From contig NZ_JAGGLM010000021.1 in the NCBI RefSeq assembly GCF_017874415.1, forward strand, positions 1 to 38,245: a DNA stretch of 38,245 nt, written 5' to 3'. The position numbers and the translations under genes are program-made. This DNA comes from Clostridium algifaecis. Lineage in GTDB: Bacteria; Bacillota; Clostridia; Clostridiales; Clostridiaceae. This document shows positions 1 through 38,245 of this stretch, piece after piece (position 1 is the stretch's first letter; every line of letters starts with the position of its first letter). The notes beneath the pieces were generated by a model that did not search any database, was not told the DNA's origin, and was given only the letters and a program-made list of their open reading frames with translations.

Positions 1-102
1 GGCAAAGATGTCGGTGATTTAAGGCTTCCACTTACTACAATGGAGGACAAAAATTTAGAAATATTAAAAAAGCAGTTAATAAGCTATGGAATTTTAAAAT
101 AA
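1..102 (+). CDS. C-terminal end of a DapA-family protein (partial)
   Basis: Frame 1 is open from the window edge to a TAA at 100-102, giving 33 residues. The tail has a 'LRLPLTTM' segment followed by a helix ending in 'YGIL', which resembles the C-terminus of 4-hydroxy-tetrahydrodipicolinate synthase (DapA) or another DapA-family pyruvate aldolase. The active-site lysine lies outside the window, so the substrate cannot be judged. The next gene starts 37 bases downstream on the same strand with no terminator between them, so the two may be cotranscribed. Confidence 0.5.
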   Translation, partial: GKDVGDLRLPLTTMEDKNLEILKKQLISYGILK

Positions 103-139
103 TTCAACAGATGAGTTTATAAAAATGGAGTGATTAAAA

Positions 140-1402
140 ATGAAAACATTTTTGAAATCATATAGATTTTCTATAATATTATTAAGTTCCATAATATTAG
201 GCGCAATTATAGGAGTAGTTTATGGTTCTAAAGCTGTAGTGCTGAAGCCATTTGGAGATTTATTCTTAAATTTAATGTTTATGATAATAACTCCTTTAGT
301 ATTTTTTAGTGTTACTTCGGCTATAGCTAACATGAAGGGTATGAAGAGGCTTGGAAAAATAATGGCAAGTACATTTTTAGTATTTTTATGTACGGCCATT
401 GCAGCTTGTATAATTGGATTCATAGGTGCTTTGATAGTTAATCCGGCGAAAGGTTTAAATTATTCAGACCTCAGGAAAATAGTTTCCTCTGGAAGTGATA
501 CTGCAAAGCGGATCAAGCAGATGGGGGTTTTAGAGCAACTTGTAAACACAGCAACTGTTTCAGATTTTGTATCACTATTTTCTAAGAACAATATGCTGCA
601 GCTGATTGTATTTTCTGTACTTTTTGGCATTTCAACAGCTTTGCTTGGAGAGAAGGCAGCACCTGTTGCAAAATTTCTTGAGGCAGCATCAAATGTAATG
701 ATGAAAATGGTTAAAATAGTTATGTATTATGCACCTATAGGACTGGCCTGCTATTTTGCAGCAGTAATAGGGACACTGGGGCCGCAGATACTTCAAGGAT
801 ATTTAAGGGTATTTATACTATATTTAGTTTTATCTATAATTTACTATTTTGGATTTTTTTCTTTTTATGCTTTTTTAGCTGGAGGAAAATGTGAAATGAA
901 GACATTCTGGAAAAACGCTGTATTTCCTACTGTTACAGCACTTGCAACCTGTTCAAGTGCAGCTAGTATACCGGCCAATCTTGAATGTACAAAAAGAATT
1001 GGAGTTCAAGATGATATAGCAGAAACTGTAATTCCACTTGGAGCCAATATCCATAAAGATGGTTCTGCTATAGGAGGAGTTATGAAAGTCACCTTTTTAT
1101 TTACACTATTCGGAAAAGATATGACCAGTATTTCATCTATAATTTCTATAATTTTTGTGTCATTTTTAGTTGGAGCTGTAATGGCTGCTATACCAAGTGG
1201 TGGAATGATAGGAGAAATGCTTATACTTAGTGTATATGGTTTTCCAACAGAACTGCTCCCTATAATTGTAGTTATAAGTGTAATTATAGATGCACCAGCA
1301 ACCGTTCTTAATTCTACCGGAAATGTAGTTTGCAGTATGGTTATATCCAGACTTGTAGATGGAAACAATTGGAATACATTTAAAACTAAAAAAATAAGTT
1401 AA
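140..1402 (+). CDS. Dicarboxylate/amino-acid:cation symporter (DAACS family)
   Basis: This 420-residue integral membrane protein belongs to the GltP/SstT/DctA class, which imports glutamate, aspartate, serine or C4-dicarboxylates with Na+ or H+. Visible features are an N-terminal membrane segment (about residues 8-30), a 'FMIITPLVFFSVTSAI' stretch typical of the family, a Ser-rich re-entrant loop 'CSSAASIPANLE' (about 275-286), and a substrate/cation-binding segment 'PLGANIHKDGSAIGG' where other members carry an NMDG-type motif. The length matches the family. ATG 140 follows a GGAG at about 126-129. Two hairpins downstream end transcription and also serve the convergent spoVR operon. The substrate cannot be assigned from sequence alone. 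Confidence 0.85.
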   Translation: MKTFLKSYRFSIILLSSIILGAIIGVVYGSKAVVLKPFGDLFLNLMFMIITPLVFFSVTSAIANMKGMKRLGKIMASTFLVFLCTAIAACIIGFIGALIVNPAKGLNYSDLRKIVSSGSDTAKRIKQMGVLEQLVNTATVSDFVSLFSKNNMLQLIVFSVLFGISTALLGEKAAPVAKFLEAASNVMMKMVKIVMYYAPIGLACYFAAVIGTLGPQILQGYLRVFILYLVLSIIYYFGFFSFYAFLAGGKCEMKTFWKNAVFPTVTALATCSSAASIPANLECTKRIGVQDDIAETVIPLGANIHKDGSAIGGVMKVTFLFTLFGKDMTSISSIISIIFVSFLVGAVMAAIPSGGMIGEMLILSVYGFPTELLPIIVVISVIIDAPATVLNSTGNVVCSMVISRLVDGNNWNTFKTKKIS

Positions 1403-1413
1403 AAAGCTTAGTC

Positions 1414-1494
1414 CGTGAAATTATTAAAATGATTTCACGAGAAAACTTATAAAAGTTGAGAGTTAACAATTATTGGCTAATAATCGTTAACTCT
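1414..1494. terminator. Double hairpin between convergent genes
   Basis: Two inverted repeats lie between the converging genes. The first pairs CGTGAAAT (1414-1421) with ATTTCACG (1432-1439). The second pairs AGAGTTAAC plus an AT extension (1459-1474) with its complement (1479-1494), with one mismatch, followed by an AT-rich TTAATTATTAATT tract. The position suggests termination in both directions. Confidence 0.7.
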
Positions 1495-1516
1495 TAATTA
1501 TTAATTATTAACTGTA

Positions 1517-2806
1517 CTAATTCTCACCTAGGTTTGTATATGAAATCTTTTTATCATTGTCACAGTATATTTTCATATCTGATTTGTCTATCTTTGTATT
1601 TAGTTGAACAGGATGACCCCACAAGTCGTAAACATATTTTAATGTAGCTTCCATATAAATGGAGTCTAGTTCACGTCCTTCAAAGATATGCTTTAAAATA
1701 AGTGTATTGTCATTTTTGGAAACTTCACTTATCACAATATTTGGTATCATACCCATGCCGCAGTTTTTACACAGAGTGTTCCTGATTTCAAGCCATCCTG
1801 TATCATCTGATATATTCTGAACTACATATTCATTTTTTTCTTTTCCATATTGAAATAAATTTAATTCATAGCATAAATCCTCTGTAAGGTATCTTCTAAT
1901 GAAAGATTCATCACGTTCCAGCAGCCTGACTTCAAATATTTTGTTGAGTCCATATTTTTTTTCTAAGTCTTCGAATATTTTAAAACCAAGATGATATGGA
2001 TTGATTGAACCGATATATGGAGTAATAACATCATTATGCCTCTTAATAAATTCAAGATAAAGGGAATCTGGAAGATTTAATTTATGCAGAATTTTATAAT
2101 GCCAGTAGCTGGCCCAACCCTCATTCATAATTTTTGTTTCAATCTGTGGTATGAAATAGGCAGTTTCTCTTCTAACTATATTTAAAACATTTTTCTGCCA
2201 TTCGTTGAGTTCACCTTCATTCATAATAAATTGTAAAATATCATCTTTCCATTCCTTTTCTAATTTATTTTCATCTTTAGAGTGTTTCATTCCTATTGTT
2301 CTATTTGTTTGAAGTCTTATTGCATGGGCTGCATTTAAAAATTTTTCTACTTCGTCATATCCAATGCTTGGGTCATTTACATAACCTCTTATTATATCTG
2401 CATCATTTTTAAACATTTCAATAGTATATGATGCTCTTGTTCCTTCTTTGAATAGTCTGTTGTTTTTAAAAAAATCATTATGCCCATACACATGTGCCAT
2501 AGTTAGAATCTGGAGCAGCAGAGTGTTGTCCTTCATTAAATAAGCAAGGCATGGATTTGAGTTTATTACCATTTCATATGGAAGCCCTGTAAGATTGTAT
2601 TTGTAAAGCGATTTTGTTCTTTCGTAGGATTTTCCGAAACTCCAGTGAGGATATCTTGAAGGCATACCAACGTAAGCTTCATAAGCAATCATATCAGTAT
2701 AACTTACAATCTCAAACTCCTGTGGATAAAAATCAAGGCCAAGTTCTTTTGCCATAGGTTCTATAATACTGCACCATTTTTCTAAATCCTTAGATGTGTA
2801 TTCCAA
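1517..2806 (-). CDS. spoVR: SpoVR family protein
   Basis: This is a 429-residue SpoVR-family protein, named for a B. subtilis gene affecting spore cortex; its biochemical activity is unclear. Recognisable segments are the N-terminal 'YTSKDLEKW', 'YPHWSFGKSYER', 'GHNDFFKNN' and 'NEGWASYWHYKIL', all characteristic of the family. I chose TTG at 2806-2804 because GGGGTG lies five bases upstream and the product then begins MEYTSKDLE, as in relatives. An upstream TTG at 2824 is in frame but its ribosome-binding site sits too close. The start lies four bases after the yhbH stop, so translation is probably coupled. It is the last gene of prkA-yhbH-spoVR, matching the yeaG-yeaH-ycgB set of enterobacteria. 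Confidence 0.9.
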   Translation of the reverse strand: MEYTSKDLEKWCSIIEPMAKELGLDFYPQEFEIVSYTDMIAYEAYVGMPSRYPHWSFGKSYERTKSLYKYNLTGLPYEMVINSNPCLAYLMKDNTLLLQILTMAHVYGHNDFFKNNRLFKEGTRASYTIEMFKNDADIIRGYVNDPSIGYDEVEKFLNAAHAIRLQTNRTIGMKHSKDENKLEKEWKDDILQFIMNEGELNEWQKNVLNIVRRETAYFIPQIETKIMNEGWASYWHYKILHKLNLPDSLYLEFIKRHNDVITPYIGSINPYHLGFKIFEDLEKKYGLNKIFEVRLLERDESFIRRYLTEDLCYELNLFQYGKEKNEYVVQNISDDTGWLEIRNTLCKNCGMGMIPNIVISEVSKNDNTLILKHIFEGRELDSIYMEATLKYVYDLWGHPVQLNTKIDKSDMKIYCDNDKKISYTNLGEN

Positions 2807-2810
2807 AAAA

Positions 2811-4013
2811 TCACCCCACTTCAAATTCCTTTTTTAATATTTTTTTAAGTGACTTCCACAAATCTTGTTTTTCGTTGATGGTGACAGCAGCAAAATTATT
2901 GCTTTTTATTCCTCTTTCAAAATTATCTTTTATATTACTGCCATAAGGGCTTGGTATAATTTCAGCATAACTGAAAAGATTACAGATTTTACACAGCTCT
3001 TTCCCTGCCTTTAAAGCTAATTCATTATCTTCACTCCAGTTGTCACCATCACTTACATAGAAAGTATAAACATTCCAATAAGCAGGATTATAATTTTCTT
3101 CAATTACCTCTAAAGCTTTATTTAGCCCGCTTGATATATAAGTTCCACCAGATTCAACCTTATGAAAAAATTCTCCCTCCGTAACTATTTTGGCGGTAGT
3201 AGAATGGGCAATAAATTTTACTTCTACATTGTTGTATTTCATTCTTACAAATTCATATAGAATGAAGAAAAAAGATCTTGCCAGAAATTTTTTAGTACTA
3301 TCCATAGATCCTGATGTATCCATTACGCAGATAACAGCAGCATTCAGTTCACGTTTTGGCCTTTTCTTTATTCTGAAATATCTTAAATCGTCCTCTCTGA
3401 ATGGAAATCTTGTTTCTATGTCCATATCATCAATTTTATCTTTAAGAGATAAATCTTCACTGGCTTCTTTTAGATTTTTTCTGGCAGTTTGTTGCCTTTT
3501 CAGCTTTTCTATAACAGTTCTCTTTTTGGCAAGTCTTGGATTTATGCCATTTTTTTGATAACCTACTTTTTTCAAAGAATTTTTAGATAGAATTTCTGAA
3601 TATCTTTTTTTGTCCATAAGAGGAAGTTCAAGGTCTTCAAGCAGATAAGTAACTACATCCTCTATTGTAATTTCAGTTTCATACATATCTTCGCCTTCCT
3701 GGTTTCCTGCACCCTTGCCACCTTTACCTCTGCCTCTTTGGAGAGCTTTTCCAAGCTTATCTCCTTTTTTTTGTGAACCATCTCCACTGCCAACTCCAGA
3801 GGAGTTATTACCATATATGAAACGATATTCTTTAATTCCTTTTATAGGAATTTTAACTTTTTTATCTTTGCTTTGACCTATAATGCTTTCCTCGGATATT
3901 ATATCTGCTAAATTATCTTTGATTGATTTCTGTACTAGTTGTCTATGACGCCTTCTATCCTCTAAAGATCTATCATGATGTTCACCTGCGTCAAATTCTC
4001 TAAAAATGGCCAT
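2811..4013 (-). CDS. yhbH: YhbH / DUF444 family protein
   Basis: This 400-residue DUF444 protein (B. subtilis YhbH, E. coli YeaH) is a usual partner of the PrkA kinase. It begins [16 protein letters not shown] and has a Gly/Lys-rich flexible region at residues 70-108. A von Willebrand factor A-like domain follows, with the metal-site motif DTSGS at 232-236 and a later 'TYISSGL' loop. An in-frame ATG 33 bases upstream lies inside prkA and would add an unrelated extension. The ATG at 4013 has AAGGA eight bases upstream and starts four bases beyond the prkA stop, so I chose it. The family is linked to sporulation in Bacillus; its molecular function is not settled. Confidence 0.9.
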
Positions 4014-4017
4014 AGTA

Positions 4018-5940
4018 TCAATCCTTCCATAAATTATTGGCAGCATATTTTAATATGACATCGCAGCAATAATCACAATATCCATTGGATTTCATTTCTT
4101 CAACCATGGAATTATATTTTTCATTTTGTTCTTTGCCACGTACTTTTGATTTGGTTATAATTCTGGATAATTCTTTTACAGAAGTAGTGAGCTTTTTCTC
4201 AATAGCTTCTTTAAGTGGTTCATAGGATGTATAATCTATTTTTCCACCATTTCTTATAACATAGAACATATATGAAGTAACATCAGTTCTAAAACCTTTG
4301 GCAGAGCTTTCAGAAATACCAATGTGCTCCTCAATTGACCTCATGAAGGTTTCATCAGGTTCGAGTTCTTCTCCTGTGGAACGATCCTTAATTTTATTTC
4401 TGTTTACATAAGCTTCAGCATGATCGAGATAATTGTCAAAAAGACTTTCTGCCTGTTCTTTAAAACTGTGTATAAATGCTCTTGTTACCTCTTTCTCAAG
4501 TACCTTATTATATTCCTTCCTGATAGTATCTTTTAAGAAAGTCAGATATCTTTTTTTATCATCATCAGCTATATCAAGTTCTTTGACAGCTTTTGTCAAG
4601 CTATCCATCACACTTAATGGATTTATGCAATTGTGTTCAGAGTTTGAAAGAGCATTGTCTAAAGCCTTGACAATGAATCTGGTAGAAATTCCAGTCATAC
4701 CTTCTCTTATCCCGGCTTCTTCCTTAAGCTCTGAATAATCTATTTTTTTGGTAGTTCCTTTTTCAACTATATCTTCTCCATTATAAATTTTTAATTTTGT
4801 CATAGGATCAACTTTATTGGAAGGTGAAAGTCTTGATAAAATTGCAAACATTGCTGCAGTTTCAATAGTATGTGGTGCTATATGGGCATCAAATCTGCTT
4901 TTCCCCAGGATTTTTTTATATATTTTTACTTCTTCATTTAATTCCATGCAATAAGGAACTTCAATTTTTACTATTCTATCGAGTATTGCTTCATTAGTAT
5001 GATCTGATTTGAATTTATTCCATTCTGATTCATTGGAATGTGCTAAAATTATTCCGTCAAAATAAATCATAGATCCTTTGCCTGGTGAAGGTATAGATTT
5101 TTCCTGGGTCGCTGTAATAATTGTGTGGAGATATTCCACATCGTTTTTAAAGACTTCTATGAATTCTACCATTCCTCTATTGCCAACATTGAAAGCACCA
5201 TTTAGGGAAAATATTCGGGGATCATCTTCTGGATACATATCCATTTTTGATATATCAATTGAACCTGTAAGCACAGATGTATCCTGATTGTTAGGATCTA
5301 CAGGTGGGACTACTCCAATTCCTTTTCTTGAACGAATTGAAAAATCAGTAGTAGTTACAGGAAAATTTTCATATTCACCACCATAGTCATGTTTTAACCT
5401 ATATTTGCAAACAGGGCAAAGATCGCCTTCAATTTCAATGCCTAGGGATTTTTCAAAATTACGTCTCAGGTGTTTTGGTATAAGATGAAGTGGTTCTTCT
5501 CTCATAGGGCATCCTTTAAGTGTGTAAATTGGTTCTGAGGTTTCAAGAGCTTTTTTAATTGATTCAACTAGAGAAGATTTACCAGCTCCTACAGGGCCTA
5601 CAAGATAAAGAACCTGCCTTGATTCTTCTCCTTTCATTGCTGCAGAGTGAAAATAATTAACCAATTTCATTAGAACTTTATCAATTCCAAAAAAATCATC
5701 CTTAAAGAAATTGTATTTTTTAATTGGTTCATTGCCGTATAGTTTTTTGATTTTTGGATTTTCTTCTGGTTTTAATACTTCGTAACCTTTATTTATTATG
5801 ATATCATACATTCTTTTATGGGCTAATTTCAATATATCAGGATTGTTTTTTATAATTTGTAAATAGTCTAGAAATGTTCCTTGAAAGTCTTGCTTTTTGC
5901 GTATTTCTCGATCTCTTTGAATTATTTCTTTAAAATCCAT
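4018..5940 (-). CDS. prkA: PrkA-family serine protein kinase / AAA+ ATPase
   Basis: This 640-residue protein is PrkA (YeaG in E. coli), an AAA+-like protein with a C-terminal kinase-like region involved in sporulation and starvation responses. The Walker A motif GPVGAGKS is at residues 115-122. A four-cysteine cluster (CPMREEP about 40 residues past the P-loop, then CPVC) may bind metal. A second Cys cluster, 'CDYCC', sits close to the C-terminus. The length matches the family. The start is preceded by GGAGGT seven bases upstream. It is the first gene of the three-gene minus-strand operon and diverges from hemA across a 193-base AT-rich gap. Confidence 0.93.
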
Positions 5941-6062
5941 ATTTATTACCTCCGGCTTATATAATACATATTACATATTTACTCGAGATTGTTATGAAAT
6001 ATGTATAAATAATGCAATTATATTTATTTTGAATCGACTATTTTATATTTTGAATTTTATAT

Positions 6063-6068
6063 TATAAT
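6063..6068 (+). promoter_or_regulatory. Possible -10 element for hemA
   Basis: A perfect TATAAT lies 66 bases upstream of the hemA ATG in the prkA/hemA divergent gap. No convincing -35 was found at 16-18 bases, and in such AT-rich DNA the match alone is weak. Confidence 0.3.
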
Positions 6069-6133
6069 AGTGTTATTGTAGTTATTAGTATTCTTTTAAA
6101 AAAATTTTTAAGTAGTATTTGGAGTTGATAATA

Positions 6134-7348
6134 ATGATACAACTTATTGGTATAAAAGGTGAATGCAGTATAGAAATAAGACAAAAATTTTCAATTGTAT
6201 CATCACAATTGCAGGAAAAGCTAAAAAAACTTAACAAAATTATAGGGAGTGTAGTTATTTTAAGTACATGTAACAGAACTGAAATATATGTTGATTCAGA
6301 ACTTCAGGATAATGAACTGATAAATATTATATTTGATGTACTGGAATGGGATAAAAATTTAAGTCCATATATTTTTTATGTAAAGAATATAAATTCTATT
6401 AAACATTTAATGGAGGTAAGTTGTGGATTTCATTCTAAAATTTTAGGTGAAGATCAAATTTTAGGACAAATTAAAGATGCCTATGGGATTGCATTGAAGT
6501 TAAGAACCGTGAAAGGAGCACTTCACAGGTTATTTGAGAATGCAATAGCCTGCGGAAAGGAATTTAAAAATAACTGTGAAATATATAAGATACCGGTCTC
6601 TTCTCCATCCATAACTGTACGGGAAGCTTTAAATAGAGGAGCTAAGAGATATATGGTTATTGGATTTGGAGAAATAGGAAAACTTATATTTAAATATTTA
6701 AGACCTACAAAACCATCTATTATATATGTTGCAGTTAGAAATTTAAATAAAATAGATGATGTATATAAAAATCAGAGTGGGGTTAAGTTCATAAATTTTA
6801 ATGACAGGCAAAATTATTACAATGATTTAGATTGTATTATCAGTTGTACCTCTGCAGCTTATACTATAATAAGTAAGAAAGATATTCCTTTAAAGAAACT
6901 TTTAATATTTGATCTGGCAATTCCAAGAGATGTTGATAGAGATGTTTCCGATGTCAATGGAGTTGAAGTTTATGATATTGATGATATAAGCAGCATTGAT
7001 GAAGAAAATAAAATAAAGAGAAAAGAGAAGATGGAGAAATACAGGTATATAATTCAGAAATATATGAAAGAATTTTTAAAGTGGCAGAGATTTAATGAAC
7101 TTTCTCCTGAAATACAAAAAATAAAAAGGTATGGCAATAAAATATGTGAAAAAAGGATAGACACATTTAAAAACAAGAAATATACTAAGGACAATGAACA
7201 ACTTGCTAGTATAATGATACAGAGTACAGCAAAAGTTTATATAAGCAGGGCTATAAAGTTATTAAAAGAGGAAAAAATAAATGGAAGAGAAAATGAATGT
7301 ATAAGATTCATAAATTCTATATTTTGTGACGAAGTAAATGAAAATTAG
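6134..7348 (+). CDS. hemA: Glutamyl-tRNA reductase
   Basis: This NADPH-dependent enzyme converts glutamyl-tRNA(Glu) to glutamate-1-semialdehyde, the first step of C5-pathway tetrapyrrole synthesis for haem, sirohaem and corrinoids. The catalytic region 'STCNRTEIY' is at about residues 45-53 with nucleophile Cys46. 'GFHSKILGEDQILGQIKDAY' follows, and an NADPH-binding 'GFGEIGKL' loop lies in the middle. The C-terminal helical dimerisation region is present. The 404-residue length is near the family norm. I prefer ATG 6134 over the in-frame TTG at 6119 because GGAGTTG (6121-6127) is well spaced for the ATG and lies inside the longer version. hemL follows 13 bases later. Confidence 0.93.
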   Translation: MIQLIGIKGECSIEIRQKFSIVSSQLQEKLKKLNKIIGSVVILSTCNRTEIYVDSELQDNELINIIFDVLEWDKNLSPYIFYVKNINSIKHLMEVSCGFHSKILGEDQILGQIKDAYGIALKLRTVKGALHRLFENAIACGKEFKNNCEIYKIPVSSPSITVREALNRGAKRYMVIGFGEIGKLIFKYLRPTKPSIIYVAVRNLNKIDDVYKNQSGVKFINFNDRQNYYNDLDCIISCTSAAYTIISKKDIPLKKLLIFDLAIPRDVDRDVSDVNGVEVYDIDDISSIDEENKIKRKEKMEKYRYIIQKYMKEFLKWQRFNELSPEIQKIKRYGNKICEKRIDTFKNKKYTKDNEQLASIMIQSTAKVYISRAIKLLKEEKINGRENECIRFINSIFCDEVNEN

Positions 7349-7361
7349 GAGGATTTGTTAA

Positions 7362-8633
7362 ATGAAAAATGATGATATATTTGAAGAATCAAAGAAATAT
7401 ATGCCAGGAGGAGTAAATAGTCCTGTAAGGGCTTTTAAAGATGTATCTTTAAATCCTCCAATTATAAAAAAAGGACAAGGAACTTATATTTATGATGAGG
7501 AAGGTAATAAATACATAGATTTCGTATGTTCTTGGGGGCCTATGATTTTAGGACATTGTGATGAAGATGTAGTGAATGCTATAAAACACACAAGTGAGAA
7601 TTCCATATCTTTTGGAGCAACTACTAAAATAGAATTTGAACTGGCTAAATACATATGCAAAACTGTAGATAATGTTGACATGATTAGAATGGTAAATTCA
7701 GGAACTGAGGCTACTATGAGTGCTATAAAACTTGCAAGAGGTTATACTGGAAAAAACAAGATAATAAAATTTGCAGGCGGTTATCATGGTCATTTTGATG
7801 GATTCCTTGTAGATGCAGGTTCGGGGTTAATGACTGAAGGAATACCTGGAAGTGCAGGAGTACCTGAGGACAGCATAAAAAATACTTTAATAGCAGAATA
7901 TAATAATATCTCAAGCGTAGAAAATATTTTTAAGAAATATAATGATATTGCAGCGGTCATAGTGGAGCCGGTAGCAGGAAATATGGGTGTGATTCCTGGT
8001 GATAAAAGCTTTCTTATGGGACTTAGAGAACTTTGTGACAAATATGGAACTTTGCTTATTTTCGATGAAGTAATGAGTGGTTTTAGAGTTGCGTATAAAG
8101 GTGCCCAGAGTATTTATGGCATAAAACCGGATCTTACTACATTTGCAAAGATAATGGGAGGAGGACTTCCTTGTGGTGCATATGGTGGAAGGCGTGAGAT
8201 TATGGAAAAACTTTCTCCAATGGGACCTGTATATCAAGCTGGTACTATGTCTGGAAATCCTATTGTAATGGCAGCAGGACTTGCCACATTAAAGAAACTA
8301 CATGACAATCCAGAATATTATGTGCATTTAGAAAAACTTGGAAGTAAGCTTCAAAATGGAATAGAAACTATAGCTAAAAAGAAGGATATACCTGTTGTAT
8401 TTAACAGATGCGGTGCTATGTTTACTTTATTTTTCAATAAAAATAAAGAAGTTAAAAATTACGAAGATGCAAAAAAATGTGATACAGCTTTATTTGCAAG
8501 ATATTTTGAGCATATGATAAAAAGCGGAATATATATAGCTCCATCCCAATTTGAAGCTGTATTTTTAAATGTTAAACAGACTGATGAGGATATAGATAAG
8601 TTCATACAAGCTTTTAATAGTTTTGAAATATAG
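7362..8633 (+). CDS. hemL: Glutamate-1-semialdehyde 2,1-aminomutase
   Basis: This PLP enzyme converts glutamate-1-semialdehyde to 5-aminolevulinate, directly after HemA. It has 423 residues, the usual length. The N-terminus '[12 protein letters not shown]' is diagnostic, '[19 protein letters not shown]' forms the phosphate-binding region, and 'FDEVMSGFR' precedes the PLP lysine, which is Lys263 in '[17 protein letters not shown]'. The ATG follows AGGAGG. Its immediate partner hemA supplies the substrate. The rest of the tetrapyrrole genes (hemB, hemC, hemD, cobA) are absent nearby, unlike many clostridial clusters. Confidence 0.95.
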
Positions 8634-8644
8634 GAGATTTTAGA

Positions 8645-10993
8645 TTGGAAAATGTAAAAGACTTACCGTTTAGAATAGATATAGCACAAATTAAACTTTT
8701 AAGTAAGTGGGAGCATGATAAGTTCATAATAATGTTTGTCATAAGTGGTGAGGTTAGGGTCAGTACAAATGGACATCTATGGAAACTGAAGTCAAATGAT
8801 ATCATTGTATTGAATGTAGATGACATATATGAAATTGAAAGCAATGTGCAAAATATAGTTATACTTCTTCATGTACCATTAGAGACAGTTGAAAGTATTT
8901 CCTATGAATTTAGTAATGTTGAATTTAATTTGAATACTGCAGATACTTCAATTAACAATGAAGAAGATGTAAAAGATCTTAGAAAAATGCTTATAAAAAT
9001 GATACAGATATATAATGATGAGAAAAATGTATATGTGTTTGAATTGTACAGCTTATTCTATAAATTCCTGAATCATCTTCTAATCTATTTTTACTCTATA
9101 GACAGTCAAATTTTAGATGTGCCTAAAAATGAAAAAAAATTAGAAAAAATTTTGGAGTTTATAAATAAGAATTATAAATTTCAGCTAACCTTACAAAAAG
9201 TTGCAGATAGCCAATATTTATCTAAATTTTATATATCTCATCTTTTTAAAGACAAACTTGGGATTGGCTTTAGCAAGTATTTAAATGACGTTAGAATGAA
9301 ACACGGATTAAAAGAATTACTTAATACTGATTTGCCAATTATTAAGATAGCTTATAATAATGGATTTACAAATATTAAATCTTTTAATAGATTGTTTAAA
9401 GAGAAGTATAATATTACCCCAAGTCAGTACCGCAGAGAAAATAAAATAAATTTTAATAAAAATTTAGGACAAAAAGAATTAAAAATACTTGATTTCAAAA
9501 ATAGAGAATTTATTCAAATAATAAATAAATATATAATGGAGAATGAATTCTCAAATGAACTGAAAAGTAATAGCGGAAAAAATGTTGTTATATATGCTGA
9601 ATCTGAGAAAAATAAAATTAATACCTTATATAATATAATAAATGTAGGAAAGTTAAAAGAATTATTAAGCTATGAAGTACGTGATTTACTTTTAAAAAGT
9701 TGTGAGGAGACTGGAATAGATTATATTTATTGCAAAGTAATATTTGATGATGGATTTAAAATGGAGCCTGTTTTTTCTATAGATAACCATTATAATCAAA
9801 AATTGATTTTAGAATTTTTATATGAAAATAAATTTAAGCCTTTATTTAAAATAGATTTCATATCCGCTGTAAATTGTATTAAAGGGGAGAAGGATTTTTT
9901 AAAGATTGTTTGTGAGAAAATAATAGCATTTTTTAAAAAATGTCGGAATGACTTTGAAAATTCATGGCTCAATACATGGAATGTTGAGGTAAGCGGGCTT
10001 TCTAAATGTGAATTTAGTCAATTAAATATTTATAACGAATTTTATAATAGAATATTTTATGATATAAAAAGTATATTGCCAGGTATAAAAATAGGTGCCA
10101 GCACTATTACTAAAAATTCCATTTGTTATAGTGAGAAACTAGATATATTTATAAACTTCACTAAAAATAAAAAGTGTGTACCGGAATTTTATACTTTTGA
10201 GGCTGATGTAAGTGAACTCTTAAATGGAGATAGACTTAATTCTAATGATGGAATAACTAAAATAAAAAATTATCAGAAGGAAATTATATTACTTATAAAA
10301 TCAGTAATGAATAAAAATAATATAAAAATGAAAAATTTATTTATGACTGAATGGAATACGTTAGTTGGAAAAGGAACTACTCTTTCTGGAACTTTTTTTA
10401 GAGCTGCGTTAATGGTAGATGTTTTGAAAAACTTAGAAAATGATATAATAGGTGCTGGTTACTGGTTAAGTATTTATATTTATGAGAAGAACACCGGGAA
10501 AGTTGATAATAGTATACTGAGTTTATTTTTTTATAAATCTGTGTGTAGACCTATATTTTTTGTATTAAAATTTTTAAGGCGGCTTGGAAATAATGTTATA
10601 GCACGGGGAGATAACTACATTTTTACTCAAATTGATAACTCATATCAATTGATGTTGTTTAATCCATGTTATATAGATCCATATTATTCTGTATTTTCAT
10701 CATTTACCGAAGTTAAAACTATTGACATGAGAGTTCTGCTTAAAAATTTAAAAGAAGGATCTTATATTATTAAAAAATTTACTCTTGATAATGATAATGG
10801 AAGCTTTTATCATAAGTGGATAAACTCATCAGCCATAGATACTAATGACCCCGAATTTTGGAATTATATGTCCAGAACCGTTTATCCTACTCTTAAGATT
10901 ACTGAATCAATTATAAAGAGTTCCTATGAATTAAATAGCCAATTGCTATTTAATGGATTGCAATTCTATGAATTAAAGCTTGTTTTAAAATAA
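8645..10993 (+). CDS. AraC-type regulator fused to a GH39-like domain
   Basis: This 782-residue protein has three parts. A cupin-like N-terminal sensor runs over about residues 10-90. An AraC/XylS double helix-turn-helix spans about 168-263, ending in the signature 'NITPSQYRREN'. A long C-terminal region resembles a glycoside hydrolase family 39 (beta-xylosidase-like) barrel. In that barrel the nucleophile motif TEWN is present (Glu569), but the position of the acid/base motif WNEP reads WNVE (Trp445-Glu448). Catalysis is therefore doubtful and the domain may be a sugar sensor. TTG 8645 is used with GGAG eight bases upstream. The gene begins 11 bases after hemL and may be cotranscribed with it. 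The ligand is unknown. Confidence 0.75.
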   Translation: MENVKDLPFRIDIAQIKLLSKWEHDKFIIMFVISGEVRVSTNGHLWKLKSNDIIVLNVDDIYEIESNVQNIVILLHVPLETVESISYEFSNVEFNLNTADTSINNEEDVKDLRKMLIKMIQIYNDEKNVYVFELYSLFYKFLNHLLIYFYSIDSQILDVPKNEKKLEKILEFINKNYKFQLTLQKVADSQYLSKFYISHLFKDKLGIGFSKYLNDVRMKHGLKELLNTDLPIIKIAYNNGFTNIKSFNRLFKEKYNITPSQYRRENKINFNKNLGQKELKILDFKNREFIQIINKYIMENEFSNELKSNSGKNVVIYAESEKNKINTLYNIINVGKLKELLSYEVRDLLLKSCEETGIDYIYCKVIFDDGFKMEPVFSIDNHYNQKLILEFLYENKFKPLFKIDFISAVNCIKGEKDFLKIVCEKIIAFFKKCRNDFENSWLNTWNVEVSGLSKCEFSQLNIYNEFYNRIFYDIKSILPGIKIGASTITKNSICYSEKLDIFINFTKNKKCVPEFYTFEADVSELLNGDRLNSNDGITKIKNYQKEIILLIKSVMNKNNIKMKNLFMTEWNTLVGKGTTLSGTFFRAALMVDVLKNLENDIIGAGYWLSIYIYEKNTGKVDNSILSLFFYKSVCRPIFFVLKFLRRLGNNVIARGDNYIFTQIDNSYQLMLFNPCYIDPYYSVFSSFTEVKTIDMRVLLKNLKEGSYIIKKFTLDNDNGSFYHKWINSSAIDTNDPEFWNYMSRTVYPTLKITESIIKSSYELNSQLLFNGLQFYELKLVLK

Positions 10994-11007
10994 ATAATTT
11001 TTAGTAC

Positions 11008-11051
11008 AAAATCACAATAATGTTATTAATATAACTTACTGTGATTTTTTT
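11008..11051 (+). terminator. Rho-independent terminator after the AraC-GH39 gene
   Basis: AAAATCACA (11008-11016) pairs with TGTGATTTT (11040-11048) and the stem runs into a T-rich tract. It separates the hem/araC unit from the amidohydrolase operon. Confidence 0.75.
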
Positions 11052-11054
11052 ATA

Positions 11055-11094
11055 TTTACAAACAATAAATATACGCAATATTATTGCTTGTAAA
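11055..11094. repeat. 14-bp inverted repeat upstream of the amidohydrolase operon
   Basis: TTTACAAACAATAA (11055-11068) and TTATTGCTTGTAAA (11081-11094) are inverted copies with one mismatch around a 12-base spacer. It follows a separate terminator and has no trailing T-run of its own, so a regulator-binding site or a 5'-leader structure is as likely as termination. Confidence 0.45.
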
Positions 11095-11262
11095 TTTATT
11101 GTATTTTTAATAATAACAATTAATGACTATAATATAGCATATTAATACCATCATAATTTGTCGTATTTTGCTATAATTATAATTAAATTTAGTGCAAAAT
11201 TATAATTGCATAAAATTAATAGGCCAAAAATGAAAAATTAATTTAGAAAGGAAGAATATTAA

Positions 11263-12570
11263 GTGGATATCGAACAGGTCAAAAAATTGGTATGTGAAGT
11301 AATTGATAAAAATTCAGAAAAAATAATAGAATTTTCAAAATCTATAGAAAAAAATCCGGAGCTTGGTTTTAAAGAGAAAAAGACAGCAAGAAAAGTAGCT
11401 GATATTTTTGATGACATAGGACTTAAATATAAAGAAGGTATTGCCATAACCGGTGTAAAAGCAAAACTTAAAGATAAAAATGATGGAATAAATGTGGCTA
11501 TACTTGGAGAACTAGATGCAGTTATATGCAGGGGAAACAAGAATACAGATAGTGAAACAGGGGCAGCACATACCTGCGGTCATCATCTTCAATTAGGAGC
11601 ATTAATTGGAGCTGCAATAGGTTTGAAACTTTCAGGAATTTCAGATGAGCTCCATGGAAATGTAACTTTTATGGCAGTCCCTGCAGAGGAATGCATTGAG
11701 GTTTCCTATAGACAAAAGCTTAGGGAACAGGGAAAGCTTCATTTTATGGGAGGAAAGCAAGAGCTTATATATAGAGGCGAATTTGATGATATAGATATAG
11801 CAATGATGATGCATTCCTTAAAAGACAGTCCTAAGCCAACTGCTGCAATAGGGTTAACTAGTAATGGATTTATAGCAAAAACTATAAATTATGTTGGAAA
11901 AATAGCTCATGCAGCTGAAGCTCCAGAAGAAGGCATAAATGCACTTAATGCAGCAATGCTTGGAATAGCAGGAGTAAATGCACTTAGAGAAACCTTTAAA
12001 GATGATGATTATGTTAGATTTCATCCTATAATTACTAAAGGCGGAGAAGTAGTAAATTGTGTTCCAGATGATGTAAGACTTGAAAGCTATGTTAGGGCTA
12101 AAACTGTAGATGCTATGATAAAGGCAAATAAAAAAGTTGACAGGGCACTTAAAGCTGGTGGAGATGCAGTAGGAGCAAAGACAATTATTAAAAATATACC
12201 AGGGTATTTACCTCTTAAATGCTCTAAGGAGCTTAATAGTGTTTTTAAAGAAAATTGCAAAAAGCTTCTTCCAGAAGAGAGTATTTTAGATGCAGGACAT
12301 TTTTTTGCATCCACTGATATGGGAGACGTATCACAGTTAATACCAAGCATACATCCGTATATTGGAGGAGTAAGTGGTCTTTTACATGCAAAAGACTTTA
12401 ACGTAGAGGATTATAATGCAGCTTGTGTACTTCCAGCAAAATTACTTGCTATGACTATTATAGATTTACTTAGCGACAATGCAAAAAAAGGTAAAAGCAT
12501 AATTAAAAATTTTAAACCAATTTTTACTAAACAACAATATTTAAAGTTAATGAATGAATTCAATAACTGA
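11263..12570 (+). CDS. M20 family metallo-amidohydrolase/peptidase
   Basis: This 435-residue cytoplasmic enzyme of the M20/AbgB-like class hydrolyses amide bonds of N-acyl amino acids or small peptides. The metal-binding segment 'AHTCGHHLQLGA' is at about residues 102-113, and the catalytic acid region is 'VPAEE' (about 145). The dimerisation domain begins around 'AHAAEAPEEGINALNAA', and 'DAGHFFASTDMGDVS' carries C-terminal ligands. GTG 11263 follows AAAGGAAG with a slightly long spacer. It leads an operon with two membrane proteins (34-base gap), so it probably acts on a solute they carry. The exact substrate cannot be read from sequence. Confidence 0.85.
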   Translation: MDIEQVKKLVCEVIDKNSEKIIEFSKSIEKNPELGFKEKKTARKVADIFDDIGLKYKEGIAITGVKAKLKDKNDGINVAILGELDAVICRGNKNTDSETGAAHTCGHHLQLGALIGAAIGLKLSGISDELHGNVTFMAVPAEECIEVSYRQKLREQGKLHFMGGKQELIYRGEFDDIDIAMMMHSLKDSPKPTAAIGLTSNGFIAKTINYVGKIAHAAEAPEEGINALNAAMLGIAGVNALRETFKDDDYVRFHPIITKGGEVVNCVPDDVRLESYVRAKTVDAMIKANKKVDRALKAGGDAVGAKTIIKNIPGYLPLKCSKELNSVFKENCKKLLPEESILDAGHFFASTDMGDVSQLIPSIHPYIGGVSGLLHAKDFNVEDYNAACVLPAKLLAMTIIDLLSDNAKKGKSIIKNFKPIFTKQQYLKLMNEFNN

Positions 12571-12604
12571 TTATTGTAATAATTTATCTAATTGAAGGAG
12601 GAAA

Positions 12605-13408
12605 ATGATGCTAAAAAAATATGGCAAAATTTGTTTAATGGCTCTTGTACTGGTTGTAATAGCTGAATTAATTGGCGAAAGGAAGATTAAAGTTGGACCG
12701 GGGTATCTTGTGTTTCTTCCAATGCTATTTGCATTAATTATTGGTGGAACTTTAAGTTTACCTAAATTAAAATTAATTTCTGATAAGGAAATGAAACTAT
12801 CAAATACTATAATGAGTACTGCTGTAATAATATTTGTTGCAAAGATAGGTGCAACTATGGGACCTTCCATTGTTATGCTTGCAAAATCAGGGTGGGCACT
12901 TTGCTTTCAAGAACTAGGACATTTTTTAGGAACAGTAATTTTGGGATTGCCAATTGCATTATTACTTGGATTAAAACGTGAAGCTGTAGGTGCAACTTTT
13001 TCAATAGATCGTGAGCCTAATATTGCTATTATTTCAGAAAGATATGGTATGGATTCTCCTGAAGGTCGTGGAGTTATGGGAATCTATATATGTGGAACTT
13101 TATTTGGTGCAATTTATATTGGTCTTCTTGCAGGGTACCTTGGATCATTAAAAATATTTAATCCATTGGCTTTAGCTATGGGATCAGGTGTTGGTTCTGG
13201 AAGTATGATGGCTGCTGCATCAGGAGCTATAGCGGCTGTATTCCCGGAAAAAGCTAAAGAAATAGCTAGTTTCGCGGCAGCATCTAATTTGATAACTACC
13301 ATAATTGGTATATACTTCACGCTATTTGTTTCGCTTCCAGTTGCAAACAAATTATATGCATGGTTAGAACCTAAAATTGGAGGAAAGAAGGAGGAAAAAA
13401 GTATATGA
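12605..13408 (+). CDS. DUF3100 integral membrane protein
   Basis: This 267-residue hydrophobic protein has about seven or eight membrane segments. The region 'TFSIDREPNIAIISERYG' followed by 'GRGVMGIYICGTLFGA' and 'GSGVGSGSMMAAASGAI' is typical of DUF3100 proteins, a family of probable transporters that often accompanies M20 amidohydrolases. ATG 12605 has GGAGGA four bases upstream. It overlaps the next gene by four bases (ATGA), so the two are probably coupled and may form one transporter. Function is inferred only from context. Confidence 0.7.
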   Translation: MMLKKYGKICLMALVLVVIAELIGERKIKVGPGYLVFLPMLFALIIGGTLSLPKLKLISDKEMKLSNTIMSTAVIIFVAKIGATMGPSIVMLAKSGWALCFQELGHFLGTVILGLPIALLLGLKREAVGATFSIDREPNIAIISERYGMDSPEGRGVMGIYICGTLFGAIYIGLLAGYLGSLKIFNPLALAMGSGVGSGSMMAAASGAIAAVFPEKAKEIASFAAASNLITTIIGIYFTLFVSLPVANKLYAWLEPKIGGKKEEKSI

Positions 13409-13857
13409 AGAAAATAGTTCAAGAGATTGCAATTCTATTATGGGTTGGAGTAGTTGCATTAATAGGTAATACTATAAATCATAAGGTTCCTATAAAAATT
13501 GGAATTATAGGTATGCTGATACTTGTAGCTATTACTCTTGCTGGTATAATAATTGAGAAAATTGTTCCTTTAAAACTTCCAATGGTATTTTGGATATCTG
13601 TAATAGCTGTTTTAGTAACGAGTCCACTTAATCCATATGGTGCTTTTTTAGACAAACAATATTTAAGTAAAATAGATATGCTTGCACTTACCACTCCTGT
13701 ACTAGCTTTTGCTGGTTTGTCATTGGGAAAAGATTTGAAGCTGTTTAAGAAGCTGAGTTGGAAGATAGTAATTGTAGCTCTTACTGTCTATACAGGAACC
13801 TTTTTATTTGCAAGTGTAATTGCAGAGGTTGTTTTAAGAATTACAGGTAGAATTTAG
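13405..13857 (+). CDS. Small integral membrane protein, partner of DUF3100
   Basis: This 150-residue protein has about five hydrophobic segments and a loop 'SPLNPYGAFLDKQYLSKIDML'. I do not recognise a named family. The ATGA overlap with the DUF3100 gene suggests a fixed ratio and a joint membrane complex with it, and the operon ends at a terminator 30 bases later. It could be the second half of a split transporter whose first half is the DUF3100 protein. No signal peptide or catalytic motif is evident. Confidence 0.65.
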   Translation: MKKIVQEIAILLWVGVVALIGNTINHKVPIKIGIIGMLILVAITLAGIIIEKIVPLKLPMVFWISVIAVLVTSPLNPYGAFLDKQYLSKIDMLALTTPVLAFAGLSLGKDLKLFKKLSWKIVIVALTVYTGTFLFASVIAEVVLRITGRI

Positions 13858-13886
13858 TATATTTATAAATTTTTATATAGATATGT

Positions 13887-13922
13887 TGTGCATAGATGAT
13901 TTCGATTATCTATGCACATTTT
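13887..13922 (+). terminator. Rho-independent terminator after the amidohydrolase operon
   Basis: TGTGCATAGAT (13887-13897) and ATCTATGCACA (13908-13918) form a perfect 11-bp stem with a 10-base loop, followed by TTTTA. Confidence 0.85.
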
Positions 13923-14349
13923 ATGTACAAATAAATATGTTGAAAAATGTAATTAATGCATTTGTAAATTAGTAATAAAACAGCTGATAAATTTATAAAA
14001 ATGATATTTTATAATGCATATTATTTTAAAATAGAAATTAATAAATCTTTATTCATTAAATAATTAATATAAAATAATAAATTATTAAATTCATAAAAAT
14101 GTTTTTTTGTAGATAAAATGCTTTTATTTATAAAAAAATGTTATATAATATTAACATATGTCTATTATTGAAGGCAAATAATTTAATAATCATATAAAAA
14201 GACAAATATATTTAATATTTTTATAAGTATTACTGAATATATAAAAATTAATTATATTTTGTTGTGAATTATTATATTATCCGTACAAAAAATGATTGCA
14301 TGAAAATTGCAATTTTTGTTATGATTAATTTCAAAGCAGGGGGAATTTT
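13923..14349. other. AT-rich intergenic region upstream of the permeases
   Basis: About 430 bases with no coding sequence that I can support. It is extremely AT-rich with many A/T runs. Near its end, 14296-14311 reads TTGCATG-AAAA-TTGCA, which has the spacing of a sigma-54 promoter but T in place of the first G of the invariant GG. A good ribosome-binding site (AGGGGGA) precedes ATG 14350. Confidence 0.5.
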
Positions 14350-15753
14350 ATGAACATTTTCAAGAAGAAATCGCTTGATCAATTGAAAGACAGTATTGAA
14401 AAAACAGGTTTAAAGAAAAATCTCAAGGCTAGGGACATAGCTGCACTTGGTATTGGGGCCGTTGTTGGAGTTGGAATTTTTGTAGCAACAGGAGAAGGAG
14501 CACATGCGGCAGGTCCTGGAATTATAGTTTCGTTTATACTATGTGGTATAGTAGCCGCTCTATGTGGTTTATGTTATTGTGAACTTGCAACTATGTTTCC
14601 TGTAGCAGGGAGTACATATTCATATTCTTATATTGCCTTTGGAGAATTTGTGGCAATGATCATAGGATGGTGTTTGACAGCTGAATATTCGGTTGCAGTT
14701 AGTGCAGTTGCATCTGGATGGTCTGGAACCTTCAGAGGTATACTCCAGAATGCAGGAATCACACTTCCACATGCTATTTGTGCATCACCCAGCAAAGGTG
14801 GAATAATAGATTTGCCAGCTGTCATTATAATACTAATTTTAGCGGGTCTTTTATATTATGGAATGCACGAAAGTGCAAGAGTAAATGATGTAATTGTTGT
14901 TATAAAGATATTTGTAATACTGCTATTTGTTTTTCTTGGAGTATCACATATAAAAGTATCTAATTATACACCATTTATGCCTTTTGGATGGAAGGGAGTT
15001 TTTACAGGAGCGAGTACAGTATTTTTCTCATATATAGGATTTGATTCCATTTCCACTGCAGCTGAAGAAGCAGAAAATCCAGGAAAAGATGTGTCAAGGG
15101 GAATTATAATGTGCCTTATAGCAGTTAGTGTACTTTATGTGTCTGTGGCTGTTGTACTTACTGGAATGGTTCCATTTAGAGAAATAGTCTCAGAAAATGC
15201 TGTACCTGCCGCACTTTCAAGAGTTGGAATAAATTGGGGCTCAGCACTTGTAGGTGTTGGGGCAATTCTAGGAATGATTTCTACAATGATTGCCATGCTT
15301 TATGGACAAATTAGAATATTTATGGTTATGTCACGAGATGGACTACTTCCTAAAGCTTTTTCAAAAATTCATAAGGTACATAAAACTCCATATGTCTCTA
15401 CTATAATAACAGCTATAATAGCTTCGGTAATAGCAGGACTTCTGCCGCTGGATATTATTGTAGAATTTTTGAGTATAGGTACATTGCTAAGTTTCATGGT
15501 TGTTTCACTAGGTGTTATATATCTTAGAAAAACCATGCCGAATTTTGATAGGAAGTTTAAATGTCCTGGAGTACCATTTACTCCTATAATAACTGTGTTA
15601 TGCTGCTTAGTACTTTTAGTATCAATGCGTGCAATAACATGGATAGGATTTTGTGTATGGCTTGCTATAGGAATAATATTTTATTTTGTTTATGGAAGAA
15701 CTCACAGCGTTATCCAAAATGAAAAATTAGATGAAGATTCTCATAGTGCATAA
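14350..15753 (+). CDS. APC-family amino-acid permease (copy 1)
   Basis: This 467-residue membrane protein has about 12 hydrophobic segments and belongs to the amino acid-polyamine-organocation superfamily (cationic amino-acid transporter/YfnA-like branch). The first membrane segment carries 'GIGAVVGVGIFVATGEGA', the substrate-binding unwound helix of the superfamily, and 'FFSYIGFDSISTAAEEAENP' is the conserved helix VI region. It is followed 14 bases later by a near-identical paralog of the same length. Transport of an amino acid or amine is well supported, but the specific substrate is not. The position beside 4-hydroxybutyrate genes makes GABA-like compounds worth testing, by inference only. 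Confidence 0.85.
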   Translation: MNIFKKKSLDQLKDSIEKTGLKKNLKARDIAALGIGAVVGVGIFVATGEGAHAAGPGIIVSFILCGIVAALCGLCYCELATMFPVAGSTYSYSYIAFGEFVAMIIGWCLTAEYSVAVSAVASGWSGTFRGILQNAGITLPHAICASPSKGGIIDLPAVIIILILAGLLYYGMHESARVNDVIVVIKIFVILLFVFLGVSHIKVSNYTPFMPFGWKGVFTGASTVFFSYIGFDSISTAAEEAENPGKDVSRGIIMCLIAVSVLYVSVAVVLTGMVPFREIVSENAVPAALSRVGINWGSALVGVGAILGMISTMIAMLYGQIRIFMVMSRDGLLPKAFSKIHKVHKTPYVSTIITAIIASVIAGLLPLDIIVEFLSIGTLLSFMVVSLGVIYLRKTMPNFDRKFKCPGVPFTPIITVLCCLVLLVSMRAITWIGFCVWLAIGIIFYFVYGRTHSVIQNEKLDEDSHSA

Positions 15754-15767
15754 AGGGGAGAAAACTT

Positions 15768-17171
15768 ATGAATATTTTCAAAAAGAAATCGATTGAACAG
15801 TTAATGAAAAGTGTAGAAAGAACAGATTTAAAAAAGAATCTAAGAGCAAGGGATATAGCAGCTTTAGGAATAGGTGCTGTAGTCGGAGTTGGAATTTTTG
15901 TAGCAACTGGAGAGGGTGCCCATGCAGCAGGCCCTGGAATTATACTTTCTTTTGTATTAGCAGGAATAGTAGCATGCCTCTGTGGTTTATGTTACTGTGA
16001 GCTTGTAACTATGTTTCCTGTATCAGGAAGCACCTATTCATATTCTTATATTGCCTTTGGGGAATTTGTGGCAATGATTATTGGGTGGTGTTTAACTGCT
16101 GAATATTCAGTTGCAGCTAGTGCTATTGCATCTGGATGGTCTGGAACGCTTAGAGGTATACTGCAGAATGCAGGAATTACGCTGCCACATGCTATTACTA
16201 CATCACCTAGTAAAGGTGGAATAATAGATTTACCAGCTGTTCTTGTGATATTAATTTTAACTGCGCTTCTATGCTATGGAATGAGTGAAAGTGCAAGAGT
16301 AAATGATATCATTGTTGGCGTAAAGATATTTATAATACTTTTATTTATTGTACTTGGAGTATCACATATAAAAATTTCTAATTACACACCGTTTATGCCT
16401 TTTGGATGGAAGGGAGTTTTTACAGGAGCAAGTACAGTATTCTTTTCATTTTTAGGTTTTGATGCAATTGCTACATCAGCAGAGGAAGCTGTAAATCCTA
16501 AAAAAGATGTATCAAGAGGAATTATAATGTGTCTTATAGTTGTTTGTCTACTCTATGTTTCGGTAGCAGTAGTACTTACTGGAATTGTCCCTTATAATGA
16601 AATAGTTTCAGATAATGCTGTTCCAGCATCGCTTGCAAGGATTGGTATTAACTGGGGTTCTGCAATTGTGGGTGTTGGAGCAATTCTAGGAATGATTTCT
16701 AGCATGATTGCCGTTTTATATGGACAAATCAGAGTATTTATGGCTATGTCGCGAGATGGATTACTTCCAAAGATATTTTCAAAAATTCATAAGACTCATA
16801 AAACTCCATATATAGCTACTGTAACAGCTGGCATAATAGCAGCTTCTATAGCTGGATTTTTACCACTTGATATTATTGTAGAGTTTGTTAGTATAGGTAC
16901 ACTGTTAAGTTTTATGGTTGTATCTTTTGGAGTTATATACCTTAGAAAAGCTATGCCAGAGATAGAAAGAAAATTTAAATGCCCTTGGGTACCATTTACT
17001 CCGATAATAACCATATTGTGCTGTCTGGCTCTTTTGGTATCAATGCGTGAAATAACATGGATAGGATTCTGTGTATGGCTTGCTATAGGTATGCTGATTT
17101 ATTTTACTTATGGAAGAACTCATAGTGTTGTTCAAAATGAAAATTTAGATAGAGGTTCGCATAGTGCATAG
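15768..17171 (+). CDS. APC-family amino-acid permease (copy 2)
   Basis: It has the same length (467 residues) and architecture as the preceding permease, and most residues are identical by eye, so this is a tandem duplication. Differences concentrate in helix VI (FSFLGFDAIATSAEEAVNP against FSYIGFDSISTAAEEAENP in copy 1) and in a few membrane segments, which could tune specificity. The N- and C-terminal tails (MNIFKKKS and a final SHSA) are conserved in both. The ATG follows AGGGGAG. The pair ends at a strong terminator, so it is transcribed apart from the downstream sigma-54 operon. Confidence 0.85.
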   Translation: MNIFKKKSIEQLMKSVERTDLKKNLRARDIAALGIGAVVGVGIFVATGEGAHAAGPGIILSFVLAGIVACLCGLCYCELVTMFPVSGSTYSYSYIAFGEFVAMIIGWCLTAEYSVAASAIASGWSGTLRGILQNAGITLPHAITTSPSKGGIIDLPAVLVILILTALLCYGMSESARVNDIIVGVKIFIILLFIVLGVSHIKISNYTPFMPFGWKGVFTGASTVFFSFLGFDAIATSAEEAVNPKKDVSRGIIMCLIVVCLLYVSVAVVLTGIVPYNEIVSDNAVPASLARIGINWGSAIVGVGAILGMISSMIAVLYGQIRVFMAMSRDGLLPKIFSKIHKTHKTPYIATVTAGIIAASIAGFLPLDIIVEFVSIGTLLSFMVVSFGVIYLRKAMPEIERKFKCPWVPFTPIITILCCLALLVSMREITWIGFCVWLAIGMLIYFTYGRTHSVVQNENLDRGSHSA

Positions 17172-17180
17172 TTAGTTTTT

Positions 17181-17206
17181 AAAGGGATGGTGTCATCCCT
17201 TTTATT
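17181..17206 (+). terminator. Rho-independent terminator after the permease pair
   Basis: AAAGGGATG (17181-17189) and CATCCCTTT (17194-17202) form a perfect 9-bp stem with a GTGT loop, followed by TATT. Confidence 0.88.
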
Positions 17207-17230
17207 AATATAAAGTAAATAAAAAATAAG

Positions 17231-17348
17231 TGTTGCAAAATAGAAATAAAATGCAGATTGGCAACAGAATAGATATTTATTATATTTTATAAAATAACTA
17301 GTGAAGTAGTGGCTTTTATATAAAAATGATTGTTGCATTAATGCAGCA
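17231..17348. promoter_or_regulatory. Putative activator sites (TGTTGCA elements) of the acyl-reductase operon
   Basis: TGTTGC (17231-17236) and GCAACA (17261-17266) form a spaced inverted pair. A second, compact near-palindrome at 17331-17348 reads TGTTGCA-TTAA-TGCAGCA. They lie about 50-170 bases upstream of the -24/-12 promoter, where bacterial enhancer-binding proteins usually bind. The same heptamer occurs upstream of the second sigma-54 operon, so these are probably sites of the activator encoded at 21714-23156. The assignment is inferred. Confidence 0.6.
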
Positions 17349-17398
17349 TATATAGTAAAAAATTATGCATATTATGATTTTATGGGCTTATAAAACAG

Positions 17399-17414
17399 TG
17401 GTATGATAATTGCT
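17399..17414 (+). promoter_or_regulatory. Sigma-54 (-24/-12) promoter of the ACP-ligase-luxE-luxC operon
   Basis: The sequence TGGTATG-ATAA-TTGCT matches the sigma-54 consensus TGGYRYRN4TTGCW at every position, with the invariant GG and GC spaced correctly. The predicted start is near 17425, giving a short leader to the ATG at 17452. Confidence 0.88.
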
Positions 17415-17451
17415 TTTCATATATATAAATAAACTTTTAGGAGGAAATGCT

Positions 17452-17694
17452 ATGAAGAATTTAGATAAATTCAATAAAATAATTTGTGATAATTTAAATA
17501 TAAAAAATATAAATGATATTACTGATGATATGGGTCCAGATGAAATAAAAGATTGGGATTCATTGGCTCATGTAGAACTTGTCGCTGCTCTTGAAGATGA
17601 ATTTGGAATAAATCTTGATGTGGTAGATATATCTAAAATGTACACTATAGGAGATGTGAAAAAAATATTAGGAAAATACGGCATAGAAATATGA
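17452..17694 (+). CDS. Acyl carrier protein
   Basis: This 80-residue acidic helical protein carries the phosphopantetheine attachment motif in 'WDSLAHVEL', with Ser37 as the modified residue. It probably holds an acyl group as a thioester for the neighbouring ligase and LuxC/LuxE-like enzymes. A longer reading from 17410 would overlap the -12 element; ATG 17452 with AGGAGGAA about seven bases upstream is the clear start. Its stop overlaps the next start (ATGA). It is a dedicated carrier rather than the fatty-acid synthase ACP, judging by its operon and the absence of fab genes. Confidence 0.88.
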   Translation: MKNLDKFNKIICDNLNIKNINDITDDMGPDEIKDWDSLAHVELVAALEDEFGINLDVVDISKMYTIGDVKKILGKYGIEI

Positions 17695-19160
17695 CATTTA
17701 CAGATTATATATTTAAAGAATCTAAAAAGTTAGAAAAAACAGCTGTAATAGGCAGGGAGGAAGTAAGTTATATTGAAATATATGAAAGAATAAATTTTAT
17801 AACCATGCTATTGCAGAAAAAGAATTATTCGAAAGAAGATAGTGTACTTATAATATCAGATAATTCTACTTTTTTTATTGAAACATATTTTGGAATTATT
17901 AAGAATGGAAGTATATGTGTGCCGCTCAATCCAGCAATAAATGTAAACGATATAAAATACATTATATCAATTTTGAATATAAAAATGATATTCTGCCAGA
18001 AAAAGCATATAAACAAAATAAAAGGTTTAATTGATAATAGTATAGAGGTTTATAATGAGGACAGTGTAAAACGATCAGATGTAGAAGCACAGTTAAATAA
18101 ATCTATTGACATAAAAGGAGATACAGCATTAATCATGTTTACATCTGGTTCTACATCTAAGCCTAAAGGAGTAATGCTGACTCATTATAATTTAATGTAC
18201 AATACAGACTCCATAATAAAATATTTGAAGTTAACACAAAAAGACAGAATAGAAGTTGTACTTCCTTTTTATTATTGCTATGGGACATCCCTTTTAAATA
18301 CACATTTTAAGGTTGGAGGAAGCATAGTTATAAATAACAAATTCATGTTTCCACAAACTGTAATAGAGGATATTAATAAATACAATTGTACAGGCTTTGC
18401 AGGAGTTCCCAGTACTTATCAGATACTGCTCAGGATGACAAATCTTAAAGAATCGCAATTGCCATCTTTAAGATATGTAACTCAGGCAGGCGGAAGACTT
18501 CCAGAAGTTTTTATAACTGAACTCTGCAGTGCTCTTAAAGATATAGATATATATATTATGTATGGACAAACTGAGGCTACTGCAAGATTATCTTACCTTC
18601 CGCCTGAAAATATCAAGAATAAATTAGGTTCTATAGGAAAAGGCATTCCTGGAACAGAACTTGTGATAGTAAATAAAGAAGGAAAGCCAGTTAAAGTAGG
18701 TCAAGTTGGAGAAGTGGTTGCCAAAGGTGGAAATATAATGAAAGGTTATTTTAATGACAGCCAAGAAACTAAAAAAGTACTTAAAAATGGTATGCTTTAT
18801 ACTGGAGATTTAGCAGTGAAAGATGAAGAAGGATATATATATATAGTTTCTAGAGAAAAAAATATAATAAAAAGTGGCGGAAATAGGATAAGCCCAAAAG
18901 AAATAGAAAATGTAATATCTGAAATAAAAGAAGTGGTAGAGTGTGCAGTTATCGGTGTAGAAGATGATATTTTGGGCGAGGCTGTAAAAGCTTTTGTAGT
19001 TTTAAAGGAGAATAATTCAAATATAAATTCTAAATATATATTTAGGTATTGTATGGATAGACTGCCTAGATATAAGGTACCTAAATACGTAAAGTTTTTA
19101 AAATCTCTTCCAAAGAATTCATCGGGAAAAGTATTATTTAAAGAATTAAAGAATATATAA
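17691..19160 (+). CDS. AMP-forming acyl-CoA/acyl-ACP ligase
   Basis: This 489-residue member of the ANL adenylating superfamily activates a carboxylic acid as acyl-AMP and passes it to a thiol, here probably the ACP encoded just upstream. The P-loop-like motif 'FTSGSTSKPKGVMLTHYN' is at about 149-166. 'YGQTEAT' is the A5 motif, 'TGDLAVKDEEGYIYIVSR' the hinge region, 'GGNRISPKEIE' the A8 motif, and the catalytic lysine is Lys480 in 'SSGKVLFKEL'. All key residues are present. The four-base overlap with the ACP gene implies coupled translation. The acid substrate is unknown. Confidence 0.88.
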   Translation: MTFTDYIFKESKKLEKTAVIGREEVSYIEIYERINFITMLLQKKNYSKEDSVLIISDNSTFFIETYFGIIKNGSICVPLNPAINVNDIKYIISILNIKMIFCQKKHINKIKGLIDNSIEVYNEDSVKRSDVEAQLNKSIDIKGDTALIMFTSGSTSKPKGVMLTHYNLMYNTDSIIKYLKLTQKDRIEVVLPFYYCYGTSLLNTHFKVGGSIVINNKFMFPQTVIEDINKYNCTGFAGVPSTYQILLRMTNLKESQLPSLRYVTQAGGRLPEVFITELCSALKDIDIYIMYGQTEATARLSYLPPENIKNKLGSIGKGIPGTELVIVNKEGKPVKVGQVGEVVAKGGNIMKGYFNDSQETKKVLKNGMLYTGDLAVKDEEGYIYIVSREKNIIKSGGNRISPKEIENVISEIKEVVECAVIGVEDDILGEAVKAFVVLKENNSNINSKYIFRYCMDRLPRYKVPKYVKFLKSLPKNSSGKVLFKELKNI

Positions 19161-19185
19161 TAATAAAATGAAACAGGTGATGTAT

Positions 19186-20298
19186 ATGGAAATAAAACAT
19201 TTAATAGATGATATAGTATTAAATGACCAGTTTCGAGTATTTCAAAATGAAAAGGAAAAAGCTCTACTTGAAATTATTAAAATCCAATTAGAAAAAAATT
19301 TAGTTAATGAAAATATAAATTCTATGTACAAAAAGTTTGATATAGACATATCAAATATTTCAAATTTAGTTGACGTTCCTTTTATACCTGTAAATATGTT
19401 TAAAAAATTTGAACTTTTAACCTGTAAAAAAGATAATATAACAAGAGTATTGAATTCTAGTGCTACAACTACTGGAATACCAAGTAAAATTTATTTGGAT
19501 AGAACCACATCAATACATCAATCACAAGCTTTAATAGCTACATTAACAAGTTTTTTGGGAAGAAACAGAAGACCACTTTTGATTTTAGATACGGAAAGTG
19601 TTAATAAAAACAAGGGCAATTTAAGTGCAAGAGGAGCAGCTATTAGGGGAGTAAGTAATTTTGCAAGCAGCATAACTTATATAATGGATGAGAAAAATGG
19701 AAGCCTGGAAATAAATAAATTGAAACTTAAGGAATTTGAAAAAAAGAACAAAGATAAAGAAATATTGGTATATGGTTTTACGTATATAATATGGAGTAAA
19801 TTCATTAGAGCTTTGGAAAAAGATAATATTAAGTTGTCACTACCTAATATGAAACTGCTTCACAGCGGTGGATGGAAAAAGCTTGTATCAGAAAAAGTTG
19901 AAAAAGAAGAATTTAATAGAAGATGCGCACGTGTTTTTGGAACTAAAAAAGAAAATATTATGGATTTTTACGGAATGGTAGAACAAGTAGGTGTTGTTTT
20001 TGTAGATTGTGAATGTGGCTATAAACATGTGCCTGATTTTGCAGATATTATAATAAGAGATTTTAATACCATGGAAGAAGTAAATCCTGGAGAGACCGGG
20101 ATGATTGAAGTTATGAGTATTTTAGGTTCAAGCTATCCAGCACAGGCTATATTAACAGAGGATGTAGGAGAATTAGTAGGAATAGATGATTGTAAATGCG
20201 GAAGACGTGGCAAATATTTTAAATTTAAATCTAGAGTAGAAAAATCTGAAATTAGAGGATGTGGAGATACTTTTGCAGAAAGGGAGAATTTCACATGA
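19186..20298 (+). CDS. LuxE-like acyl-protein synthetase
   Basis: This 370-residue protein resembles LuxE, the synthetase of the bioluminescence fatty-acid reductase, which forms acyl-AMP, acylates itself on a C-terminal cysteine and hands the acyl group to LuxC. An ATP-binding 'NSSATTTGIPSK' lies at about 90-101, 'YGMVEQVG' mirrors the ANL A5 motif, and Cys359 in 'RGCGDTF' matches the position of the acyl-accepting cysteine near the LuxE end (Cys364 in the luminous enzymes, from memory). Two CxCG motifs (CECG, CKCG) are also present. I chose ATG 19186 because AGGTGAT is well spaced before it; an in-frame ATG at 19168 lacks one. No luciferase genes are nearby. Confidence 0.85.
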   Translation: MEIKHLIDDIVLNDQFRVFQNEKEKALLEIIKIQLEKNLVNENINSMYKKFDIDISNISNLVDVPFIPVNMFKKFELLTCKKDNITRVLNSSATTTGIPSKIYLDRTTSIHQSQALIATLTSFLGRNRRPLLILDTESVNKNKGNLSARGAAIRGVSNFASSITYIMDEKNGSLEINKLKLKEFEKKNKDKEILVYGFTYIIWSKFIRALEKDNIKLSLPNMKLLHSGGWKKLVSEKVEKEEFNRRCARVFGTKKENIMDFYGMVEQVGVVFVDCECGYKHVPDFADIIIRDFNTMEEVNPGETGMIEVMSILGSSYPAQAILTEDVGELVGIDDCKCGRRGKYFKFKSRVEKSEIRGCGDTFAERENFT

Positions 20299-21584
20299 TA
20301 ACTTGCCATTCATTAAATGGGAATATATATGATAATGGAATAAATTTTAAAGATTTCAAAGATATAATTGGCACTTTAAAATCAAATTGGAAAATATTAA
20401 ATTTGATACCTGTTCAAGCTATTATTCTAATATTTGATGAATACAGCAGGAGGCTTAGCAGAGACAAACAGCTTCTTAAAATAGAAGGAGTGCCTTATCT
20501 TTCATTTTATTTTAAAAAGTCAAATTTAGAAAAATTGATAAACATTAGTTTAAAGGATAAAAAGTATTTAAACGAATTTGTATATGAAGAAGATGGAAAG
20601 CTTATAAAAGCGCAGGGAAGAGGAATCGCCTGTCATTGGATAGCCGGGAATATAGATACTTTGGCATTTTATTCTGTCTTTCAAGCCATTATAGCTAAAA
20701 ATTCTAATTTAGTAAGGGTACCTAAAAAAAATATTCAAATAGTAGCAAGACTATTAAAATGTCTGGACAATATAGAAGTAAATTATGAAAATAAAATCTA
20801 TTATTCAAAAGATATATTGAAGAATATTTGTTTGATTTACTTTGATAGTACAGACGAATTATTAAATAAAGAAATGTCATTTGCAGCTGATGCAAGGATT
20901 GTATGGGGAGGAGAAGAAGCTGTAAATTATATTGTAAAGCTCCCTAAAAAAACTACATGTAAAGATGTGATTTTTGGTCCTAAGTATTCTTTTGCAGTAT
21001 TTGACAAAGATATTATAGAAGGGGACGAATGCCAGAAATATATAGAAAAATTTGTTATGGACATAATTACTTTTAACCAGAAGGCTTGTTCTTCACCTCA
21101 GGTATTATTTGTTGAAAAAAGCAGCATACCACTTGAAAAAACTGTAAAAATGATAGGCGAAGCTTTTAAAAAAATAGAAAAAAGATATAAAAATGTTGTA
21201 GATGAAGCTACTGTTGCAAGGATTATAAATGAGAGAGGAATATATAGTCTTAGTTTAGATAAACAAATTTATTGCAGTAAAGGATTGAATTATACTATTT
21301 TAATTAATAATGATATAGTACTAGAAGAACCCGTAGGAGGCAGATGTATTTTTGTTAAAGAAGTAAATAGTATATTTGATGTAGAAAATTTAATTAATAG
21401 AAGGATACAAACTTTGGGTTTTGCTATTAAAGATAAATCAAAAATGTTAAAGTTTGCAGATATGGTTACAACTCTTGGGGTGGACAGAGTTGTAAGTGTA
21501 GGAATCATGAATATCTATGATTCACCGTGGGACGGTTGCTTTATTGTAAATGAACTTGTGAGATGGTGCAGTATAAATATTTAA
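20295..21584 (+). CDS. LuxC-like acyl-CoA/acyl-protein reductase
   Basis: This 429-residue protein of the LuxC family, within the aldehyde-dehydrogenase superfamily, would reduce an acyl thioester to an aldehyde with NAD(P)H. The nucleophile is probably Cys265 in 'FNQKACSSPQVLF'. 'GRGIACHWIAGNIDTLAFYS' and 'WGGEEAVNYIVKLP' are further LuxC-like segments. An upstream in-frame ATG (20259) lies inside luxE and adds an unrelated tail; ATG 20295 has AGGGAG eight bases upstream and overlaps the luxE stop as ATGA. It is the last gene of the operon, and a strong terminator follows at once. The physiological substrate is not known. Confidence 0.88.
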   Translation: MITCHSLNGNIYDNGINFKDFKDIIGTLKSNWKILNLIPVQAIILIFDEYSRRLSRDKQLLKIEGVPYLSFYFKKSNLEKLINISLKDKKYLNEFVYEEDGKLIKAQGRGIACHWIAGNIDTLAFYSVFQAIIAKNSNLVRVPKKNIQIVARLLKCLDNIEVNYENKIYYSKDILKNICLIYFDSTDELLNKEMSFAADARIVWGGEEAVNYIVKLPKKTTCKDVIFGPKYSFAVFDKDIIEGDECQKYIEKFVMDIITFNQKACSSPQVLFVEKSSIPLEKTVKMIGEAFKKIEKRYKNVVDEATVARIINERGIYSLSLDKQIYCSKGLNYTILINNDIVLEEPVGGRCIFVKEVNSIFDVENLINRRIQTLGFAIKDKSKMLKFADMVTTLGVDRVVSVGIMNIYDSPWDGCFIVNELVRWCSINI

Positions 21585-21587
21585 CTG

Positions 21588-21633
21588 AATTGCAGAGGAG
21601 ATATAAAAATATATTTCTTCTGCAATTTTTTTA
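21588..21633 (+). terminator. Rho-independent terminator of the acyl-reductase operon
   Basis: A 17-bp stem with two G-U pairs (arms 21588-21604 and 21611-21627, around AATTGCAGA/TCTGCAATT) is followed directly by a T-run. It separates the operon from the regulator gene. Confidence 0.92.
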
Positions 21634-21646
21634 TGTTAAAAAAATA

Positions 21647-21655
21647 TGCTATAAT
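21647..21655 (+). promoter_or_regulatory. Extended -10 promoter of the sigma-54 activator gene
   Basis: TGC-TATAAT is a perfect extended -10 element 59 bases upstream of the GTG start. No good -35 is present, as often seen with extended -10 promoters. It suggests the activator is made independently of the operons it probably controls. Confidence 0.5.
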
Positions 21656-21713
21656 TTTATTGATACATATTGAAAATAATATATTGTATATTTGATTTAA
21701 AGGGGGTTGTATA

Positions 21714-23156
21714 GTGGAAAATAAAAAAATATCGGAATCTTTAAAATTAAGTGATGAATATACAAAAGGATTACAGATAGAAACGAGTCGTTTATATGAT
21801 ATTATAGAATGTTCTTATGATGGCATATATATAACTGATGGTGAAGCCAATACTATATTCCTTAATAAATCTTATGAAAAAATTACTGGAATGAAACGAA
21901 AAGAAATGATTGGAAAGAATATGAAATGCCTTGAAAAAAACGGATTTATTTCTAAATCAGCTACACTTATGGTTTTAAAAAGCAGGGAAAGTGTTACAAT
22001 TGAACAAAAATTCAAAACAGGAAAAAAAGTAGTTGTTTCCGGCAGCCCAATTTTTGATGATAAGGGCAATATAACCATGGTAGTTACAAATGTGCGTGAT
22101 GTTACGGAATTGTACGAATTGAAGGAACAGCTGGAAAAGAATAGAGAACTTACTGAAAAATATTATTCACAGGTAGAGGCTATGAGAAAACAGCTCTTGA
22201 ATTTTTCCGATATAGTAGTCAAAGATGAAAGAATGCTTAATATATTAGAAATGGTAAGAAAGGTAGCAAAGCTGGATACAACAGTACTTTTGCTTGGAGA
22301 AACTGGTGTTGGAAAAGAAAGAATAGCTAAATATGTACATAAAAATAGCAAAAGAAGCAAAAAGAGTTTTATAAAAATAGACTGTGGAGCAATACCTTAT
22401 AATCTTATAGAATCAGAATTGTTTGGATATGAAAAGGGAGCATTTACAGGTGCAAATAAAGAAGGAAAAATTGGTCTTTTTGAATTAGCTGATGGAGGTA
22501 CGATTTTTTTAGATGAAGTTGGAGAACTACCTTTAGATATGCAGGTGAAATTACTAAGAGTGCTCCAGGAAGGAGAAATTAAGAAGGTAGGAGGAAATAC
22601 TACCATTAAAGTTGATGTTAGAGTAATTGCAGCTACTAACAGAAATTTAAAAGAAATGATAAAAAACAAGACATTCAGGGAAGATCTGTATTACCGCTTG
22701 AATGTAGTGCCTATCAGAATTCTACCACTTAGGGAGAGAACGGGAGATATAGAACCTCTTATAGATCATTTTTTGAGTATGTTTAACAAAAAATATGACT
22801 TTAATAAGTCTATAACGCGTGGAGCTATAGATTCTTTAAAAGCATATTCATGGCCGGGAAATGTCAGAGAATTAAAAAACATAATAGAGAGAGCTATAAT
22901 TATGAGCCCGGGAGATAAAATACTCAGAAGTGATATACCTATTAATGAAGTATGGAATAATAGATCTCAATTTAAAATAGTTGATAAAAAAGTAAATATG
23001 AAAGAAGAAGTTGAAAAATTGGAAGAAAGGTTAATAGAAAATGCATTCGCAAAGTATGGTAATGTACGAGATGCTGCTGCTGAACTTGGTATAAATGCGT
23101 CCACTTTAGTTAGAAAAAGAAAAAGGTATAGAAATAAAAATATGTTGCAAAAATAA
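21714..23156 (+). CDS. PAS-domain sigma-54-dependent transcriptional activator
   Basis: This 480-residue bacterial enhancer-binding protein starts with a PAS sensor domain (about residues 25-130), joined by a helical linker to an AAA+ domain. Walker A GETGVGKE is at 195-202, the sigma-54-contacting loop GAFTGA at about 242-247 and Walker B 'GGTIFLDEVGELP' at about 260-272. The DNA-binding helix-turn-helix is at about 452-474 (VRDAAAELGINASTLVRKRK). There is no receiver domain, so it probably senses a small molecule directly. GTG 21714 follows AAAGGGGG. It sits between two operons with -24/-12 promoters and is the obvious candidate to activate both. Confidence 0.92.
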   Translation: MENKKISESLKLSDEYTKGLQIETSRLYDIIECSYDGIYITDGEANTIFLNKSYEKITGMKRKEMIGKNMKCLEKNGFISKSATLMVLKSRESVTIEQKFKTGKKVVVSGSPIFDDKGNITMVVTNVRDVTELYELKEQLEKNRELTEKYYSQVEAMRKQLLNFSDIVVKDERMLNILEMVRKVAKLDTTVLLLGETGVGKERIAKYVHKNSKRSKKSFIKIDCGAIPYNLIESELFGYEKGAFTGANKEGKIGLFELADGGTIFLDEVGELPLDMQVKLLRVLQEGEIKKVGGNTTIKVDVRVIAATNRNLKEMIKNKTFREDLYYRLNVVPIRILPLRERTGDIEPLIDHFLSMFNKKYDFNKSITRGAIDSLKAYSWPGNVRELKNIIERAIIMSPGDKILRSDIPINEVWNNRSQFKIVDKKVNMKEEVEKLEERLIENAFAKYGNVRDAAAELGINASTLVRKRKRYRNKNMLQK

Positions 23157-23257
23157 AATATGTTGCAATTATGAAACTGATAATTAAAATTTGGAATTAG
23201 ATTGGTATTACCAGTTTCAACAGTGATGAAAACGATTTACATTACAAAAATGCAACA
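23143..23257. promoter_or_regulatory. Putative activator sites (TGTTGCA elements) of the abfD operon
   Basis: TGTTGCA occurs twice as a direct repeat 18 bases apart (23143-23149, inside the end of the regulator gene, and 23161-23167), and in inverted form TGCAACA at 23251-23257. The set lies about 110-225 bases upstream of the -24 element. The heptamer is shared with the upstream region of the ACP-luxEC operon. Binding is inferred, not shown. Confidence 0.6.
23172..23219. repeat. Inverted repeat between the activator gene and abfD
   Basis: Arms 23172-23184 (TGAAACTGATAAT) and 23207-23219 (ATTACCAGTTTCA) are inverted copies with one mismatch and a 22-base loop. There is no T-run after it, so it may be a weak terminator of the regulator gene or part of the upstream control region. 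Confidence 0.5.
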
Positions 23258-23365
23258 TATTGATAATTATATAAATAAAAATTCAAGTGTGTTTTAAAAA
23301 ATATACATTGTATTTACGTTGTAAATGCAGGTATATTTTTTATTTAACTTAAAATAAGTACAAGT

Positions 23366-23381
23366 TGGCATCAATATTGCT
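23366..23381 (+). promoter_or_regulatory. Sigma-54 (-24/-12) promoter of the 4-hydroxybutyrate operon
   Basis: TGGCATC-AATA-TTGCT matches the sigma-54 consensus TGGYRYRN4TTGCW at all but the seventh position, with GG at 23367-23368 and GC at 23379-23380 exactly 12 bases apart. The predicted start near 23392 gives a leader of about 43 bases to the abfD ATG. Confidence 0.88.
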
Positions 23382-23434
23382 ACATATGTAAGTAAGAAGA
23401 TAAAAAAATTATATTTTTGAAAGGAATGATTTTA

Positions 23435-24892
23435 ATGTCTTTAATGACAGGGGAAGAATATGTAGAAAGTTTAAGAAAGTTAAAATTAAATGTTTATTTG
23501 TTAGGAGAAAAAATAGACAACCCAGTAGATAATCCAATACTTCGTCCATCTCTTAATTCAGTTAAGATGACTTATGATTTAGCACAAATGCCAGAATATG
23601 AAGATTTAATGACTGTAAAATCAAGTCTTACAGGTAAAAAAATAAATAGATTTGCCAATTTACATCAAAGCACAGAGGATTTAGTTAAGAAGGTTAAAAT
23701 GCAAAGATTATGTGGTCAGAAGACTGCTGCATGTTTCCAAAGATGTGTTGGTATGGATGCTTTTAATGCAACATTTAGTACTACTTATGAAATAGATAAA
23801 GAACATAATACAAACTATCACGAAAACTTTAAGAATTTTTTAAAGTATGTTCAAGAAAACGATTTAGTAGTAGATGGTGCTATGACAGATCCTAAAGGAG
23901 ATAGAGGATTATCACCAAGTAAACAAGTTGATCCAGATTTATATTTAAGAGTTGTTGAAAGAAGACCGGATGGAATAGTAGTAAGAGGAGCAAAAGCTCA
24001 TCAAACAGGTATATGTAATTCTCATGAAGTACTAGTTATGCCAACTATTGCAATGAGACCAGAAGATAAAGATTATGCAGTAGCATTTGCAATACCAACA
24101 GATACAAAAGGAATAACAATGATAGTTGGTAGACAATCATGTGATACTAGAAAAATTGAAGAAGATGCAGATATAGATGTAGGTAACAAAGAATTTGGAG
24201 GAGTAGAAGCTTTAACAGTATTTGACGATGTATTTGTACCAAATGACAGAATCTTCTTAAATGGTGAAACTGAGTTCGCAGGAATGTTAGTCGAAAGATT
24301 TGCAGGATATCATAGACAAAGTTATGGTGGATGCAAAGTTGGAGTTGGTGACGTATTAATAGGAGCTGCTGCAGTTGCTGCTGAATATAATGGAGCTGCA
24401 AAAGCATCACATATAAAAGACAAATTAATAGAAATGATGCACTTGAATGAAACACTATATGCTTGTGGAATTGCATGCTCAGCTGAAGGATATCCAACAA
24501 AAGCAGGAAACTACCAGATAGATTTATTATTAGCTAATGTATGTAAACAAAATGTAACAAGATTCCCATATGAAATAGTAAGATTGGCAGAAGATATAGC
24601 TGGAGGACTTATGGTTACTATGCCATCTGAAAAAGATTTCCATAGCCCTGTTACTGGAAAATATGTATCAAAATATTTAGTAGGAGTAGCATCTGTACCA
24701 GTAGAAGATAGAATGAAGATATTGAGATTACTTGAAAATCTATGCCTTGGTACAGCAGCAGTTGGTTATAGAACTGAATCAATGCATGGTGCAGGTTCAC
24801 CACAGGCACAAAGAATAATGATATCAAGACAGGGAAATTTGAGACAGAAAAAGGCACTGGCAAAAGCTATAGCTAGAATAAAAGAGGATTAA
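23435..24892 (+). CDS. abfD: 4-hydroxybutyryl-CoA dehydratase / vinylacetyl-CoA isomerase
   Basis: This enzyme dehydrates 4-hydroxybutyryl-CoA to crotonyl-CoA by a ketyl-radical mechanism using FAD and a [4Fe-4S] cluster, as in C. aminobutyricum and C. kluyveri. The protein (485 residues) is plainly homologous throughout. The cluster ligands known from C. aminobutyricum (Cys99, Cys103, His292, Cys299) correspond to Cys100 and Cys104 in 'ACFQRC' and to the His and Cys of 'GYHRQSYGGC' (about 293 and 300). The region after 'TMPSEKDF' is a few residues shorter than in C. aminobutyricum. ATG 23435 follows AAAGGA with a 9-base spacer; an in-frame TTG at 23417 has no good site. It is the first gene after a sigma-54 promoter. 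Confidence 0.96.
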   Translation: MSLMTGEEYVESLRKLKLNVYLLGEKIDNPVDNPILRPSLNSVKMTYDLAQMPEYEDLMTVKSSLTGKKINRFANLHQSTEDLVKKVKMQRLCGQKTAACFQRCVGMDAFNATFSTTYEIDKEHNTNYHENFKNFLKYVQENDLVVDGAMTDPKGDRGLSPSKQVDPDLYLRVVERRPDGIVVRGAKAHQTGICNSHEVLVMPTIAMRPEDKDYAVAFAIPTDTKGITMIVGRQSCDTRKIEEDADIDVGNKEFGGVEALTVFDDVFVPNDRIFLNGETEFAGMLVERFAGYHRQSYGGCKVGVGDVLIGAAAVAAEYNGAAKASHIKDKLIEMMHLNETLYACGIACSAEGYPTKAGNYQIDLLLANVCKQNVTRFPYEIVRLAEDIAGGLMVTMPSEKDFHSPVTGKYVSKYLVGVASVPVEDRMKILRLLENLCLGTAAVGYRTESMHGAGSPQAQRIMISRQGNLRQKKALAKAIARIKED

Positions 24893-24898
24893 TATGAA

Positions 24899-24921
24899 TG
24901 GGGAGCGTATTTTACTCCCCA
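24899..24921 (+). other. Intercistronic hairpin after abfD
   Basis: TGGGGAG (24899-24905) pairs with CTCCCCA (24915-24921) around a 9-base loop. No T-run follows and the next gene starts 25 bases later, so it may stabilise the abfD transcript or reduce read-through rather than end transcription. Confidence 0.6.
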
Positions 24922-24946
24922 AATATAAAAAGAGGTGCTTTAGTCT

Positions 24947-25225
24947 ATGAAAGAAAAGATATTAGAAGTAATTGATAAAAAAATAAGACCTTATTTAAGA
25001 AGCCATAAGGGAGATGTTGAACTCCTTGACATAGAAGATGGAGTTGTGAGAATAAGACTTTTAGGACAGTGTAGTGGATGTATATCTGCAGATTACACAG
25101 TAAAGGATGTAATTGAAACTTCTTTGAAAGAAAAAATTCCACAAATAAAAAAAGTTGAACTTGTAAATTGTATGAGTGAAGAAACTTTAGATATGGCAAG
25201 AAAAATATTAGGCCGAAATTCATAA
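24947..25225 (+). CDS. NifU-like C-terminal domain protein
   Basis: This 92-residue protein is a stand-alone NifU C-terminal (Nfu-type) domain, a family that carries or delivers Fe-S clusters. The cluster-binding CxxC is Cys42-Ser-Gly-Cys45 in 'GQCSGCISADYTVKD'. The N-terminus 'VIDKKIRPYLRSHKGDVELL' matches the family start. ATG 24947 follows AGAGGTG. Its place directly after the [4Fe-4S] enzyme AbfD suggests it helps assemble or repair that cluster, by inference from position. Confidence 0.85.
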   Translation: MKEKILEVIDKKIRPYLRSHKGDVELLDIEDGVVRIRLLGQCSGCISADYTVKDVIETSLKEKIPQIKKVELVNCMSEETLDMARKILGRNS

Positions 25226-25236
25226 GGTGATATGAT

Positions 25237-25503
25237 TTGGATATAGGAATAAAATATTGTGGAGGATGTAATCCAAAATACGATAGAAAAAAATTTGTTC
25301 ATAGATTAGAGAAAAATTCAAATTTTAATTTTGAAATAGCTGATTTTAATAAAGTTTATGATGTAGTTATAGTTTTATGCGGGTGTAATAGTGCTTGTGT
25401 AAATCATAAAGAGCTTAAATTTAAATTGGAAAAAATATTAGTTAGATCTCAAAAGGACTATTATGAGGTTAAGCAAATATTAGATAAATACTCTTGTATA
25501 TAA
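25237..25503 (+). CDS. Cys-rich small protein of unknown function
   Basis: This 88-residue protein starts at TTG 25237 with AAGGTGAT upstream. It opens with 'YCGGCNPKYDR' (Cys8, Cys11), has a second cluster 'LCGCNSACVNH' (Cys48, Cys50, Cys54) and a Cys at position 87. The pattern suggests metal or Fe-S binding, or redox chemistry. I do not recognise a named family. It lies between the NifU-like gene and the CoA-transferase in the abfD operon, so a role in Fe-S handling for AbfD is plausible but unproven. Confidence 0.7.
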   Translation: MDIGIKYCGGCNPKYDRKKFVHRLEKNSNFNFEIADFNKVYDVVIVLCGCNSACVNHKELKFKLEKILVRSQKDYYEVKQILDKYSCI

Positions 25504-25517
25504 GAAGGAGTGATTTT

Positions 25518-26819
25518 ATGAATTGGAAAGACATATACAAAGATAGATTAGTAAGTGCTAAAGAAGCAGTTTCTAAAATAAAATCCAATAGCAGGGTAGT
25601 CACTGGACATGCTGTTGGAGAACCATCAGAGCTTATTGATGCCATGGTTGAAAACAGAGAAAACTATAGAAATTTGGAAATAGTTCATATGGTAGCTATG
25701 GGAAAAGGCGAATATGCTAAAGAAGGAATGGAGAAATATTTCAAACATAATTCGATATTCGTAGGTGCTAGTACAAGAGACGCTGTTAATTCAGGAAGAG
25801 GAGACTATACACCATGTTTTTTCTATGAAGTACCAAAATTATTTAAAGAGGGTTATATGCCTGTAGATGTAGCATTGATTCAGGTGAGTGAACCGGATGA
25901 GCATGGGTATTGCAGTTTTGGAGTGTCAAATGACTATACTAAACCAGCAGCAGAGAGTGCTAAACTTGTAATTGCTGAAGTGAATAAAAATATGCCTAGA
26001 ACTCTTGGAGATTCTTTTATTCATGTATCAGATATTGATTATATGGTTGAAGTCTCACATCCAATAATAGAACTTAAGCCACCTAAAATAGGTGAAGTTG
26101 AAAAGGCAATAGGTAAATACTGTGCATCTTTAATCGAAGATGGATCCACACTTCAGCTTGGAATAGGTGCTATTCCAGATGCAGTACTTTTATTTTTAAA
26201 GGATAAAAAAGACTTAGGTATACATTCAGAAATGATATCTGATGGAGTTGTGGAATTGGTAAAGGCAGGAGTTATAACAAACAAGAAAAAAACACTTCAT
26301 CCAGGCAAAATAGTTGTAACATTTTTAATGGGTACAAAAAAATTATATGATTTTATAGACAACAATCCTATGGTTGAAACTTATCCAGTAAATTATGTAA
26401 ATAATCCACAGGTTATAATGAAAAATTATAAATTAATTTCAATAAATTCCTGTGTTCAGGTAGATTTAATGGGTCAGGTATGCTCTGAAAGTGTAGGCTT
26501 GAAGCAAATAAGTGGAGTTGGAGGCCAGGTCGATTTTATAAGAGGAGCTAATATGTCAGAAGGCGGGAAAGCAATTATTGCTATACCATCTACAGCAGCT
26601 CATGGCAAGGTTTCGAGAATAGTTCCAATATTAGATACAGGTGCTGCAGTTACAACATCCAGAAATGAAGTCGATTATATTATTACAGAATATGGGATTG
26701 CAAAACTTAAAGGAAAGACCTTAAAAGAAAGGGCAAGGGCTTTAATAAATATTGCACACCCAAATTTTAAAGAAGGATTAATAAAAGAATACGAAACTAG
26801 ATTTAACTGCAAATTTTAA
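25518..26819 (+). CDS. cat2: 4-hydroxybutyrate CoA-transferase
   Basis: This enzyme moves CoA from acetyl-CoA (or a similar donor) to 4-hydroxybutyrate, giving the substrate of AbfD. It has 433 residues and is clearly related along its whole length to Cat2 of C. kluyveri and AbfT of C. aminobutyricum. The active-site glutamate is Glu238 in 'GIHSEMISDG', matching Glu238 of the C. aminobutyricum enzyme. 'GVGGQVDFIRGA' and 'ITEYGIAKLKGKT' are further family segments. I chose ATG 25518, preceded by AAGGAG with a 7-base spacer, over an in-frame ATG at 25494 inside the previous gene. It is the last gene of the operon; an inverted repeat follows 36 bases later. Confidence 0.94.
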   Translation: MNWKDIYKDRLVSAKEAVSKIKSNSRVVTGHAVGEPSELIDAMVENRENYRNLEIVHMVAMGKGEYAKEGMEKYFKHNSIFVGASTRDAVNSGRGDYTPCFFYEVPKLFKEGYMPVDVALIQVSEPDEHGYCSFGVSNDYTKPAAESAKLVIAEVNKNMPRTLGDSFIHVSDIDYMVEVSHPIIELKPPKIGEVEKAIGKYCASLIEDGSTLQLGIGAIPDAVLLFLKDKKDLGIHSEMISDGVVELVKAGVITNKKKTLHPGKIVVTFLMGTKKLYDFIDNNPMVETYPVNYVNNPQVIMKNYKLISINSCVQVDLMGQVCSESVGLKQISGVGGQVDFIRGANMSEGGKAIIAIPSTAAHGKVSRIVPILDTGAAVTTSRNEVDYIITEYGIAKLKGKTLKERARALINIAHPNFKEGLIKEYETRFNCKF

Positions 26820-26855
26820 AACTAATGTTTTTTAGAAATTTCATTTATAATTTAT

Positions 26856-26903
26856 ATAAGTAAAGGTTAGTATACTCCTAAACTAAATCCAACCTTTACT
26901 TAT
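26856..26903 (+). terminator. Inverted repeat after the CoA-transferase gene (possible terminator)
   Basis: ATAAGTAAAGGTT (26856-26868) and AACCTTTACTTAT (26891-26903) are a perfect 13-bp inverted repeat with a 22-base loop. There is no downstream T-run, so termination may be partial and the transporter gene may receive read-through. Confidence 0.55.
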
Positions 26904-27064
26904 AATAAATAAACATGGTACTTACTGCAATAATAAGTATCATACAAATAACATGATAGTTAATCTGACTTTGATTGTCAATACAATTATGGAAACAAAT
27001 AGAACTTATGTAAACGATTCTAGATCGCAATTATAAAAAATAAATTAGTGAAGGAGAATGCTAT

Positions 27065-28426
27065 ATGGCTTTTAAAAGAGAAGAAGGGAAAGAACAACCA
27101 TATACACCAGCGGGCCCCTTTAAGATACGTATCCCGGGAATTCATTACAGATTTGAAGTATCAGATTATATTCAAGGACTTTTAATGTGTGCAGTATGTC
27201 TTGCAGCAATTCCTATGCTTCAGCAGTATCTTGGAATGCCTTTCAATGTTGCTTTGGCTATTGTTACACTTAATGGAATACTTTATTGTGCCCATGTATT
27301 TTTAGGTGATCCTGTTGTACCAGGATGGGTTACACCAGCTATACCACTCTTAATGTTATATGTTAGTACTTATCCTATGGGACCAGAGAGAGTACAAGCG
27401 TTGATTGCATTTGAGATGAGCTTAGGTATATTGGCTGCATTTTTAGGTATTACTGGACTTGGAAAGAAAGTAATTTTATTGGTTCCAAGTGCCATGCAGG
27501 CTGGAATAATATTGGGAGCTGGATTAGCAGCTGTAAATACTGTATTTGGAAAAGGTGGAAAGTTTGAAAATTACCCTTGGACTATTACTATATGTATAGG
27601 TTTGGGATTCTATCTATTATTTTCAAATCAATTTAAGAGTATTAGAAATAAGAATAAACTACTTCAAGTGATTTCTAACTTGGGTGTTTTACCTGTTATG
27701 ATATTAGCAGTAATTATTGGACCTATTGTAGGTGAAACTATACTGCCTACTATTAAATGGGGATTTTCACAACCAGCATATGCTGAACTCTGGAGTAAAT
27801 GGACATTTTGGAATATAGGTTTTCCGTCAGTTAAGATGTTTATAAATGCTATTCCTATGGTTTTCTCAGCATATATAATACTATTTGGCGAAATGATTCA
27901 AGCACAAGCACTATTAGAGGATGCAGGGAAAGTACGTAAAGATGAAATTATAGATTATAACCCTAATAGAACTCACTTGATATTTGGATTACGTAATATA
28001 ATAATGTCAGTTATAGGACCAGATATAACAATGTGTGGACCACTTTGGGCAGCAATGCAGGTTGTTGTTTGTGACAGGTATAAACATGGAAGAAAAGCTA
28101 TGGATTCTATAAATGGAGGTGCAGCTTCATTTAGATTTGGTACTCTAACTGGATACTTCCTTTTACCTATAGTTACTCTTGTTACTCCTATACTTAATAT
28201 AGCAATGGCACTAACAATGTTGATACAAGGATATGTTTCAGTTAGAATAGGAGTGTTAAAGGCACGTACTATGAATGATCTTGGGATTGCAGGAATCATG
28301 GCAGCTGTAATTATAGCAAAAGGAGCAGCTTGGGGACTTGCAGTAGGTATAGTATTATGCTTGTTAATATTACTTGGAAATAAAAAAGAATATGATGTTA
28401 ATGTTTTTAAAGAAGAGAATGCATAA
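27065..28426 (+). CDS. NCS2-like (SLC23) membrane transporter
   Basis: This 453-residue protein has about 12 membrane segments. It resembles a divergent branch of the nucleobase/ascorbate (NCS2, solute carrier 23) family. The segments 'LVPSAMQAGIILGAGLAAV' and 'VIGPDITMCGPLWAA' occupy the places of the family's substrate-binding helices, but classical uracil/xanthine motifs are not obvious. ATG 27065 follows AAGGAG. It lies downstream of the 4-hydroxybutyrate operon on the same strand across a 245-base gap that holds an inverted repeat, and I saw no sigma-54 promoter of its own. Transport of 4-hydroxybutyrate or a related carboxylate is an inference from place. Confidence 0.7.
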   Translation: MAFKREEGKEQPYTPAGPFKIRIPGIHYRFEVSDYIQGLLMCAVCLAAIPMLQQYLGMPFNVALAIVTLNGILYCAHVFLGDPVVPGWVTPAIPLLMLYVSTYPMGPERVQALIAFEMSLGILAAFLGITGLGKKVILLVPSAMQAGIILGAGLAAVNTVFGKGGKFENYPWTITICIGLGFYLLFSNQFKSIRNKNKLLQVISNLGVLPVMILAVIIGPIVGETILPTIKWGFSQPAYAELWSKWTFWNIGFPSVKMFINAIPMVFSAYIILFGEMIQAQALLEDAGKVRKDEIIDYNPNRTHLIFGLRNIIMSVIGPDITMCGPLWAAMQVVVCDRYKHGRKAMDSINGGAASFRFGTLTGYFLLPIVTLVTPILNIAMALTMLIQGYVSVRIGVLKARTMNDLGIAGIMAAVIIAKGAAWGLAVGIVLCLLILLGNKKEYDVNVFKEENA

Positions 28427-28508
28427 TATAGAAGTAATAATTGTATATGATATAGAAATTTTTTAAACAATAAAATATGCTCCTAAATTTTATGAATAAA
28501 ATTATATA

Positions 28509-28552
28509 AAATAAATATCTTTAAATTTATATTTAGAGGTATTTATTTTTAT
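28509..28552 (+). terminator. Rho-independent terminator after the NCS2-like gene
   Basis: An 18-bp stem with two G-U pairs (arms 28509-28526 and 28531-28548) and a 4-base loop is followed by T-rich sequence. Confidence 0.78.
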
Positions 28553-28570
28553 TTATCATTTATTTAAAAC

Positions 28571-28579
28571 TGATATAAT
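28571..28579 (+). promoter_or_regulatory. Extended -10 promoter of the DUF116 gene
   Basis: TGA-TATAAT is an extended -10 element 35 bases upstream of the ATG at 28614, which itself has a GGGGGA ribosome-binding site. No strong -35 is visible. Confidence 0.5.
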
Positions 28580-28613
28580 GGGAATATATAAATAATTATG
28601 TGGGGGAAATTTT

Positions 28614-28946
28614 ATGGAGACTATAACGTATAATCTCAAAGATAGATATAAGAATTCAAATGAATATTATAGATGTATAAGCGAATTTACAGATGAAGTT
28701 CTGAAAAAAATAGACATTACAGAAGGTGATGTAATAGATGAATTTATGAAATTTCTTCGAGACTTTAATATAGAACAGATCAGAAGCAGAGAAGAGTATG
28801 AACTTGAATTCTTGATTATATCAATTCTCAGAAAAGTTTATATAGATAGAGCTTTAAATACTAAAATAATTCCTCAGTATATATCTCTTGTGTTTTCCGA
28901 TATAATGAATGGTACGTTTAAAGCACTTAAAAAATTCTATAGGTAA
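28614..28946 (+). CDS. N-terminal part of a split DUF116 protein
   Basis: This 110-residue frame begins METITYNLKDRYKNSNEYY after a good ribosome-binding site (GGGGGA) and a promoter. It ends at a TAG-adjacent TAA just past a run of six A (about 28927-28932). The next frame (+1) continues without break into a DUF116 Cys-rich domain, and its only early ATG has no ribosome-binding site. From memory, full-length clostridial DUF116 proteins begin with a segment of this kind. I therefore read this as the first third of one gene of about 383 residues, broken by one extra A in the run, either a real mutation, a slippage site or a sequencing error. Confidence 0.6.
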   Translation: METITYNLKDRYKNSNEYYRCISEFTDEVLKKIDITEGDVIDEFMKFLRDFNIEQIRSREEYELEFLIISILRKVYIDRALNTKIIPQYISLVFSDIMNGTFKALKKFYR

Positions 28947-29766
28947 ATTTAAAGGAATATTGAGTTATAAATATATTATAGGAAATGGTACGGAAGTTGA
29001 TAAAATCTTTTACAGCAATGATGATTTTAAAAAGTTGATTTTTTGGCTTAAATCATCAGGAGAGTTTAAATATGAAGTTAAGAGAATGAAAATATGGGAA
29101 ATGTTCTTTAAAAACAGTAATGAGTCATATATTTTTAAAATTAATGAATGTTTCGTTAAAACAGCAAATTGGTTTAAAAAAAAGTCAAAGGAAAAGCTTG
29201 GAATATATACTTTAAATATTGAAAAATATTTAAATAATGATTATAAAATGCATCTAACAATGGAAGATAATATTTTTTGTGGAAGAACTGAAGTAGAATA
29301 TCATCTTAATATGGTTGGGGCAGAAATCTTAAATAGGGCTTTTAGAAAATTATTTGTTAAAACTAATAAAAAAAGGCTGTTTTTGCCATCGTGTATGTGT
29401 TTAAGGAAGAATGGTATATGCAAAAAGACTAAAGCTAAAGATGGATTTTTATGCAAAGCTTGTTCTGAAAACTGCAATGTCAATAAATTAACTAAGCTTG
29501 GAAAATTACATAATTTTAAAGTGATAGTCATTCCCCACGAAACAGATGCTTTTTCTAATACAAAAAATATTAAATACGGAGATGTTGGAATTGTAGGTAT
29601 AGCCTGCATATTGAATTTAATAGAAGGTGGATTTAAGGCAAGATATTTAAATCTCGTACCTCAATGTGTAATACTTGATTACTGCGGCTGTAAGAATCAC
29701 TGGCATAAGAAGGGGATTCAAACTGATATAAATGATGAAAAATTATTTGAAATTCTGCAAATTTAA
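28909..29766 (+). CDS. DUF116 domain Cys-rich protein (C-terminal part of split gene)
   Basis: The frame is open for 285 residues from an ATG at 28909, but its opening residues (MVRLKHLK) overlap the preceding frame and are probably not native. The DUF116 domain is the C-terminal half, with 'LPSCMCLRKNGICKK', 'GFLCKACSENCNVNKL', 'VIPHETDAF', 'GDVGIVGIACILNLIEGG' and 'CVILDYCGCKNHWHKKG'. Ten or more conserved cysteines suggest metal or Fe-S binding. The function of DUF116 is not established as far as I know. A perfect hairpin follows, shared with the convergent ars operon. Confidence 0.75.
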   Translation: MVRLKHLKNSIGKFKGILSYKYIIGNGTEVDKIFYSNDDFKKLIFWLKSSGEFKYEVKRMKIWEMFFKNSNESYIFKINECFVKTANWFKKKSKEKLGIYTLNIEKYLNNDYKMHLTMEDNIFCGRTEVEYHLNMVGAEILNRAFRKLFVKTNKKRLFLPSCMCLRKNGICKKTKAKDGFLCKACSENCNVNKLTKLGKLHNFKVIVIPHETDAFSNTKNIKYGDVGIVGIACILNLIEGGFKARYLNLVPQCVILDYCGCKNHWHKKGIQTDINDEKLFEILQI

Positions 29767-29775
29767 AAATTAAAA

Positions 29776-29826
29776 ATTGAATATATACTAAAATAAGTAA
29801 GTATATATTCAATAAATACATTTTTG
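29776..29826. terminator. Bidirectional terminator between DUF116 and arsA
   Basis: ATTGAATATATACT (29776-29789) and AGTATATATTCAAT (29800-29813) form a perfect 14-bp stem with a 10-base loop, with T-rich sequence a few bases further on. It lies between the converging DUF116 and arsA genes. Confidence 0.75.
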
Positions 29827-31590
29827 TTATTTTAACAAATTAAATAAATTTTTACCTTTAACTTCTTCCGCTTTCCAATCTATTATTGCAAAATTTCCTT
29901 TTGAAATTTTATTTATCTTATTTATCCATGTAATCTCACTACTAGCTTTTGCTTTAAGAATTTTGTTTTTAGTATCCGCTGCATATAAGCTGGAATTAAT
30001 AATCCACCATTTGCTTTTAATTCCCGCACGGTTCAAGTCAGCTTGAAGTCTCATGGATTCGTAGAAAGGTGTAGCTTCAGCTAAAGTTACAATTACAACT
30101 TCAGTTCTATGTGAATCTCTAAGTTTAGGTAATAGATCTATAACCGACTTTGGTATGTCACCCTCCGAACGCTGAATTTCTTTATTATAGTTTTCAGTGG
30201 AGTCCAGAAGTAGAAGTGTATGTCCTGTTGGTGCTGTGTCTATAACTACAACTTCATCTTCTGATTTTTCTACTATTTCTGCAAAGGCTCTAAATACAGC
30301 AATTTCCTGGGTGCAGGGAGATCTTAAATCTTCTTCAACATAGGATATATCATTATCTGTCATAGTCTCTCTTGCTTTTTTAAGCACTTCATCTTTATAC
30401 CTCTGTAATTCTTTTTGCTCATCTACGTGGCTTATAGTTATTCCATAACTTTCATCTACTACAAAATTTAAATGAGCTGCAGGATCAGTTGTGGTCAAAT
30501 GAACCTTTTTGCCTTTTTTAGCAAGGCCTACTGCAATTGCAGCTGCAACAGTGGTTTTCCCTACTCCTCCTTTTCCCATAGTAAATATTACTTTTTTGTC
30601 TGTATTAAATAATTCATCAATGACAAGTTTCAACTTTGGCATATTTTTCATATCTAAATCTTCGCAATTATCTTTTACTTTATCATCTTTTAAAAATGCT
30701 CTTATATTTTCAATGCCCGTTATATTATAAGGTCTAAGAGCGATCTTGTAACTTTCTAAATCATTTAGATCTTCTGGCATATTATTTAAGGCATTCTGTT
30801 GTTTTAAATAAATTGACTTTGAAAGTTTATCATCGTATTTTTCCAGCACTCCATTTATAATTAAAATTTGATTGCTTACTCCTATATCTTTTAATTCTTT
30901 AGATGCTCTTTCTGCTTCTTTAAGCGGCACAATCTCAGGCCTGGAAACAAGCACAAGTATAGTTTTTTCTCCATCTGATAAATTATCCACTGCTCTTTTA
31001 TATATTTCCTTTTTATCTTCAAGTCCGGATAACTGTCCAAGGCAGGAGGCTCCATGAGTGCTCTCACTAATAAAGTTGCTCCAGGCTGAAGGAAGCTTAA
31101 GCATTCTAAGGGTATGCCCTGTAGGTGCCGTATCAAATATTATATAATCAAATTTTCTTTTAGTAGCTTCATCGGTAATAAAATTTGAGAATTCATTAAA
31201 AGCAGCTATCTCCACAGTACAGGAGCCTGACATCTGCTCTTCCATATTTTCAATAACCGTATCTGGAAGCTTTCCCTTATATGGAGCTATTACACTTTCC
31301 CTATACTCTTCGGCTGCTTCTTCTGGATTGAGATTAGCAACTACAAGATTTGGTACTTCTTTTATAGGAACCCCTTTATTGTTGAGCTCAGTATTAAATA
31401 CATCCTGTAAATTTGAAGCTGGATCTGTACTTATAAGCAAAATTTTCTTTCCTCTATCTGCCAGACTAACTGAAACAGCACAGGCAGCTGAAGTTTTTCC
31501 AACTCCACCTTTTCCAGTAAAAAATATATACTTAGTTAAATTTATATCATCAATAGCAAACTTCTTAGCAGCAGCCACCTTTACAATCAC
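29827..31590 (-). CDS. arsA: Arsenical pump-driving ATPase ArsA
   Basis: This 587-residue ATPase couples ATP hydrolysis to arsenite/antimonite export when bound to a membrane pump (ArsB/Acr3). It has the duplicated architecture of the family: P-loop GKGGVGKT at residues 26-33 and again at about 338-345, each half with a 'DTAPTGHTL' motif. All three metalloid-binding cysteines known from E. coli ArsA have counterparts, in 'GSCTVEIAAF', 'GASCLGQL' and 'SPCTQEIAVF'. The reading starts with a GTG inside the 3' end of arsD (26-base overlap), so translation is probably coupled; the exact start is uncertain. No pump gene adjoins it. Confidence 0.93.
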   Translation of the reverse strand: MIVKVAAAKKFAIDDINLTKYIFFTGKGGVGKTSAACAVSVSLADRGKKILLISTDPASNLQDVFNTELNNKGVPIKEVPNLVVANLNPEEAAEEYRESVIAPYKGKLPDTVIENMEEQMSGSCTVEIAAFNEFSNFITDEATKRKFDYIIFDTAPTGHTLRMLKLPSAWSNFISESTHGASCLGQLSGLEDKKEIYKRAVDNLSDGEKTILVLVSRPEIVPLKEAERASKELKDIGVSNQILIINGVLEKYDDKLSKSIYLKQQNALNNMPEDLNDLESYKIALRPYNITGIENIRAFLKDDKVKDNCEDLDMKNMPKLKLVIDELFNTDKKVIFTMGKGGVGKTTVAAAIAVGLAKKGKKVHLTTTDPAAHLNFVVDESYGITISHVDEQKELQRYKDEVLKKARETMTDNDISYVEEDLRSPCTQEIAVFRAFAEIVEKSEDEVVVIDTAPTGHTLLLLDSTENYNKEIQRSEGDIPKSVIDLLPKLRDSHRTEVVIVTLAEATPFYESMRLQADLNRAGIKSKWWIINSSLYAADTKNKILKAKASSEITWINKINKISKGNFAIIDWKAEEVKGKNLFNLLK

Positions 31591-31936
31591 ATCCTTTGTT
31601 TTTTATCTTCAAACCAGTTTTTAAATAATCTTCCGATATACCAAGGAACTCACAGAACTCCTCATTTGTAGGATAATCTTTTGTCTTCACAATTTTTCCA
31701 TCCACCATAGTAACTGGAAGAATTTCAACACCTTTTTCATTTAAAATTTCATTTATAGTTTTATTATCAACAAAGATTTTAGGATTGGCACTTAAATTAT
31801 ATCTTTCAATAGATAAACCTTTATTTCTCAAATTATTTATTACAGTAGAAACCCTGAGTAGTTTTGGATTTATAGAAGGTCCACATACACCTGTAGAACA
31901 GCACATTGCCGGGTCAAAAATTATCATTTTTTTCAT
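31565..31936 (-). CDS. arsD: ArsD arsenite metallochaperone
   Basis: This 123-residue chaperone delivers As(III) or Sb(III) to ArsA. The binding triad Cys12-Cys13-Cys18 in 'MCCSTGVCG' is at exactly the positions known for ArsD. A second Cys-rich cluster, 'GCDCKGGCC', closes the protein, as in many family members. The ATG at 31936 follows GGAGAG. It follows arsR by 21 bases and overlaps arsA by 26. Confidence 0.95.
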   Translation of the reverse strand: MKKMIIFDPAMCCSTGVCGPSINPKLLRVSTVINNLRNKGLSIERYNLSANPKIFVDNKTINEILNEKGVEILPVTMVDGKIVKTKDYPTNEEFCEFLGISEDYLKTGLKIKNKGCDCKGGCC

Positions 31937-31957
31937 AATACATCTCTCCTCATAATT

Positions 31958-32266
31958 TTAATTCTTTTCTTTACAGATGCAATTATCTGTATCCGTTATA
32001 ATATTAATTAAAAATAAAACTAACTTATTACAATTATTAGTATTTAATGAATAGTTGCTCCATAGTCCATCTTTCCTGCAATTTATGAGTTCGCAATCCA
32101 TAAGAACTTTCATATGATGTGAAAGTGTAGGCTGCGTAAATTCAAAATATTCCAGTATATCACAGGCACATTTCTCTCCACAGGACAGCATATCAATAAT
32201 CTTTAGTCTTTTAGGATCTGATAGAGCTTTAAATATTTTAGCATTCAGTTCATAATTCAAGCTCAA
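31958..32266 (-). CDS. arsR: ArsR-family metalloregulatory repressor
   Basis: This 102-residue winged-helix repressor carries the metal-site motif 'SCGEKCACDIL' with Cys29, Cys33 and Cys35; the last two match the ELCVCD-type pair of ArsR. The recognition helix follows in 'TQPTLSHHMKVL'. A Cys pair (CIC) near the end is an added feature. TTG 32266 is the start, with AGGAGGTG five bases upstream. It heads arsR-arsD-arsA and should repress it by binding the palindrome just upstream. Confidence 0.93.
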   Translation of the reverse strand: MSLNYELNAKIFKALSDPKRLKIIDMLSCGEKCACDILEYFEFTQPTLSHHMKVLMDCELINCRKDGLWSNYSLNTNNCNKLVLFLINIITDTDNCICKEKN

Positions 32267-32278
32267 TGTTTCACCTCC

Positions 32279-32331
32279 TATATAGATATTATTCTATATA
32301 ATAATATATTATACCTTATATATTATGTCAA
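32279..32331 (-). promoter_or_regulatory. Promoter and probable ArsR operator
   Basis: On the minus strand, TTGACA (32331-32326) and TATATT (32308-32303) are a -35/-10 pair with a 17-base spacer. A perfect palindrome, TATATAGA-6-TCTATATA (32279-32300), lies just downstream of the -10 over the expected start, where ArsR would block transcription. Binding is inferred. Confidence 0.72.
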
Positions 32332-32410
32332 TATAAATAAATATATATACATATATCTATATATATTTTAAACTTAAATAATTAAAATTATATTAACAAA
32401 ATTTATATGG

Positions 32411-32451
32411 TTTTTTAAGGATTTTTTAAGCTTTATCCATGAAAATATAGT
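32411..32451 (+). promoter_or_regulatory. Direct repeats and -10 upstream of the glycosyltransferase
   Basis: TTTTTTAAGG (32411-32420) and TTTTTTAAGC (32422-32431) are direct repeats with an 11-base period. TATAGT (32446-32451) lies at -10 distance, so the second repeat covers the -35 position. This layout is typical of OmpR/PhoB-type activator sites. The regulator is not identified. Confidence 0.5.
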
Positions 32452-32477
32452 TAAACACAAAGGAAAGGAGCTAAAAT

Positions 32478-34088
32478 ATGCAAACAGGATTTTTAAGAAA
32501 AAATTTACTCAGGATAAGTTTAATTGTTATATTACTGGCATTATTGTTTGCCTGCATTTATACAATGAGCAATTATAAATCCAGCACTAATAATAATCAA
32601 AATAGAATGGAACAAAAGATGAGCGGCAATTGGTCCAATAAGGATAAAAATTTTGCGCCTCCGGCTGGAAGCACGAAAAGGCAGAGAGAATCTATGCCTA
32701 ATAAAGGCAAAAATGTACAAAGGCAGCAGGGTTCTATGCCTAATAAAAATATGAGGAATAATTTCGGTTCTTCACAAAAAAGTACCTATGCACCACTGCT
32801 GACTATATATTTTGCAGCATTTCTCATATTAATAGCAGCGCTTTACTACTTATTTAAGATTAAAAATATAGCCATTGATTTAAATAATAGGAAGTTAATT
32901 ATTTTTTCAATGTTATGTGCAGGTTTTCTTTTAAGAATTGCACTGTCAACTGTAATGGAGGGCTATGGTTCAGACTTGAACCTTTTTAGAAGCTGGGCAG
33001 AAACTGCTTCAAATAATTTTTTACAGTTTTATTCAAATGCAAGGTCAGGTGATTATCCGCCTCTTTATATGTATGTACTATTTTTAATAGGAAAAATTGC
33101 AAGCATAAGTTCAATTAATTCCTATTACACAGTACTTTTAAAATTACCTTCTATATTAGCTGACATAGCTACAGCTTATATAATATATAAATTATCAAGT
33201 AAGTATTTATCATTTGAAATAAGTGTACTTATAAGTGGATTTTATATATTTAATCCAGCAGTTTTTATAGATTCAACTTTATGGGGACAGGTAGATTCAT
33301 TCTTTGCATTACTTATAGTAATTTCATTATTTTTGCTATCTGAAGGAAAAACTATGTGTTCGGCGGTGCTATTTACCTGCAGCGTACTTATGAAACCTCA
33401 GGGGATTATATTTCTTCCAGTAATATTTTTTGAGCTGGTGCAGAGAAGAGATATAAAATTATTTATAAAGTCAATACTATCTGCTTTAATAACTGCTGTA
33501 ATTATAATACTTCCATTTTCATTTAATCAAAGTCCTACATGGATTTTTAAATTATATGCAAAGACCATATCAGAGTATCCTTATGCCTCTGTCAATGGAT
33601 TTAATTTTTTTAACCTTTTGGGAGGAAATTATAAGCAGAGTTCAAGTACTTTTTTCATATTCAGCTATCAAATTTGGGGAATGATTGCCATTGTTGCAGT
33701 TACATTGTTCACATGGTTTATATACATTAAAGGAAAAAGTAGAAAGTTTGCTTTCTCTGCAGCACTTATACAGATTGCAGGAGTTTTCACTTTCTCTACA
33801 GGCATGCATGAGCGATACTTGTTTCCAGCACTGGCTCTAGCACTTCTATCCTTTATATATTTAAGGGATAAAAGAATTCTTACACTATGTGCAGGATACT
33901 GTATTACAATTTACAGCAATATATATTATATACTGTTTAAAGGCTCAGGTATGATGAATTCCAGTTCACACAGTATAATATCAGATGGTACTTCCATATT
34001 GAATATAATACTTTTTATATATCTAATAAAAATATTAATTGACATTACTAAAAGTAAGACTTTAAAAGAAGGGATTGAAAAATTATGA
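32478..34088 (+). CDS. Gpi18-like membrane glycosyltransferase
   Basis: This 536-residue protein has one N-terminal membrane segment (about residues 12-30), then a polar linker of about 70 residues with two 'SMPNK' repeats (72-76, 86-90) and many N, Q, K and R. About ten more membrane segments follow. 'GYGSDLNLFRSW', 'DYPPLYMYVLF', 'WGQVDSFFALL', 'MKPQGIIFLPV' and 'HERYLFPALALAL' fit polyprenyl-phosphate-sugar-dependent glycosyltransferases of the GPI-mannosyltransferase-like (COG5542) group, which act on the outer face of the membrane. AAAGGAG precedes the ATG. It overlaps galU by four bases, so it probably uses a sugar derived from UDP-glucose to decorate a surface polymer. Confidence 0.78.
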   Translation: MQTGFLRKNLLRISLIVILLALLFACIYTMSNYKSSTNNNQNRMEQKMSGNWSNKDKNFAPPAGSTKRQRESMPNKGKNVQRQQGSMPNKNMRNNFGSSQKSTYAPLLTIYFAAFLILIAALYYLFKIKNIAIDLNNRKLIIFSMLCAGFLLRIALSTVMEGYGSDLNLFRSWAETASNNFLQFYSNARSGDYPPLYMYVLFLIGKIASISSINSYYTVLLKLPSILADIATAYIIYKLSSKYLSFEISVLISGFYIFNPAVFIDSTLWGQVDSFFALLIVISLFLLSEGKTMCSAVLFTCSVLMKPQGIIFLPVIFFELVQRRDIKLFIKSILSALITAVIIILPFSFNQSPTWIFKLYAKTISEYPYASVNGFNFFNLLGGNYKQSSSTFFIFSYQIWGMIAIVAVTLFTWFIYIKGKSRKFAFSAALIQIAGVFTFSTGMHERYLFPALALALLSFIYLRDKRILTLCAGYCITIYSNIYYILFKGSGMMNSSSHSIISDGTSILNIILFIYLIKILIDITKSKTLKEGIEKL

Positions 34089-34945
34089 GTATAAAAAAAG
34101 CAATAATTCCAGCGGCAGGTTTAGGTACAAGATTCCTGCCAGCTACAAAAGCGCAGCCTAAGGAAATGCTTCCTATACTTGATAAACCAACTATTCAGTA
34201 TATAGTAGAAGAGGCAGTTGCATCGGGAATAGAGGAAATATTAATAATTACAGGAAGAAATAAAAAATCTATTGAAGATCATTTTGACAAATCTGTAGAA
34301 CTTGAAAATGAATTAGAAGATAGACATAAGGATGAACTATTAAAATTAGTTCAAAATATATCCAACATGGTTGATATTTATTATATAAGACAGAAAGAGC
34401 CTAAGGGATTAGGACATGCCATCAGCCTTGCTAAAAGCTTTGTAGAAGATAATCCTTTTGCAGTTATGCTTGGCGATGATATTGTTGACAGCAGTACACC
34501 ATGTCTTAAACAATTGATAAACTGTTATGACAAATACAAAACTTCAATTTTAGGTGTACAACCAGTGAAAAAAGAAGTTATATCTAAATATGGTATTGTA
34601 AGTGGCAGAGAAATTGAAAAAAATGTTTATAAGGTAAATGACATGGTGGAAAAACCTAAAATAGATGAAGCTCCATCAAATATAGCAATTCTCGGAAGAT
34701 ATATAATAACACCTGAAATATTCAATATTCTTGAACATACAAAGCCAGACAAGAGCAATGAAATACAATTAACTGACGCTCTTAGAGAACTTGCAAAACA
34801 TGAAGCCATGTATGCTTATTCTTTTGAAGGAGAAAGGTTTGATGCTGGAGATAAATTTGGTTTTCTGCAGGCTAATATTCACTATGCCCTAAAAAGAGAT
34901 AACCTGAGAAAACCTCTTATGGATTATATTTCTAACATCAAATAA
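34085..34945 (+). CDS. galU: UTP-glucose-1-phosphate uridylyltransferase
   Basis: This 286-residue enzyme makes UDP-glucose from glucose-1-phosphate and UTP. The nucleotide-binding N-terminus 'IPAAGLGTRFLPATKAQPKEMLPI' carries the pyrophosphorylase signature. 'MLGDDIVD' holds the metal-binding Asp, 'VEKP' binds the sugar phosphate, and 'FEGERFDAGDKFGFLQAN' is the usual C-terminal block. The length is normal. The start overlaps the glycosyltransferase stop (ATGA), which supports a joint role in surface glycosylation. Confidence 0.95.
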   Translation: MSIKKAIIPAAGLGTRFLPATKAQPKEMLPILDKPTIQYIVEEAVASGIEEILIITGRNKKSIEDHFDKSVELENELEDRHKDELLKLVQNISNMVDIYYIRQKEPKGLGHAISLAKSFVEDNPFAVMLGDDIVDSSTPCLKQLINCYDKYKTSILGVQPVKKEVISKYGIVSGREIEKNVYKVNDMVEKPKIDEAPSNIAILGRYIITPEIFNILEHTKPDKSNEIQLTDALRELAKHEAMYAYSFEGERFDAGDKFGFLQANIHYALKRDNLRKPLMDYISNIK

Positions 34946-34966
34946 TAAAAAATTTTAGTAACTATT

Positions 34967-35000
34967 AGCACCTAAATGTTTGTATAATCACTTAGGTGTT
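34967..35000. terminator. Bidirectional terminator between galU and the HAD gene
   Basis: AGCACCTAA (34967-34975) pairs with TTAGGTGTT (34992-35000) with one G-U pair. ATTTTA follows on the plus strand. It overlaps the end of the convergent HAD gene. Confidence 0.75.
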
Positions 35001-35818
35001 ATTTTATATAGAATAAATTTAGCCACTCCATCTTCATCATTAGAACCAATAATGCTAGTTGCAAGAGCTTTTAACTCCTTGTAAGCATTTTTAACTGCAT
35101 ATTTTTCATCTGCTAATTTAAAAAGTGGTTCATCATTCAAGTTGTCCCCAAAACAAATAAGTTTGTCTGCTCCTATATATTTTTTTAGAAATTGTGCCGC
35201 ATGGCTTTTATTAGCTTTGGAGTTTGTAGTTTCGAGCCAGAAATATCCTTTTGAGTATATTTCCTCTGTATAATGACAGCTGATATCCAATTTGTTTTTA
35301 AATAATTCATAACTGGATTTTAAATCAGAATCCTTTTCTATTGCAAATATATTTATAATCTTATATTTATTAAGGCTTGGAATAGTATCTATCTTGGTGA
35401 GCCTTTTATCATTATTATCTTTCCTTGATTTTATATAAACTTCATGTCCTTTATTGAATATTCCTTTATAGAAAATTTTCCTTTTTCCTTCGTCATTTAT
35501 TACAGATATAAATGGAAAAATATTTTTTGAAGCATAATGTTTTAAAATAAAATTGGCAGTATCATTATCAACATAATTTTCTACAATATTTTTTCTTGAA
35601 ACCGGGTCATAAATAAATGCTCCATTATTTAAAATTACAGGAAGCTTTAAATGAAGAGGCTTTAGTATATTTCTTGAAGCTTCATAAGACCTTGCTGTAG
35701 CTATGGTGAAATTTAATCCACGAGCTATTAAATTATTTATTATTCTAGCTGAATTTTCACTTACAATTTGCTGCGAATTCAAAAGTGTGCCATCTAAATC
35801 TGATATATATAAGTCCAA
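34988..35818 (-). CDS. HAD-IIB (Cof-type) phosphatase
   Basis: This cytoplasmic haloacid-dehalogenase-superfamily hydrolase of the Cof subfamily usually dephosphorylates sugar phosphates or flavin phosphates. Motif I is 'DLDGTLL' near the N-terminus with the nucleophilic Asp. Motif II is around 'TIATARS', the motif III lysine is in 'NKSHAAQFLKKY', and motif IV is 'CFGDNLNDEPLF'. The reading can be extended to an ATG at 35833, but that ATG has no ribosome-binding site, whereas the GGAGGA inside those codons is ideally placed for TTG 35818, giving MDLYISDLDGTLL (276 residues). The specific substrate is unknown. Confidence 0.85.
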   Translation of the reverse strand: MDLYISDLDGTLLNSQQIVSENSARIINNLIARGLNFTIATARSYEASRNILKPLHLKLPVILNNGAFIYDPVSRKNIVENYVDNDTANFILKHYASKNIFPFISVINDEGKRKIFYKGIFNKGHEVYIKSRKDNNDKRLTKIDTIPSLNKYKIINIFAIEKDSDLKSSYELFKNKLDISCHYTEEIYSKGYFWLETTNSKANKSHAAQFLKKYIGADKLICFGDNLNDEPLFKLADEKYAVKNAYKELKALATSIIGSNDEDGVAKFILYKITPK

Positions 35819-35921
35819 AGATAATTCCTCCATATTTAATTAGTTTATTTACAATATAATATTATATTTAAAAATGTGAACAATCAATAAAAAGATGTTA
35901 TTTTTTTATTTGATTGGAAAA

Positions 35922-35930
35922 TGATATAAT
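35922..35930 (+). promoter_or_regulatory. Extended -10 promoter of the ferredoxin-nitroreductase gene
   Basis: TGA-TATAAT lies about 90 bases upstream of the ATG at 36023, in the divergent gap with the HAD gene. No strong -35 is visible. Confidence 0.4.
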
Positions 35931-36022
35931 TGCTATATAAACATTTAAATACATATTTAATATGATATGATTTAAAAGTAAAAAAGTAATTAATGAGGAA
36001 TTACAAGGGAGATAGAAATATT

Positions 36023-36841
36023 ATGATAAAAATAGATACCGAAAAATGTATAGGATGTGGACAATGTGTTAAAGATTGTTTTCCTATGTGTATAGAAATA
36101 GAGAAAGATAAGGCAAAAATCAATGATAAATACTGTATCAAATGCGGCCATTGTATTGCAATTTGTCCTAACAATGCTGTATCAATAGATGAATACAATA
36201 TGAAAGATGTAAAGGAATATAATAAAGAAGAATTTCTAGTGGATGCTGATGCACTTCTGAACTTTATAAAATTCAGAAGAACTGTAAGGCAATTTAAGAA
36301 TAAGGAAGTTGAACAAGAAAAAATTGATAAAATTATAGAAGCTGGAAGATTCACTGAAACTAGCAGCAATAAACAGGATGTATCATATACAGTTGTAAGA
36401 GAAAATCTAAAACAATTGAAAGATTTCACTTTTGAGAGCATTAATAAAATAGCAGATCATGTTCTTAACAGTAAAACTCTTGAAGCTAAACTGTATAGAA
36501 GGTATGCAAAGATGTGGATAAAAATGTATGAGGATTATAAAGAAAATCCTAAGAATGACAGAATATTTTTTGGTGCTCCAGTAGTAATAGTTGTTACAGC
36601 TGAATCACAGGTGAATGCAGCACTTGCTTCTTCAAATATGGAACTTGTGGCCAATGCACTGGGACTTGGAGTGCTTTTTAGTGGATTCTTTGTAAGAGCT
36701 GCTAAAGAGAGCAAGGATATTATAGATTTTATTGGAGTTAAAAAGAGAAAGGAAATTGTAACTTGTATGATGCTTGGTTATCCTAATGTTAAATATCTAA
36801 GAACAGTTCCAAGAAAAGAAGCAGATGTAATCTGGAAATAA
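36023..36841 (+). CDS. Ferredoxin-nitroreductase fusion protein
   Basis: This 272-residue protein has two [4Fe-4S] motifs at the N-terminus, CIGCGQCVKDC (about residues 9-19) and CIKCGHCIAIC (about 39-49). A flavin-binding nitroreductase domain follows, beginning at 'FIKFRRTVRQFKNKEVEQEKIDKIIEAGR'. Such proteins pass electrons from ferredoxin-type clusters to FMN and reduce nitro or other small compounds; the true substrate is unknown. ATG 36023 follows AAGGGAG with a rather long spacer. An upstream in-frame ATG (35993) has no ribosome-binding site and contains that element within its codons. It is a single-gene unit. Confidence 0.88.
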   Translation: MIKIDTEKCIGCGQCVKDCFPMCIEIEKDKAKINDKYCIKCGHCIAICPNNAVSIDEYNMKDVKEYNKEEFLVDADALLNFIKFRRTVRQFKNKEVEQEKIDKIIEAGRFTETSSNKQDVSYTVVRENLKQLKDFTFESINKIADHVLNSKTLEAKLYRRYAKMWIKMYEDYKENPKNDRIFFGAPVVIVVTAESQVNAALASSNMELVANALGLGVLFSGFFVRAAKESKDIIDFIGVKKRKEIVTCMMLGYPNVKYLRTVPRKEADVIWK

Positions 36842-36904
36842 ATTTGACACAATCATGATTATACTCATTTATCTGAAAGTTATTTTTAACAATATCTTAA
36901 TGTA

Positions 36905-36980
36905 CCCTTTACATACAATAATACCATTAATGCTATATTTAACTATAGTATTAATATTAAAAATACTTAACTGTAAAGGG
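36905..36980 (+). promoter_or_regulatory. 5'-leader stem-loop enclosing the chemoreceptor ribosome-binding site
   Basis: CCCTTTACA (36905-36913) is complementary to TGTAAAGGG (36972-36980), which contains the AAAGGGG ribosome-binding site of the ATG at 36989. A second, AT-rich stem (around TAATGCTATA and TATAGTATTA) lies in the loop. If the RNA includes both arms, translation would be hindered. Whether the transcript starts upstream of it was not established. Confidence 0.45.
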
Positions 36981-36988
36981 GTTTTTGT

Positions 36989-38188
36989 ATGGTTACTAAG
37001 TTTAAAAATCTTAAACTAATCACAATTATAATCATGATGTCAACTTTATCTGTTATTTTTACATGTATAATAGGTTATATGGGTTATTCTAAAATGAAGA
37101 GCATTAACAATAATATATCAAACATGTATGAAGAAAACTTGACACCTGTAACAGATCTTTCAACTATAACTAGCAACTTTGTAAATATACAGCTCATAAC
37201 TAATAAAGCTCAAGTGCAATATGATTCTATGTACGATGTACAAGTTTCAGGTTTTAATGATACTATAAATAAAGAACTTACAAAATATTCTTCAAAAAAA
37301 TTAGGCAAAGAACAAGAAGTTCAAGTTAAAATACTTAAAAACAGCTATTCCCAGTATATAAAACTTTGGAATAAATCTAAATCAATTTTAATCTCTGGTG
37401 AAAGACTCCAGGAAGATGATTTAAAACAATTTGAAATATTGGGTTCCTCTATAAATGCATCATTGCAAGGATTAATAAAAGAAGAGGTAAACTCAGGTTA
37501 CAATTTAAAAAATTCAAGTGATAAAATTTATAATAATAGTGTTTTAATGTTTTTAATCATAGTTACTATTATCTTAGCACTTCTTGCCATCATATCTTTT
37601 AGAATTATACAGAACATTAATAAATCTTCAAAAGAAATGATTAATGTATTAAACGAAGTTTCAGAGGGTGATTTTACAATTAAATTAAACACTTCAGGTA
37701 ACAATGAATTTAGTATTATGAAAAGAAGTCTTAATGAAACACTTACTAATATATCATCTATGCTGAATACTATAAAAAGCTCTTTTTTTACTATCAATGA
37801 AAAATCAAATGTACTTTCTAAAATATCTGATGAAATGGCTTTTTCTTCTGAACATATTTCAAGTACAATTCAAAACATATCTGAAGCTACAACCTTGCAG
37901 GCTGGTGATTTGTTAAATATTTCTGATACACTAAATGAATTCAGTAATCAATTAACCAATGTAGTAACTTCAATAAAAGATATTAAATTAAATAGCAATA
38001 ACATTCACTGCAAAACTATAGAAAGTAATGGATATATGCTGACTGTAATAAATTCAGTTGATGAAGTAACTTCTGCATTTAAAAACTTAACATTAACTAT
38101 AAATAGTGTAAGTAAAAATATAAAAGAAATTACTCAGATGAGCAATTTGATCAGAAGTTTAGCACTTAAAAAATTTTTAGGACGGTAG
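36989..38188 (+). pseudogene. Methyl-accepting chemotaxis protein lacking its signalling tip
   Basis: The frame of 399 residues starts with a membrane segment (about 10-31), then a periplasmic four-helix-bundle-type sensor region (about 35-180). A second membrane segment (about 185-205) and a HAMP-like linker (about 206-260) follow, then the beginning of the coiled-coil cytoplasmic domain. It stops at 'NLIRSLALKKFLGR', close to where intact receptors continue with the hairpin tip ([24 protein letters not shown]-like), which binds CheA and CheW. None of the other frames up to the window end continues the family. It is probably truncated by a deletion or insertion and unable to signal, though the sensor part is intact. 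ATG 36989 follows AAAGGGG. Confidence 0.7.
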
Positions 38189-38245
38189 TCCTCTAGATTA
38201 TAAAGGTTTATGAGCATTTTTAGTAGAATTAATAAATTCCGATTT

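What the first reader, a model, noticed from the sequence alone, without database searches (positions are those of the whole stretch)
17399..21584. Luciferase-free lux-type acid reductase with its own carrier protein and ligase
Seen: four coupled genes encode an ACP (Ser37), an AMP-forming ligase (Lys480), a LuxE-like synthetase (Cys359 at the acyl-accepting position) and a LuxC-like reductase (Cys265), with ATGA overlaps at two junctions and a strong terminator. Known: LuxC and LuxE reduce fatty acids to aldehydes in luminous bacteria, fed by LuxD. Inferred: here LuxD and luciferase are replaced by an ACP-ligase pair, making a self-contained, protein-tethered route from a carboxylic acid to an aldehyde in an anaerobe. 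No alcohol dehydrogenase adjoins it. I know of no described system with this composition and sigma-54 control beside 4-hydroxybutyrate genes.
Basis: partly seen in the sequence, partly recalled or inferred. Interest (0 to 1): 0.85.

Follow-up and report, generated by a model that had tools for sequence, protein, structure and literature searches.

The report
Carrier-protein acid reductase beside 4-hydroxybutyrate genes
Many Clostridium relatives carry a four-gene set that probably turns a carboxylic acid into an aldehyde on a carrier protein, next to genes for fermenting 4-hydroxybutyrate; the gene set is real and conserved, but it has already been listed in print and what it makes has not been shown.

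Summary
In detail: ACP (Ser37), AMP-forming ligase (Lys480), LuxE (Cys359 from the second start) and LuxC (Cys265), two ATGA overlaps, a strong terminator, a sigma-54-type promoter, and 4-hydroxybutyrate genes downstream. It is not chance. Forty-three of 206 Clostridiaceae genomes hold the cassette with all four catalytic residues; 41 of these also carry 4-hydroxybutyryl-CoA dehydratase (Fisher p 2e-33), within 10 kb in 36. The claim that no such system is described fails: Nie et al. 2019 (PMC6615313, Table 1) list acp-caiC-luxEC with abfD-nifU-hyp-ach-golB as one predicted sigma-54 regulon (activator XanR), and similar gene sets are described in flagellin-glycosylation islands. New here: ACP/ligase-linked LuxEs form one clade, while 22 of 22 Clostridiaceae LuxE loci read outside it lack both; LuxE and LuxC are fused in three genomes; both operons share sigma-54 promoters and, in part of the genomes, an enhancer word. 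Best reading: an acid loaded on ACP passes to LuxE and is reduced by LuxC. The substrate is unproven; a C4 acid is a guess from context. In eight related genomes the ligase frame changes at a conserved A9 run, yet the gene stays under purifying selection.

The parts
17231..17336 (.). Three copies of the word TGTTGC/GCAACA (17231, 17261, 17331), putative activator (XanR-type) sites
   Evidence: Word enriched upstream of ACP: 45 copies in 43 regions against shuffled mean 5.1, max 11; but present in only 20 of the 43 regions
17398..17414 (+). Sigma-54-type -24/-12 promoter GTGGTATGATAATTGCT of the cassette
   Evidence: 10 of 12 consensus letters; a match of 9 or more lies upstream of ACP in 39 of 43 cassettes against 1.5% of shuffled regions
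17452..17694 (+). Acyl carrier protein, Ser37 in WDSL
   Evidence: PF00550 25.4 bits; Ser in 43 of 43
17691..19160 (+). AMP-forming acid ligase (ANL family), Lys480; stands where Nie et al. have caiC
   Evidence: PF00501/PF13193; Lys in 43 of 43
19186..20298 (+). LuxE-type acyl-protein synthetase, Cys359 (alternative start 19168)
   Evidence: PF04443 220 bits; 7xc6_E; Cys in 43 of 43
20295..21584 (+). LuxC-type acyl-thioester reductase, Cys265
   Evidence: PF05893 236 bits; 7xc6_A; Cys in 43 of 43
21587..21632 (+). Intrinsic terminator of the cassette
   Evidence: -22.8 kcal/mol, z -7.07
21714..23156 (+). PAS-AAA-Fis sigma-54 activator; corresponds to XanR of PMC6615313 by its linked operons
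   Evidence: PF00158, PF13426, PF02954; an activator of this label in 42 of 43 cassette stretches, a more distant one in L065
23143..23257 (.). Three further TGTTGC/GCAACA words (23143, 23161, 23252)
   Evidence: Upstream of AbfD: 55 copies in 38 regions against shuffled mean 6.1, max 12; present in 27 of the 38
23365..23381 (+). Sigma-54 promoter TTGGCATCAATATTGCT of the 4-hydroxybutyrate operon
   Evidence: 12 of 12 consensus letters
23417..24892 (+). 4-hydroxybutyryl-CoA dehydratase/vinylacetyl-CoA isomerase (AbfD)
   Evidence: 836 bits to 1u8v; Cys99, Cys103, His292 and Cys299 of 1u8v are kept in the printed alignment (their role as cluster ligands is recalled)
24947..25225 (+). NifU-like protein
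   Evidence: PF01106 90.8 bits
25237..25503 (+). Small Cys-rich CGGCN protein; stands where the published operon has 'hyp'
   Evidence: Sequence read; a homologue in L043 has no Pfam match; on one ORF with a dehydratase-type domain in L066 and L118, same layout read in L116
25494..26819 (+). 4-hydroxybutyrate CoA-transferase (AbfT)
   Evidence: 3eh7 587 bits, 3gk7 557 bits
27065..28426 (+). Hydrophobic protein, putative transporter; stands where 'golB' is in the published operon (identity not verified)
   Evidence: No Pfam or NCBIfam match; hydrophobic stretches seen by eye

Best explanation
The four genes make an ACP-dependent carboxylic acid reductase. The ligase adenylates an acid and loads it on the phosphopantetheine of the dedicated ACP (inferred from family and residues). 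LuxE takes the acyl group on its C-terminal Cys and hands it to Cys265 of LuxC, which reduces it with NAD(P)H to an aldehyde (inferred from the Lux system; the partnership is supported by gene fusions). A XanR-type activator and sigma-54 switch it on together with AbfD-NifU-CGGCN-AbfT (supported by promoters and, in part of the genomes, a shared word). The substrate is most likely a short acid of the 4-hydroxybutyrate/crotonate pathway; this last step is a guess from context.
For: All four catalytic residues in 43 of 43 loci, in 11 genera and at 23-80% identity to the window proteins. Order ACP-ligase-LuxE-LuxC on one strand in 42 of 43; L066 has ACP-LuxE-LuxC-ligase. ACP/ligase-linked LuxEs lie in one clade of 53 rows (100/98) and the 22 Clostridiaceae LuxE loci read outside it lack both genes in the 12-20 kb read, so ACP and ligase go with this LuxE subtype. 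LuxE-LuxC fusions in L109, L110, L115. AbfD in 41 of 43 cassette genomes against 7 of 163 others, p 2e-33 (not corrected for shared ancestry). Sigma-54 promoters on both operons and the shared word.
Against: No biochemistry was found. LuxE keeps its own adenylation-like motifs (SSATTTG..PSK, DFYGMVEQ, TED.G), so it may activate acid itself, making the ACP step redundant or separate. The ACP match to Pfam is weak (25 bits). Related cassettes sit in surface-sugar or flagellin clusters, so the cassette is not specific to C4 acids. AbfD occurs without the cassette in 7 genomes. The shared word is missing from 23 of 43 ACP regions. L111 holds a LuxE of the clade without ACP or ligase in its 18 kb; the same contig has both about 8 kb from that LuxE. 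ATP-driven reduction of a C4 acid costs more than the CoA routes (recalled).
Confidence: 0.55

Rival explanations
1. LuxE and LuxC reduce a free acid on their own, as in luminous bacteria; the ligase-ACP pair is a second, separate activation that feeds a modification step (MaoC/FabA-type dehydratase) or another product.
For: LuxE keeps adenylation-like motifs; MaoC-type genes labelled in 13 of 43 stretches (Pfam for three of them) and a dehydratase-type domain joined to CGGCN in L066 and L118.
Against: 22 of 22 LuxE loci read outside the clade lack ACP and ligase, while 43 of 43 cassettes have them; a purely parallel role would not predict such strict pairing. No MaoC gene stands beside the cassette in the window.
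Confidence: 0.22
2. The cassette serves butyrate-to-butyraldehyde/butanol production, in line with the label 'Butyrate/Butanol synthesis' that Nie et al. gave the regulon.
For: Published label; AbfD and AbfT lead to crotonyl-CoA (recalled); in L039 a thiolase (Pfam) and ORFs that look like acyl-CoA dehydrogenase and Etf (N-termini read by eye) follow the cassette.
Against: The label comes from gene context; the paper's section on butyrate and alcohols does not mention these genes and its six EMSA fragments do not include this promoter. Butyryl-CoA can be reduced without ATP (recalled).
Confidence: 0.15
3. The cassette substitutes for SucD and makes succinic semialdehyde for 4-hydroxybutyrate dehydrogenase.
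For: The window genome has no SucD match at E 1e-70 but three 4hbD-type genes; SucD in 13 of 41 AbfD+cassette genomes against 5 of 7 AbfD-only.
Against: That difference is not significant (p 0.086). 13 genomes have both, and 17 of 41 have neither SucD nor 4hbD at a cut of 480 bits (three of the 17 have a 4hbD match of 438-462 bits), so there the semialdehyde would lack this partner.
Confidence: 0.06

Closest known systems
XanR sigma-54 regulon, abfD-nifU-hyp-ach-golB and acp-caiC-luxEC (Nie, Dong, Yang 2019, PMC6615313; abstract, sections 6, 7, 9, 11 and found passages read)
   Same: Same genes, same two operons, same kind of activator, in Clostridium
   Different: A predicted regulon with a label; the parts read give no mechanism, substrate or test for this cassette. 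Its supplementary tables could not be read here.
Flagellin glycosylation islands of Aeromonas (PMC7874193) and Enterobacteriaceae (PMC4875605) (found passages read)
   Same: ACP, AMP-dependent synthetase/CaiC, LuxE and LuxC in one island; the word luciferase does not occur in PMC7874193 (not checked in PMC4875605)
   Different: Also hold a 3-oxoacyl-ACP reductase and sugar genes; linked to flagella, not to 4-hydroxybutyrate
Lux fatty acid reductase (LuxC-LuxE, PDB 7xc6)
   Same: LuxE and LuxC families by sequence, both Cys positions aligned
   Different: No luciferase-family gene in the genome; far below the NCBIfam equivalog cut-offs (80.8 of 550; 103.5 of 750); own ACP and ligase
Carboxylic acid reductases of the adenylation-carrier-reductase type (recalled)
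   Same: Works like: acid activated, tethered to a phosphopantetheine arm, reduced to aldehyde
   Different: Separate proteins, a LuxC-type reductase and a LuxE Cys relay; membership not tested and not claimed

Membership tests
XanR regulon cassette (acp-caiC-luxEC) | Gene content and order of both operons | tested here: met
   against Table 1; the identity of 'golB' and 'hyp' with the window genes was not verified
XanR regulon cassette (acp-caiC-luxEC) | Sigma-54 promoter and shared upstream activator site | tested here: met
   In the window both operons have both; across genomes the word is in 20 of 43 and 27 of 38 regions; the published motif was not seen
XanR regulon cassette (acp-caiC-luxEC) | Activator binds and activates both operons | not testable with these tools
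   Needs binding or expression data
LuxE family (PF04443) | Profile match and C-terminal acyl-carrying Cys | tested here: met
   220 bits; Cys aligned with 7xc6_E Cys364; 43 of 43
LuxE of luminous bacteria (NCBIfam NF052244 equivalog) | Score above 550 | tested here: not met
   80.8 bits
LuxC family (PF05893) | Profile match and catalytic Cys | tested here: met
   236 bits; 43 of 43
LuxC of luminous bacteria (NCBIfam NF052251 equivalog) | Score above 750 | tested here: not met
   103.5 bits
Lux bioluminescence system | Luciferase LuxAB | tested here: not met
   No PF00296 match in the genome, control rang in 10 of 14
Lux bioluminescence system | LuxD transferase | tested here: inconclusive
   No PF02273 match, but no control genome rang
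ACP | PP-binding profile and phosphopantetheine Ser | tested here: met
   25.4 bits over 20.8; Ser in 43 of 43
4-hydroxybutyryl-CoA dehydratase | Close match to 1u8v with Cys99, Cys103, His292, Cys299 kept | tested here: met
   836 bits, printed alignment
Acid reductase activity | Aldehyde made from acid via ACP | not testable with these tools
   Needs enzymes

The most novel reading that the evidence does not exclude
A carrier-protein-tethered acid reductase has been built into 4-hydroxybutyrate fermentation: the acid rides from ligase to ACP to LuxE-Cys to LuxC-Cys and leaves as a C4 aldehyde (such as 4-hydroxybutyraldehyde, towards 1,4-butanediol), with LuxE working as an ATP-free relay. 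In one genus the ligase is made only by recoding at a conserved A9 run, which would tune the flux.
Probability: 0.12. Interest if true: 0.72.

Novelty: new member of a known kind. Interest (0 to 1): 0.42.

Why it matters
A four-protein, ACP-tethered acid reductase in anaerobes would be a natural design for aldehydes and alcohols, and would explain why 41 of the 43 clostridial genomes that have it also hold the 4-hydroxybutyrate dehydratase. The same cassette type sits in flagellin and surface-sugar clusters, so one set of enzyme assays could settle the chemistry of all of them. As a gene set it is already in print; the open question is its substrate and product.

Tried and rejected
Cassette as a strict replacement of SucD: not significant (p 0.086), and 17 of 41 genomes lack both SucD and 4hbD at 480 bits. 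Two separate origins of the 4-hydroxybutyrate link: the LuxE trees place L066, L116 and L118 on the side of the polysaccharide-type cassettes, but a single clade is not rejected (AU p 0.262) and the ligase tree has the 4-hydroxybutyrate cassettes on one side, weakly (32/88), so I do not claim it. Substrate from the ligase's nearest solved structures: too mixed (gramicidin synthetase, feruloyl-, oxalate-, malonyl-CoA ligases) to say. Structure prediction was not run, as it returns no coordinates with which to judge pocket size.

Limits of the counts. Of 68 full-length LuxE matches, 65 were read; G106 and two further copies in G146 were not fetched, and 7 partial matches (profile positions 266-381) were dropped. 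The class search drew 391 genomes evenly, not the whole class; its 11 strong outside matches were fetched, 12 weaker outside ones (under 160 bits) were not read. L112 and L117 are cut by contig ends, so LuxC is partly or not readable there. In one search the 'other' rows include the window itself, lack L088 for LuxE and three loci for LuxC. The 480-bit cut for SucD and 4hbD was chosen after seeing the scores. The null shuffles two-base blocks, not a strict dinucleotide shuffle. The tree warns of joined long branches and is rooted at the midpoint.
Full report
What is there. The window is contig C21 of a 2.96 Mb genome. Four genes run 17452-21584: ACP, AMP-forming ligase, LuxE, LuxC. The ACP/ligase and LuxE/LuxC junctions are ATGA overlaps. 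A 19-bp hairpin followed by a T run ends the unit. Then come a PAS sigma-54 activator (21714-23156), AbfD, a NifU-like protein, a small CGGCN protein, AbfT and a hydrophobic protein.

Is it more than chance. The LuxE profile matched 68 of 206 Clostridiaceae genomes. I read the surroundings of 65 of the 68 full-length matches. Forty-three, in 43 genomes and 11 genera, carry all four cassette genes, in the order ACP-ligase-LuxE-LuxC in 42 and ACP-LuxE-LuxC-ligase in L066. Ser37, Lys480, the LuxE Cys and the LuxC Cys are kept in 43 of 43. A sigma-54 promoter (at least 9 of 12 consensus letters) lies upstream of ACP in 39 of 43 (one of them, L063, at -247; misses L053, L065, L066, L068) and upstream of AbfD in 37 of 38 (miss L065), against about 1.5% of shuffled regions. 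The word TGTTGC/GCAACA is enriched before both operons: 45 copies against 5.1 expected and 55 against 6.1; but it is present in only 20 of 43 ACP regions and 27 of 38 AbfD regions, so the site has drifted or differs in part of the genomes. Three copies precede each operon in the window. This supports one activator over both.

Link to 4-hydroxybutyrate. AbfD is found in 48 of 206 genomes; 41 of the 43 cassette genomes have it (exceptions G038 and the fragmented G083) and 7 genomes have AbfD alone (p 2e-33, not corrected for ancestry). The two lie within 10 kb in 36 of 41. In G125 (L097) the cluster runs on into genes that I label Cat1, SucD and 4hbD from their arrangement (names recalled; SucD and 4hbD checked by Pfam only as aldehyde dehydrogenase and iron alcohol dehydrogenase families). 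In G119 (L107) a 4hbD-type gene and a class III aminotransferase stand by. Seventeen of 41 have neither SucD nor 4hbD at my cut (14 if the three weaker 4hbD matches are counted), so the cassette does not depend on them.

Relation to other LuxE-LuxC genes. Twenty-two further LuxE loci of the same family lack ACP and ligase in the stretches read; in 20 of them a LuxC-labelled ORF follows LuxE, in two an unlabelled ORF of about 875-880 residues does. In a tree of 76 LuxEs the ACP/ligase-linked ones lie in one clade of 53 rows (100/98; long-branch warnings, midpoint root). It splits in two. One side holds 41 Clostridiaceae cassettes and L117. The other, 11 rows, holds seven from outside clusters (L109-L115), L068, and three cassettes with AbfD (L066, L116, L118), which share the order ACP-LuxE-LuxC-ligase. 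Split transketolase and SDR genes were confirmed by Pfam in L111 and L068, a ThDP enzyme in L109; ORFs of the same look stand in L113-L115 (by eye); in L112 only 6 kb could be read. L068 lies a few kb from two flagellin genes. LuxE and LuxC are one protein in L109, L110 and L115. One row, L111, has no ACP or ligase in its own 18 kb, but the first cassette of the same genome lies about 8 kb from its LuxE. So this looks like a portable ACP-dependent acid-reducing set of which the 4-hydroxybutyrate version is one use.

How it probably works. Shown: genes, residues, conservation, promoters, pairing of ACP and ligase with this LuxE subtype, LuxE-LuxC fusion. Inferred: the ligase charges ACP, LuxE relays, LuxC reduces to an aldehyde. 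Guessed: a C4 acid. Against it: LuxE retains its own adenylation-like motifs, the class of acid is unknown, and related cassettes occur away from AbfD.

What is known. PMC6615313 (Table 1) gives XanR: abfD-nifU-hyp-ach-golB, acp-caiC-luxEC, 'Butyrate/Butanol synthesis', Clostridium. In the main text abfD, caiC and luxE each occur once, in that table, and the six EMSA fragments do not include this promoter. PMC7874193 and PMC4875605 describe ACP, AMP ligase, LuxE and LuxC in flagellin islands (passages read). Ten searches of the open-access library listed no paper that I recognised from its title as a biochemical study of such a cassette; several lists were capped, and most papers of subscription journals are absent from that library.

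Verdict. What remains open is the chemistry, which simple assays would settle.

Noticed in passing
L046, L050, L051, L056, L058, L063, L067, L069 (ligase gene, about codon 34): In 8 of 12 cassettes of one genus (g6) the ligase frame changes at a conserved A9 run; the first frame ends after 40 codons in all 8, yet the downstream frame stays open for 430 or more codons with pairwise pN/pS 0.13-0.23, as in the 4 uninterrupted relatives (0.16-0.20) that lack the run. The 8 genes differ by up to 23% of bases, so this looks like kept recoding or transcriptional slippage rather than decay; assembly error is not excluded.
   Followed up: partly
window 25237-25503; L066:11466-12236; L116:10867-11625; L118:13698-14450; L097:14085-15662: A small Cys-rich CGGCN protein follows NifU in the AbfD operon; it is carried on one ORF with a MaoC- or FabA-type domain (L066, L118 by Pfam; L116 by phmmer label and N-terminus) or, it appears, with AbfT (L097), suggesting a role with AbfD or its cluster.
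   Followed up: partly
L109-L115 and L068: ACP-ligase-LuxE-LuxC type genes beside split transketolase, SDR or ThDP-enzyme genes (Pfam in L111, L068, L109; by eye in L113-L115), in L068 near two flagellin genes: possibly an aldehyde condensed by a ThDP enzyme into a surface sugar or flagellin modification.
   Followed up: partly
window 27065-28426: A hydrophobic 453-residue protein without a Pfam or NCBIfam match, its homologue labelled in 16 of 43 cassette stretches; a candidate importer for the pathway.
   Followed up: no
window 14350-17171: Two adjacent, similar amino acid permease genes lie directly upstream of the cassette (both by Pfam; the first BcaP-like but below the NCBIfam cut-off); no sigma-54 promoter was found in the 400 bases before the first.
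   Followed up: no
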